Source: Meridianimarinicoccus zhengii
Lineage (GTDB): Bacteria > Pseudomonadota > Alphaproteobacteria > Rhodobacterales > Rhodobacteraceae
DNA length: 64,000 bases
Assembly: GCF_003254465.1 (NCBI RefSeq)
Contig: NZ_QDFI01000003.1
Coordinates: 1-64,000 of the forward strand
Direction of reading: 5' to 3'
Each line of letters begins with the position of its first letter. Positions within the stretch are counted from its first letter, which is position 1. A program made the translations under genes and the position numbers. Positions 1 through 64,000 of the stretch are shown piece after piece. The notes beneath the pieces are model-generated. The model had not been told where the DNA came from. It searched no databases and was given only the letters and a program-made list of their open reading frames with translations.

Positions 1-134
1 ACGCCCCGCGCGCCGCAATCCGCACCAAGACCGCCGCAGCGTCCCGTGCTCGCCGACGCGGATTGCGCCGCGCACGCCCCGCGCGCCGCAATCCGCACCA
101 AGACCGCCGCAGCGTCCCGTGCTCGCCGACGCGG
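1..134. repeat. 73-bp tandem duplication at 5' end of subtilase gene
   Basis: Bases 1-61 are repeated exactly at 74-134, a period of 73 bp; the first copy may continue left of the window. Because 73 is not a multiple of three, the two copies are read in different frames. The proline-rich reading that leads into VLADA is open in frame 1 across copy 1, but only the frame of copy 2 continues into the protease. The duplication is therefore either a frameshifting mutation, a start-site switch, or an assembly artefact. Confidence 0.85.
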
Positions 135-1285
135 CACCGGACGAGATCGTGGCCTTCGATCTCGCCCCGGACGACCTTTCCAGCCTGATCGCCGAAGGCT
201 TCACGGCGCGCGAGACCGCCACGCTCGGGGGGCTCGGCGTCACCCTGCACCGGCTCGGGATCGCGCCCGGTCTCGATCTCGCCACGGCGCGGGCACGGGT
301 GGCCGCCCTGCCCAGCGGCGCAGGCGCAGATTTCAACCATTTCTACCGGCCCGAGGCCGCGGACACCCCTGCGCCTTGCCGCGGCGACGGCTGCGTGGCG
401 CTGCGGCAGGTGGACTGGCCGGCGCCCGCATCCTGCGCACCCGTTGCCCGCATCGGCATGATCGACACGGCGGTGAACGTGGACCACCCCGCGCTGGCCG
501 CGACGCCCATCGCCACGCTGCGCACCGCCGCGGAAGACAGCCCCCCAGCGACTCCGGCCCACGGCACCGCCGTCGCGGCGCTTCTGGTGGGCGATCCCGC
601 GACCGGGCTTGCGGGGCTGCTGCCGGGCACCGCGCTGATCGCCGTCGACGCGTTCCACCAGGCAGGCCGCGACGAACGCGCCGATGTGGTGGCGGTGCTG
701 CGCGGCCTATCGGAACTGGCGGACGCGCGGGTCGACGTGGTCAATCTCAGCATCGCGGGGCCGCCCAACGCGCTTTTGGAGGACGCGGTGTCCCGGCTGG
801 CCGGGCGCGGCATGGTGCTCGCGGCGGCGGTCGGCAATGACGGTCCGGGCGCGCCACCGGCCTATCCCGGCGCCTACGACCCGGTGATCGCGGTGACGGC
901 GGTGGATGCCGACGCCCGCATCTATCGCCGGGCACAGCAGGGCGACCATGTCGATATCGCCGCGCCCGGCGTGGAGGTCTGGACCGCCGCCTCGATCAGC
1001 GGCCTGCGCCCCAAGACCGGCACCTCCTTCGCCGTGCCCTTCGTGACCGCCGCCCTGGCCCGGCTGAAGGCGGGCGCGCCCGACCTCGACGCGGACGACC
1101 TGCGCGCGCGGCTTGTCGAAACGGCGCGCGACCTCGGCACACCGGGGCGGGACCCCGTGTTCGGCCACGGGCTGCTGTCCGCCGCCGGGCATTGCGCACC
1201 GTCCCCGCAGGTCTGGACCGCGGGCGCGCCGGGCGACAGCCCGGCGCCGACCCCGCCCCCGGAAAATTCCACCCGGACGGAATAG
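119..1285 (+). CDS. S8 family serine peptidase (subtilisin-like)
   Basis: Subtilase, predicted to cleave peptide bonds with an Asp-His-Ser triad. The triad is visible as D116 (GMIDTAVN), H148 (HGTAVAAL) and S303 (GTSFAVPF), with oxyanion Asn240 (AVGND). Numbering is from a GTG at 119, which is the first start in this frame after the upstream tandem duplication; the native N-terminus, probably with signal peptide and propeptide, would lie left of the window and is out of frame with this part. A cysteine-containing stretch (residues 87-106, CRGDGC...SC) precedes the catalytic domain and the tail is Pro/Thr-rich. A small secreted Asp-rich protein follows 73 bp downstream. The family call is firm; the substrate and whether the gene is intact are not known. 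Confidence 0.85.
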   Translation: MLADAAPDEIVAFDLAPDDLSSLIAEGFTARETATLGGLGVTLHRLGIAPGLDLATARARVAALPSGAGADFNHFYRPEAADTPAPCRGDGCVALRQVDWPAPASCAPVARIGMIDTAVNVDHPALAATPIATLRTAAEDSPPATPAHGTAVAALLVGDPATGLAGLLPGTALIAVDAFHQAGRDERADVVAVLRGLSELADARVDVVNLSIAGPPNALLEDAVSRLAGRGMVLAAAVGNDGPGAPPAYPGAYDPVIAVTAVDADARIYRRAQQGDHVDIAAPGVEVWTAASISGLRPKTGTSFAVPFVTAALARLKAGAPDLDADDLRARLVETARDLGTPGRDPVFGHGLLSAAGHCAPSPQVWTAGAPGDSPAPTPPPENSTRTE

Positions 1286-1358
1286 ACCGCCCTCGGGTCC
1301 GTTACCCTTGCATCGGCGCACCGCACACGGGCGCGCCGCCGATCAAGGAGATGGAGCA

Positions 1359-1655
1359 ATGACCCGACTGACCCTTTGCCTGCTCGCCACCACCACGCTT
1401 TGCGCCCCGACGCTGGCGCTGGCGGATGACCCGGTGCGCAACTTCCTGTCCCGCGCGGCACAGGAGGTGCGCGACAGCATCGACACCGCCGAGGCACGCG
1501 GCTGGCGCAACGAAGCACGCGGCGACCGCGACGACCGGGATGATAATGACGACGATGACCGCGACGACGACGACGATGATGATGATGACGACGACCGTGG
1601 TGGCGACGACGACGATGACGGGGATGACGATGACGGGGATGACGACGACGATTGA
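1359..1655 (+). CDS. Small secreted Asp-rich protein
   Basis: A 98-residue protein with a clear signal peptide (MTRLTLCLLATTTLCAPTLALA), a short helical segment, and a tail of about 45 residues that is almost entirely Asp with a few Arg and Gly. AAGGAG at 1345-1350 sits 8 bases before the ATG. A polyanionic tail of this kind could bind calcium or other cations outside the cytoplasm, but no named family is recognised. It follows the subtilase and ends just before a strong terminator, so the two may form one unit. The GAC/GAT codon array is a natural site for slippage and length variation. Confidence 0.7.
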   Translation: MTRLTLCLLATTTLCAPTLALADDPVRNFLSRAAQEVRDSIDTAEARGWRNEARGDRDDRDDNDDDDRDDDDDDDDDDDRGGDDDDDGDDDDGDDDDD

Positions 1656-1683
1656 CGTCAGCGCCTGTTCAGTGACGAGTAAT

Positions 1684-1713
1684 GGGCCGGGGAGTATTCC
1701 CCGGCCCGGTTTC
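1684..1713 (+). terminator. Rho-independent terminator
   Basis: Perfect 10-bp stem GGGCCGGGGA / TCCCCGGCCC (1684-1693 and 1698-1707) with loop GTAT, followed by a short T-containing stretch (ggtttcg). It lies 28 bases after the Asp-rich gene stop and would end that transcript. Confidence 0.65.
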
Positions 1714-1760
1714 GTTGCGCGCCGTTGCGCCCGCCATGCGGCGCGCCGTATACCCCGAGG

Positions 1761-1997
1761 ATGACCGACACCCCATTCGACGCGGACATCGACACCTCGG
1801 GCCTGCTCTGCCCGCTTCCCGTGCTGCGCGCGCGCAAACGCCTGAACGCGATGGTGCCCGGGGCCGTCCTGCGCGTGCGGGCGACCGACCCGGCGGCCGT
1901 GGTGGACATGGCGCATTTCTGCGCCGAGGCCGGGCATGACCTTCTGTCGGCCACACCGGATGGCGATGGCCGGGTCTACCTGATCCGCCGGGGCTGA
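1761..1997 (+). CDS. TusA-family sulfurtransferase
   Basis: A 78-residue TusA/SirA-like protein. The CPLP motif (GLLCPLPVL) holds the conserved cysteine that carries persulfide sulfur in this family, followed by the typical beta-alpha-beta-alpha-beta pattern. Family members pass sulfur to tRNA thiolation, molybdenum cofactor or sulfur-oxidation systems. The molybdenum-cofactor genes lie next door but converge on this gene, so a role in sulfuration of a molybdoenzyme is only suggestive. ATG at 1761 is preferred over a TTG further upstream because it gives the normal family length. Confidence 0.85.
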   Translation: MTDTPFDADIDTSGLLCPLPVLRARKRLNAMVPGAVLRVRATDPAAVVDMAHFCAEAGHDLLSATPDGDGRVYLIRRG

Positions 1998-2003
1998 CGC
2001 CGT

Positions 2004-4112
2004 TCAGACCCCGAAGGATGCATAGGGCAGGAAACGCACCGGGTCGCCGGGGCGGATACGGCAAGCGCCCTCGGGCAGATCGACCAGCCCCGTGGCCCAG
2101 GCCAGCCCGCTGATCCGGCCCGATCCTTCGCCCGCGAACACCTCTGCCGCACCGCCCGCGTTCAGCCGCGCGCGCAGAAACTCGCGCCGTCCCGCCGCCT
2201 TGTCGCGCGCGAAAGCGGCGGGGACAGCGAACCCCGCAGGCTCCGGCCAGCCCGACCCTGCCAGCATGGACAGCGCCGGGTGTCCGAAGACCAGCGCGCA
2301 GACCAAGGCGGCGACCGGGTTTCCCGGCAGGCCCAGCACTGGCACGTCGCGCCACGCGCCGAACAGGAAGGGTCGGCCCGGCTTCAGCGCGACCCGCCGG
2401 ACCGACAGCCGCCCCCGCGCGCGCAGGATGGCGGCAAGGTGATCCTCGTCCCCCGCCGACGCCCCGCCCGATGTCAGGATCGCGTCGCAGCGCGCCGCAC
2501 CGTCGTCGAGCCGCGCGGCGATTTCCGACGCATCGTCGGCCGCATGGCCGAGATCCACTGCCGCATGCCCCCAGCCCGCCACGAGCGACAGCAGCATGGG
2601 GCGGTTCGCATCCCAGACCGCGTGCGGGACGGCGGGGCGGTCCGGGTCCGGCACGACTTCGTCGCCCGTGGACAGCACGCCCACCCGCAGCCGCCGCCGC
2701 ACCGGCACCGTGGCCACCCCCAGCGCGGTCAACAGTGCCAGGTCCGGTGCGCGCAGCTGGTGCCCTTCGGGCAGGGCGGGCGCACCCGCTGCCATGTCCT
2801 CCCCCGCCTGCCGGATGTTGGCACCGCGCGTCACCGGCCCGTCGAAGGCCACTTCTGCGCCATCGACCGCGACGTCCTCGTCCGGCAGGACCGTGTCCAC
2901 GCCACCTGGCAGTAGGGCGCCGGTCAGCACCCGCAACGCGGCACCCTGCGGCACGATCTCGGCGAAGGGTCGCCCCGCCGCCGCGCGCCCCGCCACCAGC
3001 GGCAGGCGCTGCGCCCCCGCCCCGGTCGCGGCATGGCCGAAGCCGTAGCCATCGACCGCCGCGTTGTCCTGCGCGGGATGGGCGCGACGCGCGGTCACGG
3101 TCCGGGCAAGCACACGGCCCGTCGCCGCTTGGGTGGCGTAATCTTCCACCCCCGTCACGGGCCGCAGCGCCGTGCGCATGCGCCCGTGCGCCGCGTCGAC
3201 CGGTATGGTCCCGTCATCCGCGTCGAGCGCCGGGACCGCGCCGCGCAACGTGGCCTCCGCGCCGACGCCGAGGATCCAGCCCTCGCGCGGCGCCTGCCCG
3301 TGGTGCTGGTCGAAGAGCAGCCCCAACCCGCCCGACCGCGACAGCCGCAGCAGCGCCGCCGCCAGCAACCGCACCTGTGCCGCGTCCCGCACGAGGGCAG
3401 GGTCACGCGCACATGCGGCAGCGACGGTATCGGCCAGCAGGGACGGATAGACCTCGGCCATCACGACCGGGGCGGTCGGCGGAGCGAATGGCCACACCGT
3501 CAACTGCGCGCCATGGGCCCGCCGCAGCCGGTGCAGCACCGGCAGGCCCACCAGCGCCTGCGCGCCCACCGACCCCGCCCCGGCCAGTTGCCAGACGGTC
3601 TTGGGCCTCGCACCTGCCGCCCGGGCCGCGGCTTCGGTCGTGCGATGGGCGGCCAGGCCGGGCGGCAGCGCTGGCTTTGTCCGGCTCAGGCCCGGCACCT
3701 CCGCCTTCGCGCCGTTTCCCCAGAACGGCCCCGCCCCCGGAAAGACCGCGTTGGCCATGGCCGCCACGTCGCGCAGGTTGTGGCGATTGTCAGCCCCGTC
3801 GGTGATCCGCGCCGCCAGCCAGTCCCAGACGGCGAGCGGATCGTCCGATCCGGTCAGCGCGCGCGCGAACCCGTCCGGGTAGCCCAGCGGGAAATCGACC
3901 CCGAGCAGCAGCCGCGCCCCGCCATCCACGCTGTCGCGCACCAGGTCGTGAAGCGCGGCTTCCGCCGCCGCGCGGGTCGGCAGGTTCCGCGCGGCGATGC
4001 CCGCCGCATCCGCGACCCCGAGCCAGATGGAATCCCTGCCCCGCGTCGGCACTCCCGCCGAGGACCAGTCAAGGACTGCCACCCGGTCGAAGGCCACGGC
4101 ATCCCGCGCCAT
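2004..4112 (-). CDS. MoeA-like molybdopterin molybdenumtransferase with N-terminal DUF429-like domain
   Basis: About 702 residues in two parts. The C-terminal part (about residue 320 on) is MoeA-like: QDNAAVDGYGFG near its start, VGVLSTGDEVV, TSGGASAGDEDHL and GLPGNPVAALV. MoeA inserts molybdate into adenylylated molybdopterin. The N-terminal ~300 residues (VAVLDWSSAG..., LLLGVDFPLGYP) look like a DUF429/RNase H-fold domain that ordinary MoeA lacks. ATG at 4112 overlaps the mobA stop by one base, with GGAGG upstream inside mobA; a GTG at 4115 is also possible. Translational coupling with mobA supports a shared role in cofactor maturation. The task of the N-terminal domain is unknown. Confidence 0.8.
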   Translation of the reverse strand: MARDAVAFDRVAVLDWSSAGVPTRGRDSIWLGVADAAGIAARNLPTRAAAEAALHDLVRDSVDGGARLLLGVDFPLGYPDGFARALTGSDDPLAVWDWLAARITDGADNRHNLRDVAAMANAVFPGAGPFWGNGAKAEVPGLSRTKPALPPGLAAHRTTEAAARAAGARPKTVWQLAGAGSVGAQALVGLPVLHRLRRAHGAQLTVWPFAPPTAPVVMAEVYPSLLADTVAAACARDPALVRDAAQVRLLAAALLRLSRSGGLGLLFDQHHGQAPREGWILGVGAEATLRGAVPALDADDGTIPVDAAHGRMRTALRPVTGVEDYATQAATGRVLARTVTARRAHPAQDNAAVDGYGFGHAATGAGAQRLPLVAGRAAAGRPFAEIVPQGAALRVLTGALLPGGVDTVLPDEDVAVDGAEVAFDGPVTRGANIRQAGEDMAAGAPALPEGHQLRAPDLALLTALGVATVPVRRRLRVGVLSTGDEVVPDPDRPAVPHAVWDANRPMLLSLVAGWGHAAVDLGHAADDASEIAARLDDGAARCDAILTSGGASAGDEDHLAAILRARGRLSVRRVALKPGRPFLFGAWRDVPVLGLPGNPVAALVCALVFGHPALSMLAGSGWPEPAGFAVPAAFARDKAAGRREFLRARLNAGGAAEVFAGEGSGRISGLAWATGLVDLPEGACRIRPGDPVRFLPYASFGV

Positions 4113-4732
4113 CACAGCAACGCCTCCGCCGCGCGCAGGTCATCGGGCGTGTTGACGTTGAAGAACGGGTCGCCGTCGAAAAGCGCCATCCGCGCCCCGT
4201 GCCCGTCGGCCCAGTCCGCCACCTTGCGCGTCCCGCCCGCCAGCGCGGCACGCAGATCGCCGCGCAGTGCCACGGGCCAGAGGCCGCAGGCCGGGTGCCG
4301 GACCAGCCCGTCCGCCATGGACCGGGTTGCAGACCCAGCCCCGGCCGTCGCCGCCAGCACGGGGGCCGTCCCGTCCGCCGCAGCCAGCAGCCGCGCCACC
4401 AGGTCCGCAGGCAGGAACGGCGTGTCGGCAGGCACCGTCACGACGCGCCCGGCCCCCAGCCTTGCCGCCCAGTCGAGCGCGGCCAGGATGCCCGCCAGCG
4501 GGCCGGGCCTGTCGGGCACGCTGTCCGGCAGCACGGGCAGCCCGCAGCCCGCGAAGCGCGCCGGATCGCCGTTGGCATTAAGCGCCAACGCCCCGACCTG
4601 CGGACCGAGCCGCGCGATCACCCGGTCCAGCAGCGTCGCCCCGCCCAGCCGCAGCAGCGCCTTATCGCCGCCGCCCATGCGCGTGGCCCGCCCGCCCGCA
4701 AGGATCACGCCCGGCGGCACGGCCATCTTCAT
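4112..4732 (-). CDS. mobA: Molybdenum cofactor guanylyltransferase MobA
   Basis: Cytoplasmic enzyme that joins GMP from GTP to molybdopterin to make the guanine dinucleotide cofactor of DMSO-reductase-type enzymes. The nucleotide-binding motif is visible near the N-terminus (VILAGGRATRMGGGDKAL), with a later VPADTPFLP segment and C-terminal FFNVNTPDDLRAAE, which are MobA signatures. It is 206 residues long, normal for the family. ATG at 4732 is chosen; a second ATG lies two codons in. It is translationally coupled to the MoeA fusion. No clear Shine-Dalgarno is seen because a GC-rich hairpin lies directly before the start. Confidence 0.88.
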   Translation of the reverse strand: MKMAVPPGVILAGGRATRMGGGDKALLRLGGATLLDRVIARLGPQVGALALNANGDPARFAGCGLPVLPDSVPDRPGPLAGILAALDWAARLGAGRVVTVPADTPFLPADLVARLLAAADGTAPVLAATAGAGSATRSMADGLVRHPACGLWPVALRGDLRAALAGGTRKVADWADGHGARMALFDGDPFFNVNTPDDLRAAEALL

Positions 4733-5077
4733 GCCGCGCCGCCGGGCGGCGCGGGATGCACATGCAAGGACCGGCACGGATGATGCGACACGGAAGACCT
4801 CCAGACGATGCGGCCCTCCCCGGGGCCAACACGAACACCCGCCATCGTCCACCGCGCCGCCGCGCGGCGCAAGCCTTGTCCGCCGTGCACCGCCGCAGCG
4901 GCCATGCGACGGGCAATATCGGTCCACCCCGTTGACGCGGCGCCGTCCTTGGGGCACTTCTTCGGCCCGTCACATCCTTGACACTATCCGACATTCCGTC
5001 CGCCGCGCGGGCGCGTCCGGACCCGCGGGCTCCGGATAGCCGCTTTCGCGTGCCGACCTGCTTCCGGGGGCACCCGC
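4733..5077. other. Divergent intergenic region between mobA and MFS gene
   Basis: 345 bp without a convincing gene. It begins with a perfect inverted repeat (4734-4754; arms CCGCGCCGCC and GGCGGCGCGG around one base) directly upstream of mobA. The mobA frame stays open back to about 4957, but nothing there looks conserved. A TTGACA hexamer at 4978-4983 could be a -35 element for the MFS gene, but no matching -10 box is apparent. Confidence 0.5.
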
Positions 5078-6301
5078 ATGTTCCGTTTCCTGTCCGAAAA
5101 CCGCCGCTGGCTTGGCGCGGGTGTCCTGCTCACCTATGCCTCCGGCTTCGGGCAGACCTGGTTCATCGCGCTCTTCGCCGGGGCGATCCAGGCCGAACAC
5201 GGGCTGAGCGCGGGGGACTGGGGCGGGCTCTATACCCTCGCCACCCTGTCCGCCGCGGCGCTCATGTTCTGGCGTGGCTCGCTGGCCGATACCGTACCGC
5301 TCTCAAGGCTCGCACCGCTGTCGGCGCTGGTCTTCGCCGCCGCGGCCCTGGGGATAGCGCTGACCCACAGCGTGGTGATCCTTGGCATCTGTCTGTTCGC
5401 GCTGCGCTTCTGCGGGCAGGGCATGTTCAGCCATATCGCCATGACCGCCATGGGGCGCTGGTTCGCGGCCACGCGCGGCCGAGCGGTGGCGATCAGCGGG
5501 CTGGGCCACCCGGCGGGCGAGATGACGCTGTCCATCCTCACCGTGCTGGCCATCGCATCCCTCGGCTGGCGCCCCACCTGGGCGCTGACAGCCGCCGTCA
5601 TCGCCCTGGGCGTGGCGCCCGCCCTGTGGCTGCTGCTGCGCAACGACCGCGCACCGCAGGGCAGCGTCGAGGCGACCTCCAGCCCCGGCCTGCACGGCCA
5701 CCACTGGACCCGCGCCGATGCGCTGCGCCATTGGCTGTTTCCCGCGCTCCTGCCGGTCCTGCTGACGCCGGGCTTCATCGGCACGGTGGTGTTCTTCCAG
5801 CAGGTGCACACGGCGCAGGTCAAGGGCTGGGCGCTGGTAGACATGGCGCCCGGCTACACCGCCTTCGCCACGACCACGGTGCTCGCCGCCTTCGCGGCGG
5901 GCTGGGCGGCGGACCGGTTCGGGCCGGCGCGGCTGCTGCCGGTCCTGCTGGTGCCCATGGGGATCGGCACCGCGCTGATCGGCCCCGCCGAAAGCGTCGC
6001 GGCCTGGTATGTCGCGCTTGGCGTGATCGGGGTGACGCAGGGCATGGCCAGTGCGCTCTGGGGGGCGTTGCTGCCCGCGATCTACGGCACCCGGAACCTC
6101 GGGTCGATCCGGTCGCTGGCCACCACGGTCATGGTGATCTCGACCGCCATCGGGCCGGGGCTCACGGGCGTGCTGATCGACGCGGGCATCGACTTCCCGG
6201 CGCAAAGCCTGTTTCTTGGCGCATGGTGCATCGGATTGTCGGCGCTGTGCTGGCTGATCGCGCGGCGCCTCGGCAGCGAACAGCGCGGCGTCACGGCATA
6301 G
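5078..6301 (+). CDS. MFS transporter
   Basis: A 407-residue integral membrane protein with about twelve hydrophobic segments and a short hydrophilic central loop around residues 188-210 (NDRAPQGSVEATSSPGLHG), the usual 6+6 layout of the major facilitator superfamily. The segment MGRWFAATRGRAVAISGLGHPAGE between membrane helices resembles the cytoplasmic loop and helix found in monocarboxylate/nitrate-type MFS carriers. The gene stands alone, divergent from mobA and convergent with the metal ABC operon, so context gives no substrate. Confidence 0.8.
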   Translation: MFRFLSENRRWLGAGVLLTYASGFGQTWFIALFAGAIQAEHGLSAGDWGGLYTLATLSAAALMFWRGSLADTVPLSRLAPLSALVFAAAALGIALTHSVVILGICLFALRFCGQGMFSHIAMTAMGRWFAATRGRAVAISGLGHPAGEMTLSILTVLAIASLGWRPTWALTAAVIALGVAPALWLLLRNDRAPQGSVEATSSPGLHGHHWTRADALRHWLFPALLPVLLTPGFIGTVVFFQQVHTAQVKGWALVDMAPGYTAFATTTVLAAFAAGWAADRFGPARLLPVLLVPMGIGTALIGPAESVAAWYVALGVIGVTQGMASALWGALLPAIYGTRNLGSIRSLATTVMVISTAIGPGLTGVLIDAGIDFPAQSLFLGAWCIGLSALCWLIARRLGSEQRGVTA

Positions 6302-6452
6302 GGCCGGGCGCGCGCCTTGTCCCGCGGTCGAAGGTTCCGGGAAGCCGTTTCACCGAAGCCAGCCTGCACGCCGCCGAACCGACCGGGTGGACGCGTCGAC
6401 CGACCCGCCCTGGATCGTCGGCGCATGGTCGTGACGCGCCATGCCGGCACCG

Positions 6453-7373
6453 TCAAGGGCGCGGCACGGATCCCACCCGCGCGGGACCGAACCGGCAGGC
6501 AAGCCCAAGGATGACTCCGCCTGTGACCGCGATCATGCCCGCAGCGCTCACCGCGTCCTGTCCGCCAAGCCACAGCGGGCCGTACCCCGCCAGCACGAAG
6601 CCAAGCACCGCTGACAGGACCGCGAAACCCACGGACCATGCGACCTGCACGCCCAGCCGGTCGGTCATAAGCCGCGCCGCGGCGGGCGGGCAGATGAACA
6701 TGGCGATCACGAGGATCGAGCCCACCGCGTCGAACGCCGCGACCGCAGCGACCGCAGCGGCCCCCACAAGGCCAAGCCCCACGGCGCGCACGGGGATGCC
6801 CATGGCGCGCGCGAAGCCCTCGTCGAAGGTGGCGATGCGCAGCCAGCGCCAGAACACCGCCGTCAACGCGGCCAGCACGGCGCAGACCAGCGCCATGCGC
6901 GGCAGCTCCGGCGGCAGACTGTCCCATGCGGCGGGGTCGATGAGCGACCCCCAGCCGGTCGCCCGGAACCAGACGAGGGATTCGAGGCTGCCCATCAGCG
7001 CGTGTTCGACATCGAGATGCACCGACGACGTGTCGCTGCGTTCCAGCAGCAGGACACCGGCCGCGAAAAGCGTGGTGAACACGACGCCCATGGCCGCGCC
7101 CGGTTCGACCCGGCCCAGCCGCTGAACCGCCTCGATCAGGACAACAGCCACCAGCGCCGCGGCCCCTGCCCCCAGCAGCATCGGCCAGGCTGTCACGCTG
7201 CCGGTCAGCAGGAAAGCGACGACGATCCCCGGCAGGACCACGTGGCTGATCGCGTCGCCCACCAGCGCCTGCCGCCGCAGGATCAGGAAATTGCCTGGCA
7301 GCGCGCAGGCAATCGCCGCCAGCACGCCGATCAGGATCGGCGTCAGCGAGAACTGCACGAATTCCGCACCCAT
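6453..7373 (-). CDS. Metal ABC transporter permease (ZnuB/MntD/SitD family)
   Basis: Second membrane permease of a Mn/Fe/Zn-type importer. About 306 residues with eight to nine hydrophobic segments; GDAISHVVLPGIVVAF is the family signature in the first third. ATG at 7373 is used; it lies 16 bp after the stop of the first permease gene, as expected of an operon. With the other permease it should form the pore that receives metal from the periplasmic binding protein. Manganese or ferrous iron is more likely than zinc, judging from the two-permease layout (sitABCD/mntABCD) and the operator type. Confidence 0.88.
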   Translation of the reverse strand: MGAEFVQFSLTPILIGVLAAIACALPGNFLILRRQALVGDAISHVVLPGIVVAFLLTGSVTAWPMLLGAGAAALVAVVLIEAVQRLGRVEPGAAMGVVFTTLFAAGVLLLERSDTSSVHLDVEHALMGSLESLVWFRATGWGSLIDPAAWDSLPPELPRMALVCAVLAALTAVFWRWLRIATFDEGFARAMGIPVRAVGLGLVGAAAVAAVAAFDAVGSILVIAMFICPPAAARLMTDRLGVQVAWSVGFAVLSAVLGFVLAGYGPLWLGGQDAVSAAGMIAVTGGVILGLACRFGPARVGSVPRP

Positions 7374-7389
7374 CACGCGCCCTCCACCG

Positions 7390-8640
7390 TCACGGTACCG
7401 CCCGCGGCGCCAGCCGCGCATCGATGGCGCGGAGCTGGTCGGGGGTGAACAGCCGTTCCACCGGCATCAAACCGTCATCGGCAGGCGGACCGGCGCGGAA
7501 CATGTCGCGCGCGACGGCCCGGCGCTGTTCATCCCGCAAGAGCCGCGCCGCGGCACCGCGCCCCGCCTCGGTCGCCACGCCATCGGGCCGTGCGAATCCG
7601 GCGCGCACCATCAGCCGCAGGGTGTAGCGTTCGGCGATTGCATCGCCGCGGGCCAGCGCCAGCAGCCCCTGCCGCCGATGCACCTGCGCCTGGTAGCGGT
7701 GATGCCGCGCCGCCGCCGCCAGCACGCCGCGGGCGGGTGCGGCCAGCAGCGACACGGTGAACAGCCCCGCCGCCACCAGCACGATGATCGGCCCTGTTGG
7801 CAGGTCGGGGGCGGAGGCCGAAAGCGCCGCCCCGACATAACCCGACAGCGCGCCAAGCCCGCCCGCGATCCACACCAGCCGCCCGCTGCGGTCGGTCCAG
7901 AAGCGCGCCGTGACCGCAGGGATCACCAGAAGCGCCACGGTCAGCACCAGCCCCACGATCTTCAGCCCGATCACGGCGACGGCGGTGACGATGGCCATCA
8001 CCGCCATGTCGATCCGCCCCACGTTCCAGCCCGTCGCGGCGGCGAAGCCCGGATCGAAGGCCACCAGCGTCATGGGCCGCCGCAGCGCCCAGACGGCGGC
8101 CACGACCAGCGCCCCGCCCACGGCGATGATGAGCGCGTCCTGGCGCAGCATCCCGGCGGTCGACCCCAGAAGAAACCCTTCCAGCCCCGCGGCACGCCCC
8201 TGTCCCATCGTCTGGATCACGGTCAGCAGCACGACGCCCAAGCCAAAGAACGACCCCAGCACCGCGCCGATGGCCGCATCCTCGGGCAGGCGCGTGGCCC
8301 GCGCGATCCAGCCCACGACCCAAAGCCCGACCAGCGCCGACAGCGCCGAACCGAGCAGCAGCCCCGGCAACCAGCGCCCGTCGCCGCCCATGGCCACCAT
8401 GACCATGAACGCGAGCGCCACGCCCGGCAGCGTCGCATGGGCCATCGCGTCTGACACGAGCGCCCGGCCCCGCAACACGAGGAAACTGCCCCCCGATCCG
8501 GCCGCGAACCCCAGTGCCGCCGCCCCGAGCGTCACCAGCGCGGCATTGTAGCCCGCCCCCAGCGTCAGCGCCTGCCAGAAAGCGCCCACCGGATCAGCCC
8601 GCCAGACCCGCAAGATGCGTGGCCCCCAGCCGTCCGCCAT
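7390..8640 (-). CDS. Metal ABC transporter permease with C-terminal regulator-like extension
   Basis: First permease of the metal importer, 416 residues. The membrane part carries the family motif SDAMAHATLPGVALAF and ends near residue 285. The remaining ~130 residues are soluble and contain a winged-helix-like stretch (ALARGDAIAERYTLRLMVRAGF) and a C-terminal DGLMPVERLFTPDQLRAID segment, like the DtxR-like tails on some MntC/TroC permeases. ATG at 8640 has GGAGG six bases upstream, so the gene overlaps the ATPase gene by 47 bp. The tail may sense cytoplasmic metal, but this is inferred from similar proteins. Confidence 0.85.
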   Translation of the reverse strand: MADGWGPRILRVWRADPVGAFWQALTLGAGYNAALVTLGAAALGFAAGSGGSFLVLRGRALVSDAMAHATLPGVALAFMVMVAMGGDGRWLPGLLLGSALSALVGLWVVGWIARATRLPEDAAIGAVLGSFFGLGVVLLTVIQTMGQGRAAGLEGFLLGSTAGMLRQDALIIAVGGALVVAAVWALRRPMTLVAFDPGFAAATGWNVGRIDMAVMAIVTAVAVIGLKIVGLVLTVALLVIPAVTARFWTDRSGRLVWIAGGLGALSGYVGAALSASAPDLPTGPIIVLVAAGLFTVSLLAAPARGVLAAAARHHRYQAQVHRRQGLLALARGDAIAERYTLRLMVRAGFARPDGVATEAGRGAAARLLRDEQRRAVARDMFRAGPPADDGLMPVERLFTPDQLRAIDARLAPRAVP

Positions 8641-9412
8641 AGGCCGCCTCCAGCGCCGCGGCGGTAAAGGCCCGCGCCACCGGCCCCTCGGCAATGGCGC
8701 GGGTGTTCATCAGGAAGACATGGTCGAAATAGTCCCGCACCGTGGCAAGATCGTGATGCACCGCCACCACCGCCCGGCCGTCATCGCGCAGGCCCCGCAG
8801 CACGTCGATGATCGCGCGTTCGGTCGCGGCGTCCACGCCCGCGAAGGGTTCGTCCAGCAGATACAGCTCCGCTTCCTGCGCCAGCGCACGGGCGAGGAAC
8901 ACGCGCTGCTGCTGCCCGCCCGACAACTGCCCGATCTGGCGATCCGCGAAATCTGCCATCCCCACCCGGTCAAGACACGCGACGGTGCGCGCCCGGTCCG
9001 CCCCGGTCAGCCGCCCGAAAAGCCCCAGCCGCCGATAGAACCCCATCTGCACCACGTCGCGCACGGTGGCGGGGAAATCCCAGTCCACGCTCGCGCGCTG
9101 GGGCACATAGGCGATGCGGTCGCGCGCGCGGTCCAGCGGCACGCCCGCCACCTGCACGGTGCCCGACAGGCGCGGGATCACCCCCAGCGCCGCCTTCAGC
9201 AGCGTGGACTTGCCCGCGCCGTTCGGCCCGATGATCGCCGACATGGCTGCGCTCGGGAAGCTCGCATCCACGGAAAACACCGCCGGGGCCGCGCCATAGG
9301 ACACGGTCAGCCCCCGCACGGCCAGCGCCGCCCCGCGCGCCAGCGCGTCGTCGGCAGCGGCACCGCCGGGTTGGACCAGTGCCAGGTCCGGTGTTGCGGT
9401 CCGACCGCTCAA
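8594..9412 (-). CDS. Metal ABC transporter ATP-binding protein
   Basis: ATPase that powers the Mn/Fe/Zn importer. Walker A is GPNGAGKST, the signature is LSGGQQQRVFLARAL, Walker B is LYLLDEPFAGVD, and the switch His is in VAVHHD. Length 272 residues is typical of ZnuC/MntB/SitB. Its ATG overlaps the binding-protein stop by four bases, which indicates translational coupling. A substrate-specific name is withheld. Confidence 0.92.
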   Translation of the reverse strand: MSGRTATPDLALVQPGGAAADDALARGAALAVRGLTVSYGAAPAVFSVDASFPSAAMSAIIGPNGAGKSTLLKAALGVIPRLSGTVQVAGVPLDRARDRIAYVPQRASVDWDFPATVRDVVQMGFYRRLGLFGRLTGADRARTVACLDRVGMADFADRQIGQLSGGQQQRVFLARALAQEAELYLLDEPFAGVDAATERAIIDVLRGLRDDGRAVVAVHHDLATVRDYFDHVFLMNTRAIAEGPVARAFTAAALEAAYGGRLGATHLAGLAG

Positions 9413-10374
9413 TTCAACCGCTCCTGCATGCCGCGTGCGGGCACCTCGCCGCCAAGCGCGCGGGCGATGGTGCTGAAATTGTGATCGATCATGCCGACAT
9501 ACGTGCCCTCGTAACTGCCCTCCGGTCCCATCGCGTCCGAATACAGCTCGCCCCCGATGACGACTTCGTGCCCCCGCGCCGCGGCCCCTTCGACCAGCGC
9601 GCGGATGTTGCGGTCGGACACGGAGGTTTCCACGAAAACGGCCCCGATTCCGCGTTCCACGATCAGGTCCACCAGATCCGCGATGCGCCGCAGCCCCGCC
9701 TCGCTTTCCGTGGAGATCCCCTGGATGCCCAGCACCTCGAACCCGTAGGCGCGCCCGAAATAGGCGAAGGCGTCATGGGCGGTTACCAGGACGCGGCGAT
9801 CCTCGGGCACCGAGCCGAGCACGGACCGCCCGTAAGCGTCGAGCGCCGCCACTTCCGCAAGATGGGCCTCCGCATTCGCGGCGAAGGCGTCGGCATGTTG
9901 CGGTGCCACCTCGGTGAGCGCGCCGCGCACCCGCTCCACCACCCCGGCCCAAAGCTGCGGGTCCATCCACACATGGGGGTCGGCACGGTCGGGGTAATCG
10001 GGGTTCACCAACAGCCGGTCGGCGGGCAGTTCCTCGGCCACCGCAACCACGGCGCGGTCGCGCGCGAGATCCAGAAGAAACGCCTCCATCTGCGCTTCCA
10101 GGTACAGCCCGTGCCACAGCACCAGATCGGCCTGCGCCAGCGCGACGATGTCGGTGCGGGTCTGGCGATAGGCATGCGGGTCCACCCCCGGCCCCATCAA
10201 CGCACGCACATCCACGTGCACGCCGCCGACATGCCGCGCCGCATCGGCGATCATGCCGGTCGTGGCGACCACGCTCACCGGGCTATCCGCCCGCACGGGC
10301 GCCGCGCCCGGCAGCGTCGCCACCGCGCTCAGCGCGGCGAGTATGGACAGGAACAGGCGGCGGGTCGGCAGCAT
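9409..10374 (-). CDS. Periplasmic metal-binding protein of ABC importer (TroA/SitA/MntA-like)
   Basis: Cluster A-I solute-binding protein, 321 residues, with an N-terminal signal peptide (LFLSILAALSAVATLPGAAPVRA). The usual four metal ligands can be matched: His in DPHAYR, His in DPHVWMDP, Glu in FVETSVS and Asp in GMIDHNF. It lacks the His/Asp-rich loop typical of ZnuA, which favours Mn(II) or Fe(II). ATG at 10374 is used so that the signal peptide is at the N-terminus. It is the first gene of the four-gene operon and lies about 70 bp downstream of the two tandem palindromes. Confidence 0.9.
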   Translation of the reverse strand: MLPTRRLFLSILAALSAVATLPGAAPVRADSPVSVVATTGMIADAARHVGGVHVDVRALMGPGVDPHAYRQTRTDIVALAQADLVLWHGLYLEAQMEAFLLDLARDRAVVAVAEELPADRLLVNPDYPDRADPHVWMDPQLWAGVVERVRGALTEVAPQHADAFAANAEAHLAEVAALDAYGRSVLGSVPEDRRVLVTAHDAFAYFGRAYGFEVLGIQGISTESEAGLRRIADLVDLIVERGIGAVFVETSVSDRNIRALVEGAAARGHEVVIGGELYSDAMGPEGSYEGTYVGMIDHNFSTIARALGGEVPARGMQERLN

Positions 10375-10442
10375 CGGGCGGGTCCTCGGCCAGGTGGAAC
10401 GGATCGGCGCACGGGATCGCGCCCCGCACGCCCCGAGAAATG

Positions 10443-10487
10443 TGCGAACCATTCGCAACTGTCAAGCTGTTTGCGAATTATTCGCAA
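10443..10487 (-). promoter_or_regulatory. Two tandem Fur-family-like operators (probable Mur box) for metal ABC operon
   Basis: Two inverted repeats with the same arms: TGCGAACCATTCGCA at 10443-10457 and TTGCGAATTATTCGCAA at 10471-10487, centres 29 bp apart. Both are TGCGAA-N3-TTCGCA, and the second is perfect over 8+8 bases. Alphaproteobacterial Mur (a manganese-responsive Fur homologue) sites have a comparable TGCAAAT-type palindrome upstream of sitABCD/mnt operons. Placement directly upstream of the binding-protein gene fits repression by metal-loaded regulator. Which Fur-family member binds is inference. Confidence 0.7.
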
Positions 10488-10488
10488 T

Positions 10489-11013
10489 TTAACCCTCGCG
10501 CGGCAGGAACCCGATCCGCGCCACCGACAGGTCCGCCCGGAACGCCCGGCCAATGGCCACCAGCCCGATCCGCCGCAGGGTGGACAGGTCGAAGGGTGCG
10601 TCCAGCCGATGCGGGGTGAAATCGGAAAATGGCAGGTCGATCCGCGTCCATGTCGGCGGCGCGGCGAAGGCAGCACGGTAACTCTGCCAGGGCCGCGTGA
10701 CATCGGCAGTGCGCAGGTGCAGGTTGTAGTCTTCCGCCTGCCCCAACACATCGAGCGTGATCCCAGCGAAGCCACGCGCGTCGATGGCGGCTCCGCCGGG
10801 GGCCAAGTCCAGCGCCGCCTGCACGAAGCCGCCATTGTTGTCGAGCCGCACATCACCGGTCAGCCGCAGCGCCGTGCGCCCGGCCACGGTCTCGCGGGAC
10901 AGCCCGCCCCCGGACACCCCGCCCATGACCCGGTCGGACAGGAATTCCCAGTCGGTGCCGGTCGCGGCACTGGGATGGGGGCGGGTGAAATCGTCGATCA
11001 CGTGGGCAGCCAT
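10489..11013 (-). CDS. CIA30-family protein
   Basis: A 174-residue protein of the CIA30 family (named from a mitochondrial complex I intermediate-associated protein; a galactose-binding-like beta-sandwich). The signature WEFLSDRVMGGVSGGG is near the N-terminus, followed by the typical GFAGITLDVLG...YNLHLRT pattern and the PFSDFTPHR segment. Bacterial members are poorly characterised; a role in respiratory complex assembly is only by family name. The gene ends just upstream of the metal-operon operators and has the palindromic repeat element upstream of it. Confidence 0.8.
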   Translation of the reverse strand: MAAHVIDDFTRPHPSAATGTDWEFLSDRVMGGVSGGGLSRETVAGRTALRLTGDVRLDNNGGFVQAALDLAPGGAAIDARGFAGITLDVLGQAEDYNLHLRTADVTRPWQSYRAAFAAPPTWTRIDLPFSDFTPHRLDAPFDLSTLRRIGLVAIGRAFRADLSVARIGFLPREG

Positions 11014-11086
11014 GCCTGCTGCATAGCCCGGAATACGGGGGGCGGGCCACCGGGAATCCGCAACGGCGCGCCAAGGGGCACTGGCG

Positions 11087-11161
11087 CCCGGGGCTTGACC
11101 CGGGGCCTCCGGTCCGCGCCCCTCGCGCGCATCCCACGAGGTCCCGGGTCAAGCCCGGGAC
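11087..11161. repeat. Palindromic intergenic repeat, copy 1
   Basis: Two inverted arms (about 11087-11109 and 11138-11161) built on CCCGGGTCAAGCCCGGG, able to form a long hairpin. A second copy at 31138-31214 shares an identical 24-base right arm. It lies between the start of the CIA30 gene and the bhcD stop, where it could end bhc transcription. Similar GC-rich palindromes are widespread in alphaproteobacterial genomes. Confidence 0.7.
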
Positions 11162-11189
11162 GTCAGGGGACCTGCGGCAGGGCAACCGC

Positions 11190-12155
11190 CTAGAAATCGA
11201 CTTCGATGGCGACGCCCTTATCCACGGCAAGGTCCACCACCGACGCCGCGACTGCCAGATCCTGCAATCCCACGCCCGTCCCGTCGAACAGGGTCAGGTC
11301 GTCCGACCCGGTGCGCCCCGGTGCCGTGCCGTTGATGACGGCGCCGATCTCGGTGATGTCGCTGTCCGCGATCAGGCCCGCTGCCACCGCGTGCTGGCAT
11401 TCGCCGATGCTGACCGACTGCGCGATCTCGTCGGTGAAGACCTTGGCACGGGCCACCAGTGCGGCCTCCACCTCCTGCTTGCCCTTGGTGTCCGTGCCCA
11501 TGCAGGCGACATGCGTGCCGCCGGTCACATGGGCATCCAGCAGGATCGGCGCGTTCGACGACGTGATCGAGATGATGACGTCCGCCTCCGCCCCGATCCG
11601 CTCCAGCGACGCTTCCTCGAATGGCAGCCCCAGTTCGGCCGCCACATCGGCAAGCCGTGACAGCATTTCGGGGTGATAGTTCCAGGCGATCACCTTCTCG
11701 AAGGCGCGCTGCTCCACCGCCGCGCGCATCTGGAACGCCGACTGGTGGCCCGCGCCGATCATGCCGAGCACCTTGGCGCCTTCGGGCGCCAGATGCTTGA
11801 TCGACACGGCGGACGCCGCAGCGGTGCGCAGCGCCGTCAGCAGGTTGCCGCCCACGACAGCCTTGCAGCGCCCGGTATCGGCATCGAACAGAAACACCGT
11901 GGACTGGTGGTTGGTCAGGCCCTTGTCCGCATTGCCCGGCCAGTAGCCGCCCGACTTGAGGCCGAGCGCAAGACTGTCGCGGTCGAAGCCCGACTTGAAA
12001 CCGTAAAGCGCGTCGGCATGGCCGATCGCCTCGCGGATCACGGGGAAGTTGTAGGCACGGCGCGTCGCCATGGAGGCGAAGACCTTCTCCACGGCGTCGA
12101 AGGCCTGCGCGCGGGTCATCAGATCGGCAATCGCCGCTTCGGGCACGATGATCAT
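11190..12155 (-). CDS. bhcD: Iminosuccinate reductase BhcD
   Basis: Member of the ornithine cyclodeaminase/mu-crystallin family, 321 residues, with a Rossmann motif (LGMIGAGHQSAFQMRA) and the N-terminal substrate-binding region (GFKSGFDRDSLALGLKSGGYWPGN). As last gene of bhcABCD it is assigned to the final step of the beta-hydroxyaspartate cycle: NADH-dependent reduction of iminosuccinate to L-aspartate, which regenerates the amino donor for BhcA. ATG at 12155 has AAGGAA upstream and lies 75 bp after bhcC. The family alone would not separate it from an ornithine cyclodeaminase or ectoine-type enzyme; the four-gene context does. Confidence 0.88.
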   Translation of the reverse strand: MIIVPEAAIADLMTRAQAFDAVEKVFASMATRRAYNFPVIREAIGHADALYGFKSGFDRDSLALGLKSGGYWPGNADKGLTNHQSTVFLFDADTGRCKAVVGGNLLTALRTAAASAVSIKHLAPEGAKVLGMIGAGHQSAFQMRAAVEQRAFEKVIAWNYHPEMLSRLADVAAELGLPFEEASLERIGAEADVIISITSSNAPILLDAHVTGGTHVACMGTDTKGKQEVEAALVARAKVFTDEIAQSVSIGECQHAVAAGLIADSDITEIGAVINGTAPGRTGSDDLTLFDGTGVGLQDLAVAASVVDLAVDKGVAIEVDF

Positions 12156-12230
12156 GTCGGGTGTTCCTTGTCGGTTGCATGGAAAAGGGGCAGGCCGCGC
12201 CCGCCCCTTTCCGGCATCGTCTTGCGTGGG

Positions 12231-13394
12231 TCAGTAGGCCTTGCCGCGGGCGGAGACGGGCCAGACGACCTCCACCTTGTCGCCCCGGATGCCGACATAC
12301 CAGTCGTGCACGTTGCAGGTCGGGTCGCAATGCCCCGGCACCAGCCGCAGCTTTTCATTGACCTTCAGAACGCCGTCCGGGTCCGCGATCACGCCATGCT
12401 CGTCGCTGCACTTGACGTATTTCACATCCGTGCGACCATAGATCACCGGCAAGCCGCTATCCACCGACTGCGCCTTGAGCCCCGCGTCGCAGATCGCCTT
12501 GTCGGGCTTGGCGTGGGACATGACGCTGGTCAGGATGAAGAGCGCGTTTTCCCATTCGCCCTGGTCGATGCGGTTGCCGTCCTTGTCGAGGATGCGGCCA
12601 TAATCGGCATCCATGAAGGCATACGAGCCGCACTGCAGCTCGTTATACACGCCCGAGTTGCCCTCGAAGTAATAGCTGCCCGTGCCGCCGCCACCGACGA
12701 TGTCGCAGTCCAGACCCTCGGCCTTCAGCGTGTCCACCGCGTCCTTGACCATCGCGATGGCGATGTCGGTCTTGGCCTTGCGCTCGTCATAGCTGTCGAG
12801 ATGCTGCATCGCACCCTGGTAGGCCTGGATGCCGGCGAATTTCAGCCCCTCGGCGGCGTCGATCGCCTTGGCGAGTTCCACCACGGCGGGCGTCGTCGTC
12901 ACGCCGCAGCGCCCTGCCCCGCAGTCGATCTCCACCAGGCACTCGATCTGCGTGCCGTGCTTGACCGCCGCTGCCGACAGGTCCGCCACATTCGCCAGAT
13001 CGTCCACACAGCAGATCGCCCGCGCCCCCAGCTTCGGCAGCCGCGCCAGCCGGTCTATCTTTTCCGGCTGCGTCACCTGGTTGCTCACCAGCACGTCCTT
13101 GATGCCGCCGCGCGCGAAGACCTCCGCCTCCGACACCTTCTGGCAGCACACGCCGCAGGACCCGCCCAGCTTCTCCTGCAGCAGCGCCACGTCCACCGAC
13201 TTGTGCATCTTCCCATGCACCCGGTGGCGCATGCCGTGGCTCTTGGCGAACTCGCCCATCTTGACGATGTTCCGCTCCAGCGCATCGAGATCGAGGATCA
13301 GACAGGGCGTCTGCACATCCTTCGCATCCATCCCCGGCAGTGCCGGGATGTCGTACCCAACCTCAAGACCGTCCAGTTTCACAGGCGCATTCAT
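12231..13394 (-). CDS. bhcC: beta-Hydroxyaspartate aldolase BhcC
   Basis: PLP enzyme of the D-threonine aldolase / alanine racemase N-terminal fold, 387 residues. The expected N-terminal strand (TPCLILDLDALERNIVKM) and PLP lysine region (RVHGKMHKSVDVALL) are visible, with a C-terminal metal-site-like HCDPTCN. In the beta-hydroxyaspartate cycle it condenses glycine with glyoxylate to (2R,3S)-beta-hydroxyaspartate. ATG at 13394 has a good GGAG ribosome site. It lies 13 bp after bhcB in the same operon. Confidence 0.9.
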   Translation of the reverse strand: MNAPVKLDGLEVGYDIPALPGMDAKDVQTPCLILDLDALERNIVKMGEFAKSHGMRHRVHGKMHKSVDVALLQEKLGGSCGVCCQKVSEAEVFARGGIKDVLVSNQVTQPEKIDRLARLPKLGARAICCVDDLANVADLSAAAVKHGTQIECLVEIDCGAGRCGVTTTPAVVELAKAIDAAEGLKFAGIQAYQGAMQHLDSYDERKAKTDIAIAMVKDAVDTLKAEGLDCDIVGGGGTGSYYFEGNSGVYNELQCGSYAFMDADYGRILDKDGNRIDQGEWENALFILTSVMSHAKPDKAICDAGLKAQSVDSGLPVIYGRTDVKYVKCSDEHGVIADPDGVLKVNEKLRLVPGHCDPTCNVHDWYVGIRGDKVEVVWPVSARGKAY

Positions 13395-13407
13395 GGCCTT
13401 CTCCTTC

Positions 13408-14376
13408 TCACTTGATCCACGGCAGGCGGTCGAGATCGACATTCCCGCCCGTGATGATGACGCCGACACGCTTGCCGGCAAAGACTTCAGGGTTCTTCAG
13501 GATCACCGCCAGCGGCACGGCGCAGCTCGGCTCGATCACCTGCTTCAGCCGCTTCCAGCTCAGCTTCATCGCGTCGATGATCTCCTGCTCGCTCGCCGTC
13601 AGGATATCGGTGACGTAGTTGGACACGAAATGCCATGTCCGCTCCTTCAGCGGCACCTTCAACCCGTCCGCGATGGTCTCGGGTGCGTCGTCGGCGATGA
13701 TGTGGCCCGCCTTGAAGGACCGATACGCGTCGTCCGCCTGTTCCGGCTCGGCAGCATAGATCTGCACATGAGGTGCCAGTTCCGACAGCGTCAGGCAGGT
13801 GCCCGAAATCATGCCCCCGCCCCCGATGGGCGCGATCACCGCGTCCAGATCCGCAACCTGTTCGATGAATTCCTTGGAACAGGTCCCCTGCCCCGCGATC
13901 ACCCGCGGATCGTTGTAGGGATGCACGAAATCGGCCCCCGTCTTCGCCTGCACCTCGGCGAACACGGCTTCGCGCGACGTGGTGGACGGCTCGCATTCCG
14001 TGATCGTGCCGCCATAGGCGATCACCGTGTCCTTCTTCGCCTGCGGCGCCGTGCGCGGCATGACCACGTTGCACGGGATGCCCCGGCGCATGGCGGCGTA
14101 AGCCAGCGACAGCGCGTGGTTGCCCGACGAATGGGTCGCCACGCCGCGCGCCGCCGCCTCGTCGCTCAGCGAAAACACCGCGTTGCACGCCCCGCGCACC
14201 TTAAAGGCACCCGGCGGCTGCAGGTTCTCGCACTTGAAGAACAGCGTCGCGCCGGTCTGTTCGTCGAGGAACTGGTTGGTCAGAATCTCGGTGCGCCGGA
14301 TATGGGGCGCGATCCGTTCATGCGCCGCCGCGACATCGTCGTAGGTGGGCAGGTCGAGCCCGTTCACGTCCTTCAT
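13408..14376 (-). CDS. bhcB: beta-Hydroxyaspartate dehydratase BhcB
   Basis: Fold-type II PLP enzyme of the threonine dehydratase/serine racemase family, 322 residues. The PLP lysine lies in PPGAFKVRGA and the phosphate-binding loop is IGGGGMISG. In this operon it removes water from beta-hydroxyaspartate to give iminosuccinate. ATG at 14376 shares one base with the bhcA stop, so the two are probably translationally coupled. The frame is open further upstream inside bhcA, but that is a shadow of the bhcA gene. Confidence 0.9.
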   Translation of the reverse strand: MKDVNGLDLPTYDDVAAAHERIAPHIRRTEILTNQFLDEQTGATLFFKCENLQPPGAFKVRGACNAVFSLSDEAAARGVATHSSGNHALSLAYAAMRRGIPCNVVMPRTAPQAKKDTVIAYGGTITECEPSTTSREAVFAEVQAKTGADFVHPYNDPRVIAGQGTCSKEFIEQVADLDAVIAPIGGGGMISGTCLTLSELAPHVQIYAAEPEQADDAYRSFKAGHIIADDAPETIADGLKVPLKERTWHFVSNYVTDILTASEQEIIDAMKLSWKRLKQVIEPSCAVPLAVILKNPEVFAGKRVGVIITGGNVDLDRLPWIK

Positions 14377-15566
14377 CACGCGGCCTCCGCAGCCTGTTGC
14401 GCCGCCGTGGCGCGATACACTTCCTGTGCCGCGGCCACACCGCTGCCCAGCTTCACTGGCAGGCCGAGATCGGCCATGACCATCTCCGCCGTGGCGATCC
14501 CCGACAGGGCCATCACGTCGGTCAGACTGCCCAGATGCCCGATGCGGAACACCTTGCCCGCCACCTCGCCCAGCCCGACGCCGAAGGCCACGCCATAGCG
14601 GTCGGCGGCATGGGTCACGATGGTCGTCGCGTTGAACCCCTCGGGCGTTCGGATCGCGCTGACGCTGTCCGACTGCAACGCGGGCCGCGCGGCACAGAGC
14701 GGCATGTCCCACGCCGCCGCCGCCGCGCGCACCCCGTCCGCGATGCGGCGATGCCGGGCGAAGACGTTCTCCAACCCCTCGGCCAGCAGCATGTCGCACG
14801 CAAGCTTCAGCCCGTTCAGCAAACCCACGGGGGGCGTGTAGGGGAACGCGCTTGCGGCATACCCCTTTTCCATGTCGCGGATGTCGAAGAAGGTGCGCGG
14901 TAGTTTCGCCTGCTCCACCGCGGCACGCGCCTTGGGCGAGAACCCCACAATGGCCAGCCCCGCGGGCAGCATGAACCCCTTCTGGCTGCCGGTCACCGCC
15001 ACATCGACCTTCCACTCATCCATGCGGAAATCCATAGACCCGATGGACGACACGCCATCCACCATGAGCAGCGCCGGGTGTCCTGTACTGTCCATCGCCG
15101 CGCGCACCGCCGCGATGTCCGACACCACGCCGGTCGCCGTCTCGTTATGGGTCGCCAGCACCGCGCGGATGGCATGGCCGGTGTCGGCCGTCAGGATCTC
15201 GGCGAAACGATCCGCCGGGATGCCCTCGCCCCACGGCACATCCACGACCTGCACGTCCAGCCCATGGCGCTGGCACATGTCGATCCAGCGGTGCGAGAAC
15301 ATGCCGTTACGCGCCACCAGCACCTTGTCGCCCGCCGACAGCGTATTGGTGATCGCCGTTTCCCAGCCGCCCGTGCCGGTGGACGGAAAGATATAGACCT
15401 CCGCATCGTCGGATTTCAGCACCTGCTTCACGCCGGCCCGCGCCGGGTGCAGGATGGTGCCGAACAGGGCCGAGCGATGATCGATCGTCGGCATGTCGCA
15501 GGCCTTGCGGATCGCCTCGGGTATGTTCGTGGGGCCGGGAATGAACACCGGGTTCTGAAAGCTCAT
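14376..15566 (-). CDS. bhcA: Aspartate-glyoxylate aminotransferase BhcA
   Basis: Class V aminotransferase, 396 residues, N-terminal FIPGPTNIPEAIRKA typical of serine/alanine-glyoxylate aminotransferases, PLP lysine in VTGSQKGFMLP. It transfers the amino group of L-aspartate to glyoxylate, giving glycine and oxaloacetate, the entry and exit step of the beta-hydroxyaspartate cycle. ATG at 15566 is preceded by GGAGG eight bases upstream. First gene of bhcABCD, divergent from the IclR regulator gene. Taken alone, serine-glyoxylate or purine-type aminotransferase would be alternatives. Confidence 0.92.
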   Translation of the reverse strand: MSFQNPVFIPGPTNIPEAIRKACDMPTIDHRSALFGTILHPARAGVKQVLKSDDAEVYIFPSTGTGGWETAITNTLSAGDKVLVARNGMFSHRWIDMCQRHGLDVQVVDVPWGEGIPADRFAEILTADTGHAIRAVLATHNETATGVVSDIAAVRAAMDSTGHPALLMVDGVSSIGSMDFRMDEWKVDVAVTGSQKGFMLPAGLAIVGFSPKARAAVEQAKLPRTFFDIRDMEKGYAASAFPYTPPVGLLNGLKLACDMLLAEGLENVFARHRRIADGVRAAAAAWDMPLCAARPALQSDSVSAIRTPEGFNATTIVTHAADRYGVAFGVGLGEVAGKVFRIGHLGSLTDVMALSGIATAEMVMADLGLPVKLGSGVAAAQEVYRATAAQQAAEAA

Positions 15567-15626
15567 GACCTTATCCTCCGTGGGTTGGCGCACCCTAGGC
15601 TGCGCGCATCCTGACTGCAATTTTTT

Positions 15627-15713
15627 TGAAATCGTTTTTCAGATTTGCCTTTGCATGGATTTTACGCGCCTTGTCAGCGCCTTGCGTTTTTCATAGGCTG
15701 AAAGCGTCTTTCA
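15627..15713. promoter_or_regulatory. Repeated TGAAA/TTTCA operator in bhcR-bhcA divergent promoter
   Basis: The 160-bp region between bhcA and bhcR holds evenly spaced five-base elements. TGAAA-N5-TTTCA occurs at 15627-15641. Then TTTCA (15689-15693), TGAAA (15699-15703) and TTTCA (15709-15713) follow, each separated by 5 bases, so the elements repeat every 10 bases, one helical turn. One group is next to the bhcR start. This fits binding of an IclR-type regulator (BhcR, known to respond to glyoxylate) to both the operon and its own promoter. Direct binding is inferred. Confidence 0.65.
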
Positions 15714-15726
15714 TTAAGGCGATGCC

Positions 15727-16563
15727 ATGGCCCGCGACCCCGCCCCCGACACCAGTCCAGAACGCCGCGCGCGGGGCCGCCCGCGCGACTGGGCCGACAA
15801 GAGCGCGCAGAACACCATCAAGTCGCTCGACCGCGCCATCGACGTTCTGGAACGGCTGGGCAATGCGGGGGGCGCGACCCTGTCCGCACTCGCCGCCGAT
15901 CTCGGGCAATCGCCCGCCACGGTTTACCGCGTGCTCGTGACGCTGGAACGGCGGCGTCTGGTGGAATTCGACAGCGCCGCCCAGACATGGGCCATCGGCG
16001 CGGGCGCATTCCTGATCGGCGCGCGCTACCTGCGCCGCACGGCGCTGGTGGACCGGGCACGCCCCGTGTTGCGGGACTTGATGGAAGCGACGGGGGAGAC
16101 CGCGAATCTCGGCGTCGAAACCGACGGGCAGATCCTGTTCGTCAGCCAGGTTGAAACCCATGCCTCGATTCGCGCCTTCTTCCCACCGGGAACGCTTTCG
16201 CCCATGCACGCGTCCGGCATCGGCAAGGCGCTTCTCGCGCAGATGGATGCAGGCCGCGTGGCGCGCGTGCTGGCGGCCCATCCACTGACGGCCTTTACGC
16301 CGCACACCCTAACCGATCCGCGCGCCCTGGCCGACGACCTGGCACAGGTCCGCGCCCGCGGCTGGGCGCTCGATGGCGAGGAACGGACCATGGGCATGAC
16401 ATGCGTCGCGGCGGCGGTGTTCGACCTGCACGGCGACCCCGTGGCGGGTTTGTCAGTTTCGGGTCCGACCGCGCGCGTCCTGGCCAGCGATCCTGCCCGT
16501 CTCGGGGCTGCGGTAGCCGATGCGGCTAGAAACCTGACGGCCGCCGTTGGCGGCAGCGCCTGA
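15727..16563 (+). CDS. bhcR: IclR-family regulator BhcR of the beta-hydroxyaspartate cycle
   Basis: A 278-residue IclR-type regulator. N-terminal winged helix (TIKSLDRAIDVLERLGNAGGATLSALAADLGQSPATVYRVLVTL, written here only as positions 30-73) is followed by the effector-binding GAF-like domain with HASGIGKALLAQ and the C-terminal MTCVAAAVFDLHGDPVAGLSVSGP. BhcR in Paracoccus controls bhcABCD and its DNA binding is reduced by glyoxylate. Its divergent position to bhcA and the repeated operator elements between them support the same role here. Confidence 0.88.
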   Translation: MARDPAPDTSPERRARGRPRDWADKSAQNTIKSLDRAIDVLERLGNAGGATLSALAADLGQSPATVYRVLVTLERRRLVEFDSAAQTWAIGAGAFLIGARYLRRTALVDRARPVLRDLMEATGETANLGVETDGQILFVSQVETHASIRAFFPPGTLSPMHASGIGKALLAQMDAGRVARVLAAHPLTAFTPHTLTDPRALADDLAQVRARGWALDGEERTMGMTCVAAAVFDLHGDPVAGLSVSGPTARVLASDPARLGAAVADAARNLTAAVGGSA

Positions 16564-16580
16564 ACGATTGCTGTCGCGCG

Positions 16581-16624
16581 GAGTCCTACAAGAATCCTAC
16601 AGAAGTCATACGAGAGTCATACAC
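16581..16624. repeat. Array of four 11-bp direct repeats (array 1)
   Basis: Four adjacent 11-mers: GAGTCCTACAA, GAATCCTACAG, AAGTCATACGA, GAGTCATACAC. They lie in the convergent gap between bhcR and the replication initiator gene. The 11-bp period is one helical turn, as in plasmid iterons or multi-site regulator operators. A second array with the same core (GAGTCATAC) is at 33744-33787. Confidence 0.85.
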
Positions 16625-16722
16625 TCCGACGCTGCGTGAGACAGGACCGCCTGCAACAAGGATCGGCGCCGCAGTGTCAACATGCACGGATTTCAATGTG
16701 CAAAACACGATGATTTCGCACC

Positions 16723-17412
16723 TCACCCGGACGGTGGACGCACAACGACCCTGTGCACATGCGGCGCCACCCGCCGAATCGCCCCCAGCAACCGGGCCCC
16801 GGCCTGGGTGTTCAGGTACTGCGCATGGAACGCGCTCGGCGCCTCCAACTCCAGCACACCGGACCCCAGCCCGACCCGCTTCACCGACGCTAACCAGTTG
16901 GCATAGAATGCAGAGTCTTCCAGTGACAACTGGCCGATGGCCCGGTCCCATTCCGTATCGCCCGCCGGTGCCGACGGGAACGCAACGACCTTCCGGTCCT
17001 CGGTGGCGGCCTCCGGGTGGCCCGCAAGCTCCGCCGCCCGCAGCACGAAATCCGGCCCGACATGCGCCCAGGCCCTTTCGGTGTCTCGCAGCACCTGCCC
17101 CCAGTCGATCCCATAGACCGTCACCCGCCCCCGCGCCGCGGGACGCTTTACTATCAACCAGTTGCAAGCCTTCAGCTTGGCAAGCTCCCGCTTCACCGTG
17201 CGCTCGTTGACCTGCCAGAGCCGCGCAAGTTCGACCCGGCCCATGGTCAGTTCGTCTCGCTGCCAATTGTACCGCGCCGTGATCGCCGTCATGAACCGCA
17301 GCACCAGCCGCTGTTCGAATTTCGTCCCCCCACACGCATGCACCCCAAGTGCCGTGAGCAGGTCATACTTGCGTGCGGCAGCCCCCTGCCCCGTTGGACG
17401 TTTGGCCAGCAT
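16723..17412 (-). CDS. DnaA-like plasmid replication initiator
   Basis: About 229 residues. The N-terminal half has two helix-turn-helix-like stretches (RVELARLWQVNERTVKRELAKLKACNWL), consistent with a winged-helix DNA-binding domain. The C-terminal ~75 residues (WDRAIGQLSLEDSAFYANWLASVK... to VVVRP) match the pattern of the DnaA N-terminal domain; no AAA+ ATPase is present. This layout is that of the DnaA-like replicases of roseobacter plasmids, which usually sit divergent to parAB, as here. ATG at 17412 is chosen because AGGAG lies eight bases upstream; an open extension to 17553 exists. It should bind the origin in the adjacent intergenic region. Confidence 0.75.
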   Translation of the reverse strand: MLAKRPTGQGAAARKYDLLTALGVHACGGTKFEQRLVLRFMTAITARYNWQRDELTMGRVELARLWQVNERTVKRELAKLKACNWLIVKRPAARGRVTVYGIDWGQVLRDTERAWAHVGPDFVLRAAELAGHPEAATEDRKVVAFPSAPAGDTEWDRAIGQLSLEDSAFYANWLASVKRVGLGSGVLELEAPSAFHAQYLNTQAGARLLGAIRRVAPHVHRVVVRPPSG

Positions 17413-17849
17413 CGGCCGCTCCTGCTCTGCCTCGTGGGGTCTTTGCCCCTGCGCCCGATCATTGCCGGACGCTTTTCTGATTGTGCGAGGATTTAACGTC
17501 CGAACAGCGCCCGAGTCAATGATTTGGCGTTTGGTCGGGGAAGCGATCCCCAATCGGAAAAGAAAATCCGGTTAAATAGGTAATGGGGGCCATGCAGGCT
17601 GTCCCCTCTTGGTATGCTGATGTCCCCCCAAATCGGTGCTCCGGTGCCATTTCGTCCCCGTAACTTGCGCCTAACGCAGCATCTGGTGTGGCTGGGGCGA
17701 GCCGCTAATGATTCGCGGACATCGTTCCATTTTCAAAGGCGTCATGGGAAAGCCACGTTTTGCTCGCTTTTCACGATATTCTCTTTTGCGTAATCTGTCC
17801 AATAAGCGTATTTCACGATCATCAGGGAAATAACGTCTAGAGAGGCAGG
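17413..17849. other. Probable replication origin and parA promoter region
   Basis: 437 bp between the divergent initiator and parA genes, with lower GC content than the surroundings, especially 17710-17840. It contains TTTCACGAT at 17769-17777 and again at 17811-17819, 42 bp (about four turns) apart; the TTTCACG part equals one half of the chromosomal parS palindrome, but no full parS is present. No clear TTATNCACA DnaA box was found. Position and base composition suggest the origin and the parA autoregulatory site. Confidence 0.5.
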
Positions 17850-19154
17850 ATGTACACCTATCGCGATCTGCAGGCGCTTCAGGCGCAATCACTGAAGTTG
17901 CAGGGCTGGATCCGGCGGCAGACCTATTCGCCGGAACTGGTCAAGACATTGCGCCGGTTCTCAAGCTGGGAGGTTTCCGAACTGATTTTCCAGGTCAATC
18001 AATCCACGTTCCGGGGTCGGCTGGCGGCCGATCCGTCGCTGCCCGCGGGCGAAGTTGAAGAAGACGGCCGCCAACGCTGGTTCTCGCTCGAAGAGATCAA
18101 CGAACTGCGGCGGCGGATGAAGATCAATCGCAAGACCCTGATGCCGCCGCGCCCGCAGGGCAAGCGCGCGATCCGCGCGGCCATCGCCAATTTCAAGGGC
18201 GGCGCGGGCAAGTCCACTGTCGCGCTGCACTTCGCCCATGCGGCGGCTCTCGATGGCTACCGGGTGCTGTGCATCGATTTCGACCCGCAGGCCACGCTGA
18301 GCCATTCGATGGGCCTGAGCGACGTGAGCGAGGATCACACAGTCTGGGGTATCATGGCCCGCGATCTGATCCGGGAAACCGACCGGATGAACGCCGCCGT
18401 CACCGGGGCGGCCAGCGGCGCCGCCCTGCCCCAGCGCAAGCTGCCCGCCTCCGTGCGCGATATCGGGCTGGAGGATTTGCGGGTGGCCGATTTCATCCAA
18501 TCCACAAGCTGGCCGACCATCGACATCATTCCGTCCTGTGCCAACGCAGCCTTCGTCGAGTTCGCCTCGGCCCAGTATCGGCACCTGAATCCCGACTGGT
18601 CCTTCTTCGCAGCCGTGGCGCGCTATCTCGATGCCGTGCCGGACGACAGCTATGACCTGATCATCTTCGACTGCCCGCCAGCCATCGGGTACCAGTCCAT
18701 GAACGCCGTGTTTGCGGCAGACGTGCTCTATGTCCCGTCGGGCCCTGGCTACTGGGAGTACGACAGCACCACGAGCTTCATCGGTCAGTTGAGCGAGGCG
18801 CTGGAGGATCTCGATGCCGGGTTCAGCGACGTGCCGTTCCCCGCGGGGAACGCGGGCTCACCCAAGGCATTCCTCGATGTGCGGTTCCTGCTGACTCGCT
18901 TCGAGCCGGGCAACGAACTGCACCGTGCCATGTATGACGCGTTCGGCAAGGTCTTCGGCGACCGGCTGGCCGAGCACCCGATCGAGCTGACGCGGGCGGT
19001 CGAGCAATCGGGCCGCTTCCTGAGCTCGGTGTACGAGATCGATTATCGCAACATGACGCGCGAGACATGGCGGCGCGCGCGGGCCACGTTCGATCGGGCC
19101 TATGGCGAGTTTCGCGGAACGCTGATCGCGGCCTGGGAACGGATGGAGGACTGA
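17850..19154 (+). CDS. parA: Plasmid partitioning ATPase ParA
   Basis: A 434-residue ParA of the large type Ia class. Residues 1-100 carry an N-terminal DNA-binding part (SSWEVSELIFQVNQSTFRGRL and SLEEINELRRRM resemble a MerR/winged-helix module), which such proteins use to repress their own promoter. The deviant Walker A is KGGAGKST at residues 116-123, Walker A' is VLCIDFDPQATLS and Walker B is LIIFDCPPAIGY. ParA moves ParB-bound plasmid copies over the nucleoid. It is followed after one base by parB and lies divergent from the replication initiator. Confidence 0.93.
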   Translation: MYTYRDLQALQAQSLKLQGWIRRQTYSPELVKTLRRFSSWEVSELIFQVNQSTFRGRLAADPSLPAGEVEEDGRQRWFSLEEINELRRRMKINRKTLMPPRPQGKRAIRAAIANFKGGAGKSTVALHFAHAAALDGYRVLCIDFDPQATLSHSMGLSDVSEDHTVWGIMARDLIRETDRMNAAVTGAASGAALPQRKLPASVRDIGLEDLRVADFIQSTSWPTIDIIPSCANAAFVEFASAQYRHLNPDWSFFAAVARYLDAVPDDSYDLIIFDCPPAIGYQSMNAVFAADVLYVPSGPGYWEYDSTTSFIGQLSEALEDLDAGFSDVPFPAGNAGSPKAFLDVRFLLTRFEPGNELHRAMYDAFGKVFGDRLAEHPIELTRAVEQSGRFLSSVYEIDYRNMTRETWRRARATFDRAYGEFRGTLIAAWERMED

Positions 19155-19155
19155 T

Positions 19156-20238
19156 ATGACCCGCAAGCGACGGATGTTCGATATCGAAATGCCCGAAGAC
19201 CCCGCGCCGGTCGAACCCGCTCGGCCGGGTGATGCGCGCCGCGGACCCATGGCGAGCGCGGTGCGCGAGAATGCGGATTCGCTCCGCCAGCGGGCGGAGG
19301 TCGAGCAGCGCATTCGCGCAGAAAACGATGCATTGGCCCATGAATACGTGAAGGCGCAGGGGCAGGGCCTCGTGATGCAGCGCGTCCCGCTGGATGCCGT
19401 GCGCACCGGCAAGCTGACGCGCGACCGGCGCGATCTCGATCCCGGCGACCTTCAGGAGCTTTGCGACAGCATCACGGCGATCGGCCTGTCCAACCCCATT
19501 CGTGTGGAGCGGGGTGAAGACGGGTTCGAGTTGGTGCAGGGGCTGCGGCGCCTGTCCGCATTCCGCCATCTCGACGCGGTTCAACCTGAAAGCGGCTATG
19601 ACGCCATTCCTGCCGTGGTGATGGAGCCGGGCGAGACGCTCGACATGCTCTATCGCAGGATGGTTGACGAGAACCTCATTCGCGCCGACGTGAGTTTTGC
19701 CGAGATGGCGCAACTGGCCGAAGCGTATGCCGCCGATCCCGATACGGCCGCTGCGGATTCCGACGCTGCGGTGGACATCCTGTTCGGGTCCGCGGGCAAG
19801 CAGAAGCGAAGCTACATTCGCGGTTTTGCGCGCCTGTTGTCCATGGTGGGTGACAACCTGCGCCATGCCCAGGCGCTGCCCCGTGCGCTTGGCCTCGCGT
19901 TGCGCAAAGAACTGGATGCCGATCCGGCCGCGCTCTCGCGGCTGCGCGCGCAACTTGCCGCGCACCCGGACCGGGATGCCGAGGCCGAGTTGCAGATCCT
20001 GCGGGTCTTCTGCGGCTTCGACGCGCCGCAGGGGTTCCCCGCGGGGAACGGCAAGCCGAAGCCCGCCAAGGCACCGCGGCCCGCCCGCACGACCTTTCAG
20101 GTCGAAAGCCGTTCCGGAGCCGTCAAATGCACGGCATCGCAAGGCCGGCTTGAACTGCGGGGGGACAAGGATTTTTCCGCTTTGGACCGGAAGCGGCTTG
20201 AAGATGCCGTCGCGCGGTTCCTCGATGGTCTCGAATGA
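19156..20238 (+). CDS. parB: Plasmid partitioning protein ParB
   Basis: A 360-residue centromere-binding protein. The N-terminal ParB/Srx-like nuclease-fold domain is visible (LDPGDLQELCDSITAIGLSNPIRV..., FELVQGLRRLSAF, with the arginine patch GLRR in place of GERR), followed by a helix-turn-helix region (YRRMVDENLIRADVSFAEMAQLA) and a C-terminal dimerisation part (FSALDRKRLEDAVARFLDGL). Start ATG at 19156 follows the parA stop by one base. Its parS targets are not identified; the 11-bp arrays or the TTTCACGAT repeats are candidates. Confidence 0.9.
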   Translation: MTRKRRMFDIEMPEDPAPVEPARPGDARRGPMASAVRENADSLRQRAEVEQRIRAENDALAHEYVKAQGQGLVMQRVPLDAVRTGKLTRDRRDLDPGDLQELCDSITAIGLSNPIRVERGEDGFELVQGLRRLSAFRHLDAVQPESGYDAIPAVVMEPGETLDMLYRRMVDENLIRADVSFAEMAQLAEAYAADPDTAAADSDAAVDILFGSAGKQKRSYIRGFARLLSMVGDNLRHAQALPRALGLALRKELDADPAALSRLRAQLAAHPDRDAEAELQILRVFCGFDAPQGFPAGNGKPKPAKAPRPARTTFQVESRSGAVKCTASQGRLELRGDKDFSALDRKRLEDAVARFLDGLE

Positions 20239-20255
20239 TGATATAAAACAGTGCC

Positions 20256-21584
20256 TTAGCGCCGTGCGTCGATCAGGTCTTGCAAGGCGCTTCCGAGGTC
20301 CAGCCGGATGATCTCGGTCGGTGTTGCGGTCGCCGGGTCGCGCGCGTCCTGCGACGGCAGGTTGTTGTCATTGGCCACGAGGATGTCGCCGTCATCCCAC
20401 ATCATCACGGATTCCACCGTGACGAACGGGAACGCGAAGGCCGCATTTGGGCCCGGCACGCCCCGCCGCGCCAACCGTTCGGGATCGGAGATCGCCATGA
20501 GATTGACCACGCCGACCCGCTCCATGGCGCCCGTGTCCCGCGGCGGGGCGGTGTCGACCAGTACAACGCGCTTCACCCGCGCCGGGCTGCGGTGGCAGGG
20601 CGGCGACTTGCCCGCGTCGCAGGCGGCGGACGCCAGCCCGTTACCGTTGTCGCGCTCGATCACCAGCGCCAAACGGGCGTCGATAAAGGTGAAGTCGCCA
20701 ACCGCAATGGCACCCTGTCCCAGTTGAAAGGTCATGCGGTCGCCCGTCCAGTCGCCTGAAACCGGATCGAACGCCAGCGCCAGAACATCCGATCCCGGTG
20801 TATCGTCAGGCCGGGGGAGGGGGCTTTCCAGCATCGCCCAGAGCATCCCGGTGTCCGGCTGCAGCGCGAGGCCCTCGAACCCCTTGCTGCGGCCGACCTG
20901 CCAGTCACGTCCCTTCACGGACAGCGCATCGACCTGCGGATGGTCCGGGCTGCGCAGCGGGGCGCCGTCCAGCATCACGGGATAGACCGCCTCGATCCGC
21001 CCGGCCATGTCGGCCCGCACGAGCCACGGCCCGAACTCGTCTCCGAACCAGATCGAGCCGTCCACGATCTGCACGCTTTCGGGATCGAAATCCGCGCCTG
21101 TGAGATAGCGCGCCTCCGTCCCTTCATGGGCGATGCGGAACGGCACGCGAAAATCGGGGTCGGACAGGAAAACGGTTTCCCTAACGTCAACCTGGCCCGA
21201 CCCGAAACGGGGAAGGATGCGATGAACCGCCAGCAACACGTCTGGACTCGTGGCCTTGCGCCCGAACCCGTTGTCCGAAATGGCAAGGATCGATCCATCC
21301 TCCGCACGAGTCGCGGCGAAGCCCGACAGGCCCTGCACCGGTTGCCCGGCAAAGGGCGGGCGCAGGCCGCCGAAGCCCGGCAATGTCCCCGGCTCCATGT
21401 GTCGCCCCGCACCGCGGAACTTCCCGATGACGGCGGCATCGCGCGGCGCGTCCGTTGGCGGCGGCACAAGCACCAGCGCCGGAAGCACCGCGTGACCTGC
21501 CAGCCGCGCAGGCATGTCGGGCGCATCAGACAGCGCCGCGGCGGCAAGCCAGCTAAGGGCGCAGGCAAGGGGCAGGGTGCGCAT
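20256..21584 (-). CDS. Secreted esterase-like activity of phytase family protein
   Basis: A 442-residue protein with an N-terminal signal sequence (LPLACALSWLAAAALS). The body has features of the esterase-like phytase family (PF13449-type beta-propeller): QGLSGFAATRAEDGSILAISDNGFG near residue 85, SKGFEGLALQPDTGMLWAMLES in the middle and ILVANDNNLPSQ near the C-terminus. Members are exported and act on phosphate or phospholipid esters, but substrates are poorly defined. It converges on parB and is divergent from the LacI-type gene. Confidence 0.8.
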   Translation of the reverse strand: MRTLPLACALSWLAAAALSDAPDMPARLAGHAVLPALVLVPPPTDAPRDAAVIGKFRGAGRHMEPGTLPGFGGLRPPFAGQPVQGLSGFAATRAEDGSILAISDNGFGRKATSPDVLLAVHRILPRFGSGQVDVRETVFLSDPDFRVPFRIAHEGTEARYLTGADFDPESVQIVDGSIWFGDEFGPWLVRADMAGRIEAVYPVMLDGAPLRSPDHPQVDALSVKGRDWQVGRSKGFEGLALQPDTGMLWAMLESPLPRPDDTPGSDVLALAFDPVSGDWTGDRMTFQLGQGAIAVGDFTFIDARLALVIERDNGNGLASAACDAGKSPPCHRSPARVKRVVLVDTAPPRDTGAMERVGVVNLMAISDPERLARRGVPGPNAAFAFPFVTVESVMMWDDGDILVANDNNLPSQDARDPATATPTEIIRLDLGSALQDLIDARR

Positions 21585-21664
21585 GGCGGGACCTCCGATA
21601 AAACGACCTCCGCCCCACAGCCTGCCCCGAAAACATGACAGAACCTTGCAGGGGCGCAGAATGA

Positions 21665-21694
21665 TTGACGTGCCTCAAACCCAGGGCCTAACCT
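21665..21694 (+). promoter_or_regulatory. Possible sigma-70-type promoter of the LacI-family gene
   Basis: TTGACG at 21665-21670 and TAACCT at 21689-21694 with an 18-base spacer, 22 bases before the ATG; GGGGGAGGGG upstream of the start serves as ribosome site. Based on visual match only. Confidence 0.35.
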
Positions 21695-21716
21695 TCGTTA
21701 TCACGGGGGAGGGGAC

Positions 21717-22739
21717 ATGGGCAGACCCACGGTGCATGACATTGCGCGCACGGCGGGGGTCAGTCTCGCGACGGTGGACCGTGTCCTGAACGCCCGCCCC
21801 GGCGTGCGGGCGCAGACCGTCGCGAGGGTCGAGGCCGCGATCCGCGATATCGGCTATGTCCGCGATATCGGCGCGGCCAATCTTGCACGGCGCAGGCTCT
21901 ACCGGTTCCTGTTCCTGCTGCCTGACGGCGACAGCCGCTTCGTGGACGGTATCGCCGCGGATCTCGACGAGGCACGGCGCATCTTCGTTGGCGACCGTGT
22001 GCAGATCGCCGTGCAGCGGGTGCCGGTCCGCGATCCGCACGCGTTGGCCGCCGCCCTGGCCGCGCTTGATCCCGGCGACCTCGCCGGTCTGGCCGTGATG
22101 GCCCCCCAAAGCCCCGAGCTGCGCGACGCCGCCGCACGCCTGCGCCGTGCGGGCCTGCCCGTCGTGGCGCTCGTGTCCGACCAGCCCGCCGAAGTACGCG
22201 ATCATTTCGTGGGCATCGACAACGATGCGGCGGGCCGGACGGCGGCCCGATTGATGGGCAGGTTCCTTGGCCATGACACCGGGCCCGTGCTTCTGGTGAC
22301 AAGCTCGATCCGCGCGCGCGACAGTCTCGAACGCCGGTTCGGATTCGACAGCCTGCGCGCTGCCGATTTTCCCGCGCTGGAGGTGCTCCCGACGCTGGAG
22401 GCTCATGACGACCCCGCGCGCATGGTCCGCATCATCGACACCGCCTTTGCCGCGCGCCCTGACATCGCCGGTGTCTATTCCCTGTCCTCGGGCAACGGCG
22501 CCCTGCTAGGGGCGCTGGCGCGGCATCCGGGGCGGCGCGTCGTCATCGCCCATGAACTGACGCCGCTGACCCGCGGGGCGCTGCTGGACGGCCGGCTCGA
22601 CGCCGTCATCACGCAGGACACCGGGCATCTCGTGCGCAGCGCCATCCGCGTGCTGCAGGCCCGCTGCGACGGGCGCGACATCGTCGCGTCGCAGGAACGC
22701 ATCCGCATCGAAATCATCCTGCGCGAAAACCTGCCGTGA
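21717..22739 (+). CDS. LacI-family transcriptional regulator
   Basis: 340 residues. N-terminal LacI helix-turn-helix and hinge (TVHDIARTAGVSLATVDRVLNAR) followed by a periplasmic-binding-protein-like effector domain. VDRVLN replaces the usual VSRVLN at the recognition helix end. It precedes the TIM-barrel isomerase gene by 35 bp in the same direction and probably controls the sugar/polyol locus that continues at 28.5-37.7 kb. The effector is unknown. Confidence 0.88.
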   Translation: MGRPTVHDIARTAGVSLATVDRVLNARPGVRAQTVARVEAAIRDIGYVRDIGAANLARRRLYRFLFLLPDGDSRFVDGIAADLDEARRIFVGDRVQIAVQRVPVRDPHALAAALAALDPGDLAGLAVMAPQSPELRDAAARLRRAGLPVVALVSDQPAEVRDHFVGIDNDAAGRTAARLMGRFLGHDTGPVLLVTSSIRARDSLERRFGFDSLRAADFPALEVLPTLEAHDDPARMVRIIDTAFAARPDIAGVYSLSSGNGALLGALARHPGRRVVIAHELTPLTRGALLDGRLDAVITQDTGHLVRSAIRVLQARCDGRDIVASQERIRIEIILRENLP

Positions 22740-22774
22740 AGGGCGGGGCGCGCATCACCTCAAGGGAGGACACC

Positions 22775-23827
22775 ATGAAGACCATCCAGGGCCCGGCGCT
22801 GTTCCTGGCGCAATTCGCGGGCGATGCCGCCCCGTTCAATTCATGGCCCGCGATCACCGCATGGGCCGCGGAATGCGGCTACAAGGGCGTGCAGGTGCCC
22901 AGTTGGGATGCGCGGCTGTTCGATCTCGACACCGCCGCGCAGTCCCGCGACTATTGCGACACGTTTCTGGGGCAGGCGGCGGAACACGGGATCACCGTCA
23001 CCGAACTCAGCACCCATCTGCAGGGGCAGCTTGTCGCCGTCCATCCCGCCTATGACGTGGCCTTCGAAGGGATCGCCGCGCCGTCCGTGCATGGCGACCC
23101 CAAGGCCCGGCAGGCATGGGCCGTGGATCAGGTGAAGAAGGCATTGAGCGCGTCGCGGAACCTTGGCCTCACGGCCATGGCCAGCTTCTCGGGCGCGCTG
23201 ACATGGCCTTACGTCTACCCGTGGCCGCAGCGCCCGGCGGGGCTGGTGGATCTCGCCTTCGACGAGCTCGCCCGGCGCTGGAAGCCGATCCTCGACCATG
23301 CCGAGGATTGCGGCGTGGACATCTGCTATGAAATCCACCCCGGCGAAGACCTGCACGATGGCATCAGCTTCGAGATGTTCCTCGACCGCGTGAACGCCCA
23401 TCCCCGCGCGCGGATGCTCTACGATCCCAGCCACTACGTGCTGCAGGCGATGGACTACCTCGACAATATCGACATCTACCACGACCGGATCGGCATGTTC
23501 CACGTCAAGGATGCCGAACTGAAACCAACCGGGCGGCAGGGTGTCTATGGCGGTTACCAGTCATGGGTGAGCCGGGCAGGGCGCTTCCGCAGCCCCGGCG
23601 ACGGGCAGGTGGATTTCGGCGCGGTGTTCTCTAAACTCACGCAATACGGCTTCGACGGCTGGGCCGTGGTGGAATGGGAATGCTGCCTGAAACACCCCGA
23701 GGACGGCGCGCGCGAAGGGGCCGCCTTCGTGCGCGACCATATCATCCGCGTGACGGAGAAAGCCTTCGACGACTTCGCGGGGGCAGGGACCGACGACGCG
23801 GCCAACCGGAAGATGCTCGGGCTGTAA
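22775..23827 (+). CDS. Sugar phosphate isomerase/epimerase-type TIM-barrel protein
   Basis: 350 residues, xylose-isomerase-like TIM barrel. Metal-binding residues can be placed at E in YEIHPGEDL, D/H in YDPSHYV, H in FHVKDAE and E in VVEWECCL. AGGGAGGA lies upstream of the ATG at 22775. Related proteins often pair with Gfo/Idh oxidoreductases in sugar catabolism, as with the gene at 28479, acting as isomerases or epimerases or on 3-keto glycosides. Substrate is not determined; D-apiose isomerase and inosose-type reactions are possibilities. Confidence 0.8.
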   Translation: MKTIQGPALFLAQFAGDAAPFNSWPAITAWAAECGYKGVQVPSWDARLFDLDTAAQSRDYCDTFLGQAAEHGITVTELSTHLQGQLVAVHPAYDVAFEGIAAPSVHGDPKARQAWAVDQVKKALSASRNLGLTAMASFSGALTWPYVYPWPQRPAGLVDLAFDELARRWKPILDHAEDCGVDICYEIHPGEDLHDGISFEMFLDRVNAHPRARMLYDPSHYVLQAMDYLDNIDIYHDRIGMFHVKDAELKPTGRQGVYGGYQSWVSRAGRFRSPGDGQVDFGAVFSKLTQYGFDGWAVVEWECCLKHPEDGAREGAAFVRDHIIRVTEKAFDDFAGAGTDDAANRKMLGL

Positions 23828-23889
23828 AGCATGGCGCGCAAACGTGGGTTCCGGGTTTGCCCCTCTCGAACATGCGATGTTTGAAAGGT

Positions 23890-23931
23890 CAGAGCGCGTC
23901 GCGTGAATTCGAATGAACGCGCCACGCTCTG
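23890..23931. terminator. 42-bp imperfect palindrome between convergent genes
   Basis: Outer arms CAGAGCG and CGCTCTG enclose inner arms GCGT and ACGC around an AATTCGAAT centre. It lies between the convergent TIM-barrel and glnT genes and may act as a bidirectional terminator or be a member of a dispersed palindromic repeat. There is no T-run. Confidence 0.5.
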
Positions 23932-23976
23932 CCGCGCAAAAGCGTCACATTCTGCGCATGGCGAAAGGGCAGGGGT

Positions 23977-25284
23977 TCACACGTCCAGCGTGTGCACCCG
24001 CTCCCATTCCGTGAAATGCGCTGTGTAGGACAGCCACTCCGCGTGCTTGATCTTCAGGAAGGCGCCTGTGAACTCCGCCCCCATCGCGTCACAGAACCCC
24101 GTGTCGCCCTCCAGAGCGCGCAGCGCATCGAGCAGGTTGAGCGGCAGCCGAGCCGCGTCCGTCACCGTGTGACCCTCGGCATACATGTCGATGTCGCGCC
24201 GCGGTCCCGGGTCGGCCTCTGTCGCCAGCCCGTCGAGCCCCGCCGCGATGATCGCCGCTTGCAACAGGTACGGGTTCGCCGCCCCGTCGGGCAGGCGCAG
24301 CTCGAACCGCCCCGGCCCCGGCACCCGCACCATGTGGGTCCGGTTGTTGCCGGTCCATGTCACCGTGTTGGGTGCCCATGTCGCCCCCGACAGCGTGCGC
24401 GGCGCGTTGATCCGCTTGTAACTGTTCACCGTAGGGTTGGTGATCGCGCACATCGCCTGCGCATGGGCCATGATCCCGCCCAGGAAATGACGCCCCCGCG
24501 CCGACAGGCCCAACTCCGCCGCCGGGTCGGCAAAGGCGTTCACGGCGCCGTCCGTATCCCAGACCGACACATGGGCGTGGCAGCCGTTGCCGGTCAGAGA
24601 CGGGATGGGTTTCGGCATGAAGCTCGCCCGCAGCCCGTGCTTTTCGGCCACCGACTTCACCATGAACTTGAAGAAACTGTGCCTGTCCGCCGTCACCAGC
24701 GCATCGGCGAAATCCCAGTTCATCTCGAACTGGCCGTTCGCGTCCTCGTGGTCGTTCTGGTAGGGGCCCCAGCCCAGTTCCAGCATGTGGTCGCAGATGT
24801 CGGCGATCACGTCATAGCGGCGCATCACCGCCTGCTGGTCGTAGCACGGCTTTTCCGCCACGTCCTGCGGGTCGGAAATGGCCCGCCCGTCGGGCTGCAG
24901 CAGGAAGAACTCCGCCTCGATCCCGGTCTTGACCCGCAGCCCCAGCGCCGCGGCCTTGGCCACTTGCTTGCGCAGCACATTGCGCGGGGCCTGCGCGACC
25001 TCAGTGTCTTCCATCACCGGGTTAGCGGGCACCCACGCCACATCCGGTTTCCACGGCAGTTGCACCACCCCGTCCGGGTCCGGCACCGCCAGCATGTCGG
25101 GATGCGCCGGCGTCATGTCGAGCCACGTGGCGAAGCCCGCGAACCCCGCGCCATCGGTCTGCATGTCCGCGATCGCCTGCGCCGGGACCAGCTTGGCGCG
25201 CTGCCCGCCCGCAAGGTCCGTGAAGGAGATCATGAAGTACCGGATGCCCTTTTCCCGGGCGAAGGCTGCAAGGTCACGTGTCAT
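23977..25284 (-). CDS. glnT: Type III glutamine synthetase family protein (GlnT / gamma-glutamylmethylamide synthetase-like)
   Basis: 435 residues, glutamine synthetase fold: NDHEDANGQFEMNW, NGCHAHVSVWD, TNPTVNSYKRINAP and NNRTHMVRVPGPGRFELRLPD are the metal-, ammonia- and glutamate-site motifs. It ligates glutamate with ammonia or, in the closely similar GmaS, with methylamine. The preceding genes glxB-glxC-glxD encode split glutamate-synthase modules equivalent to MgsABC. No mgdABCD genes are in the window, so true methylamine use through N-methylglutamate cannot be claimed. ATG at 25284 lies 10 bases after glxD with AGGAAG upstream. Confidence 0.82.
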   Translation of the reverse strand: MTRDLAAFAREKGIRYFMISFTDLAGGQRAKLVPAQAIADMQTDGAGFAGFATWLDMTPAHPDMLAVPDPDGVVQLPWKPDVAWVPANPVMEDTEVAQAPRNVLRKQVAKAAALGLRVKTGIEAEFFLLQPDGRAISDPQDVAEKPCYDQQAVMRRYDVIADICDHMLELGWGPYQNDHEDANGQFEMNWDFADALVTADRHSFFKFMVKSVAEKHGLRASFMPKPIPSLTGNGCHAHVSVWDTDGAVNAFADPAAELGLSARGRHFLGGIMAHAQAMCAITNPTVNSYKRINAPRTLSGATWAPNTVTWTGNNRTHMVRVPGPGRFELRLPDGAANPYLLQAAIIAAGLDGLATEADPGPRRDIDMYAEGHTVTDAARLPLNLLDALRALEGDTGFCDAMGAEFTGAFLKIKHAEWLSYTAHFTEWERVHTLDV

Positions 25285-25294
25285 CGTCTTCCTT

Positions 25295-26620
25295 TCAGTA
25301 TCCACCCCGGCCGGGGATCCAGTCGGTGCCCGCCAGCGGCACGCCCGCCATCGCGGCGGCCTCCACCGTCAGCGCGCACAGGTCTTCGGGTTCAAGGTTA
25401 TGCACATGGCTCTTGCCGCAGGCCCGCGCGATGGTCTGGCATTCCAGCGTCAGCACGTTCAGGTAATTCCGCAGCCGCCGCCCCGCCGCCACCGGGTCCA
25501 GCCGCGCGGCGAGCGCCGGGTCCTGCGTCGTGATCCCCGCCGGGTCGCGTCCCTCGTGCCAGTCGTCATAGGCGCCCGCCGTGGTGCCCATCGCCTGGTA
25601 CTCGGCTTCCCATTTCGGGTCGTTGTCCCCCAGCGCGATCAGCGCGGCGGTCCCGATGGATACCGCATCCGCCCCCAGCGCCAGCGCCTTGGCCACGTCC
25701 GCCCCGGTGCGGATGCCGCCGGACACGACCAGTTGCACCTCCCGGTGCAGGCCCAGTTCCTGCAAGGCCCGCACGGCGGGACGGATGCAGGCCAGAGTCG
25801 GCTGGCCCACATGTTCGATGAACACGTCCTGCGTCGCCGCCGTGCCGCCCTGCATCCCGTCCAGCACGACCACGTCCGCACCCGCCTTCACCGCCAGCGC
25901 CGTGTCGTAATAGGGCCGCGCGCCGCCGATCTTGACGTAGATCGGCTTTTCCCAGCCAGTGACCTCGCGCAGCTCCAGGATCTTGATCTCCAGATCGTCC
26001 GGCCCGGTCCAGTCCGGGTGCCGGCAGGCCGACCGCTGGTCGATCCCCTGCGGCAGATCCCGCATCCCCGCGACCCGTTCGTTGATCTTCTGGCCCAGCA
26101 GCATGCCGCCGCCGCCGGGCTTCGCCCCTTGCCCCACCACGATCTCGATCGCATCGGCGCGACGCAAATCGTCCGGGTTCATGCCATAGCGCGAGGGCAG
26201 GTACTGATAGACCAGCCGTTCCGAATGGCCGCGCTCTTCCTCCGTCATGCCGCCGTCGCCCGTGGTGGTGGACGTCCCCGCCAGCGTCGCCCCGCGCCCC
26301 AGCGCCTCCTTCGCCTGACCCGACAGCGACCCGAACGACATCCCCGCGATGGTGATCGGGATCGCCAGCTCGATTGGCCGCGATGCGTGCCGACCCCCCA
26401 GCGTCACGCTCGTCCCGCAGGCCTCCCGGTACCCTTCGAGCGGGTAGCGCGAGATCGACGCGCCCAGGAACAGCAGATCGTCGAAATGCGGCACGCGCCG
26501 CTTCGCCCCGCCGCCGCGAATGTCATAGATGCCGGTCGCCGCTGCGCGCCGGATCTCGGCGTTCACCTCCGCGCTGAAGGTCGCGCTCTGGCGGGGCAGG
26601 GTCTTCGGTCGTTCGCTCAT
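25295..26620 (-). CDS. glxD: FMN-binding glutamate synthase family protein (GlxD/MgsC-like)
   Basis: 441 residues matching the synthase (FMN) domain of glutamate synthase: PITIAGMSFGSLSGQAKEALGRGA, GDGGMTEEER, VGQGAKPGGGGMLLG, DGMQGGTAATQ and VSGGIRTGADVAKALALGADAVSIGTAAL. Cys residues of an iron-sulfur site are present near the C-terminus (LECQTIARACG and EDLCAL). It should combine ammonia from the GlxB subunit with a 2-oxo acid or methylamine-derived donor. It is in operon glxB-glxC-glxD-glnT. Confidence 0.88.
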   Translation of the reverse strand: MSERPKTLPRQSATFSAEVNAEIRRAAATGIYDIRGGGAKRRVPHFDDLLFLGASISRYPLEGYREACGTSVTLGGRHASRPIELAIPITIAGMSFGSLSGQAKEALGRGATLAGTSTTTGDGGMTEEERGHSERLVYQYLPSRYGMNPDDLRRADAIEIVVGQGAKPGGGGMLLGQKINERVAGMRDLPQGIDQRSACRHPDWTGPDDLEIKILELREVTGWEKPIYVKIGGARPYYDTALAVKAGADVVVLDGMQGGTAATQDVFIEHVGQPTLACIRPAVRALQELGLHREVQLVVSGGIRTGADVAKALALGADAVSIGTAALIALGDNDPKWEAEYQAMGTTAGAYDDWHEGRDPAGITTQDPALAARLDPVAAGRRLRNYLNVLTLECQTIARACGKSHVHNLEPEDLCALTVEAAAMAGVPLAGTDWIPGRGGY

Positions 26621-26630
26621 CGTCCTGCCC

Positions 26631-27314
26631 TCAATACGCCGCGGCGTTGTCGATATCGAAATGGTAAAGCTTCCGGGCCGACCCGTAGCGGCGGAACGAC
26701 GCCGGATCGGCGTCCACCCCCGCCTTGGCCAGCAGTCCCGACAGCAAATCCAGATGCTCCGCCCGCATCTCCTTCTCGACGCAGTCGGTGCCCAGCGATG
26801 CCACGCAGCCGCGCACGAACAGCCGCGCCTCGTAAAGACTGTCCCCCAGCGCGTCGCCCGCGTCCCCCAGCACGACCAAATTCCCCTTCTGCGCCATGAA
26901 GGCGGACATGTGCCCGATGTTGCCCTGCACCACGATGTCGATGCCCTTCATGGAAATCCCGCAGCGCGACGCCGCGTTGCCGCGCACCACCAGCATCCCG
27001 CCGCGCCCCGTGGCCCCCGCATACTGACTCGCGTCGCCTTCGACGACGACCATCCCCGACATCATGTTTTCGGCCACGCCGGGCCCTGCGGACCCCGCCA
27101 CCGTCACGGTCGCCGCCTTGTTCATGCCCGCGCAGTAATAGCCCGTGGAGCCCCGCACCGTGACCGACAACGGGCCGTCCAGCCCCACGGCGACCGCGTG
27201 CGACCCGCGCGGATTGATGACCTCGAACCCGTCATTCCCGCGCGCCTTCGCCGCCGCCTGCAAGGTCGCGTTCACCTCCCGCAGGCGCATCTGTGCCATG
27301 TCCAGAACCGTCAT
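26631..27314 (-). CDS. glxC: Glutamate synthase GXGXG-domain subunit (GlxC/MgsB-like)
   Basis: 227 residues forming the right-handed GXGXG beta-helix of glutamate synthase as a separate subunit. Repeats such as GSTGYYCAGMN, GSAGPGVAENMMSG, GDASQYAGATGRGG and GNAASRCGISMKG show the period. ATG at 27314 overlaps the glxB stop by four bases. It is a structural module that holds amidotransferase and synthase subunits together. Confidence 0.88.
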   Translation of the reverse strand: MTVLDMAQMRLREVNATLQAAAKARGNDGFEVINPRGSHAVAVGLDGPLSVTVRGSTGYYCAGMNKAATVTVAGSAGPGVAENMMSGMVVVEGDASQYAGATGRGGMLVVRGNAASRCGISMKGIDIVVQGNIGHMSAFMAQKGNLVVLGDAGDALGDSLYEARLFVRGCVASLGTDCVEKEMRAEHLDLLSGLLAKAGVDADPASFRRYGSARKLYHFDIDNAAAY

Positions 27315-28204
27315 GCCGCGCGCTCCCAGATATAGACCCTGGCCGGTTCCGGTTCCCACACCCGCGCGGCGTCGATCCCCGGCAGATCGGCGAAGGCGCG
27401 GTATTCGCTGGCGAAGGCGACATAGTCGGCGGTCTCCGCCATCACGGCGGGCTTGCAGGCGATGGGGTCGCGGACCACGCCGAACCCCGTGCGCGTGCCC
27501 GCAACGAAGGTGAAGAACCCGTCGAGATCCTGCAGCGTGCCCTCTAGCGCCTCCCCCAATGTCGCCCCTTCGGCCAGCTTGCTGGAGATATATGCCGCCC
27601 CCACCTCCGTATCGTTCTCGGTGCGCGTCACCACGCCCTTGCGCGCCAGCCGCCGGCGCATGTCGTTGTGGTTCGACAGCGACCCGTTATGCACCAGACA
27701 CTGGTCCGCCCCGGTGGAGAACGGATGCGCGCCCAGCGTCGTCACGGCGCTTTCCGTGGCCATCCGCGTGTGCCCGATCCCGTGGGTGCCGCCCATGTCC
27801 CGCAGCCCGAACCGTGCAGCGACGTCGCGCGGCAGGCCGACCTCCTTGTAGATCTCCATCGCCGTGCCGCTGCCCATCAGCCGCAGGCCCCGCGCCTCCA
27901 GCCAGTCCTGCGCGGCTTCTGCGTGCTCCGGCGGCACGGCGAGTACCGCATGCGTGTCCACCACCCGCACACCGACCGGCGCCCCCAGTTCGGCCCCGAG
28001 TGCCGCCTCCAGCCCGTCGAAGTCGGCCGCCGGGTCCGCCGCCTGCACGGTGATCTTCACCGCCGCCCCCGGCGTTCCGTAAATCGCGATCCCGGCGCTG
28101 TCCGGGCCGCGGTCGGTCATGGTCACGAGCATGTCGGTCAGCATCGCGCCCAACCGCGGCTGCAAGTCGTCGTTCTTGAGAAAGAGGCCCACAATCCCGC
28201 ACAT
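27311..28204 (-). CDS. glxB: Class II glutamine amidotransferase (GlxB/MgsA-like)
   Basis: 297 residues, N-terminal MCGIVGLF with Cys2 as the nucleophile after Met removal, plus the glutamine-site motifs GIGHTRMATES, FSTGADQCLVHNGSLSNHN and ENDTEVGAAYI. It hydrolyses glutamine and channels ammonia to the synthase subunit. First gene of the four-gene operon, divergent from the Gfo/Idh gene. Confidence 0.88.
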   Translation of the reverse strand: MCGIVGLFLKNDDLQPRLGAMLTDMLVTMTDRGPDSAGIAIYGTPGAAVKITVQAADPAADFDGLEAALGAELGAPVGVRVVDTHAVLAVPPEHAEAAQDWLEARGLRLMGSGTAMEIYKEVGLPRDVAARFGLRDMGGTHGIGHTRMATESAVTTLGAHPFSTGADQCLVHNGSLSNHNDMRRRLARKGVVTRTENDTEVGAAYISSKLAEGATLGEALEGTLQDLDGFFTFVAGTRTGFGVVRDPIACKPAVMAETADYVAFASEYRAFADLPGIDAARVWEPEPARVYIWERAA

Positions 28205-28478
28205 GGGTGATCGTCTCCGTTGTTATGGTTGCCGATTGGCATGGCGCGACATTCGGAGAAATAAAAATTCTTCGCAAGAAACAAAATGACGATGCGGTCG
28301 CGCGGGCCGGGCCGGTGGATGCCACGATTTCGGGCGATATGCCTGCGGATTGCGCAGGAATGGGATCGCGCGCCGTGTGCCACGGCGCGCCAAACCCCTT
28401 GCCCCCCGCGTCCGGCTCGGCTCATCCTGCGCGCAACGCCTGCCGCAGACGCAGGCCACGCACCGGGAGGAGACAGAG
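28205..28478. promoter_or_regulatory. Divergent promoter region of glxB operon and Gfo/Idh gene
   Basis: 274 bp with a distinctly AT-rich stretch at 28255-28290 on a GC-rich background. Inside it TTCTT-CGC-AAGAA (28268-28280) forms a small inverted repeat near the glxB start. No confident promoter hexamers were assigned. Confidence 0.4.
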
Positions 28479-29639
28479 ATGGAACGACAGGGACAGCCCC
28501 GCATCCGGCTTGGCATGGTCGGTGGCGGCGAAGGCGCCTTCATCGGCGGCGTGCACCGCATGGCCGCGCGGCTCGACGACCGTTTCGCGCTGGTCGCGGG
28601 CGCGTTCAGTTCCGACGCCGACCGGTCGAACCGCTCGGGCGCGGCGCTGGGGATCGACCCATCCCGCGTCTATGACGATTTCACCGCGATGGCGAAGCGC
28701 GAGGCGCGGCTGAAGGACGGGATCGATGCCGTTGCCATCGTCACCCCCAACCACATGCACGCCCCTGCCGCGCGCGAATTCCTGCGCCGGGGGATCCACG
28801 TGATCTGCGACAAGCCCCTGACCGCCTCGCTGCCCGAGGCGAAGAAACTGGCGGCGACCGCTGCGAAATCCGACGCGCTGTTCATCCTGACCCACAACTA
28901 TACCGCCTATCCGATGATCCGGCAGGCGCGCGAGATGGTGGCGGCGGGCGATCTGGGGCGCATCCGCGTCGTGCAGGTGGAATACCCACAGGACTGGCTG
29001 ACCGAGGCCATCGAAGCCACGGGCCAGAAGCAGGCGTCGTGGCGCACGGACCCCGAACGCTCCGGGGCAGGGGGCTGCGTGGGCGACATTGGCACCCATG
29101 CCTACAACCTCGCGCGGTTCGTGACCGGGCTGGGGCTGGAACAGCTGTCGGCGGAACTCACCACCTTCGTCGAAGGCCGCCGTGTCGATGACAACGTCGC
29201 CGTCATGCTGCGCTTCGACGGCGGCGCGCGGGGCATGCTCTGGGCCAGCCAGGTCGCGGTCGGCCACGAAAACGGCCTGCGTCTGCGGGTCTATGGCGAC
29301 CGCGGCGGGATCGACTGGGCGCAGGAAAACCCCAACGCGCTGACCTTCGCGCCCTTCGGCGAACCGCCGCGCCGGATCACGCGCGCAGGCCCCGGCGCGG
29401 GGGCCGGGGCGGGGGCGGGGGCGGTCAGCCGTATCCCGGCGGGTCACCCCGAAGGCTATCTCGAAGCCTTCGCCGCGCTCTACGCCGAGGCCGCGGACGC
29501 GATTCGCGCCCATGCCGCAGGCACGGCCGCGATGGGCCTTCTGCCGGGCATCGCGGACGGGGTGGAGGGCATGGCCTTCATCGACGCCTGCTTGCGATCC
29601 TCGTCGCGCAACGGCGCGTGGGTTTCGCTGGCGCTCTAG
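28479..29639 (+). CDS. Gfo/Idh/MocA-family oxidoreductase
   Basis: 386 residues. NAD(P)-binding start GMVGGGEGAFIGGVHRMAA, conserved sugar-dehydrogenase motif CDKPLTASLPEA with catalytic Lys, and GGCVGDIGTHAYNLARF in the C-terminal domain with catalytic-type Asp and His. GGGAGG lies before the ATG at 28479. It probably oxidises a sugar, polyol or glycoside delivered by the ABC importer that follows. A (Gly-Ala)n insert at about residues 307-316 is encoded by a G-rich hexanucleotide repeat. Confidence 0.85.
   Translation: MERQGQPRIRLGMVGGGEGAFIGGVHRMAARLDDRFALVAGAFSSDADRSNRSGAALGIDPSRVYDDFTAMAKREARLKDGIDAVAIVTPNHMHAPAAREFLRRGIHVICDKPLTASLPEAKKLAATAAKSDALFILTHNYTAYPMIRQAREMVAAGDLGRIRVVQVEYPQDWLTEAIEATGQKQASWRTDPERSGAGGCVGDIGTHAYNLARFVTGLGLEQLSAELTTFVEGRRVDDNVAVMLRFDGGARGMLWASQVAVGHENGLRLRVYGDRGGIDWAQENPNALTFAPFGEPPRRITRAGPGAGAGAGAGAVSRIPAGHPEGYLEAFAALYAEAADAIRAHAAGTAAMGLLPGIADGVEGMAFIDACLRSSSRNGAWVSLAL
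29399..29421 (+). repeat. G-tract repeat inside Gfo/Idh gene (potential G-quadruplex)
   Basis: Four runs of 4-5 G (29399-29403, 29406-29409, 29411-29415, 29417-29421) with one- or two-base C spacers on the coding strand. The unit is close to GGGGGC repeated in frame and encodes Gly-Ala dipeptides, so copy-number change would not shift the frame. Confidence 0.75.
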
Positions 29640-29805
29640 GCACTTGGACCTTCGGAATGGCGCCTCGGCGCCGGCGTTCAGCGGATTTCCGTGCGCCGGC
29701 GCAAAGTTTTCGCTTGGTCTGAGGTACGTCCCTCATCTATGCTGAACGCGACCTGGAACGATGGCGGGACAACGCGCCGCTCAGGCACCGTTAGGGAGGA
29801 GAGAC

Positions 29806-31119
29806 ATGACACGGAACGCACTCTGGGCGGCGACCGCCCTCACGGCGCTTGCGGCACCCGCAGCAATGGCCGAGGAACTGACGCTCTGCTGGGCCGCATG
29901 GGATCCGGCCAACGCGCTCGTCGAACTCAGCAAGGAATTCGAGGCCGAGTCTGGCCACACCATGCGCTTCGAATTCGTGCCCTGGCCGAATTTCGCCGAC
30001 CGCATGCTGAACGAACTGAACTCGCGCGGGCAGCTCTGCGACCTCCTGATCGGCGACAGCCAGTGGATCGGCGGCGGCGCGGAAAACGGCCATTACGTCA
30101 AGCTCAACGATTTCTTCGACGCCGAAGGCATCAGCATGGACGATTTCATCCCGGCCACTGTCACCGGTTACGCCGAATGGCCGAAGGGGACGCCGAACTA
30201 CTGGGCTCTTCCGGCATTCGGCGATGTTGTCGGCTGGACCTATCGCAAGGACTGGTTCGAACGCCCCGAACTTCAGGCGGCGTTCGCGGAGGCTTATGGG
30301 CGTGATCTCGCCGTTCCGCAAAGCCTCGCGGAACTGAAGGACATCGCCGAGTTCTTTCAGGGCCGCGAGATCGACGGCACCACGGTATATGGCGCCTCGA
30401 TCTATACAGAGCGCGGCTCCGAGGGGGTCACAATGGGTGTGACCAACGCGCTGTACAATTTCGGCTTCCAGTACGAAAATCCCGACGCCCCATACGAGTT
30501 GGAAGGATACGTCAACTCGCCGGGCGCCGTCGCGGGGCTTGAATTCTACAAGTCGCTCTACGACTGCTGCACACCGCCGGGGTCGTCGAACTGGTACATG
30601 TCCGAAAGTGTCGACGCCTACAAGTCCGGGCAGGTCGCGATGCAGATGAACTTCGCATTCATCTGGCCCGGCGTCCACGCCGATCCCAATGTCGGCGGCG
30701 ACAAGTCTGGCTACTTCCCGAATCCGCAGGGGCCCGCCGGTCACTATGCACAGCTTGGCGGCCAGGGTATTTCCGTGGTTTCCTACTCGGACAGTCAGGA
30801 CGCGGCGCTTCAATACATCAAATGGTTCGCCCAGCCTGACGTGCAGTCCAAGTGGTGGAATCTCGGCGGATATTCAGCCCTGCGCGCAGTGGTCGAGGAT
30901 CCCGATTTTGCCACAAGCCAGCCCTATGCCCAGACCTTTCTCGATTCGATGGCAATCGTGAAGGATTTCTGGGCTGAGCCAGCCTATGCCGAACTGCTGC
31001 TGGCCATGCAGGATCGCGTACACACATACGTGATTGCCGGGCAGGGCACCGCGCAGGAAGCGCTCGACATGCTGATCGAGGACTGGACCGAAACCTTCGA
31101 GGACGAAGGCAAGCTCTGA
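29806..31119 (+). CDS. ABC transporter sugar/polyol-binding protein
   Basis: 437 residues with signal peptide (MTRNALWAATALTALAAPAAMA). Family 1 extracellular solute-binding protein: TLCWAAWDPANALVELSKEFEAESGH start, NMNFAFIWPG-like centre (QVAMQMNFAFIWPG) and aromatic-rich pocket. A strong AGGGAGGAG precedes the ATG at 29806. It feeds the two permeases downstream. A distinctive CC pair occurs in LYDCCTPPGSSNWY. Ligand unknown; the neighbouring DAK-family kinase suggests a ketose, tetrose or polyol. Confidence 0.87.
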   Translation: MTRNALWAATALTALAAPAAMAEELTLCWAAWDPANALVELSKEFEAESGHTMRFEFVPWPNFADRMLNELNSRGQLCDLLIGDSQWIGGGAENGHYVKLNDFFDAEGISMDDFIPATVTGYAEWPKGTPNYWALPAFGDVVGWTYRKDWFERPELQAAFAEAYGRDLAVPQSLAELKDIAEFFQGREIDGTTVYGASIYTERGSEGVTMGVTNALYNFGFQYENPDAPYELEGYVNSPGAVAGLEFYKSLYDCCTPPGSSNWYMSESVDAYKSGQVAMQMNFAFIWPGVHADPNVGGDKSGYFPNPQGPAGHYAQLGGQGISVVSYSDSQDAALQYIKWFAQPDVQSKWWNLGGYSALRAVVEDPDFATSQPYAQTFLDSMAIVKDFWAEPAYAELLLAMQDRVHTYVIAGQGTAQEALDMLIEDWTETFEDEGKL

Positions 31120-31137
31120 CAGCCCGCGACGGGACGC

Positions 31138-31214
31138 CCCGGGCCTGACCCGGGGCCGCCTGCCGCCTGCCATCGCACGCACACCGGCCAGAGGTCCCGG
31201 GTCAAGCCCGGGAC
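31138..31214. repeat. Palindromic intergenic repeat, copy 2
   Basis: Second copy of the element at 11087-11161: inverted arms at 31138-31157 and 31191-31214 built on CCCGGGTCAAGCCCGGG. The right arm is identical over 24 bases to copy 1. It sits between the binding-protein gene and the first permease gene, where a hairpin would lower distal expression, as often seen after abundant binding proteins. Confidence 0.7.
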
Positions 31215-31243
31215 ATCGGCAGAACCGCGCCCGAGGGGTCGCC

Positions 31244-32200
31244 ATGACCGACACGCCCGCTGCAACTCCGGCCGACAGGCTCGCCCGCGCGACCCCGCCA
31301 AGGGTTGCCCGCAAGATCCGCGGCCTGTCGGACCGGGCCATCGCGTGGATCTTCGTGGCACCCACGATCTTCCTGCTGCTGGCGGTCAACATCTTCCCGC
31401 TGATCTGGACGATCAACCTCTCGTTCACCAACTTCCGCGCCAACCGCAACCGCGAGGTCGAATACATCGGGTTCCGGAACTACGAGCGCATCCTGACGGA
31501 CAGCGACATCTGGCTGACCATGCAGGCCACGGCGCATTTCCTGTTCTGGACCATCCTCATCCAGGTTCTGATCGGCTTCACGCTCGCGTGGCTCATCAAC
31601 CGGAAATTCCGCGGCAACGACCTGTGGACCACGATCATCGTGCTGCCCATGATGCTGTCGCCCGCCGTCGTGGGCAATTTCTGGACCTTCCTCTACCAGC
31701 CGCAGATCGGCCTGTTCAATTACGTCGTGTCCTTCTTCACCGGCGCCGACCCGTCCTCGTTCTCCATGATCGGGCAGGTGAACCTCGCGCCCTGGGCCAT
31801 CGTCATCGTGGACACCTGGATGTGGACGCCCTTCATCATGCTGATCTGCCTTGCGGGGCTCAGGTCCATCCCCGATTACATCTACGAGGCGGCCGAGGTC
31901 GACCGCGCCTCGCCGTGGCGGCAGTTCTGGACCATCACGGTGCCCATGGCGCTGCCGTTCCTGATGCTCGCCGTGCTGTTCCGGGGCATCGAGAATTTCA
32001 AGATGTTCGATCTCGTGGTGCAGCTCACCGGGGGCGGGCCGGGGTCAGTGACGGAACTCACCTCCATCAACCTCAAGCGCGAGGCGTTCGAGAAATGGCG
32101 CACCGGCTATGCCTCCGCCTATGCGGTGATCCTCTTCGTGACCGTGTTCGGGCTGGCGTCCATCTACGTCAAGGCGCTCAACAAGGTGAAGGAGCGGTGA
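31244..32200 (+). CDS. ABC transporter permease (MalF/UgpA type)
   Basis: 318 residues with six hydrophobic segments; the cytoplasmic EAA loop is YEAAEVDRASPWRQFWTITVPMALP. First of two permeases for the sugar/polyol importer. It starts 30 bases after the palindromic repeat and ends only two bases from the stop of an opposite-strand gene that separates it from the second permease. Confidence 0.88.
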   Translation: MTDTPAATPADRLARATPPRVARKIRGLSDRAIAWIFVAPTIFLLLAVNIFPLIWTINLSFTNFRANRNREVEYIGFRNYERILTDSDIWLTMQATAHFLFWTILIQVLIGFTLAWLINRKFRGNDLWTTIIVLPMMLSPAVVGNFWTFLYQPQIGLFNYVVSFFTGADPSSFSMIGQVNLAPWAIVIVDTWMWTPFIMLICLAGLRSIPDYIYEAAEVDRASPWRQFWTITVPMALPFLMLAVLFRGIENFKMFDLVVQLTGGGPGSVTELTSINLKREAFEKWRTGYASAYAVILFVTVFGLASIYVKALNKVKER

Positions 32201-32202
32201 GG

Positions 32203-32553
32203 TCAATGGGTGTGTGTCGTATGTCCATGGACGATTTCCGACAGCAAACCCTTGCTGCCCGGAGAAACGAGGTCGTAATGCGCGACCGATCGCGTGGCGA
32301 CCAGTTCAGCCTCGTCGGGGTGAATATGTGCGGCCGCGTAATCCTCACCGGCAAATGCCTTGAGCGCGTCGAGATCCCGCCAGACCATGACGAAGACAAA
32401 TGCGTTCGGCGTATCCATTCGCGCGGCGCCAGGAAGCACGGCCAGCAGACCGTCCACGGTGCGCATCAAGGGAATCGCGGTACCGTGAAAGAACGCGGCG
32501 AAGGCCGCCTCCTTTCCGGGATGGGTCGTCACCTGGAACAGTCGAAGTATCAT
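32203..32553 (-). CDS. Antibiotic-biosynthesis-monooxygenase-like (ABM domain) small protein
   Basis: 116 residues with the dimeric alpha/beta-barrel pattern: ILRLFQVTTHPGKEAAFAAFF, GLLAVLPGAARM and FVFVMVWRDLDALKAFAGEDY. Such proteins can act on quinone-like or carbonyl substrates, or only as structural dimers. ATG at 32553 has AGGA upstream. It lies antisense between the two permease genes of the ABC importer, converging on the first. This placement is unusual and suggests later insertion. Confidence 0.65.
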   Translation of the reverse strand: MILRLFQVTTHPGKEAAFAAFFHGTAIPLMRTVDGLLAVLPGAARMDTPNAFVFVMVWRDLDALKAFAGEDYAAAHIHPDEAELVATRSVAHYDLVSPGSKGLLSEIVHGHTTHTH

Positions 32554-32669
32554 GGCTTCCTCCCCGTCGCCGACGCCGTCGGTCATGACGCCAGCATAGC
32601 ACGTCACGGCTTTCGCGACATGTGGACAGGACGCCCAGTGACCGCACGCGCGCAGGCGCGGAGGCTGTC

Positions 32670-33611
32670 ATGAGCAGCTATTCCGTCACTGCTGCCAGCC
32701 CCGCGCAGAAATGGCTCGCCGGCACGCTGGTCATCGCCTACGCGCTCATCACGATCATGCCGCTTCTGTGGATCATCGCCACCGGGTTCAAGTCGCCCTC
32801 CGACGCCATCGCCTATCCGCCGAAAGTCACGTTCGAACCGACGCTGGAAGGTTACGTCAACCTCTTCACCACCCGCACCCGCGTGACCCCGGAAACGCTG
32901 GAACAACTGGGCGAACCGACCACGTGGTACGACCGCATCGTGCGCCAGTACGACATGGTCATCGCCGGGCCGTCCCGCTTCGGGGAACGCTTCCTCAACT
33001 CGGTCATCATCGGCTTCGGCTCGACCTTCCTGTCGGTCTTCCTCGGCACACTCGCGGCCTATGCATTCTCGCGCTTCAAGGTGCCGCTCAAGGACGACCT
33101 GCTGTTCTTCGTGTTGTCCACCCGGATGATGCCGCCCATCGCCGTCGCCATCCCGATCTTCCTGATGTTCCGCACGCTCGGGCTGTCCGACACCCATGCG
33201 GGCATGATCCTGCTCTACACGGCGGTGAACCTGTCGCTCGCCGTCTGGCTGCTGAAAGGCTTCATCGACGAGATTCCCCGCGAATACGAAGAGGCCGCGC
33301 TGATCGACGGCTACACGCGCTTCCAGGCGTTCTACAAGGTCGTGCTGCCGCAGGCCGCGACGGGCATCGCCTCCACCGCGATCTTCTGCCTGATCTTCGC
33401 GTGGAACGAATACGCCTTCGCGGTGCTGCTGACCTCGGGCAATGCGCAGACCGCGCCGCCCTTCATCCCGACCATCATCGGCGTGGGCGGGCAGGACTGG
33501 CCCGCCGTCGCCGCCGGGGCGACGATCTTCCTCGTGCCGGTGATGGTGTTCACGATCCTGCTGCGCAAGCACCTGCTGCGGGGGATCACCTTCGGGGCGG
33601 TGCGGAAATGA
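32670..33611 (+). CDS. ABC transporter permease (MalG/UgpE type)
   Basis: 313 residues with six hydrophobic segments and the EAA loop EYEEAALIDGYTRFQAFYKVVLPQAATG. It has an extended periplasmic loop after the first segment (residues ~45-110). GGAGG lies five bases before the ATG at 32670. Second permease of the sugar/polyol importer. The last 23 bases of the gene are repeated 102 bp downstream. Confidence 0.88.
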   Translation: MSSYSVTAASPAQKWLAGTLVIAYALITIMPLLWIIATGFKSPSDAIAYPPKVTFEPTLEGYVNLFTTRTRVTPETLEQLGEPTTWYDRIVRQYDMVIAGPSRFGERFLNSVIIGFGSTFLSVFLGTLAAYAFSRFKVPLKDDLLFFVLSTRMMPPIAVAIPIFLMFRTLGLSDTHAGMILLYTAVNLSLAVWLLKGFIDEIPREYEEAALIDGYTRFQAFYKVVLPQAATGIASTAIFCLIFAWNEYAFAVLLTSGNAQTAPPFIPTIIGVGGQDWPAVAAGATIFLVPVMVFTILLRKHLLRGITFGAVRK

Positions 33612-33713
33612 TCGCAACACGCGGCATCCCTGGGCTCTGCCCGTTCCGACCTGAAACGCGCCTCCGGAGCGTTTCCAAGTCGGTCTTCGTCCTTCGGGGC
33701 GGTGCGGAAATGA
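33589..33713 (+). repeat. 23-bp direct repeats flanking a hairpin-bearing 79-bp segment
   Basis: The final 23 bases of the permease gene (33589-33611, beginning CCTTCGGGGCGG) recur exactly at 33691-33713, including the stop codon. The 79 bases between contain an imperfect inverted repeat with arms CGACCTGAAACGC and GCGTTTCCAAGTCG. This is a local tandem-type duplication or the footprint of a small inserted palindromic element. Confidence 0.75.
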
Positions 33714-33743
33714 CGGGCCCCATGACCGATCCCGCGCCGACCA

Positions 33744-33787
33744 GAGTCATATGCGAGTCATATGCGAGTCATACGCGATTCATACAC
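33744..33787. repeat. Array of four 11-bp direct repeats (array 2)
   Basis: Four adjacent 11-mers: GAGTCATATGC twice, GAGTCATACGC, GATTCATACAC. The last unit differs from the last unit of array 1 at 16581-16624 by one base. It lies upstream of the small membrane protein and ATPase genes within the ABC importer locus. Confidence 0.88.
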
Positions 33788-33812
33788 CCGTTTTCCGCCG
33801 CCGGAGGCCCCC

Positions 33813-34001
33813 ATGCGTGACTTCCTCAGCGGCCTCGCCCGCCTCCGCCGCGGCCCGTGGGAAGCCGTCGCCTCCGCACTGATCGGGCTCGGCGTGGTGA
33901 TGCTCATGCAGCCCTTCGTGATGGTCGCCTACACCTATTCCTTCATCGTGACGCTGACCGGGACGGTGATGTTCCTCATCGTGTCCCACTTTCCCGAGTG
34001 A
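33813..34001 (+). CDS. Small membrane protein within ABC importer operon
   Basis: 62 residues with two hydrophobic segments (AVASALIGLGVVMLMQPFVMVA and FIVTLTGTVMFLIV) and a basic N-terminus. CCGGAGG precedes the ATG at 33813. It lies between the second permease and the ATPases, the place where glycerol-type importers (glpSTPQUV of rhizobia) also encode a small membrane protein, though the sequence is not clearly the same family. It may be an accessory subunit. Confidence 0.65.
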   Translation: MRDFLSGLARLRRGPWEAVASALIGLGVVMLMQPFVMVAYTYSFIVTLTGTVMFLIVSHFPE

Positions 34002-34004
34002 CCC

Positions 34005-35102
34005 ATGGCCCGTATTGAAATCAGGAACTTGCGCAAGGATTTCGGCAGTTTCAACGCCGTGAAATCCTCCAGCTTCGTGATCGAGGACGGCGAATTCTTC
34101 ATGCTGCTCGGCCCGTCCGGCTGCGGCAAGACCACCACGCTGCGGATGATCGCGGGGCTGGAGCTGCCCACCTCGGGCGAGATCCTGATCGACGGCGAGG
34201 AGGTCAGCCAGCGCCCCGCTTCCCAGCGCGACATCGCCTTCGTCTTCCAGATGTTCGCGCTCTACCCCCATATGAACGTCCGCCGCAATATCGCCTATCC
34301 GCTTGTTTCCCAAGGGCTTCCCAACGCGCAGGTCACGGCGAAGGTGGCCGAGGTCGCCCGCATCCTCGGGATCGAGGACATCCTCAACCGCCCCGTCGGT
34401 GGCCTGTCCGGCGGCGACCGGCAGCGCGTCGCCCTTGGCCGCGCCATCGTCCGCGACCCCAAGGCCTTCCTGATGGACGAACCCTTGGGCGCGCTCGACG
34501 CCGAATTCCGCGAACGCATGGCCGAGGAGTTGCGCGCGCTCCACGACCGCATGGGCGCCACCACCGTCTACGTCACCCATGACCAGCTCGAGGCGATGCA
34601 GATGGGCGACAAGATCGTCGTGATGAATCATGGGGTTGTGGAACAGTTCGGCGTCCCCCAGGACATCTATGACTGGCCCGCGTCGCTGTTCGTCGCCGAT
34701 TTCATCGGCTCGCCGCCCATGAACGTGCTGCGCTTCGACGGGGCCGTCTCGCCGGGTGACGGGGCCGTCACGCTGGGCGACGCCCGCTTCGACATCCCCG
34801 CCCTGCGCGAAGGGGCCAACGGCACGCTCGGGCTGGGCGTGCGGCCCGAACACATCCGGCTCGACGACGCCGCCCCCTATCGCGGGGTGGTGGAAGCCGT
34901 TGAATACCTTGGCACAACCCAGATCGTGACGCTGGACACGCCGCATGGCGAGATCAAGGCGCGCACGCCCTCCGACCAGCCCGTGCAGGCGGGTGCACGC
35001 ACCGGCATCGCGCTCGACCCGCGGCGGCTGAGCCTCTTCGACACCGCCACGGGCCGTGCGCTGCGCTCGGCCGGCAACGAAAGGGTGCTCGCCCATGGCT
35101 GA
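34005..35102 (+). CDS. ABC transporter ATP-binding protein 1 (MalK/UgpC type)
   Basis: 365 residues. Walker A GPSGCGKTT, signature LSGGDRQRVALGRAI, Walker B FLMDEPLGALDAE, switch His in YVTHDQLEAM, then a C-terminal OB-fold regulatory domain (LGVRPEHIRLD). It starts three bases after the small membrane protein stop. One of two ATPases, which suggests a heterodimeric motor as in GlpST. Confidence 0.92.
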   Translation: MARIEIRNLRKDFGSFNAVKSSSFVIEDGEFFMLLGPSGCGKTTTLRMIAGLELPTSGEILIDGEEVSQRPASQRDIAFVFQMFALYPHMNVRRNIAYPLVSQGLPNAQVTAKVAEVARILGIEDILNRPVGGLSGGDRQRVALGRAIVRDPKAFLMDEPLGALDAEFRERMAEELRALHDRMGATTVYVTHDQLEAMQMGDKIVVMNHGVVEQFGVPQDIYDWPASLFVADFIGSPPMNVLRFDGAVSPGDGAVTLGDARFDIPALREGANGTLGLGVRPEHIRLDDAAPYRGVVEAVEYLGTTQIVTLDTPHGEIKARTPSDQPVQAGARTGIALDPRRLSLFDTATGRALRSAGNERVLAHG

Positions 35103-36090
35103 AGTCACGCTGTCCCACATCACCAAGCGTTTCGTGCGCGAAACGGCCTTGTCCGACGTTTCGCTGACGATCCCCGATGGCAGTTTCGTCGTGCTGCTCG
35201 GCCCCACCGGCGCGGGCAAGACCACGACTCTGCGCCTCATCGCTGGGCTCGACCGGCCCGACGCGGGCGACATCACCATCGGCGGCGCGTCGGTGCTGGA
35301 TCTGACGCCCGCACAGCGCGACGTGGCGATGGTGTTCCAGCAATACTCGCTCTACCCGCACATGACCGTGCGCGAGAATCTCGCCTTCCCGCTCCGCTCC
35401 CCCGTCCTGCGCACGCCCGAGGATGAAATCACCCGCAAGATCGCCGAAGTGGCCGAGGTCCTGCACATCGCCCACAAACTCGACAACAAGGCGACGGCCC
35501 TGTCGGGCGGCGAGATGCAGCGGGTGTCGATCGGACGGGCACTGGTGCGCGACCCGCAGCTGTTTCTGATGGACGAACCGCTGTCATCGCTCGATGCGAA
35601 ACTCCGCTCAGATCTGCGGGTGGAGCTGAAACGCATCCACGCCGCCCTCGGCGCAACGCTCCTTTACGTGACCCACGACCAGATCGAGGCAATGACCATG
35701 GCGACGCATGTGGGCGTGCTGGATCGCGGGCGGCTGGTACAGTTCGGCCCCCCGCGCGAGATCTACGAGAACCCGGTGAACCTGACCGTGGCCGGGCGAC
35801 TCGGCCTGCCGCGGATCAACGCGCTGCCCGCGGACCTCTTTCCCGGCGCGCCCGCTGGGGCGGCGACAATCGGGCTTCGCCCGGAACACATCGTTCATGG
35901 CGAGGGACAGGCGGCGCAGGTCACACGCGTCGAACATCTGGGCGACCAGACGCGCCTGCACCTGTCCCTTGCCGGGCATGACATCGTCACCCTGACCGAC
36001 CCGCACACCGACCTTGCGTTGGGCGACAGCCTCGCCATCGCGCCCCGAAACCCGCTCTATTTCGCCGCCGACGGCGCCCGCATCGCCTGA
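35095..36090 (+). CDS. ABC transporter ATP-binding protein 2 (MalK/UgpC type)
   Basis: 331 residues. Walker A GPTGAGKTT, signature LSGGEMQRVSIGRAL, Walker B FLMDEPLSSLDAK, switch His in YVTHDQIEAM, and a shorter C-terminal domain (GLRPEHIVHGEG). Its ATG at 35095 lies eight bases inside ATPase 1, so the two are coupled. Two different ATPases in one importer are typical of the glycerol/polyol subclass. Confidence 0.92.
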   Translation: MAEVTLSHITKRFVRETALSDVSLTIPDGSFVVLLGPTGAGKTTTLRLIAGLDRPDAGDITIGGASVLDLTPAQRDVAMVFQQYSLYPHMTVRENLAFPLRSPVLRTPEDEITRKIAEVAEVLHIAHKLDNKATALSGGEMQRVSIGRALVRDPQLFLMDEPLSSLDAKLRSDLRVELKRIHAALGATLLYVTHDQIEAMTMATHVGVLDRGRLVQFGPPREIYENPVNLTVAGRLGLPRINALPADLFPGAPAGAATIGLRPEHIVHGEGQAAQVTRVEHLGDQTRLHLSLAGHDIVTLTDPHTDLALGDSLAIAPRNPLYFAADGARIA

Positions 36091-36106
36091 CCCGAAAGGA
36101 CCGACC

Positions 36107-37729
36107 ATGACCCAGTTCATCAACACCCGCGACACGGTCGTGACCGAGGCGATCGACGGGCTGCTGCGTGCCGCAGGCGGCAGGCTGGGGCGGCTGGACG
36201 GGTACCCGCACATCAAGGTCGTGCTGCGCACAGACTGGAACCGGGACCGCGTGGCGCTGGTATCGGGCGGCGGGTCCGGCCACGAACCGGCCCATGCGGG
36301 CTTCGTGGGGCAGGGGATGCTGGCGGCGGCGGTCTGTGGCGACGTGTTCGCCTCGCCCTCCGTGGATGCGGTTCTTGCGGGGATCCTCGCGGTGACCGGC
36401 CCGGCGGGCTGCCTGTTGATCGTCAAGAACTACACCGGCGACCGGCTGAACTTCGGGCTGGCGGCGGAACGGGCACGCGCCTTCGGGCTGAAGGTCGCCA
36501 TGGTCATCGTCGATGACGACGTGGCCCTGCCCGACCTGCCGCAGCCGCGCGGGGTGGCAGGCACGCTGCTGGTGCACAAGATCGCGGGCGCGCTGGCCGA
36601 GGACGGCGCGGATCTCGACACCGTCGCCGCCGCCGCGCAGGGCGTGATCGACGGGGTCGTGTCGCTGGGCATGTCGCTGTCGACCTGCACCCTGCCGGGC
36701 GCGGCACGCGAGGATCGCATCCCCGCGGGCATGGCCGAACTGGGCTTGGGCATCCATGGCGAGGCCGGGGTGGAACAGGTCCCCTTCGCCGATGCGCGCG
36801 GCGCGATGGGCATGGTCGCCGACCGCTTGGCCGGGCACCTGGACGCCGGGCCGCATGTGGCGCTTCTGAACAATCTCGGCGGGGCGACGCCGCTGGAAAT
36901 GTCGGTACTGGCCGAGGAACTGCTGGCCTCCGGCATCGGGACGCAGATCGAAAGCCTCGTGGGGCCGGGGGCGCTCATGACCTCGCTCGACATGCGCGGG
37001 TTTTCCGTGTCGCTCCTGCCGCTCGACGACGCCCGCCGTGCGGCGCTGGCCGCCCCGGTGGCGCCCGCCGCCTGGCCCGGCTGCAACCCGGTGAGTGCCG
37101 TGGACGTGCGGCCGCTGCCCGACGGGCTGGTGCCGATCAAGCCGATGCCGTCGGCCGATCCGGCCCGCCGGGCGTATCTGGCGAAATGCTGCTCGCTGTT
37201 CATGGGCATGGAATCCGACCTGAACGCGCTCGACGCGAAATCCGGCGATGGCGATACGGGTTCGACGCTGGCGGGCGCCGCGCGGGCGCTCGACGCGGCA
37301 CTCGACCGGCTGCCGCTGGCGGATCTCACGCAGCTCTACCGCGCCATCGGGCTGGAGCTGAGCCAGACCATGGGCGGCTCGTCCGGCGTGCTGCTGGCGA
37401 TCTTCTTCACCGCCGCGGGGGACGCTGCCGCCAGCGGGCACGGCCCCGTGGCGGCGCTGCGTGCGGGGCTCGACCGTGTGCAGCAGGTGGGTGGTGCAAA
37501 TCCCGGCGACCGGACCATGGTGGATGCGCTCATGCCCGCGCTCGATGCGCTCGACGATGGCTACGGGCCGGCAGCGGCGGCGGCGCGCGCGGGGGCGGAT
37601 CGCACCGCCACGATCACCCGGGCCAAGGCCGGGCGCGCCAGCTATGTCGGGGCGGACAAGCTTGCGGGCCACAACGATCCGGGCGCCGAAGCCGTCGCGC
37701 GCCTGTTCGAGATGCTCGCGGCGGGCTGA
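36107..37729 (+). CDS. DAK-family kinase (dihydroxyacetone kinase-like, DhaK-DhaL fusion)
   Basis: 540 residues. The DhaK-type domain has VSGGGSGHEPAHAG and the substrate-binding His217 (LGIHGEAGVEQ), to which a ketose binds covalently; the ATP-binding DhaL-type domain (from about residue 355) has DAKSGDGDTGSTLAGAA and MGGSSGVLLA. ATP-dependent enzymes of this fused form phosphorylate dihydroxyacetone, glyceraldehyde, erythrulose or apulose. It follows ATPase 2 by 16 bp and ends the locus, so it likely phosphorylates the imported or isomerised sugar. Confidence 0.88.
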   Translation: MTQFINTRDTVVTEAIDGLLRAAGGRLGRLDGYPHIKVVLRTDWNRDRVALVSGGGSGHEPAHAGFVGQGMLAAAVCGDVFASPSVDAVLAGILAVTGPAGCLLIVKNYTGDRLNFGLAAERARAFGLKVAMVIVDDDVALPDLPQPRGVAGTLLVHKIAGALAEDGADLDTVAAAAQGVIDGVVSLGMSLSTCTLPGAAREDRIPAGMAELGLGIHGEAGVEQVPFADARGAMGMVADRLAGHLDAGPHVALLNNLGGATPLEMSVLAEELLASGIGTQIESLVGPGALMTSLDMRGFSVSLLPLDDARRAALAAPVAPAAWPGCNPVSAVDVRPLPDGLVPIKPMPSADPARRAYLAKCCSLFMGMESDLNALDAKSGDGDTGSTLAGAARALDAALDRLPLADLTQLYRAIGLELSQTMGGSSGVLLAIFFTAAGDAAASGHGPVAALRAGLDRVQQVGGANPGDRTMVDALMPALDALDDGYGPAAAAARAGADRTATITRAKAGRASYVGADKLAGHNDPGAEAVARLFEMLAAG

Positions 37730-37833
37730 TCCGCCGCACGGTGTCCGCTTGACGGGCGGTCGTCCGCTGCGCTGCGGCGGGTGGACGTGCCATCCCGGCG
37801 CTGCTAGGCTTGTCCGGCATTCAGGGGACGGAC

Positions 37834-39771
37834 ATGACTTTTTCGAGTCTCGACAGGCATTTGCAGACGGCCCTTGTGTGGCTTCTGGCCCGTCCCCGGC
37901 CCCAGAAGCGGGCCATCCAGCTTTGCGCGGACGTCCTGATCCTGGCCGCGTGTTTCCTGCTTGCATTGTTCCTGCGACTGGAAAGCTGGAGCAGCGCGCT
38001 GACGCCGTCGGCCTGGGTGGTCTTCGGGATTTCCCTGCCTTTCTCGCTCGCGGTGTTCGTGCGGCTCGGGTTCTACCGTGCCGTCATCCGGTACATCAGC
38101 GCCCGCGCGTTCCGGGTGATCGCCATCGGCGTCGGCCTGTCGGCGCTGGTGATGTTCCTGTCGAGCCAGCTTCTGGGTCTCTGGCTGCCGCGGTCCGTCC
38201 CCTTCCTCTACGCGCTCCTCGCGCTTGTCAGCGTCGGCGCGATCCGCTTCGTGATGCGCGGGATCTACCGGTCCCATAACGGACGCGGGCGGCCCAATGT
38301 CCTGATCTACGGCGCGGGGGATTCGGGGCGGCAGTTGTTCCATTCGCTGCACCACAGCCGCGAATACCGGCCGGTCGGGTTCGTCGATGACGACCCGGCC
38401 CTGCGCAATGCCGTCGTCGGTGGTCTGTCCGTGTTCGGACGCGGCGACATCGCCCATTTGATCGACGAACTGGACGTGCAGGTCGTGCTGCTGGCCATTC
38501 CCAGCGCGTCGCGGGACGAGCGGGCGGAACTGATCGCCTTTCTGGAACCGCTTCCGGTGCGCGTCCAGACCATTCCGGGCCTTCTGGACCTGATCTCGGG
38601 CAAGGCATCCATCGGCGAGATCCGCGCGGTGTCGGTGGAGGATGTGCTCGGCCGCGACCCGGTGCCCCCGCAAGCCGACCTGATGGCCGCGAACATCGCC
38701 GGCAAGTCGGTGCTGGTGTCGGGCGCGGGCGGGTCCATCGGCAGCGAGTTGTGCCGTCAGATCCTCAACCAGGCCCCGGCCCGGCTGGTGCTTCTCGATA
38801 TCAGCGAATACGCGCTCTATGCCATCGAACATGAACTGGCCCCGCGCGCGGCGGCCGCGGGCGTGGACCTCGTGGCATTGATCGCCAATGCACAGGACCG
38901 GGCGCGCGCGGAATGGCTCATGCGCCGGTTCGGCGTCGACACGGTGTTCCACGCTGCCGCATACAAGCATGTGCCGCTGGTGGAACAGAACATGATCGCG
39001 GGCGTGCGCAACAACGTGTTCGGCACAATGGCCATGGCGGACGCGGCGCAGGCTGCGGGTGTGGGGGCCTTCATCCTTGTGTCGACCGACAAGGCGGTGC
39101 GCCCGACCAACGTGATGGGCGCGTCGAAACGGCTGGCCGAACTCGTCTGCCAGTCACGGGTCGATGGGCCGACACTGTTCTCCATGGTGCGCTTCGGGAA
39201 CGTGCTGGGGTCCTCCGGGTCGGTGATCCCGCTCTTTACCCGGCAGATCGCGGCGGGCGGGCCGGTCACGGTGACCCATCCCGACATCACCCGGTATTTC
39301 ATGACCATCCCCGAGGCGGCGCAACTGGTGATCCAGGCCGGGGCCATGGCGCGCGGTGGGGATGTGTTCCTGCTCGACATGGGTGATCCTGTGCGCATCG
39401 TCGATCTCGCGGCGCGGATGATTCGGCTGTCCGGGCTGGTGCCGGTGTTCGGTGATGCGGAACCGGCAACGGATGGCAGCGTGCCCATCGTGTTCACGTC
39501 CTTGCGACCCGGCGAGAAGCTTTACGAGGAATTGCTGATCGACCGTGATTGCGCAGAGACCTTGCATCCGCGCATCCTGACGGCCCGCGAGCGCAGTCTG
39601 ACCCCGGTGCAGCTTTCGGTCCATCTCGACGCTGTGGCGCGGGCCTGCGATGCCAACGATCTGGATGCCCTGCGCACGGCCCTGCGCATGGCACCCACGT
39701 TCTACGATCCGCGCGACGCGATCGCCGACTTGACCGGTCACGCCGAACGGGAACGCGCCGATGTGGCCTGA
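37834..39771 (+). CDS. Membrane-bound NDP-sugar 4,6-dehydratase/epimerase (PglF/WbpM/CapD-like)
   Basis: 645 residues. Four N-terminal membrane segments, a CoA-binding-like Rossmann region (NVLIYGAGDSGRQLF) and a C-terminal SDR domain (SVLVSGAGGSIGSELCRQIL) with STDKAVRPTNVMGASKR. The YxxxK motif of ordinary SDRs is replaced by MGASK, as in this family. It makes UDP-4-keto-6-deoxy sugars for surface polysaccharide. ATG at 37834 follows AGGGGAC. It opens the exopolysaccharide gene group. Confidence 0.88.
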   Translation: MTFSSLDRHLQTALVWLLARPRPQKRAIQLCADVLILAACFLLALFLRLESWSSALTPSAWVVFGISLPFSLAVFVRLGFYRAVIRYISARAFRVIAIGVGLSALVMFLSSQLLGLWLPRSVPFLYALLALVSVGAIRFVMRGIYRSHNGRGRPNVLIYGAGDSGRQLFHSLHHSREYRPVGFVDDDPALRNAVVGGLSVFGRGDIAHLIDELDVQVVLLAIPSASRDERAELIAFLEPLPVRVQTIPGLLDLISGKASIGEIRAVSVEDVLGRDPVPPQADLMAANIAGKSVLVSGAGGSIGSELCRQILNQAPARLVLLDISEYALYAIEHELAPRAAAAGVDLVALIANAQDRARAEWLMRRFGVDTVFHAAAYKHVPLVEQNMIAGVRNNVFGTMAMADAAQAAGVGAFILVSTDKAVRPTNVMGASKRLAELVCQSRVDGPTLFSMVRFGNVLGSSGSVIPLFTRQIAAGGPVTVTHPDITRYFMTIPEAAQLVIQAGAMARGGDVFLLDMGDPVRIVDLAARMIRLSGLVPVFGDAEPATDGSVPIVFTSLRPGEKLYEELLIDRDCAETLHPRILTARERSLTPVQLSVHLDAVARACDANDLDALRTALRMAPTFYDPRDAIADLTGHAERERADVA

Positions 39772-39906
39772 CGTGATGTGGCCGGAATGCAAGTGCGCCC
39801 AAACCACAGGCCCGCTGCATTTGCGTGTGACCATCATACCGGGTAAGCGAACACGATACCGTGCCGCCGCCAAGACGCACAGCCAGCCCATCGGAAACCC
39901 AGTCAC

Positions 39907-42057
39907 GTGAACCAGACGCGCTCTCTCAGTCCTCGTCCGTCGCCGATTACGGCGGTGCCGTCCGGGCAGGATCAAGTCAGGCCGGCCCCCGCGGCGGACA
40001 AGGATGACGAAATCGACCTGCTGGCGCTTCTGGCGACCCTCTGGCGGGGGAAGTGGTGGATCGCGCTCGTCACGTTTCTGGCCATGGGTGTCGGCGGTTA
40101 CTACGCCTTTATCGCGGCAACGCCGCTGTATACCGCCAGTGCCACGGTCGTGCTCGACAACCGCGAAGAGCAGGTCGTCGATCTTCAGAACGTCATGTCC
40201 GGTCTGTCGGGCGATCAGGCGACGGTGAATACCGAGGTCGAGGTGCTGCAATCGCGCGGGCTGGCGCGAAAGCTTGTGGACGAACTGTCCCTTCTCGACG
40301 ATCCCGAATTCAACGCGGCGCTGCGGCCAACCGCGCGGTTCTCGCTTGGAACAGTGCTCTCGTTTCTCGGCCTGTCGTCCCCGTCCGAACTGGACCCGCA
40401 GCAGACCCTCGACAAGACGATCGACAATGTCCTGGCGGCGACCTCCGTGTCCAATGTCCGGCAGAGCTACGTGTTCCGGGTGACCATGGTGACGGAATCG
40501 GCGCGCAAGTCCGCGCTGATGGCGAACACGCTGGCCGAAGTATACATCGAGGACCAGTTGGCGGTGAAATACGCCGCCACCGACGGCGCGGTGGAATGGC
40601 TCGCCAACCGTGTGAGCGAATTGAAGATCGAGGTGGAAGAGGCCGAGCAGGCGGTCAAGAACTTCAACGCCAGTACCGATCTCATCAGCCCCGAGGCGCT
40701 GGAGGCGCTCAACCGCCAGTCCAAGGACATCCGCGCCCGCATCGACGAAGCCGAACTCGCGCGGCTGGCGGCGCAGGACCGGCGCATCACGCTGACGGCG
40801 GTGCGGGATACCGGTGACCGGGTCGTCATGGCACAAACGGCCGACGATCCCACACTGACCCGCCTGGTGGATCTGCCCGACGGCGACGCGGCTTTCGACG
40901 CGCGCATGGACACGCTGATCCAGCGCGCGGCGCTGGACCGGGACCGGGCGGAGGCGCAGCGCCGCGCGCTGGAAGCGTCCCTTGAAAGCCTGAACACCCG
41001 TATCGAAGCCCAGTCCGAAGACCTCGTGCAGCTCCAGCAGCTGCGGCGGGAGGCCGAGGCGACGGCGACGATCTATACCTTCTTCCTCAATCGCCTCAAG
41101 GAAACCGAGGTCCAGCGCGGCATCCAGCAGCCGGACAGCTGCGTTCTGTCCGAAGCCGTGGTGCCGACCGCGGCATCCGCGCCGCGCAAGCCCTTGGTGC
41201 TGGCGCTGTCCATGATGCTGGGCCTGATGGCCGGTTCGGCGCTTGTCCTTGGCCGCGAGGCGATGCAGAACACGTTCCGCAGTTCCGAGGAACTGGCCGA
41301 AAGCTCGGGCATGCGTGTGCTGGGAACCATCCCCCGCATCCCGGCGCGCAAGCGGCGCATGGTCGTGGACTACATCCTGTCCAAGCCTGCCTCGAACGCG
41401 GCGGAAGCGATCCGGAACCTGCGCACGTCGCTCATGCTGTCGAACGTGGACGCGCCGCCGCAGGTCATCCTGTCCACGTCCTCGGTGCCGAGCGAGGGCA
41501 AGACGACCCTGTCCATCCTGCTTGCGCACAATCTCGCCGCCCTGGGCAAACGCGTGTTGCTGATCGAAGGCGACATGCGGCGGCGCGTGTTCAGCAGCTA
41601 TTTCGATATCGACAAGGAAGTTGGCCTTGTGGGTGTGCTCACGGGCGAAGTGCCGCTCGACCAGGCGGTCACGCATAACGCCGCCTTGGGAATCGATGTG
41701 CTGCACAGCGAGAAGCCCAACGCGAACGCGGCGGACCTGTATTCGTCCGACCGGTTCGCGGCGATGCTCGACGACATGCGCCACAGGTACGACGTGATCA
41801 TCGTCGACACGCCACCGGTTCTCGTGGTGCCAGATGCGCGCGTCGCCGCCCGCCACGTCGATGCGGTGGTCATGTCCGTGCGCTGGGACCATACCCACAA
41901 GGCGCAGGTGCGCGCCGCGCTCGAGATGTTCTCGAGCGTCGGGATCAAGGTGACGGGACTCGTTCTCGGACAGGTCGACCCCAAGGGGCTGAAGCGCTAT
42001 GGGTATGGCCAGTATGGCGGCTATGGTCAGTATTACGGTGGATATCACCAGAACTGA
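39907..42057 (+). CDS. Polysaccharide co-polymerase / tyrosine autokinase (Wzc/ExoP-like)
   Basis: 716 residues. Wzz-type chain-length domain with two membrane segments (about residues 46-66 and 425-443) and a long coiled-coil periplasmic part, then a cytoplasmic BY-kinase: Walker A STSSVPSEGKTT, Walker A' VLLIEGDMRR, Walker B VIIVDTPPV. The C-terminal tail is rich in Tyr (YGYGQYGGYGQYYGGY), the autophosphorylation cluster. It controls polymer length and export at the inner membrane. GTG at 39907 is used; no strong ribosome site is seen. Confidence 0.9.
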   Translation: MNQTRSLSPRPSPITAVPSGQDQVRPAPAADKDDEIDLLALLATLWRGKWWIALVTFLAMGVGGYYAFIAATPLYTASATVVLDNREEQVVDLQNVMSGLSGDQATVNTEVEVLQSRGLARKLVDELSLLDDPEFNAALRPTARFSLGTVLSFLGLSSPSELDPQQTLDKTIDNVLAATSVSNVRQSYVFRVTMVTESARKSALMANTLAEVYIEDQLAVKYAATDGAVEWLANRVSELKIEVEEAEQAVKNFNASTDLISPEALEALNRQSKDIRARIDEAELARLAAQDRRITLTAVRDTGDRVVMAQTADDPTLTRLVDLPDGDAAFDARMDTLIQRAALDRDRAEAQRRALEASLESLNTRIEAQSEDLVQLQQLRREAEATATIYTFFLNRLKETEVQRGIQQPDSCVLSEAVVPTAASAPRKPLVLALSMMLGLMAGSALVLGREAMQNTFRSSEELAESSGMRVLGTIPRIPARKRRMVVDYILSKPASNAAEAIRNLRTSLMLSNVDAPPQVILSTSSVPSEGKTTLSILLAHNLAALGKRVLLIEGDMRRRVFSSYFDIDKEVGLVGVLTGEVPLDQAVTHNAALGIDVLHSEKPNANAADLYSSDRFAAMLDDMRHRYDVIIVDTPPVLVVPDARVAARHVDAVVMSVRWDHTHKAQVRAALEMFSSVGIKVTGLVLGQVDPKGLKRYGYGQYGGYGQYYGGYHQN

Positions 42058-42084
42058 CCGCGACAGGGCTGACCAGAGGACAGG

Positions 42085-42852
42085 ATGATGTTCGCGAAAC
42101 TCTTCGGTCGAAGTGCCGACAAGAAGCGCACGACCACGACATTCGACGCGCAGCCGGAACCCGATGCCAAGGTACTTGCGGTCGGGGACATACACGGGCG
42201 CGACGATCTGCTCGCGCGGTTGCTGGACCGGATAGCAGCAGACGATCCCGGCGTGCCGCTGGTGTTCCTGGGCGATTACGTGGATCGCGGCGAACACAGC
42301 GCAGCGGTGCTGCGCCGGGTGGCCGGGCTTGCGGACCAGTGGTCCGGACCCGTGATCGCGCTGATGGGCAACCATGAACGCATGATGCTCGATTTCATCG
42401 ACACGCCGGAGGACAGCGCAGGCCGCTGGTTGCGCAACGGCGGGTTGCAGACGCTTGCAAGTTTTTCCGTGGGTTGCATCACCGACCAGCCGACACCCGA
42501 CGATGCCCGCGACGCGGCCGACCGCCTGCGCGGTGCCATGGGCGGTGACCTGATCGCATGGCTGGGCGGGCTGCCGCTGCAACACGCCAGCGGCAACGTG
42601 CATTTCGTCCATGCCGCCGCCGATCCGTCGCTACCGATGGCCGCGCAGGAGCCGCGCACGTTGTTGTGGGGGCATCCGGCCTTTGCCGCGACGCCGCGCG
42701 AGGACGGGCAATTCGTGGTACACGGTCACACGGTCGTGGACGCCCCGGCCGTCACCGCGGGCCGTGTCGCGGTGGATACCGGGGCCTGGTTCACGGGCCG
42801 CCTGACCGCGGCGCGCATTGCACCCGGCGAGATCGGTTTCATGTCATGCTGA
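42085..42852 (+). CDS. PPP-type metallophosphoesterase (serine/threonine or tyrosine protein phosphatase)
   Basis: 255 residues. All metal-site motifs are present: GDIHGR, GDYVDRG, GNHERMM, and late His in FVVHGHTVVD. It lies 28 bp after the Wzc-like kinase gene and 16 bp before yjbH-like gene, so it may dephosphorylate the Tyr-rich tail of that kinase or another envelope protein. That partnership is inferred only from position; BY-kinases usually pair with low-molecular-weight or PHP phosphatases instead. Confidence 0.85.
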   Translation: MMFAKLFGRSADKKRTTTTFDAQPEPDAKVLAVGDIHGRDDLLARLLDRIAADDPGVPLVFLGDYVDRGEHSAAVLRRVAGLADQWSGPVIALMGNHERMMLDFIDTPEDSAGRWLRNGGLQTLASFSVGCITDQPTPDDARDAADRLRGAMGGDLIAWLGGLPLQHASGNVHFVHAAADPSLPMAAQEPRTLLWGHPAFAATPREDGQFVVHGHTVVDAPAVTAGRVAVDTGAWFTGRLTAARIAPGEIGFMSC

Positions 42853-42867
42853 GAATGCCGCGCCACC

Positions 42868-44964
42868 ATGGGGGCTGATGGCTGGCCGCGCAGGGTGCTC
42901 CTGGTCGGTGCCGTACTGGTCGCGTGGCCGGTCCACGCGCAGGAACGCGGCCCGGGCTATTCACTTTACGGCACGCCGGGTCTTGTGGACATGCCCACGG
43001 GTTTCGCCGCGCCGGACGCGGATCTCGCCACCACGATCGGCGGGTTCCGCGGCGATCTGCGCACGACGCTGACCTTTCAGGTCACACCGCGCATCTCGGG
43101 CAGCTACCGCTACGCCGGTCTGGACGAGAACACCTATACCCCGACACTCGGGCGGCCCTCTGACCGTCTGGTCTTCGACCGCAGCTTCGACTTGCGTCTG
43201 CTCGTGCTGCCCGAAACGGAGCTGCGGCCGGCAATCACGGTCGGGCTTCAGGATCTCGCGGGGACGGGCAAGCTCAGCAGCGAATACATCGTCGCCAGCA
43301 AGCAACTGACCCGCGTGATGGATGTCACTGTCGGGCTCGGCTGGGGGCGGCTCGGCAGCTACAACAGCATCGGGTCCACGGGCACAAGGTCGCAGGACAC
43401 CTTGGGTGAAGGCGGCGTGCCGAGCTATGACCAGTGGTTTCGCGGCGACGTCGCGCTGTTCGGCGGGATCGGCCTGCAACTGTCCGAGCGGGTCAGGGCG
43501 GAGCTTGAATATTCCTCGGACGCCTATGCCGATGCCGTCGCGGGCGGGGAGCTTGACCGGCGCACACCATGGAACGCCGGGCTGGAATACCGTTTCGATG
43601 GCGGCACGCGGCTTTCCGTCATGGCCCTGCACGGCGACAAGGTCGCGGCACAATTGACCTTCGTGACCAACCCCAAAGCCGCCCCGTTGGCTGGCGGACG
43701 GGAGGAGGCGCCGCTGCCCGTCATCCGCCGGACGCCCGAGGCCATCGCGGATACAAGCTGGACCGAGGCCCCGGCGCCCGGCATCGCCGACGCGCTCGCG
43801 GCGGCGCTTGGGCGCGACGGACTGGTGTTCGAAGGGCTGGACCTGTCCCCGCGAAAGGCGACGCTGCGGTTCGAGAATCCGCGCTTCGGCGCCCCGGCGC
43901 AGGCGCTTGGCCGGGCCGCGCGCAGCATGGCACGGGTGCTGCCCGCGTCGGTAGAGGTGTTCGAACTGGTGCCCGTGTCCGACGGGCTGGCACTGTCCAC
44001 GGTTACCCTGCGGCGCAGCGATGTAGAGGATTTCGAATTCCGCGACGCGGACGCCATGAACGCGCGTGTTGCCGTTCAGGACGCGGCCGCCACGGCCCGG
44101 CCCATCGCCGAAACCCGCTATCCGGCGTTTTCGTGGTCGCTGGAACCCTATGTGCAAACGGGCTTCTTCGATCCGGACCGGCCCATCCGGCTGGATCTGG
44201 GTGTGCGGGCGCGCGCGGCCTTCCGTCCCACGGCGAACACGAAGATCGCGGGCGCCGTGGTCAAGCGCATCGCGGGGAACCTTGCGGACACGCCCGCGGA
44301 CAATTCCGGCGATCTTCCGCCCGTGCGCACGAATTTCCCGAGCTACCTGACCGATGGCGATCCGGGTATGGAATACCTGACCGCGGCGGTCTTCTCGCGT
44401 CCGGCGCCCGATATCTATGCCCGCGGGACAGTCGGCTATCTGGAAAGCATGTTCGGTGGTGTTTCGGCCGAGGTGCTCTGGAAACCCGTGGACAGCCGCC
44501 TCGGCATCGGGCTGGAGCTGAACCGCGTGCGCCAGCGGGATTTCGACCGCCGCTTCGGCTTCCAGGACTACGAGGTCACGACCGGCCACCTTTCGGCCTA
44601 TTACGATTTCGGCACCGGGATTTACGGGCAGATCGATGCGGGCCGATACCTCGCCGGGGATGAAGGCGCGACCTTCACGCTGGCGCGGGAATTCAACAAT
44701 GGCTGGCAGGTCAGCGCCTTCGCCACCTTCACCGACGCCTCGGCCGAGGATTTCGGCGAAGGCAGCTTCGACAAGGGCATCCTGCTGCGCATTCCCACAA
44801 GCTGGGTCGCAGGGCAGGCGGACCGGTCGAGTTTCAACCTCGACCTGCGGCCGATCCAGCGCAATGGCGGCGCCCGCCTGAACGTGCGCGACCGGCTCTA
44901 TCCCAAGGTCCGGGATTTCCATCGCGCGCGCGTGGACGACAGCTTCGGAAGGTTCTGGCGATGA
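42868..44964 (+). CDS. YjbH-domain outer-membrane exopolysaccharide protein
   Basis: 698 residues with a signal peptide (residues 1-25, ending PVHAQ). The YjbH start pattern GYSLYGTPGLVDMPTGFAAPDADL and many alternating beta strands point to an outer-membrane barrel; the C-terminal RDFHRARVDDSFGRFWR matches a beta-barrel protein end. YjbH/GfcD proteins are thought to export exopolysaccharide. The ATG at 42868 follows the phosphatase stop by 15 bases, and the stop overlaps the YjbF gene by four bases. Confidence 0.88.
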   Translation: MGADGWPRRVLLVGAVLVAWPVHAQERGPGYSLYGTPGLVDMPTGFAAPDADLATTIGGFRGDLRTTLTFQVTPRISGSYRYAGLDENTYTPTLGRPSDRLVFDRSFDLRLLVLPETELRPAITVGLQDLAGTGKLSSEYIVASKQLTRVMDVTVGLGWGRLGSYNSIGSTGTRSQDTLGEGGVPSYDQWFRGDVALFGGIGLQLSERVRAELEYSSDAYADAVAGGELDRRTPWNAGLEYRFDGGTRLSVMALHGDKVAAQLTFVTNPKAAPLAGGREEAPLPVIRRTPEAIADTSWTEAPAPGIADALAAALGRDGLVFEGLDLSPRKATLRFENPRFGAPAQALGRAARSMARVLPASVEVFELVPVSDGLALSTVTLRRSDVEDFEFRDADAMNARVAVQDAAATARPIAETRYPAFSWSLEPYVQTGFFDPDRPIRLDLGVRARAAFRPTANTKIAGAVVKRIAGNLADTPADNSGDLPPVRTNFPSYLTDGDPGMEYLTAAVFSRPAPDIYARGTVGYLESMFGGVSAEVLWKPVDSRLGIGLELNRVRQRDFDRRFGFQDYEVTTGHLSAYYDFGTGIYGQIDAGRYLAGDEGATFTLAREFNNGWQVSAFATFTDASAEDFGEGSFDKGILLRIPTSWVAGQADRSSFNLDLRPIQRNGGARLNVRDRLYPKVRDFHRARVDDSFGRFWR

Positions 44965-45590
44965 CGCGGAAGGGAACAGCCTTGTTGCTGTGTCTGCTGG
45001 CGGGCTGCGGGTCGACCGGCGACGTGAACGCGCGCCGGGACCTGTTCCTGTCGGGACTGGAGGCACTCGATCCGCGCGCACCCGAACCTTTGACGATCGC
45101 AGAGGTCCGCAGCTTCATCCCGACCGCGCTGGAGCGGGTAGAAGGGGGGCTGGTTCTGGTGGAGCAGCCGGATGCCGACCGGGCCGAGTTCTTCAGCGTA
45201 GCCGGGCGGAATGGCAGCATCGTGACCTACGGCTCGGACAGCCAGACGACGATCGCACTGGATGGCCCGGTCATGGTGGCGACCCGCGGCTTCGGCGACG
45301 ACATCATGTCGGCGGATGTGGACGTTTTGCCAGAGCTTCTGGCGGCGCGGCAAGGCGGCAGCTACTCGCGAGTTCTGCGGTATCTCGATGGCGAGGATCG
45401 AACGACTTCCATCCGGCTGGATTGCAACCTGCGCCCGACGGACCCGGCAAACTCCAACTTCATCGAATATTGCGGCACAGCCGAGCTGGAATTTCGCAAT
45501 GTCTATCAGGTCGACGGCGGGCGGGTTGTCCTGTCGGTGCAGTGGCACGGGCCCTTGAACGGGTATCTGACCATCAACCACCTTCGCTGA
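44961..45590 (+). CDS. YjbF-family lipoprotein
   Basis: 209 residues with lipoprotein signal LLLCLLAGC (lipobox Cys16), then a YjbF/GfcB-type body (IPTALERVEGGLVLVEQP, FGDDIMSADVD, CGTAELEFRNVYQVDGGRVVLSVQW). It is translationally coupled (ATGA) to the YjbH gene. Predicted outer-membrane lipoprotein in exopolysaccharide secretion. Confidence 0.88.
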   Translation: MTRKGTALLLCLLAGCGSTGDVNARRDLFLSGLEALDPRAPEPLTIAEVRSFIPTALERVEGGLVLVEQPDADRAEFFSVAGRNGSIVTYGSDSQTTIALDGPVMVATRGFGDDIMSADVDVLPELLAARQGGSYSRVLRYLDGEDRTTSIRLDCNLRPTDPANSNFIEYCGTAELEFRNVYQVDGGRVVLSVQWHGPLNGYLTINHLR

Positions 45591-45599
45591 GATGCGAAA

Positions 45600-45629
45600 G
45601 GCCCGCCGGAGTTTCAGCGGGCCCTTTTT
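45600..45629 (+). terminator. Rho-independent terminator of exopolysaccharide operon
   Basis: Stem GGCCCGC (45600-45606) and GCGGGCC (45617-45623), ten-base loop, followed by CTTTTTCG. It lies ten bases after the YjbF stop and before the convergent yjbE-like gene. Confidence 0.85.
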
Positions 45630-45646
45630 CGTTATTCTTGTGCGGC

Positions 45647-45907
45647 TCAGTTGGTGCTGGTGGCCGTCGCGGTCGTGTTGCCGGAATCCTGACCGTTCTG
45701 CACGACAGCGGCACCGATCAGCACGCTTGCGCCGGCAATACCCAGCCCGGTACCGACACCGGCACCCAGCCCAAGCCCGGTTCCAAGACCAGTACCTGCT
45801 CCTGCGCCGCCGCCAGAAGCCGCTGCGCCTCCTCCGGCCTGCTGCGCGACTGCGCCGGATGCCCCGGTGAATGCGACAAGAATGGCGGCAATGGCAAGTT
45901 TCTTCAT
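45647..45907 (-). CDS. YjbE-like small secreted Gly/Ala-rich protein
   Basis: 86 residues: signal peptide (MKKLAIAAILVAFTGASGAVAQQ), Gly/Ala-rich repeats and a Thr/Ser-rich end (NTTATATSTN), the same layout as E. coli YjbE/GfcA. AGGAG precedes the ATG. It converges on the yjbH-yjbF genes instead of heading the operon as in E. coli. Role in exopolysaccharide formation is by family and position. Confidence 0.7.
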   Translation of the reverse strand: MKKLAIAAILVAFTGASGAVAQQAGGGAAASGGGAGAGTGLGTGLGLGAGVGTGLGIAGASVLIGAAVVQNGQDSGNTTATATSTN

Positions 45908-46099
45908 GACGAGATCTCCTGGTAACGGGCCGATTCAACCCATGCAATCTCCGGCAGAATTGCACGAAACCTCGGCTCGGCCAAGGGACTGCGTACAGAT
46001 TTTTGCGAAAGACCCGCGACACGGTACGACCTTAGCCTCATTTGGGGCCATGCGGCGCGCGTGCTACGCTCGAAGCATCTCGTAATGCAGGACTTGCCC

Positions 46100-46801
46100 A
46101 TGCCTCTTACAGTATCCGATCAGGCCCAGGCCCAGCCGCGCACCAAGTTCAGGACTGCGATGATCATCGACGATCATCCGCTGTTCTGCGACGCGCTGTC
46201 CATCGTGCTGAAAATGGTGGCGGGGATTGGCACGGTGGATACCGCGGAAACGCTGGGCGCGGCGCTGGATCATCTGGCCCAGGGGCGCGTGCCGGATGTC
46301 ATCCTGCTCGACCTCAACCTGCCGGATGTCAACGGCCTCGACGGGCTGATGCGGCTCCGGGCGCGGGCGCCGCGGCTGCCCATTGTCGTGGTGTCGTCCA
46401 TGTCCGACAACCGGATGATCTCGGCCACGTTGCAGGCGGGGGCGTCGGGTTTCGTGCCCAAGCACAGCCAGCGCGACGTGTTCCAGCGCGCGTTCTCCGC
46501 GATCGAGGCCGGTGATGTTTATACCCCCGACAGCTACATCGATCCGGGAACCCGGTCCCGCGACCATGACGACGATGCCGTGCTGCGGTTGTCTTCGCTC
46601 ACGCCGCAGCAGGCGCGCATCCTGCGGTTGATCTGCGACGGCAAGCTGAACAAGCAGATTGCTTTCGATCTGTCCATCGCGGAAACCACGGTGAAGGCCC
46701 ATGTGACCGCGATTATGCGCAAGCTGGGTGTGCAGAGTCGCACGCAGGCGGTGCTGATCGCGCAGCAGGCGAAATACGCGCATCTGCTGCCGGACGCCTG
46801 A
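46100..46801 (+). CDS. LuxR/NarL-type response regulator
   Basis: 233 residues. Receiver domain with acidic pocket D24/D25 (IIDDHPLF), phosphoacceptor D71 (VILLDLNLPDVNG) and Lys in FVPKHSQ; C-terminal LuxR helix-turn-helix (LTPQQARILRLICDGKLNKQIA... KAHVTAIMRKLGV). ATG at 46100 is preferred because AGGA lies seven bases upstream; ATG at 46085 and GTG at 46061 are in frame. With the downstream kinase and PedF cytochrome it resembles AgmR/ErbR/PedR regulators of alcohol oxidation. Confidence 0.85.
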   Translation: MPLTVSDQAQAQPRTKFRTAMIIDDHPLFCDALSIVLKMVAGIGTVDTAETLGAALDHLAQGRVPDVILLDLNLPDVNGLDGLMRLRARAPRLPIVVVSSMSDNRMISATLQAGASGFVPKHSQRDVFQRAFSAIEAGDVYTPDSYIDPGTRSRDHDDDAVLRLSSLTPQQARILRLICDGKLNKQIAFDLSIAETTVKAHVTAIMRKLGVQSRTQAVLIAQQAKYAHLLPDA

Positions 46802-46837
46802 CACCGGTCCGCGGCGCCGCAGCATGAGGATGACGGA

Positions 46838-48007
46838 ATGACCATGTCACCGGACAGAGTATCGGTCACATCCGGAGTTGCGCAGGGCTATGTGCGCCGC
46901 GCGACCGTTCCCGCGAACGAGCCGGGTGGGATCGGGCGGCTTGCGGCGGAACTGGGACCGGGGCTTGCGCAGGTGTTCCTGTTCATCGATGCGGAAGCCG
47001 ATTTCGACGGGATCATCGCCGAGGCGCAGCTTGCCTTCGCCCCTGCGCATGTCGTGGCCTGCACGACCGCCGGCGAGATCTCCGGCAATGGCTATACCGA
47101 GGGCGATATCGTGGCGGCAGCCTTCCCCTCCGCGCATTTCGCCACCTCGCCGATGTTGGTGACCGATCTCGACCGACTCGATGCATCCGAATTCGTGGGG
47201 GAAGTGATTCGCACGCGAATGGCGCTCGATACCCGTGCGATGGACTTCGCCCACGCCTTCGCCTTTCTCGTGGTCGACGGGCTGTCGCGCTGCGAGGACT
47301 ACCTGATGGCGACGCTGGCGTCGGGCATGTCGTCCATGCCGGTCTTCGGCGGATCGGCGGGCGATGGCGTGCGGTTCGACCGGACGCGCGTGGCATTTGA
47401 CGGGACGAGCTATCGCAACGCCGCCGTCATCACCTTCGTGCGCACTGCCTGTCCCGTGCGCGTCTTCAGCCTCGACCATCTCGAACCAGGGGATGTGCGC
47501 ATGGTCGTGACCCGCGCGGACCCCGGGCAGCGCATCGTGTGCGAGATCAACGCCCGGCCTGCCGCCCGTGAATACGCCCGCATCCTCGGCAAGAACCCCG
47601 ATTACCTGAGCCAGTTCACCTTTGCCGCCCATCCGCTGGTGGTGCGCGTGGGCGGGCGCCATCATGTCCGCGCGATCCAGCGCGTGACCGAGGACGGGGC
47701 GCTGGTGTTCTTCTCGGCCATAGACGAAGGGCTGGTTCTGACACTGGCGAGGGTGGGCGACATCGCCGGGCATCTGGAACAGGCGCTGGACGAGCTTGCG
47801 GCGGATGGCCCCATCGACACGATCCTCGCCTGCGACTGTATCCTGCGCCGCATCGAAGCGACGCAGAAGCAGGCCGCGCGGCGCGTGTCCGATCTGCTGA
47901 GTGCCCATAACGTGGTGGGGTTCAATACCTATGGCGAACAGGTGGGCGCGAAGCATGTCAACCACACGATGACCGGCGTGGCGATCTATCCGCCGGGGAC
48001 GGGCTAA
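46838..48007 (+). CDS. FIST-domain sensor protein (NosP-like)
   Basis: 389 residues with FIST-N (AQVFLFIDAEADFDGIIAEAQLAF..., VVACTTAGEISGNGY, SSMPVFGGSAGDG) and FIST-C (AREYARILGKNPDYLSQFTFAAHPL, GFNTYGEQVGAKHVNHTMTGVAIYP) parts. In Pseudomonas the FIST protein NosP is a haem protein that senses nitric oxide and inhibits the co-encoded kinase NahK. The same gene pair is found here, with the kinase starting three bases later. Haem binding cannot be read from sequence alone. Confidence 0.82.
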   Translation: MTMSPDRVSVTSGVAQGYVRRATVPANEPGGIGRLAAELGPGLAQVFLFIDAEADFDGIIAEAQLAFAPAHVVACTTAGEISGNGYTEGDIVAAAFPSAHFATSPMLVTDLDRLDASEFVGEVIRTRMALDTRAMDFAHAFAFLVVDGLSRCEDYLMATLASGMSSMPVFGGSAGDGVRFDRTRVAFDGTSYRNAAVITFVRTACPVRVFSLDHLEPGDVRMVVTRADPGQRIVCEINARPAAREYARILGKNPDYLSQFTFAAHPLVVRVGGRHHVRAIQRVTEDGALVFFSAIDEGLVLTLARVGDIAGHLEQALDELAADGPIDTILACDCILRRIEATQKQAARRVSDLLSAHNVVGFNTYGEQVGAKHVNHTMTGVAIYPPGTG

Positions 48008-48010
48008 GAT

Positions 48011-50239
48011 TTGGACAGCCATCTTCTTGATCCCAGCGAGACGCTTGAAGAACAGCATGCACGGCTTCTGACCATCACCGACGCGCTGATGCGCCGGGTG
48101 GAGCAGGACATGGACGGCGCGGGCGAGGCGTATGCCCAGTTCGAACGCGCCGTGATCCTGGAAGACGAGGTGAAGCAGCGCACCGCGGAACTGGAGCACG
48201 CGCTGACGCTGCTCAACCGTTCCAACGCGCAACTGGCCGAAGCGAGCCGCGCCGCCGATGCCGCGCGGAGCGACCTTGCCAACGCGATCGAGGCCGTCCG
48301 CGAGGGTTTCGCGCTGTTCGATGCCGACGATGTCATGGTGATGTGCAACAGCCGCTTCTGCCTGCAGCTGCGCGACGTGCAGCCCAGCATGAAGCCGGGT
48401 CTGCATTTCCGCGACTACGTGCTGATGGTCAGCCGGTCGCGGTTTCTCGCCCTGCCTGCGGGGCTGACGCCCGAGGAATGGGCGGCGCGGCGGTTGCAGC
48501 GCCATGCCGATCACCATGTCATGTTCAACGTCGAGTTGAAGGACGACCATTGGCTTCAGGTCAGCGAACATCGCACGCTCAAGGGCGGGACCGTGATGCT
48601 GCATACCGACATCACCGACGTGATCCGCATCGGCCGCGAGGAACGCGACAAGCTGCTGGACGAACAGGCGCGGATGATTCGCGCGACGCTGGAACATCTC
48701 AACCAGGGGGTGGCGATCTTCGACCGCGGTGCGCGGCTGGTGGGCTGGAACCGGCGTTTCGCCACGCTTCTGGCGTTGCCGCGGTCGCGGCTGCACATGG
48801 GTGTGCGGTTCGACCCGATCAGCCAGGATCTGCGCGAACGTTTCGCCGTGTCCGACGATGCCCTCCTGCGGCGGCTCGAGGACTGGCGCGGCGACGTGGT
48901 GCAGCGGACGCCCATGTCCTTCGAACTGCTGGGGCCGAACCGTCTGACCCTTGCGACCTTTGCCAGCCAGATGCCCGATGGCGGCTTCGTGATCTCGGTG
49001 ACGGATGTGACCGCCGAACGCGAAGCCACGCGGGCGCTGTCCATGGCCAACGAAACGCTGGAGGCGCGGGTCACGGAGCGCACGCTCGAACTGGAAGACG
49101 CGCTCGACGCGGCGGAACGTGCCAACGCGTCCAAGTCGCGCTTCTTGGCCGCGGCCAGCCATGACCTGCTGCAACCCCTGTCTGCGGCGAAGCTCTACCT
49201 GGCCTCGGCCGCGGATGGCGGAGACGACCCGCTTCTGGTCAAGGCGGGCCGCGCGCTGGAAAGCGTGGAACTGATCATCGAGGCGTTGCTGGATATCTCC
49301 AAGCTCGACAGCGGCTCGGCGCAGTTCGATATCCGCACCGTCGCACTGACGGAGGTGCTGGAGCCCCTGCGCGACGAATTCGCGCCCGTGGCCGCGGCCA
49401 AGAATCTCAGCCTGCGGGTGGTGCCGAGCCGGCTTTCCGTGCGTTCGGATCCGTCCTATCTGCGCCGCATCCTGCAGAACCTTATGGGCAACGCGCTGCG
49501 GTATACCCGCTCGGGCAAGGTTCTGGTCGGCGTGCGCCGCATGAAGGACGCGGTGAGGCTGGAGGTATGGGATACCGGCTGCGGCATTGCCGAGGAGGAT
49601 CACGAAACGATCTTCCAGGAATTCCAGCGGCTGGATGCGTCGGCCAGCGCGTCCGAGGGTTTGGGCCTTGGACTGGCCATCGTGGAACGGGCGTGCGCGC
49701 GGCTGGGGCATCCGCTGGGCCTTTGGAGCGTGCCGGGCAAGGGCAGCGGGTTCTTCGTCAACCTCCCGCTGGCCCATGGCGCGGGTGGGGCCGGGACCGT
49801 GCGGGCGCCGCAGGTATCCACGTCATGGCGGCTCAAGAACCGCGGCATGATCGTCCTGCTGGTCGAAGACGATGCAGACCTGCGCCGGGCGATGACCGTG
49901 CTGCTGGGCAAGTGGGATGTCAGTGTTCTCGATGCTGACGGGGCTGCGGCCGCGCTGGCGCTGCTGGACGAGATCGAGATCACGCCGGACGCCGTGCTGA
50001 TCGACTACCAGCTCGATGGCGGGGCCGACGGGGTGACGCTGGCGCAGCGACTCTTCGACCGGTATGGGCGTATCCCGGTCTGCATCCTGTCCGCGAACCG
50101 TTCCGCCGAACTGCGCATCCGCTGTGCCGAGACGGGACTGCCGATGATTTCCAAGCCCATCGATGCAGCCAAGCTGGAGCAGTTCCTGCTGCGCGCCCTC
50201 GACGACGTGCCCGACCCGTTGGCGGCCGCCCGGGTCTGA
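48011..50239 (+). CDS. Hybrid sensor histidine kinase/response regulator (NahK/ErcS'-like)
   Basis: 742 residues from a TTG start. Coiled coil (about 10-90), two PAS-type domains (about 90-205 and 215-345), a coiled linker, HisKA with H384 (AASHDLLQPLSAAKLYL, the NahK-type H-box), HATPase (N494 in LMGNALRYT, DTGCGIA, GLGLGLAIVERACARLG) and a C-terminal receiver with D665 (AVLIDYQLDGG). No membrane segment. It follows the NosP-like gene by three bases and probably takes its signal from it. Likely phosphate targets are its own receiver and the LuxR-type regulator or an Hpt protein elsewhere. Confidence 0.87.
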   Translation: MDSHLLDPSETLEEQHARLLTITDALMRRVEQDMDGAGEAYAQFERAVILEDEVKQRTAELEHALTLLNRSNAQLAEASRAADAARSDLANAIEAVREGFALFDADDVMVMCNSRFCLQLRDVQPSMKPGLHFRDYVLMVSRSRFLALPAGLTPEEWAARRLQRHADHHVMFNVELKDDHWLQVSEHRTLKGGTVMLHTDITDVIRIGREERDKLLDEQARMIRATLEHLNQGVAIFDRGARLVGWNRRFATLLALPRSRLHMGVRFDPISQDLRERFAVSDDALLRRLEDWRGDVVQRTPMSFELLGPNRLTLATFASQMPDGGFVISVTDVTAEREATRALSMANETLEARVTERTLELEDALDAAERANASKSRFLAAASHDLLQPLSAAKLYLASAADGGDDPLLVKAGRALESVELIIEALLDISKLDSGSAQFDIRTVALTEVLEPLRDEFAPVAAAKNLSLRVVPSRLSVRSDPSYLRRILQNLMGNALRYTRSGKVLVGVRRMKDAVRLEVWDTGCGIAEEDHETIFQEFQRLDASASASEGLGLGLAIVERACARLGHPLGLWSVPGKGSGFFVNLPLAHGAGGAGTVRAPQVSTSWRLKNRGMIVLLVEDDADLRRAMTVLLGKWDVSVLDADGAAAALALLDEIEITPDAVLIDYQLDGGADGVTLAQRLFDRYGRIPVCILSANRSAELRIRCAETGLPMISKPIDAAKLEQFLLRALDDVPDPLAAARV

Positions 50240-50444
50240 CCCGGACTGCGACGAAGGTCGGTGACGGGCGGCCCGATCCCGCCGTTCAGGGAACGCCGCT
50301 GCAAGACATCCATCAAAAATCACGTGGATTCATCTGGTTGAACCTGTCTTCTGCGCTGCAGAACCCGCAACGATGGTCGAATGGTGCGCCCGCTGTCGTG
50401 GCGGTATCCCCGAAGGTGACATCATGCCCGAGGAGGAGCCCCCG

Positions 50445-51143
50445 ATGCCGACCCCGATCGCGTTTTCGACCCCGACCTTCCTGTCCGTCCTGGCACTTGC
50501 GGGGGTCTGTGCCGCCGCGGCGCTGGCCCATGGCGACGTGGCGCCGCAGCCCGTGGACACGGCCGGCCTGCCCGAACTGGGCGGCGACTGGCTGTCCGAG
50601 AACCCCTACCGCGCCGAGACCGCCGGTGCGGATGTCTGGCGCCGGGCGATCACGGTGGGCGCGTCGGGCTACACCCAGAACTGCGCGCGCTGCCACGGGC
50701 TGGAGGGGATCTCGGGCGGGCTCGCGCCGGACCTGCGCTTCCTCGAGGCGTCGGGATACGACGACGAATGGTACGTGGAACGCTTCCGCTACGGCTACAC
50801 GCAGGGCGGCACGACCAAGATGCCGGCCTTCGAGGAGGTGATGAACCAGGAAGCCGCATGGGCGATCCGCACCTATATCGAGACGCGGCCCGACGACGTG
50901 GCGGTGGAGGCGGTGTCGGACGAACTGAAGGCGATGCGCGACGCGCTGCTGGACGGGGCGGGCACGGACGAGGCGGCGATGGCGGCGCGGCTGCACGACA
51001 TCGCGGGGCAGATCGAGACGCTGTCGGGTGCGCCGGTGGCCGACAGCATCGCCCTGCGCGCGGCGCTGGTGCTGGAGGCGGACCCCACCGCCCACAAGGA
51101 CGCCGCAGAGATCCTCACCGTCGGCCTCTCGGCCGCGCAGTGA
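50445..51143 (+). CDS. pedF: Cytochrome c-550 PedF
   Basis: 232 residues with signal peptide (FLSVLALAGVCAAAALA) and the PedF hallmark HGDVAPQPVDTAGLPELGGDWLSENPYR starting the mature protein (quoted in part: HGDVAPQPVDT). One haem site CARCHG, axial Met probably in TKMPAFEEV. PedF-type cytochromes accept electrons from PQQ alcohol dehydrogenases in the periplasm. AGGAGGAG lies six bases before ATG 50445; further in-frame ATGs upstream give no signal peptide at the N-terminus. No alcohol dehydrogenase gene is in the window. Confidence 0.85.
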   Translation: MPTPIAFSTPTFLSVLALAGVCAAAALAHGDVAPQPVDTAGLPELGGDWLSENPYRAETAGADVWRRAITVGASGYTQNCARCHGLEGISGGLAPDLRFLEASGYDDEWYVERFRYGYTQGGTTKMPAFEEVMNQEAAWAIRTYIETRPDDVAVEAVSDELKAMRDALLDGAGTDEAAMAARLHDIAGQIETLSGAPVADSIALRAALVLEADPTAHKDAAEILTVGLSAAQ

Positions 51144-51300
51144 GGCGGGGGCCGTGCGGGCATGAACGGCCCGCCACTGCCGGCCGGCAGGGGCGCGGTG
51201 AGGTGGGGCAGTGTCCGGCGGTCGGCCCAACGGCACGTCCGTCGGCGCATGGAAGATGGTGTGATCCGGTTGCCGGTCGTTCGGACAGGGTGCGGCGCGA

Positions 51301-52092
51301 TCAGCCCGGCGCGGCGTCCAGCGACAGTGTCCGGCCGAGCGCGATGAGCCGTGCAAGGGTCGCCGCCCGCGTGGGCGCCTCTTCGTGTCCCGGACGTTCC
51401 AGGTATGCGCAGGTGATCGCCGCGACCGCCTCCCCCGACGGGCCAAGGACCGGCACGCTGAGATCGGTGATCCCCACGACCTGCCGTGACGGCTCCGCCC
51501 GGTATCCTGCCGCACGGATCGCGGCCAGATCGGACGCACGTTGCGCCAGCCGCTCCGCGGCGTCGTGCAGTCCCCAGTGGCCCATCGTCGCGCCGATCCG
51601 GTCAGGCCGCTGGAAGGCGAGCAGCGTGATCCCCGAACCCGTATGGAACAGGTCCATCGACGCGCCGACCCGTGCACGGAATTCCCAGTGGGAGGCCGGG
51701 CTGGCCTGTGCCACGACAATCCCGGCGCCGTGCTCGGGCATCACGAGATGGCAGGACTGGTTCATCTCGCGGGCGAACCTGTCCATCTCGGGCTGGGCCT
51801 GGGCCGTCAGCCTGCGGACCGGCGGGTGGCCGGTCGCCAGCAGGAACAGTTTCATCGACAACGCGTAGCGGTCGCCGCCCGCCAGTCGCGTGACGTAGCC
51901 GCGGGCGACGAGCCGTTCGAGCATGCGGTAGATCTGTGACGCGCCCAGCCCAAGTTCGCGCATGAGTTCCGTCCGCGTCAGCCCGTCAGCCTGCCCGGCC
52001 AGGACTTCCAGGATGTCGAGTCCCCGGTCCAGCGCGGGCGCGCGGTATTTCGGGTCAGAAGGCTCGGTGTCGCGCCGTTCAAGCATCTGCAT
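51301..52092 (-). CDS. IclR-family regulator of the L-fucose locus
   Basis: 263 residues. N-terminal winged helix (ALDRGLDILEVLAGQADGLTRTELMRELGLGASQIYRMLERL spans residues 19-61) and IclR effector domain ending with GITDLSVPVLGPSGEAVAAITCAYL. Divergent from the fucose catabolic operon across a 124-bp AT-rich gap, so it probably controls it. ATG at 52092 or 52086. Effector unknown. Confidence 0.85.
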   Translation of the reverse strand: MQMLERRDTEPSDPKYRAPALDRGLDILEVLAGQADGLTRTELMRELGLGASQIYRMLERLVARGYVTRLAGGDRYALSMKLFLLATGHPPVRRLTAQAQPEMDRFAREMNQSCHLVMPEHGAGIVVAQASPASHWEFRARVGASMDLFHTGSGITLLAFQRPDRIGATMGHWGLHDAAERLAQRASDLAAIRAAGYRAEPSRQVVGITDLSVPVLGPSGEAVAAITCAYLERPGHEEAPTRAATLARLIALGRTLSLDAAPG

Positions 52093-52216
52093 GGGTCCTT
52101 TCCCAACCCCGGCCTCGTAGGTCGTTCGCCATCGGCACGCAAGATTCTGCTTGCGCCATGGATTTATATATGGACTGATAATTCAAATATGAAGCACGTA
52201 GGATCGGGGAGGGATC
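52093..52216. promoter_or_regulatory. Divergent promoter/operator region of L-fucose operon
   Basis: 124 bp with an AT-rich core at 52158-52195. TTCA-AATA-TGAA (52182-52193) is an inverted repeat and TATGGAC/CATGGAT-like direct repeats lie just before it. These are candidates for the IclR-type regulator site; GGGGAGGGATC provides the ribosome site for the first gene. Confidence 0.45.
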
Positions 52217-52960
52217 ATGCGGCTGACTGGCAAGAGGCTGCTCGTGACGGCGGCCGGGCAGGGGATGGGGCGCGCTGCCGTCATCGCCTGCGCATCCGAA
52301 GGGGCGCAGGTCTTGGCGACCGACCGTGATCCCGGTTTGCTCGACGGGTTGGCGGAGCACGGGATCGAGACTGCGCAACTGGATGTGACCGACCCCGACG
52401 GAATTCGCGACATCGCAAGCAGGGTCGGCGCGCTTGACGGCTTGTTCAACTGCGCGGGCATCGTGCATCACGGCACAATCCTCGATCTGTCGGATGCGGA
52501 CTGGGCGCACAGCGTCGACACCAACATCACGTCGATGGTGCGCCTGTCGCGCGCGTGCCTGCCGGGGCTTCTGGCGCGTGCCGCCGACACCGGAACCGCG
52601 AGCATCGTGAACATGGCGTCCATGGCATCCTCCATCAAGGGATTCCCGAACCGCGCCGCCTATGGTGCCACCAAGGCGGCGGTGATCGGCCTGACCAAGG
52701 CCATCGCCGCCGATTTCGTGACGACAGGCCTGCGTTGCAACGCTGTCTGCCCGGGCACGGTCGATACGCCTTCGCTGCGGGGGCGGATCGCGGCGGCGCC
52801 GGATCCGGTAAAGGCCGAAAAGGATTTCATCGCGCGGCAGCCCATGGGGCGCCTTGCGACGGTGGACGACGTGATCCCGCTGATCGTCTATCTCTTGTCG
52901 GATGAAAGCCGTTTCGTGACGGGCCAGGCCATGCTGGCGGATGGTGGCGTGACGATCTGA
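52217..52960 (+). CDS. 2-Keto-3-deoxy-L-fuconate dehydrogenase (SDR)
   Basis: 247 residues. SDR with TAAGQGMGRAA cofactor motif, catalytic Ser in NMASMASS and YGATK; VDTPSLRGRI and the FNCAGIVHHGTILD segment strongly resemble BDH2/DHRS6-type and bacterial 2-keto-3-deoxy-L-fuconate dehydrogenases. It oxidises 2-keto-3-deoxy-L-fuconate to the 2,4-diketo acid, the substrate of the hydrolase at 57362. First gene of the fucose operon. Confidence 0.82.
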   Translation: MRLTGKRLLVTAAGQGMGRAAVIACASEGAQVLATDRDPGLLDGLAEHGIETAQLDVTDPDGIRDIASRVGALDGLFNCAGIVHHGTILDLSDADWAHSVDTNITSMVRLSRACLPGLLARAADTGTASIVNMASMASSIKGFPNRAAYGATKAAVIGLTKAIAADFVTTGLRCNAVCPGTVDTPSLRGRIAAAPDPVKAEKDFIARQPMGRLATVDDVIPLIVYLLSDESRFVTGQAMLADGGVTI

Positions 52961-52981
52961 CCGGGGGAGGAGGCGTGCGCC

Positions 52982-53809
52982 ATGACGATCGTCGATGCCC
53001 ATTGCCATTTCTGGCGGCTGGACCGCGGCGACTATGGCTGGCTGGCGGGCGCGGACCCTGCGCTTGACCCCATACGGCGGGATGTGTTGCCCAAGGACTA
53101 TCCGGGGGATGCGCGGCTGATCGTTGTGCAGGCAGCGCCATCGGTGGCGGAGACGGAATTTCTGCTGGATCTTGCCCGGCAGGACTCGCGGATCTGCGGG
53201 GTGGTCGGCTGGGTGGACCTCGCAGCCGATGATGCCCGCGCCATGCTGAACCAGCTTGCACGGGACCCGGTGTTCCGGGGCGTGCGCCCCATGCTTCAGG
53301 ACATCGCCGCGACCGACTGGCTGCTGGACGCCGCGCGGCCCGAGGCATTGCGGGCGCTTGCCGATGCGGGTCTGTGTTTCGATGCGCTGGTGACTGAACG
53401 GCATCTGCCGATGCTGCGGGAGGTCGCGGCGCGGCATCCCGACCTGCCGCTGGTCATCGACCATGCCGCCAAGCCGCAACCCGGCGCGCGCGACGACTGG
53501 GCCACGGGAATGCAGGCGCTGGCCCGCCTGCCGCATGTGCAGTGCAAGCTGTCGGGTCTTCTGACCGAGTTTGCGCCCGCCGCACGCGCCGACCCGCTGC
53601 CCGCCCTGCGCGACATCGTTGCGCCGCTGATCGACTGGTTCGGCCCCGAGCGGCTGATCTGGGGCAGCGACTGGCCGGTGCTGACACTCGCCGCGACGTG
53701 GGAGAGATGGCGCGACCTGACCGATGCGCTGCTGGCGGATCTCGGCCTTTCGGACCACGCCGCGATCATGGGCGGCAATGCCGCGCGGTTCTATGGGTTG
53801 GCGCCATGA
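52982..53809 (+). CDS. L-fuconolactonase (amidohydrolase family)
   Basis: 275 residues, amidohydrolase 2 TIM barrel starting with the metal motif VDAHCHFW (HxH), with [22 protein letters not shown] and the late LIWGSDWPV containing the catalytic Asp. Length and the short [17 protein letters not shown] start match L-fucono-1,5-lactonase. It opens the lactone made by the fucose dehydrogenase. Its stop overlaps the ABC ATPase start by four bases. Confidence 0.83.
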
Positions 53810-55311
53810 CCGCGGTCGTGCGCATGGAACGGATCGACAAGCGCTTTCCCGGCGTTCACGCGCTGCGGGCCGTCGATTTCGACCTGCGCGCGGGAGAGGT
53901 GCATGCCCTGATGGGCGAGAATGGGGCGGGCAAGTCGACCCTGATGAAATGCCTGTCCGGCATCTACCAGCCGGATGACGGCCGCATCCTCGTCGATGGT
54001 GCGCCGGTCCGGCTGCCGACACCGAAGGCGGCGCAGGACGTGGGCATCGGCATCATCCACCAGGAACTGGAACTGATGCGCGACCTGACCGTGGCGCAGA
54101 ACATCTGGATCGGGCGCGAGCCGCGGCGGTCCTTCGGGCGGATCGATGAGGCCGCGCTGGAGGCCGCTGCCGCCGACATATTCCGTGGCATGCGCGTGGG
54201 CATCGATGTGCGCCAGCCCGTGGGGGCGCTGACCGTCGCGCGCCAGCAGATGGTCGAGATCGCGAAGGCGCTGTCCTTCCGGTCGCGCATCCTGATCATG
54301 GACGAACCTACCGCGGCACTGAACGACGCGGAAATCGCAGAACTGTTCACGATCATCCGCGGGCTGAAGGCCGAAGGGGTCGGCATCGTCTACATCAGTC
54401 ACAAGATGGACGAGATCCGCCGGATCTCGGACCGGGTGACCGTGATGCGCGACGGTGCCCATGTCGCCACGGTCGCAGCCGCCGACACGCCGATCGCGCA
54501 GATCATCGCGATGATGGTCGGGCGCGAGATCGCGGACCAGACCGTCACGATCCCCGACCTGTCGCGGGCCGACACCGCGCTGGAGGTTCGGCACCTGTCC
54601 CGCGGGCGGGATCTGCACGATGTCAGCTTCGCCGTGAAGAAGGGCGAGATCCTCGGCTTTGCCGGGCTGATGGGGGCGGGGCGCACGGAACTGGCGCGCG
54701 CGATATTCGGTGCGGAGCCGCCCGACACGGGCGAGATCATCGTTCACGACCGCCACAGGACCATCCGCAGCCCCGCCGACGCGGTACGCGCAGGCATCGG
54801 CTACCTGTCCGAGGATCGCAAGCATTTCGGGCTCGCGCTCGGGCTCGACGTGCGGGCCAATATCGCGCTGGCCAGCATGGCGCGCTTTTCCGACCGGCTC
54901 GGCCGGATCGACGAGACCCGCGTGGCCGCCGTCGCGCGCGACCATATCGACACTCTGCGCATCCGCACGCCCCATGACCGGCAGGAGCTCCGCCTTCTGT
55001 CCGGCGGCAACCAGCAGAAGGTCGTCATCGCCAAATGGCTGCTGCGCGATTGCGACATCCTGATCTTCGACGAGCCGACCCGCGGCATCGACGTCGGTGC
55101 CAAGGCGGAGATCTACCGGTTGCTCAATGATCTCGCCGCGGCCGGAAAGGCGGTCATCGTGATCTCCAGCGAACTGCCCGAGGTGCTGCGCCTGTCCCAC
55201 CGCATCGCCGTGATGTGCGAGGGGCGGCTGACCGGCATCCTGCCCGGCGGTGCCGCACAGGAAGAGATCATGGCGCTGGCGACGCAACGCGAAGGAGTGA
55301 TCGCGCAATGA
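53806..55311 (+). CDS. Sugar ABC transporter ATP-binding protein (RbsA/XylG type)
   Basis: 501 residues with two nucleotide-binding halves. First half: GENGAGKST, signature-like [26 protein letters not shown]. Second half lacks a normal Walker A ([16 protein letters not shown]) and has [15 protein letters not shown] and [12 protein letters not shown], as usual in this family. ATPase of the CUT2-type importer for L-fucose or a related sugar. Confidence 0.93.
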
Positions 55312-56306
55312 CCGATGCAGACACGACGACGCCACCGCGCGCCCGCCCGCCCCGGGCCGCGCCGCAGAAGCTTCTGGCCTTTGCCGGTTTGATCCTGCTG
55401 GTGCTGGGGTTCTCGCTGGCCAGTCCGAATTTCTTCCAGGTGTCCAACATCATGGCGGTGCTTCAGGCGACCTCCGTCAACGGGGTGCTGGCCATCGGCG
55501 TGACGCTCATCATCATCACCGGCGGGATCGACCTGTCCATCGGCACGCTGATGACCTTCTGTGCCGTCATGACCGGGGTGGTGCTGACATGGCTGGGCGC
55601 GCCGCTTCTGCTGGGGGTGCTGACGGCGGTGGCCACCGGGGCGCTTGCGGGGCTGGTGTCGGGCACGCTGGTCGCCAAGATGAAGATACCGCCCTTCATC
55701 GCCACGCTCGGCATGATGCTGATCCTCAAGGGGCTGTCGCTGATCGTGACCGGAACGCGGCCGATTTATTTCAACGACACGCCCGGCTTCGACCTGATTT
55801 CCCGCGGGTCGCTGGTGGGGGCGGTGTTCCCGGCCTTCCCCGTGCCCAACGGCGTGCTTATCCTGTTCGGGGTCGCCGCCGTGACCGCCTGGATACTAAG
55901 CCGCACGGTGCTGGGCCGCTACACCTTCGCCATCGGCTCGAACGAGGAAGCGGTGCGCCTGTCCGGGGTGAACACCGATGCGTGGAAGATGGCGATCTAT
56001 GCCACGGCGGGCGGGATCGTCGGGATCGGCGGGTTGCTGATCGCCAGCCGCCTGAACTCCGCGCAGCCCGCGCTCGGGCTTGGCTATGAGCTGGAGGCCA
56101 TCGCCGCGGTCGTCATCGGCGGCACCAGCCTGGCGGGCGGGCGCGGTACGATCCTTGGCACGCTGATCGGGGCGCTGATCATGGCCGTGCTGACCAACGG
56201 CCTGCGCGTGATGTCGGTCGCGCCAGAATGGCAGACCGTCGTGACCGGGGCGATCATCATCGCCGCCGTCTACGCGGACCAGTTGCGGCGGCGTGCCGTC
56301 GGCTGA
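55308..56306 (+). CDS. Sugar ABC transporter permease (RbsC type)
   Basis: 332 residues with eight to ten hydrophobic segments; [18 protein letters not shown] and the late [18 protein letters not shown] are RbsC-family signatures. Its ATG overlaps the ATPase stop by four bases. Inner-membrane pore of the fucose importer. Confidence 0.92.
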
Positions 56307-56346
56307 CCGTGACCAAAGCAAGACGTGAACCAAGGGAGGAAACCAG

Positions 56347-57294
56347 ATGTTCACCAGAAGAACCGTCATCACCGCCGCCATGGCCCTGTCGCTGTCCGGC
56401 GCAGCACCAGGCGCCTTCGCCCAGGAGGAGATCTTCATCCCGATCATCTCCAAGGGGTTCCAGCACCAGTTCTGGCAAGCCGTGAACACCGGCGCGCAAC
56501 AGGCCGCCGAGGACCTGGGCGTGCGCGTCACCTTCGAGGGGCCGGACAACGAATCCCAGGTAGACCGGCAGATCGACATGCTGTCGGCGGCACTGGCCAA
56601 CAAGCCAGCGGCGATCGGCTTTGCCGCGCTCGACAGCCAGGCCGCGATCCCGGTGCTGCGCCAGGCGTCCGAGGCGGGCATCCCCGTGGTCGCGTTCGAT
56701 TCCGGCGTGGACAGCGACATCCCCGTCACGACCGCTGCGACGGACAACGTGGCCGCGGCGGCGATGGCCGCCGACAAGATGGCCGAGATGATCGGCGGAT
56801 CGGGCAAGGTCGCGGTCGTCGCCCATGACCAGACCTCGCGCACCGGTATCGACCGGCGCGACGGGTTCGTGAACCGCATCGAGGCGGAGCATCCGGACGT
56901 CGAAATCGTGGCCATCGAATACGGCGGCGGCGATCACCTCGAATCCACCGAGATCACCCGCGCCCTGCTGGCCGCCCATCCCGACCTGTCGGGCATCTTC
57001 GGCACCAACGAAGGCTCCGCCATCGGGGTCGTCAACGGCGTCCGCGAAGCCGGGGTCGAAGGCTTGACCATCGTCGGCTACGACAGCGGGCAGGCGCAGA
57101 TCGACGCGATCCGCGACGGTCTGATGGCCGGGGCGATCACCCAGAACCCGGTGGGGATGGGCTATGAAACGGTGCGCGCGGCGGTCGCGGCCGCGCGGGG
57201 CGAAGAGGTGCCCGCCGCCATCGATACCGGCTTCTTCTGGTACGACGCCACGAATATCGACGACCCGCAGATCGCCGCGGTTCTTTACAACTGA
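56347..57294 (+). CDS. Sugar-binding protein of CUT2 ABC transporter (RbsB type)
   Basis: 315 residues, signal peptide (MFTRRTVITAAMALSLSGAAPGAFA), then a ribose-binding-like fold (FIPIISKGFQHQFWQAVNTGAQQAAEDLGV, VVAFDSGVDSDIP, GIFGTNEGSAIGVVNGVREAG). A strong AGGGAGGA precedes the ATG. The TRR near the N-terminus is not followed by the usual Tat residues, so Sec export is assumed. Ligand is probably L-fucose from context. Confidence 0.88.
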   Translation: MFTRRTVITAAMALSLSGAAPGAFAQEEIFIPIISKGFQHQFWQAVNTGAQQAAEDLGVRVTFEGPDNESQVDRQIDMLSAALANKPAAIGFAALDSQAAIPVLRQASEAGIPVVAFDSGVDSDIPVTTAATDNVAAAAMAADKMAEMIGGSGKVAVVAHDQTSRTGIDRRDGFVNRIEAEHPDVEIVAIEYGGGDHLESTEITRALLAAHPDLSGIFGTNEGSAIGVVNGVREAGVEGLTIVGYDSGQAQIDAIRDGLMAGAITQNPVGMGYETVRAAVAAARGEEVPAAIDTGFFWYDATNIDDPQIAAVLYN

Positions 57295-57361
57295 CCGGCG
57301 CATGATCGGCCGGGGGCCTCGTGCGGTCCCCGGTCCCCTGACCAGCACGCAAGAGGCCCCG

Positions 57362-58200
57362 ATGAAACTGCTACGCCACGGCCCGAAGGGGCAGGAAAAG
57401 CCCGGCATCCTGGACGATGCCGGCGCGATCCGCGACCTGTCGGACCATATCGACGATATCGCGGGCGCGACGCTCGGGCATGACGGGCTGGCGCGGCTGG
57501 CGGCCATCGATCCGCTGTCGCTTCCCCTAGTGCCGGGCACGGCACGCATCGGCGCCTGCGTCGGGCATGTGGGCAAGTTCATCTGCATCGGGCTGAACTA
57601 TGCCGACCACGCCGCCGAAACCGGCGCCGCCATCCCCGACGAACCGATCGTCTTCGCCAAATGGACCTCGGCCATCTGCGGGCCGAACGACGATATCGAG
57701 ATCCCGCGCGGCTCCGCCAAAACCGACTGGGAGGTCGAACTGGGCGTCGTCATCGGCGAGGGCGGGCGATACATCGACGAATCCCGCGCGCTGGATCACA
57801 TCGCGGGCTACTGCGTCATCAACGACGTGTCGGAACGCGAATGGCAGCTCGAACGCGGCGGGACCTGGGACAAGGGCAAGGGCTGCGATACCTTCGGGCC
57901 GATCGGCCCATGGCTGGTCACGCCCGACGAATTGCCCGATACCGCCGACCTGCGGATGTGGCTGGAGGTGGACGGCCACCGGTACCAGGACGGATCGACG
58001 GCGACGATGATCTTCTCCGTGCCGGTGATCGTCAGCTACCTGTCTCGCTTCCTGTCGCTTCAGCCCGGCGACGTGATCTCGACCGGCACCCCGCCGGGCG
58101 TGGGTCTGGGTCAGAAGCCGCCGATCTACCTGAGGGGCGGCGAAACGATGCGGCTGGGCATCGACGGGCTTGGCGAGCAGGTCCAGAAGGTGGTGCGCGC

Positions 58201-58204
<4 letters not shown>
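57362..58204 (+). CDS. 2,4-Diketo-3-deoxy-L-fuconate hydrolase (FAH family)
   Basis: 280 residues, fumarylacetoacetase C-terminal fold with metal ligands visible in ICIGLNYADHAAETG, DWEVELGVVIGEG and DKGKGCDTFGPIGPWL, and the late STGTPPGVGLG. In this operon it splits 2,4-diketo-3-deoxy-L-fuconate to pyruvate and lactate, the last step of the non-phosphorylating fucose route. ATGA overlap with the dehydratase gene. Confidence 0.85.
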
Positions 58205-60275
<2,071 letters not shown>

Positions 60276-60281
60276 TCAGAT

Positions 60282-60298
60282 CGGACAGCGCGTGTCCG
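60282..60298. terminator. Hairpin between convergent fucose operon and NtrC-type gene
   Basis: Arms CGGACA (60282-60287) and TGTCCG (60293-60298) around GCGCG, just after the fucose dehydrogenase stop. No T-run, so this is a weak terminator candidate. Confidence 0.35.
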
Positions 60299-60337
60299 GC
60301 TCTGGTTGTTGTTACCCGACCTGGCGTCACGCCGATG

Positions 60338-62200
60338 CTAGCGCCAGTCGCTTTCCGTCAGGCCAAGCGCCTTGATCCGCGAATAGAGCGTCGTGGATTT
60401 CATCCCCAATCGTGCTGCTGCACCGTCCGGACCGGCCACCCGGCCCCCGCATTCGCGCAGGCCCGCGATCAGGTTGCGGCGGCGCAAGGCCTCGATCTCG
60501 GCTTCCGTCATGACGCCGCTCGACGTGTTGCGGCGCTCGGTGCCCGGGCGCGAATGCAGTTCCACGATCAGCTTGCCGCCGCTCGACAGGATCGCGCCCC
60601 GTTCGATCACGTTGGCCAGTTCGCGCACGTTCCCCGGCCACGGATAGGCCCGCAGCATCCGCATCGTGCCTTCGGTGATGACGGGTGGCCGGCGGTTCAG
60701 CCGCTTGCAGGCCAGCTTCAGCAGGTGCCCCGCCAGCGGCGGGATGTCGTCTGTCCGGTCGCGCAGCGGCACGCAATGGATCGGGAACACGTTGAGATGG
60801 AAGAACAGGTCCTCGCGGAACCGCCCCGCTGCGGCCTCGCGCGCGAGATCGCGGCTGGTGGAGGCGATGACCCGGATGTCGATGGCCCGCGCGCGCGTGT
60901 CGCCAAGTCGCCGCACCTCGCCGGCCTGCAAGGTCGCCAGCAACTGGCCCTGCAATTCCAGCGGCAGCTCGGCCACGTCATCCAGATGCAGCGTGCCGCC
61001 ATGGGCAAGTTCCAGCTTGCCCGGCATGTCCCGCAGCGCCCCGGGGAACGCCCCGCGCATGTAGCCGAACAATTCGCTTTCCAGCGTGTCGGGCGCGGCC
61101 GGCCCGCATTTGAAGTGGATCAAGGGGCGCCGCCGCCGGTCGCTGTCCTTGTGGATGGCCGCGGCAACCAGCGCCTTGCCGGTGCCGGGCTCGCCGGTGA
61201 CCAGAACGTTCGCGGTCGTGCGCGACACCATTTCGATCCGGGCCAGAACCTGCCGGATCGCGGGGGAGGTGCCGATGATGTCGTGATGGGCCCGTTCGCT
61301 GGTGATCGCCTCCTGCAGATAGGCGTTTTCCTGTTCCAGCCGGTCGCGCAGCGCCGCGACCTCGTCCAGCGCTTCACGCAGGCGGCGTTCGTTTTCCTTG
61401 CGCTCCGTGATGTCGCGGAAGATCACCACGGCCCCCGCCAGCACCTGCGAATCGTAGATCGGTGTCGAGACGTATTCGACCCGGATCGGGCGGCCATCCT
61501 TGCGCCAGAACACCTCGTCCTCGATCCGGTGCACCTGTTCGTGGCGGAAACTGCGATAGATCGGGCAGTCGTGATGGGGATATACCTCGCCCGACAGATG
61601 GTGGTGGTGGATCATCGAATGGATGTCGCGGCCCAGAAGGTCCGCGGCGGTCCAGCCAAGCATTTCCTGTGCAGCACGGTTCACGAACGTCGTCTTGCCA
61701 TCGGCATTGACCCCGTAGATGCCTTCGCCCGCCGCGTTCAGGATCAGCTGGTTCTGCCGCTCCAGCTCGGCGAAGAATGTCTGCGCGCGGTGCCATTCGA
61801 AAAGACCTGCGCGCTGTATCTCGGCGGCCTCCGCGATTTCCGAGCGCAGTTCGATCTCGTGCAGATCGACGATGGTCAGCCAGATCAGTGGCCCGTCCGG
61901 TCCGTCGGCAATCCGGCCGCGCAATTCGGTGTCGAGCGCGGTGCCATCGCGTGCGGCCAGCCGCACCCGCCGTGTCCAAGCCGTACCGCGATGGGCGACC
62001 TCGTCGCAGAACACGATCATCTGCGCGGGGCCGTCCGGCAGGTGCCGCGAGAACTGTGATCCTGCGGGTTCGGTCAGGTCGAGCAGGCGCGCCGCATCGT
62101 CATTCGCGTCGAGGATCAGGTCCCGCCGCGGGTCGAGCAGCAGCACCGGCGCGAGCGTGGCGCGCGCACGGGAATCATCGGGGTGCGACATATCTTCCAT
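60338..62200 (-). CDS. PAS-containing NtrC-type regulator with degenerate sigma-54 motifs
   Basis: 620 residues from ATG 62200 (ATG 62191 also possible; the open frame reaches 62392). Two PAS regions (about 15-115 and 150-270, the second ending FRDITERKENERRL), a coiled linker, an AAA+ domain and a Fis-type helix-turn-helix (GAAARLGMKSTTLYSRIKALGL). Walker A is GEPGTGK (336-342), Walker B is LHLDD (404-408) with Asp in place of the usual Glu, and the sigma-54 contact loop reads GAFPGA (383-388) in place of GAFTGA. The arginine-finger region FREDLFFHLNVFP is normal. It may not work through sigma-54. Divergent from the NrtA-type gene, its likely target. Confidence 0.82.
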   Translation of the reverse strand: MEDMSHPDDSRARATLAPVLLLDPRRDLILDANDDAARLLDLTEPAGSQFSRHLPDGPAQMIVFCDEVAHRGTAWTRRVRLAARDGTALDTELRGRIADGPDGPLIWLTIVDLHEIELRSEIAEAAEIQRAGLFEWHRAQTFFAELERQNQLILNAAGEGIYGVNADGKTTFVNRAAQEMLGWTAADLLGRDIHSMIHHHHLSGEVYPHHDCPIYRSFRHEQVHRIEDEVFWRKDGRPIRVEYVSTPIYDSQVLAGAVVIFRDITERKENERRLREALDEVAALRDRLEQENAYLQEAITSERAHHDIIGTSPAIRQVLARIEMVSRTTANVLVTGEPGTGKALVAAAIHKDSDRRRRPLIHFKCGPAAPDTLESELFGYMRGAFPGALRDMPGKLELAHGGTLHLDDVAELPLELQGQLLATLQAGEVRRLGDTRARAIDIRVIASTSRDLAREAAAGRFREDLFFHLNVFPIHCVPLRDRTDDIPPLAGHLLKLACKRLNRRPPVITEGTMRMLRAYPWPGNVRELANVIERGAILSSGGKLIVELHSRPGTERRNTSSGVMTEAEIEALRRRNLIAGLRECGGRVAGPDGAAARLGMKSTTLYSRIKALGLTESDWR

Positions 62201-62235
62201 GAGGGCGAGCAAAGCGCGGCAACGCGATCTGCGCA

Positions 62236-62269
62236 ACACGAAATTTCGTAAAACACGGAAAATCGTAAC
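62236..62269. promoter_or_regulatory. Tandem 17-bp repeats between regulator and NrtA-type gene
   Basis: ACACGAAATTTCGTAAA (62236-62252) is directly followed by ACACGGAAAATCGTAAC (62253-62269), 13 of 17 positions identical; the first contains the perfect palindrome ACGAAATTTCGT. This is a plausible pair of binding sites for the divergent NtrC-type regulator. Downstream TGGTCAGAGTATTGTA around 62300 resembles a -24/-12 element but has GT in place of GC. Confidence 0.6.
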
Positions 62270-62406
62270 GCATGCCTGCCCGGATGGTGTGGTCAGAGTA
62301 TTGTAAATAATATAAAAAATGTAATTTTTGGGTGCTGTGAATTTGGGCTTCAGCTTCGCAGGGGCGCCGCCGAAGCTGTTGGAAACAAGCACAACAGGGA
62401 AGCGCC

Positions 62407-63780
62407 ATGACCATCAAGAGCCTTGGAGACCCGTACTCCGCGAAGACAGATCTGCGGCACGGTGCAGATTGCGGCTGTTCCGCCTGCGGCGGTGCCGGCC
62501 ACGCCCACGATGCGCCCATGGACCGCGAGGCGATGCTGGACCGCGCCGTCGAAAGCGCCATCGTGCGCTCCGTCTTCGGGCAGAGCGATATCGGGCGGCG
62601 GTCCTTCATGGGGATGCTGGGGGGCAGCACCGTAGCCGCAGCACTCGCCTCGGTCTTCCCGCTGGACAAGGCGAAGGCCGCGATCCTCGACGAACTCGGC
62701 CCGCCGGAAAAGACCGACCTGAACATCGGTTTCGTGCCGATCACCTGCGCCACGCCGATCATCATGGCGCAGCCCATGGGGTTCTACGAACGCTACGGTC
62801 TGAACGCGCAGGTCATCAAGACCGCCGGCTGGGCCGTGGCGCGGGACAAGTCGCTCAATGGCGAATACGACGCGAGCCACATGCTGACACCCATGCCGCT
62901 GGCGATGACGCTCGGGGCAGGGTCGAGCGCCGTGCCCTACATCATGCCCGCCGTCGAGAACATCAACGGGCAGGCCATCGTGCTGTCGAACGAGCATCTC
63001 GACAAGCGCGATCCAGCCCAGTGGAAGGGCTTCACCTTCGGCGTGCCTTTCGAATACTCGATGCACAACTTCCTGTTGCGGTACTACGTGGCCGAGTTCG
63101 GGCTGGACCCGGACGTGGATATTCAGATCCGCGTGGTTCCGCCGCCCGAGATGGTGGCCAACCTGCGCGCCGGGAACCTTGACGGGTATCTGTCGCCCGA
63201 TCCGTTCAACCAACGCGCGGTGTGGGAGGGGATCGGTTTCATCCACATCCTGACGAAGGAGATCTGGGAGGGGCACCCCTGCTGCGCCTTCGCGGCACCC
63301 TTGTCCTTCGCCACCGAACTGCCCAACACCTACGGCGCGCTTCTGAAGGCGATCATCGATGCCACCCAATACGCGTCGAACCCCGAGAACCGCAAGGAGA
63401 TCTCGGAGGCCATCGCGCCGACCAACTACCTCAACCAGCCGGTGCCGGTGATCGAACAGGTGCTGACCGGCACCTTCGCGGACGGTCTGGGCAACGTCCA
63501 GCAAGTGCCCGACCGGATCGATTTCGACCCGTTCCCGTGGCATTCGATGGGCGTGTGGATCCTCACCCAGATGAAACGCTGGGGCTATATCGAGGAAGAC
63601 ATCGATTACCGCGCCGTGGCCGAGCAGGTCTACCTTGCCGCCGACGCGCGCAAGGTGATGAACGATCTCGGCTACGAGGCACCGGACGTCACCTACAAGT
63701 CCCACACGATCATGGGCAAGACCTTCGATCCGGCCGACCCCGAAGGCTATGTCGCCAGCTTTGCCATCGGGCGGGGGTGA
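62407..63780 (+). CDS. NrtA/CmpA-type ABC substrate-binding protein with Tat signal and Cys/His-rich N-terminus
   Basis: 457 residues. The fold matches nitrate/bicarbonate/sulfonate-type binding proteins (LNIGFVPITCATPIIMAQPMGFYERYGL, NLDGYLSPDPFNQRAVWEGIGF). A twin-arginine motif GRRSFMGMLGG with hydrophobic stretch follows a 60-residue leader that contains CGCSACGGAGHAHD, a possible metal or cofactor site; since it lies before the Tat motif it would be removed on export. The ligand may be nitrate, nitrite, cyanate or similar. First gene of an importer continued by the permease. Confidence 0.82.
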   Translation: MTIKSLGDPYSAKTDLRHGADCGCSACGGAGHAHDAPMDREAMLDRAVESAIVRSVFGQSDIGRRSFMGMLGGSTVAAALASVFPLDKAKAAILDELGPPEKTDLNIGFVPITCATPIIMAQPMGFYERYGLNAQVIKTAGWAVARDKSLNGEYDASHMLTPMPLAMTLGAGSSAVPYIMPAVENINGQAIVLSNEHLDKRDPAQWKGFTFGVPFEYSMHNFLLRYYVAEFGLDPDVDIQIRVVPPPEMVANLRAGNLDGYLSPDPFNQRAVWEGIGFIHILTKEIWEGHPCCAFAAPLSFATELPNTYGALLKAIIDATQYASNPENRKEISEAIAPTNYLNQPVPVIEQVLTGTFADGLGNVQQVPDRIDFDPFPWHSMGVWILTQMKRWGYIEEDIDYRAVAEQVYLAADARKVMNDLGYEAPDVTYKSHTIMGKTFDPADPEGYVASFAIGRG

Positions 63781-63783
63781 TCC

Positions 63784-64000
63784 ATGGTCCTGTCGCTGAA
63801 CCAGCGCGCCGCGATCCTGTCGCTTGCGCTGCTCGTCGTGGGGCTTCTGGTGTGGGAATTCTCCATTCCCGCCCAGAAGGCCGCGACGGAATTGACCGAG
63901 TACGAAAGGCTGATGGGGCTGGGGCAGGAGCGCGCAGGCGTTCCGCCCCCAAGCCAGGTTTTCGAAAAGGCGTGGGAACAACTTTCCAAGCCGTTCTACG
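63784..64000 (+). CDS. ABC transporter permease, N-terminal part (NrtB type), cut by window end
   Basis: 72 residues visible. An N-terminal membrane segment (AAILSLALLVVGLLVWEFSI) and a following periplasmic stretch. It starts three bases after the binding-protein gene, as in nrtAB-type operons. The rest lies outside the window. Confidence 0.7.
   Translation, partial: MVLSLNQRAAILSLALLVVGLLVWEFSIPAQKAATELTEYERLMGLGQERAGVPPPSQVFEKAWEQLSKPFY

Follow-up and report, generated by a model that had tools for sequence, protein, structure and literature searches.

Dispersed tetrads of 11-bp repeats in Rhodobacteraceae, spelled in species-specific dialects at conserved positions

Meridianimarinicoccus zhengii and a number of other Rhodobacteraceae carry dispersed arrays of 11-bp direct repeats that mostly number exactly four units, are spelled in a dialect that differs from species to species and recur at positions shared between species and between genera. 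It is about an even call that these arrays are a genome-wide family of recognition sites for a putative oligomeric or four-module DNA-binding protein with a chromosome-scale role; we infer all three elements of this reading, namely that a protein recognizes the arrays, that it acts at the DNA rather than the RNA level and that its role concerns the chromosome as a whole. More tentatively still, Rhodobacteraceae may have a hitherto undescribed system for marking the whole chromosome, in which 44-bp tetrads are bound by a putative fast-evolving reader (four-module or oligomeric) and have been rewritten in concert at conserved positions across genera, even inside the essential gene valS.

Two arrays lie in the window, the 64,000-nucleotide stretch that was analysed here. 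Array 1 (16581..16624, forward strand) consists of four contiguous 11-bp units, GAGTCCTACAA GAATCCTACAG AAGTCATACGA GAGTCATACAC, in a mixed TCCTAC/TCATAC dialect. It occupies a convergent intergenic region between a gene for an IclR-family regulator (15727..16563, forward strand), whose stop codon lies 17 bp before the array, and the gene for a DnaA_N-type plasmid replication initiator (16723..17412, reverse strand), which is not linked to the array family. Array 2 (33744..33787, forward strand) has the four 11-bp units GAGTCATATGC GAGTCATATGC GAGTCATACGC GATTCATACAC, lies between ABC-transporter genes and ends 25 bp before the gene for a small membrane protein of 62 aa (33813..34001, forward strand), which is followed in the same operon by an ABC ATPase gene (34005-35102). 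The 11-bp register is strict in both arrays, and a position weight matrix (PWM) of the unit scores array 1 at 62.8 bits and array 2 at 68.2 bits, with a maximum of 15.1 for the reversed sequence. Both arrays are real and far above chance, and the four contiguous 11-mers that an earlier note reported at array 1 are borne out by the sequence and the PWM. The note also described a core shared with an array 17 kb away; that second array exists and is the better of the two, but the exact core GAGTCATAC is found in array 1 in the fourth unit only, units 1 and 2 being GAGTCCTAC/GAATCCTAC and unit 3 AAGTCATAC. No Rfam covariance model matched the window at gathering score. A 21-bp sequence, TTCGGGGCGGTGCGGAAATGA, lies at the permease gene's end and has a second copy about 100 bp downstream, the whole spanning 33591-33713 of the window; the 81 bp between the two copies contain an imperfect hairpin, and a similar stretch occurs in Meridianimarinicoccus roseus.

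Exactly four units were counted in 121 of the 149 Rhodobacteraceae arrays, which share the general unit NNN-TC-[AC]-[TG]-A-[CT]-[AG]-N; a broader general form is N-N-N-YC-N-K-A-N-R-N. The preferred core differs by genome. The window's genome uses TCATAY and TCCTAC, M. roseus and Rhodovulum marinum use TCATATG, Fluviibacterium aquatile uses TCCTAC, Pseudoruegeria sp. SK021 uses TCCGAC, and Rhodovulum tesquicola and several MAGs use TCCGAT. In one further genome (G071; L071-L081), units often alternate between GAGTCATAC and ATGTCATAC, and the array resembles two 22-bp repeats. In two of three genomes, linker sequence varies with place in the array, a dependence whose observed value was reached by 0 of 500 order-shuffles; the exception is R. 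marinum, where linker order is not significantly position-specific; an example from genome G157 reads TCCGAT-RAAAG-TCCGAT-AGAAT-TCCGAT-GGTTT-TCCGAT. This position dependence implies that the element is the whole tetrad, with its direction. The 3' flank of the arrays has phased A/T-rich positions. It shows no RNA structure beyond what composition and shuffles give, which rejects an RNA hairpin or an intrinsic terminator, and pairing between the two flanks hardly exceeds that in re-pairing controls.

The window's genome contains 88 four-unit pattern matches, and the reversed-pattern control yields none; in other genomes the same control gave a single match in one unrelated genome and two in another. 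Twelve arrays were found in a 432-kb sample (about one per 36 kb) comprising the window and four contigs that were picked partly for holding matches, from which very roughly 130 arrays per genome are extrapolated. Array-bearing genomes hold about 40-130 tetrads. The core matched in one of 210 genomes sampled across the class, the window's own, and a looser form matched in 12 of 149 genomes of the family; the core is thus patchy within the family and rare in the rest of the class. The system is also dispensable, since the congener G152 has no core-pattern match genome-wide (in 400 kb only a remnant at serA was seen) and G153, an incomplete genome, has one.

Arrays are mostly intergenic, and in the window's genome all those examined are intergenic except one in valS. 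With gene calls taken from a home-made finder, neighbours in this genome include argB, typA, cbbX-like and ubiB-like genes, argG, murB, leuS, recF, leuD, dinB and serA, among others. A coherent regulon is ruled out by this mixture of functionally unrelated housekeeping genes. The arrays avoid promoter regions and prefer convergent gene ends, and they can sit inside coding sequence on either strand. At some loci of the window's genome, a single intergenic region holds a TCATAY array and, 70-80 bp from it, one of the TCCTAC/TCCGAC class (L012, 1501-1657; L038, reverse strand, 1501-1656); such pairs possibly mean that there are two readers, paralogous to each other, or that the sites are of two ages. 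Exact four-unit pattern matches also occur in thirteen viral contigs of IMG/VR (L402-L414). Some Bacteroidales, Saprospiraceae and a Pedobacter have intergenic 11-bp arrays that are longer and more perfect, in fact nearly perfect, and whose units fit the degenerate core (units TAGTCATACAG, AAGTCCGATAA, AAGTCCTATGA and CAATCCTACAC; contigs L182, L208, L235, L237, L252, L188, L238, L240, L213, L204 and L278), with several arrays per genome in some MAGs; homology is not claimed for them because the scan itself selected for the core.

Positions are conserved while spelling changes. The serC-serA gap holds an array in its own dialect in all six congeners examined, eroded in G152 and shortened in M. 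roseus (G150), and the position of array 2 in the ABC operon is also occupied in M. roseus. The array 2, argG, murB, recF, DUF1194, DUF4170 and dinB positions are each occupied again, in the local dialect, in at least one congener, and positions shared across genera include a PQQ-type beta-propeller operon, a chorismate mutase gene and typA, among others. The clearest case is valS, the gene for valyl-tRNA synthetase, in which about ten species, each with its own dialect, carry three or four in-frame units in the same loop (the window's genome, M. roseus, F. aquatile, SK021, G154, G019, G064, R. tesquicola, G157 and Litoreibacter); the loop is ordinary in several other genera. Genome G001, of another Rhodobacteraceae genus and negative for the core pattern, has at the valS position an 11-bp array of another sequence (TCTTYCATAAC). 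The dialect predicted from this position, TCTTYCRTARY, proved to be dispersed in G001 (L389-L398), with 19 matches there and none in 15 other genomes, and this is a successful prediction from the valS position.

A dedicated DNA-binding reader would account for these features. The 11-bp unit would present one site per helical turn, so that four DNA-binding modules might lie on one face of the helix, and the central two-base degeneracy (A/C, then T/G) is what would be expected for single hydrogen-bond contacts by a protein. The putative reader and its sites may co-evolve, which would give each species its dialect and leave the loci unchanged. Rather than controlling one regulon, the reader might organize the nucleoid or segregation, or mark self DNA for exchange; a chromosome-scale role seems most likely given the avoidance of promoters, the preference for convergent regions, the unrelated neighbours and the sites inside coding sequence on either strand. 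A search for the reader gene among recurrent array neighbours, within and across genera, gave no candidate.

The orientation of the arrays bears on whether they act as DNA or as RNA. An RNA-level site, in which the four 11-nt repeats are transcribed and serve, in UTRs and between cistrons, as the target of a multivalent RNA-binding protein or regulator, is an unlikely though plausible reading. It would explain why arrays share the direction of tandem genes in a ratio of 30:6 in the window's group, the Meridianimarinicoccus core (some are orthologues and not fully independent), and of 5:1 in G071, why they often stand 10-25 nt past a stop or 20-30 nt ahead of a start, and why the in-frame valS arrays are sense-oriented. 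The 30:6 ratio likewise counts against an orientation-free DNA mark, since such a mark does not predict a bias. However, R. marinum, the MAG Bin_6 and SK021 show no bias (11:15), one array is antisense inside an ApbE-like coding sequence, and both the strict helical pitch and the preference for convergent regions speak against RNA. In R. marinum, Bin_6 and SK021, convergent regions hold 21 of 56 intergenic arrays versus 27 of 157 intergenic regions (Fisher p 0.003). Pure transcription polarity is rejected, being strong in the window's group and absent from these three genomes, and an explanation of the bias by avoidance of spurious start codons does not fit M. roseus. The lack of bias in three genomes, the convergent enrichment, the antisense array and the unstructured flanks all hint at the DNA level, and the arrays are read as marks in double-stranded DNA that keep away from promoters; the orientation preference, which is lineage-specific, does not follow from this reading.

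A selfish miniature repeat, spread by a mobile enzyme and with the dialects as successive subfamilies, is a rather improbable source of the arrays. REP/REPIN elements, which are associated with RAYT transposases, are short, palindromic, dispersed, extragenic and present in roughly a hundred copies, and the arrays resemble them in being short, dispersed, extragenic and about as numerous. The arrays are also lineage-specific and patchy, and their position-specific linkers suggest a copied unit. They are nevertheless direct repeats at conserved positions with neither inverted termini nor conserved flanks, and no empty site with a target duplication was found. Mobility alone does not give positions shared by several genera together with replacement of a dialect across a whole genome. 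The REPIN/REP class itself is rejected, as there are no palindromic units or inverted pair, no notable flank-flank helix and no structure in the 3' flank.

Chance resemblance to PhoB-type pho boxes or to clustered CcrM methylation sites (GANTC) is very improbable. The pho box is an 11-bp direct repeat of TGTCATA read by PhoB, and the G071 units ATGTCATAC resemble its half-site, while the GAGTC, GATTC and GACTC units of the window's dialect fit GANTC. The TCCGAY, TCCTAC and TCTTYC dialects fit neither, however: the TGTCAT half-site motif is missing from other dialects and the neighbouring genes are not those of the phosphate regulon, the CcrM fit is limited to the window's dialect, and many units read AAGTC.

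The earlier note had taken the arrays for a feature of the replicon and proposed that they could be initiator or ParB sites. The gene beside array 1 was correctly identified, as its product (16723-17412) matches DnaA N-terminal-domain plasmid proteins (the Pfam DnaA_N match is weak) and the gene is adjoined by those for ParA and ParB, a replicon of the DnaA-like type; but the array lies beyond the 3' end of the initiator gene, about 98 bp away, where there is neither the initiator promoter nor an obvious origin. The initiator-parA intergenic region contains no true iteron family or comparable repeats. The window contig has a third array (C144:92742-92783), and three arrays in 112 kb correspond to about the genome-average density; the same pattern is found on many other contigs of the assembly. 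The family is widespread beside unrelated genes (among them argG, murB, typA, leuS, serA, dinB and recF) and in several genera, which is the outcome that the note itself named as refuting its idea, and in three related DnaA-like plasmids the surroundings of the initiator contain no array of this kind. Although array 1 is near a DnaA_N initiator gene that has ParA/ParB as neighbours, it is therefore scarcely credible that the arrays are iterons or ParB/parS sites of a DnaA-like plasmid, the repeats being neither confined to the replicon nor conserved at related initiators. The note's further suggestion, operators of a multimeric regulator, survives in part, in that a putative multimeric DNA-binding protein is kept and its sites are recast as genome-wide.

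It is rare for about a hundred dispersed sites to change in concert while their positions are conserved. The textbook case is the dialects of DNA uptake sequences (DUS), which are pilus-dependent, whereas several of the bacteria considered here appear to be without the pilus secretin. If a dedicated reader exists, an abundant family of marine bacteria would have a new system of protein-DNA recognition on the scale of the chromosome, and the dialects would offer a natural series in which to study the joint change of a protein and all its sites.

Among known systems, oligomeric proteins act on 11-bp-phased direct repeats at parC of plasmid R1 (ParR) and at pho boxes (PhoB). The former is a single plasmid locus and the latter serves the phosphate regulon, whereas the arrays are genome-wide and no link to partition or Pho genes was found. 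The open-access literature searched, as far as the sources were available, contains no description of 4×11-bp arrays, in agreement with the earlier note, which knew of no described element with this unit; TAACTGA repeats and DUS come nearest, and neither covers the element. According to MacGregor (2015, PMC4679880), TAACTGA heptamers occur in marine Beggiatoaceae, Cyanobacteria and some Bacteroidetes as about 170 dispersed intergenic sets per genome, each of 2-6 direct repeats, and RNA-level binding was proposed for those in Beggiatoaceae. Like the arrays, they are dispersed intergenic direct repeats with functionally unrelated neighbours, a patchy taxonomic distribution and no known reader. 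As described there, the TAACTGA unit is 7 nt long, has one sequence across taxa rather than dialects and lies mostly just upstream of start codons, whereas the arrays have an 11-bp unit, four copies, dialects, conserved positions, convergent enrichment and in-frame copies in valS; with this different unit, and with distances to genes that spread widely, the arrays fall outside the TAACTGA type.

The DUS of Neisseriaceae have dialects that change in concert between related species, as set out by Frye et al. (2013, PMC3630211), and these dialects make an uptake-sequence-like role for the arrays an attractive analogy. The PilQ secretin (TIGR02515) had no match in the array-bearing genomes G149, G150, G151, G154 and G071, and no genome tested passed the cut-off; a type IV pilus uptake sequence is accordingly rejected, and the known pilus route is not supported. 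DUS are single short sites in thousands of copies with the type IV pilin ComP as their reader, whereas the arrays amount to about 40-130 tetrads per genome; what the two have in common is a set of recognition sites, dispersed genome-wide, with a dialect specific to each species.

Follow-up and report, generated by a model that had tools for sequence, protein, structure and literature searches.

The 11-bp array at 33744-33787 of the window, the whole 64,000-nucleotide stretch of Meridianimarinicoccus zhengii DNA that was analyzed, is a copy of an element that is dispersed over the chromosome and oriented relative to replication. In the reading that we favor, to which we give a probability of roughly 40%, such arrays are polar docking sites for a putative DNA-binding factor that co-evolves with them and is linked to replication or segregation.

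The array lies on the + strand and consists of two identical units, GAGTCATATGC at 33744-33754 and GAGTCATATGC at 33755-33765, followed by GAGTCATACGC (33766-33776, 1 mismatch) and GATTCATACAC (33777-33787, 3 mismatches). Direct reading and Tandem Repeats Finder (period 11, 3.7 copies, 93% matches, score 68) agree on the two exact and two near copies described in the original prediction. The array occupies an intergenic gap of a UgpAEC-like transporter operon, 132 bp after the stop codon of the second permease gene of a UgpAE-like ABC transporter (32670..33611, +, gene call and profile match). The ATG of a predicted 62-aa small protein gene (33813..34001, +, home-made gene call), the product of which had 0 matches in Pfam or NCBIfam, is 25 bp 3' of the array and is followed by two UgpC-like ABC ATPase genes (34005..36090, +) and a dihydroxyacetone kinase gene (36107-37729). 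The 132-bp stretch that separates the permease gene from the array folds no better than its shuffles (z -0.35). An 18-bp sequence from the end of the permease gene, GGGGCGGTGCGGAAATGA, is directly duplicated (33594-33611 and 33696-33713), and the ∼84 bp enclosed by the copies contain an imperfect palindrome (AAACGC...GCGTTT), an arrangement that resembles an old insertion; in the related genome G002, the second copy is degenerate.

At the orthologous transporter, the array recurs in two relatives, each time in the dialect of that genome, and is missing from a third. The G002 counterpart (L094) reads GAGTCCTACAG GAGTCATATGG GAGTCATATGC GAGTCATATAC at the corresponding position behind the permease stop codon, and the G006 counterpart (L101/L107) is found there in a TCCGAT dialect. 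The permease stop codon overlaps the small-gene start in G004, where the array is absent. The permease portion of the query had no strong match in G001, G003, or G005.

A second array in the window, GAGTCCTACAA GAATCCTACAG AAGTCATACGA GAGTCATACAC (16581..16624, +, read from the sequence), is located 17 bp after the stop codon of bhcR, a gene assigned by NCBIfam NF045644 (397 bits, cut-off 350) and, by its name, presumably encoding the regulator of the β-hydroxyaspartate cycle. As had been noted beforehand, the two arrays end in nearly the same unit, GATTCATACAC and GAGTCATACAC being one base apart. Both are on the + strand, and the GC skew of the window is negative at both. The window shows no excess of single 11-bp units (8 matches with ≤2 mismatches, compared with 10.0 expected from shuffles); it is the tandem arrangement, not unit frequency, that exceeds chance. 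Most units in this genome contain GANTC, which we take to be the CcrM methylation site, so that 16581-16624 and 33744-33787 carry methylatable sites 11 bp apart. CcrM methylation was rejected as a common denominator of the arrays, as GANTC is mostly missing from the dialects of G003 and G006.

In the 4.6-Mb genome of the window (G000, 220 contigs), the pattern AGTCATAn4AGTCATA has 66 exact matches, its reversed control has 0, and a three-unit pattern with at most 1 mismatch has 96. A hand count after merging the pattern listings gave ∼53 distinct arrays of at least three units. The fetched loci of this genome, which were collected with a TCATAY-leaning pattern and annotated with a home-made codon-score gene caller, held 54 arrays, 52 of them intergenic and two inside genes (valS and one other, which we take to be cryptochrome/photolyase-like). 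Exactly four units are present in 33 of these 54 arrays, the others having three, five, six, or seven; the same number is found in 34/40 arrays of G003, 18/18 of G006, 8/8 of G001, and 8/10 of G002. Arrays often follow soon after stop codons (median 26 bp), their core-gene neighbors include argG, thrS, serS, leuS, lepA, and murB, and one lies inside an operon, upstream of a leuD-like gene. One array has a BrnA-type antitoxin gene (L068, 4514-4924) on its upstream side. Four composite arrays of five to seven units (L043, L052, L055, and L073) join GACTCCTACAG units, as in G001, to a TCATAY block, as if two dialects stood side by side, with the GACTCCTACAG units looking older.

The strand on which the arrays lie follows GC skew, used here as a proxy for the replication strand. 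Local skew is negative on the array strand for 49/54 arrays of G000 (p = 4e-10), 31/39 of G003, 14/16 of G006, 8/10 of G002, and 5/6 of G001. The majority coding strand showed no association with array strand, the two agreeing in 29/54 cases in G000 and 22/39 in G003. Strand composition would not explain this polarity, given that the array strand of the G000 units is not rich in C. In two other genera, with skew taken over 20-kb spans, it was negative for 18/20 arrays of G275 (a sample of 20 from 41 distinct arrays) and 18/20 of G041 (20 from 32), although skew is a weak proxy in the latter. G275 is a complete 3.60-Mb chromosome in which the skew flips at a dif-like site at 990,995, which we take to be a putative dif (21/28 match to Escherichia coli dif). 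By hand count, the complement of the G275 arrays is directed towards this site in 10/13 cases on its left (0-0.99 Mb) and 9/10 on its right (1.0-1.9 Mb). Within ∼0.9-1 Mb of the putative dif, 19/23 are thus directed towards it, elsewhere 10 minus-strand arrays stand against 8 plus-strand ones, and density is about even. As a strand control, canonical KOPS favor the G-rich strand by 67:30 in G275 and 96:46 in G000; in G041 they occur 53 to 74 and do not follow skew. In the G003 loci L251-L286, canonical KOPS GGGNAGGG lie on the G-rich strand 46 to 6, a bias above that of G275 and G000. The usual orientation of the arrays relative to replication hints at a signal for the machinery of replication or chromosome segregation.

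Polarity is imperfect, which counts against docking sites, as in the 10 versus 8 arrays outside the two arms of G275. The prediction that arrays on the wrong strand would decay failed: these fit their dialect slightly better than the others (0.06 versus 0.20 mismatches per core, 18 versus 107 arrays, p = 0.04), although for many of them skew is too near zero to call the strand. This lack of decay speaks against strong selection on polarity.

The same strand data bear on a role in gene expression. Direct repeats of 11 bp suit transcription factors of the OmpR/PhoB type, and the array could be an operator for its neighboring genes, the transporter included, as its repeats and its 25-bp distance from the small-gene ATG would allow. 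Between co-oriented genes, arrays pooled over five species are co-directional in 48 cases and antisense in 22, which also fits an operator, but 21 others lie in convergent gaps and 11 inside genes (all hand sums), and some lie within operons. The neighbors are unrelated housekeeping genes in mixed contexts that form no coherent regulon, and array strand tracks skew rather than coding, leaving an operator improbable. An operator for the transporter was rejected as the main reading because the same arrays adjoin unrelated genes. On the same grounds of unrelated neighbors and a strand that tracks replication instead of transcription, the common regulon suggested by the original prediction finds no support.

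The mild co-directional excess would also suit a transcript site for an RNA-binding protein or small RNA, as would the weak folding of bare arrays from G000 and G003 (mean z -1.5 and -1.6). Arrays of G006, on the other hand, have a mean z of about 0, the folding signal fades once flanks are included, and strand again tracks skew rather than transcription. Rfam 15 returned 0 matches in 33500-34100 of the window up to E = 1 and, for 7 array loci, nothing but a tRNA. We regard an RNA-level element as very improbable.

Some plasmid centromeres also contain 11-bp direct repeats, and the arrays share this feature with ParB/ParR sites. It had accordingly been proposed that the array links the transporter locus to plasmid maintenance, or that centromere-like sites are spread over a plasmid. 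The sites are indeed spread, but over whole chromosomes, beside core genes and inside valS. Among the 30 of 55 called window genes that were scanned, replication and partition families gave no match except a weak MipZ-like one inside a Wzz/tyrosine-kinase protein, and the array region had no match in 72,556 plasmid records searched with the low-complexity filter on. A link to plasmid maintenance is not supported, and plasmid centromere sites are the least probable of the explanations weighed here, with hardly any likelihood left to them. A 201-base query containing a G275 array had a single, weak match in the plasmid records, to Streptomyces.

Species of the genus differ in how the core of the array is spelled. 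A dialect-neutral pattern of four YCNNAY cores 11 bp apart has matches in 6/7 genus genomes, the exception being the incomplete (74%) G005; reversed controls gave 0 matches in these genomes, except for 2 in G001. The core is TCATAY in G000, mostly TCATAT in G002, TCCTAC in G001, TCCGAY with RAAAG spacers in G003, TCCGAT in G006, and CCATAC/CCAGAC in G004. There are six matches to the pattern in G004 and seventeen in G001, some of the latter chance-like. When cores were counted with this pattern over the nine commonest cores per genome, TCATAY made up, among the matches listed for fetched loci, 154/213 cores in G000, 28/43 in G002, 0/268 in G003 (where both strands match), and 0/85 in G006.

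Array positions are shared between these genomes. In all six species valS contains a four-unit array at identical codon positions of a variable loop, in register between the species and in its own dialect each time, and the photolyase-like gene contains one in G000, G002, and G001. With orthology defined by one or two flanking genes of at least 50% identity, so that paralogues are possible, the positions shared with G000 number 8 pairs in G002, 6 in G003, 7 in G006, and 5 in G001, among them places at argG, thrS, serS, murB, lepA, dinB, and a DUF4170 gene. The shared flanking gene is always upstream in both genomes or downstream in both, never crossed. Some loci of G001, G003, G004, and G006 (valS and the photolyase-like gene) had been collected through orthology; without orthology-guided collection, shared positions amount to 8/10 in G002, 5/39 in G003, 6/17 in G006, and 3/6 in G001 (hand count), the chance expectation for 39 being ∼0.5 if some 4,400 genes are assumed. 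A conserved array position could, by itself, be plain descent.

Arrays at orthologous positions do not resemble each other more than others do. The mean core distance for orthologous arrays compared with all loci is 2.19 versus 2.21 between G000 and G003, 2.46 versus 2.29 between G000 and G006, and 1.54 versus 1.35 between G000 and G001. Between G000 and G002 it is 1.06 for orthologous and 1.08 for unrelated arrays, with within-genome values of 0.99 and 1.03, so that these two dialects are hardly separable; distances within genomes range from 0.32 to 1.03. Because orthologous arrays are no more alike than unrelated ones, dialect is a property of the genome and not of the locus. The array sets change in concert, the core being replaced at all positions together. 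In the valS tree, G000 stands beside (G002, G001), and G001, which groups with G002, nevertheless has another dialect; therefore, dialect does not strictly track descent.

We favor docking sites because the arrays have a near-fixed number of helically phased units, mostly lie between genes, share positions across species, and differ in dialect. The element usually has four cores, TCATAY in G000, and their 11-bp spacing corresponds to one helical turn, which places them on the same face of the helix. Four copies of one putative sequence-specific protein would occupy the element as dsDNA, and drift in the specificity of this protein would drag the chromosomal sites along. These features would be explained most simply by joint binding of the four cores by a protein with a specificity that has changed in each lineage. 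The polarity suggests cooperation of the complex with a machine that travels along the chromosome; polarity would be kept if the bound complex acts with a replication fork or an FtsK-type segregation translocase. On this model, the array at 33744-33787 would not regulate the transporter and would merely be located in the operon gap. Both window arrays belong to one family, and the single protein proposed to bind them could be their shared reader. Against docking sites count their 50-200 copies, which are few for an orienting motif, and the hairpin-forming sequence that precedes the repeats in G041 and G275 (judged by eye, unscored), because a pure dsDNA site would not need such hairpins.

Related arrays are present across the family. 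The three-unit TCATAY pattern was found in 4/394 family genomes, at a single place in two of these, and CCGAC three times at 11-bp spacing was found in 51/388, with at least five places in 25/388 and a maximum of 195 in G288 (hand count); one of the 25, G138, resembles simple repeats. For a reversed control (CAGCC at 11-bp spacing), the count corresponding to the 25 genomes was 3/388. This control is itself frequent in G217 (74), G354 (22), and G382 (34), where it may represent further dialects. Arrays with an 11-bp period also lie in or beside valS in Shimia aestuarii (L155), a Defluviimonas MAG (L167), Litoreibacter meonggei (L188), and an uncultured Roseovarius (L215). The ValS loop between the WNA.RFAEMN and NRWI-like motifs (L151-L230) holds 11-bp arrays of other dialects and, in L152, L168, and L224, other repeats, in a comparison that omits 5 of 80 named loci without a motif match (L180, L182, L198, L216, and L228). 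This loop seems to serve, in several genera, as a landing site for genome-specific repeats. We tentatively extend the docking-site reading to a family-wide, replication-polar signal, in which the specificity of the reader of an 11-bp-phased four-core docking array would change between species of one genus while places and orientation are kept.

In a bolder variant of this extension, the arrays are physically rewritten, a ssDNA or RNA copy of the current dialect overwriting old arrays at the lagging strand. Taken without a host function, such a self-spreading or self-homogenizing repeat, the copy of which anneals to the lagging-strand template, would yield polarity, concerted dialects, and fixed positions by itself. 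It explains the concerted core change and the polarity as well as docking does, and the motif strand would be that of the nascent lagging strand, the sense in which annealed ssDNA is productive. The hairpins upstream of the G041 and G275 repeats also suit it, as does the location of arrays at tolerant sites, both intergenic (52/54 in G000) and in the variable ValS loop with the repeats of other genera. Conversely, no donor locus was found, the Y1/REP-associated transposase (PF01797) is absent from 13/16 genomes, wrong-strand arrays show no decay, and near-fixed unit number is explained less well than by docking. In addition, all 78 matches in G041 lie on a 3.79-Mb contig of the 4.4-Mb genome, and 0/32 distinct arrays lie elsewhere (hand count). 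Taken together, we consider spreading by overwriting the main rival of docking sites and somewhat less likely than these.

On the features tested, the arrays resemble AIMS/KOPS in polarity and DUS in dialects and are a member of neither class. AIMS (Architecture IMparting Sequences) are defined in the available text of PMC5993296. Like AIMS and KOPS, the arrays show replication-strand bias and spread over the chromosome, their complement in G275 being directed mostly towards the putative dif, with GC skew as the proxy. Unlike these single octamers, which also occur in coding DNA, the arrays are ∼44-bp four-core elements, 52/54 intergenic in G000, with species dialects. The abundance and bias of KOPS/AIMS rise towards the terminus; in G275, array density is about even, and 19/23 arrays near the putative dif are directed towards it, with 10 against 8 elsewhere. 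The available text of PMC12616744 describes DUS/USS as short genome-wide motifs with clade-specific dialects around a core that are thought to co-evolve with a receptor. The arrays share the genome-wide distribution and the clade-specific dialects, but DUS/USS are single motifs present in hundreds to thousands of copies, and the arrays are tandem, four-core, and replication-polar, with tens to 195 matches per well-populated genome and dialects that change within one genus and not strictly along the valS tree. REP/BIME elements are likewise dispersed, intergenic, often just past stop codons, and species-specific in sequence; the arrays differ from them as direct repeats without a palindrome or, in the G000 genus, a consistent fold, and with differing dialects at orthologous positions. 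A REP/RAYT system was rejected, as PF01797 was found in 3/16 genomes only and in none of G000, G002, G003, G006, G041, G275, G334, and G288. A search mainly of the open-access literature, with subscription papers mostly outside it, found no description of such arrays.

Polar chromosome signals are usually short and slow-changing and are found through oligomer counts. The arrays would add a multi-core polar element, in a large and well-studied bacterial family, with a specificity that differs between sister species. If they are read by a protein, G000, G002, G003, G006, G001, and G004 form a natural series for the joint change of a DNA-binding protein and dozens of its sites. If they are overwritten through the lagging strand, they would represent a mode of concerted evolution that, to our knowledge, has not been described for chromosomal repeats. 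Either way, they offer roseobacter genetics a testable candidate segregation or replication signal.

Two pattern scans of viral contigs gave 11 and 4 stretches, and a third, with an exact pattern, gave 0. Among these 15 stretches, only L298 resembles a real, varied array, and most others are near-perfect or differently built repeats. L298, a viral-classed contig (IMGVR_UViG_3300037791_000022), contains a four-unit ATACCGACG-type array at ∼7480-7519, which is possibly host flank.
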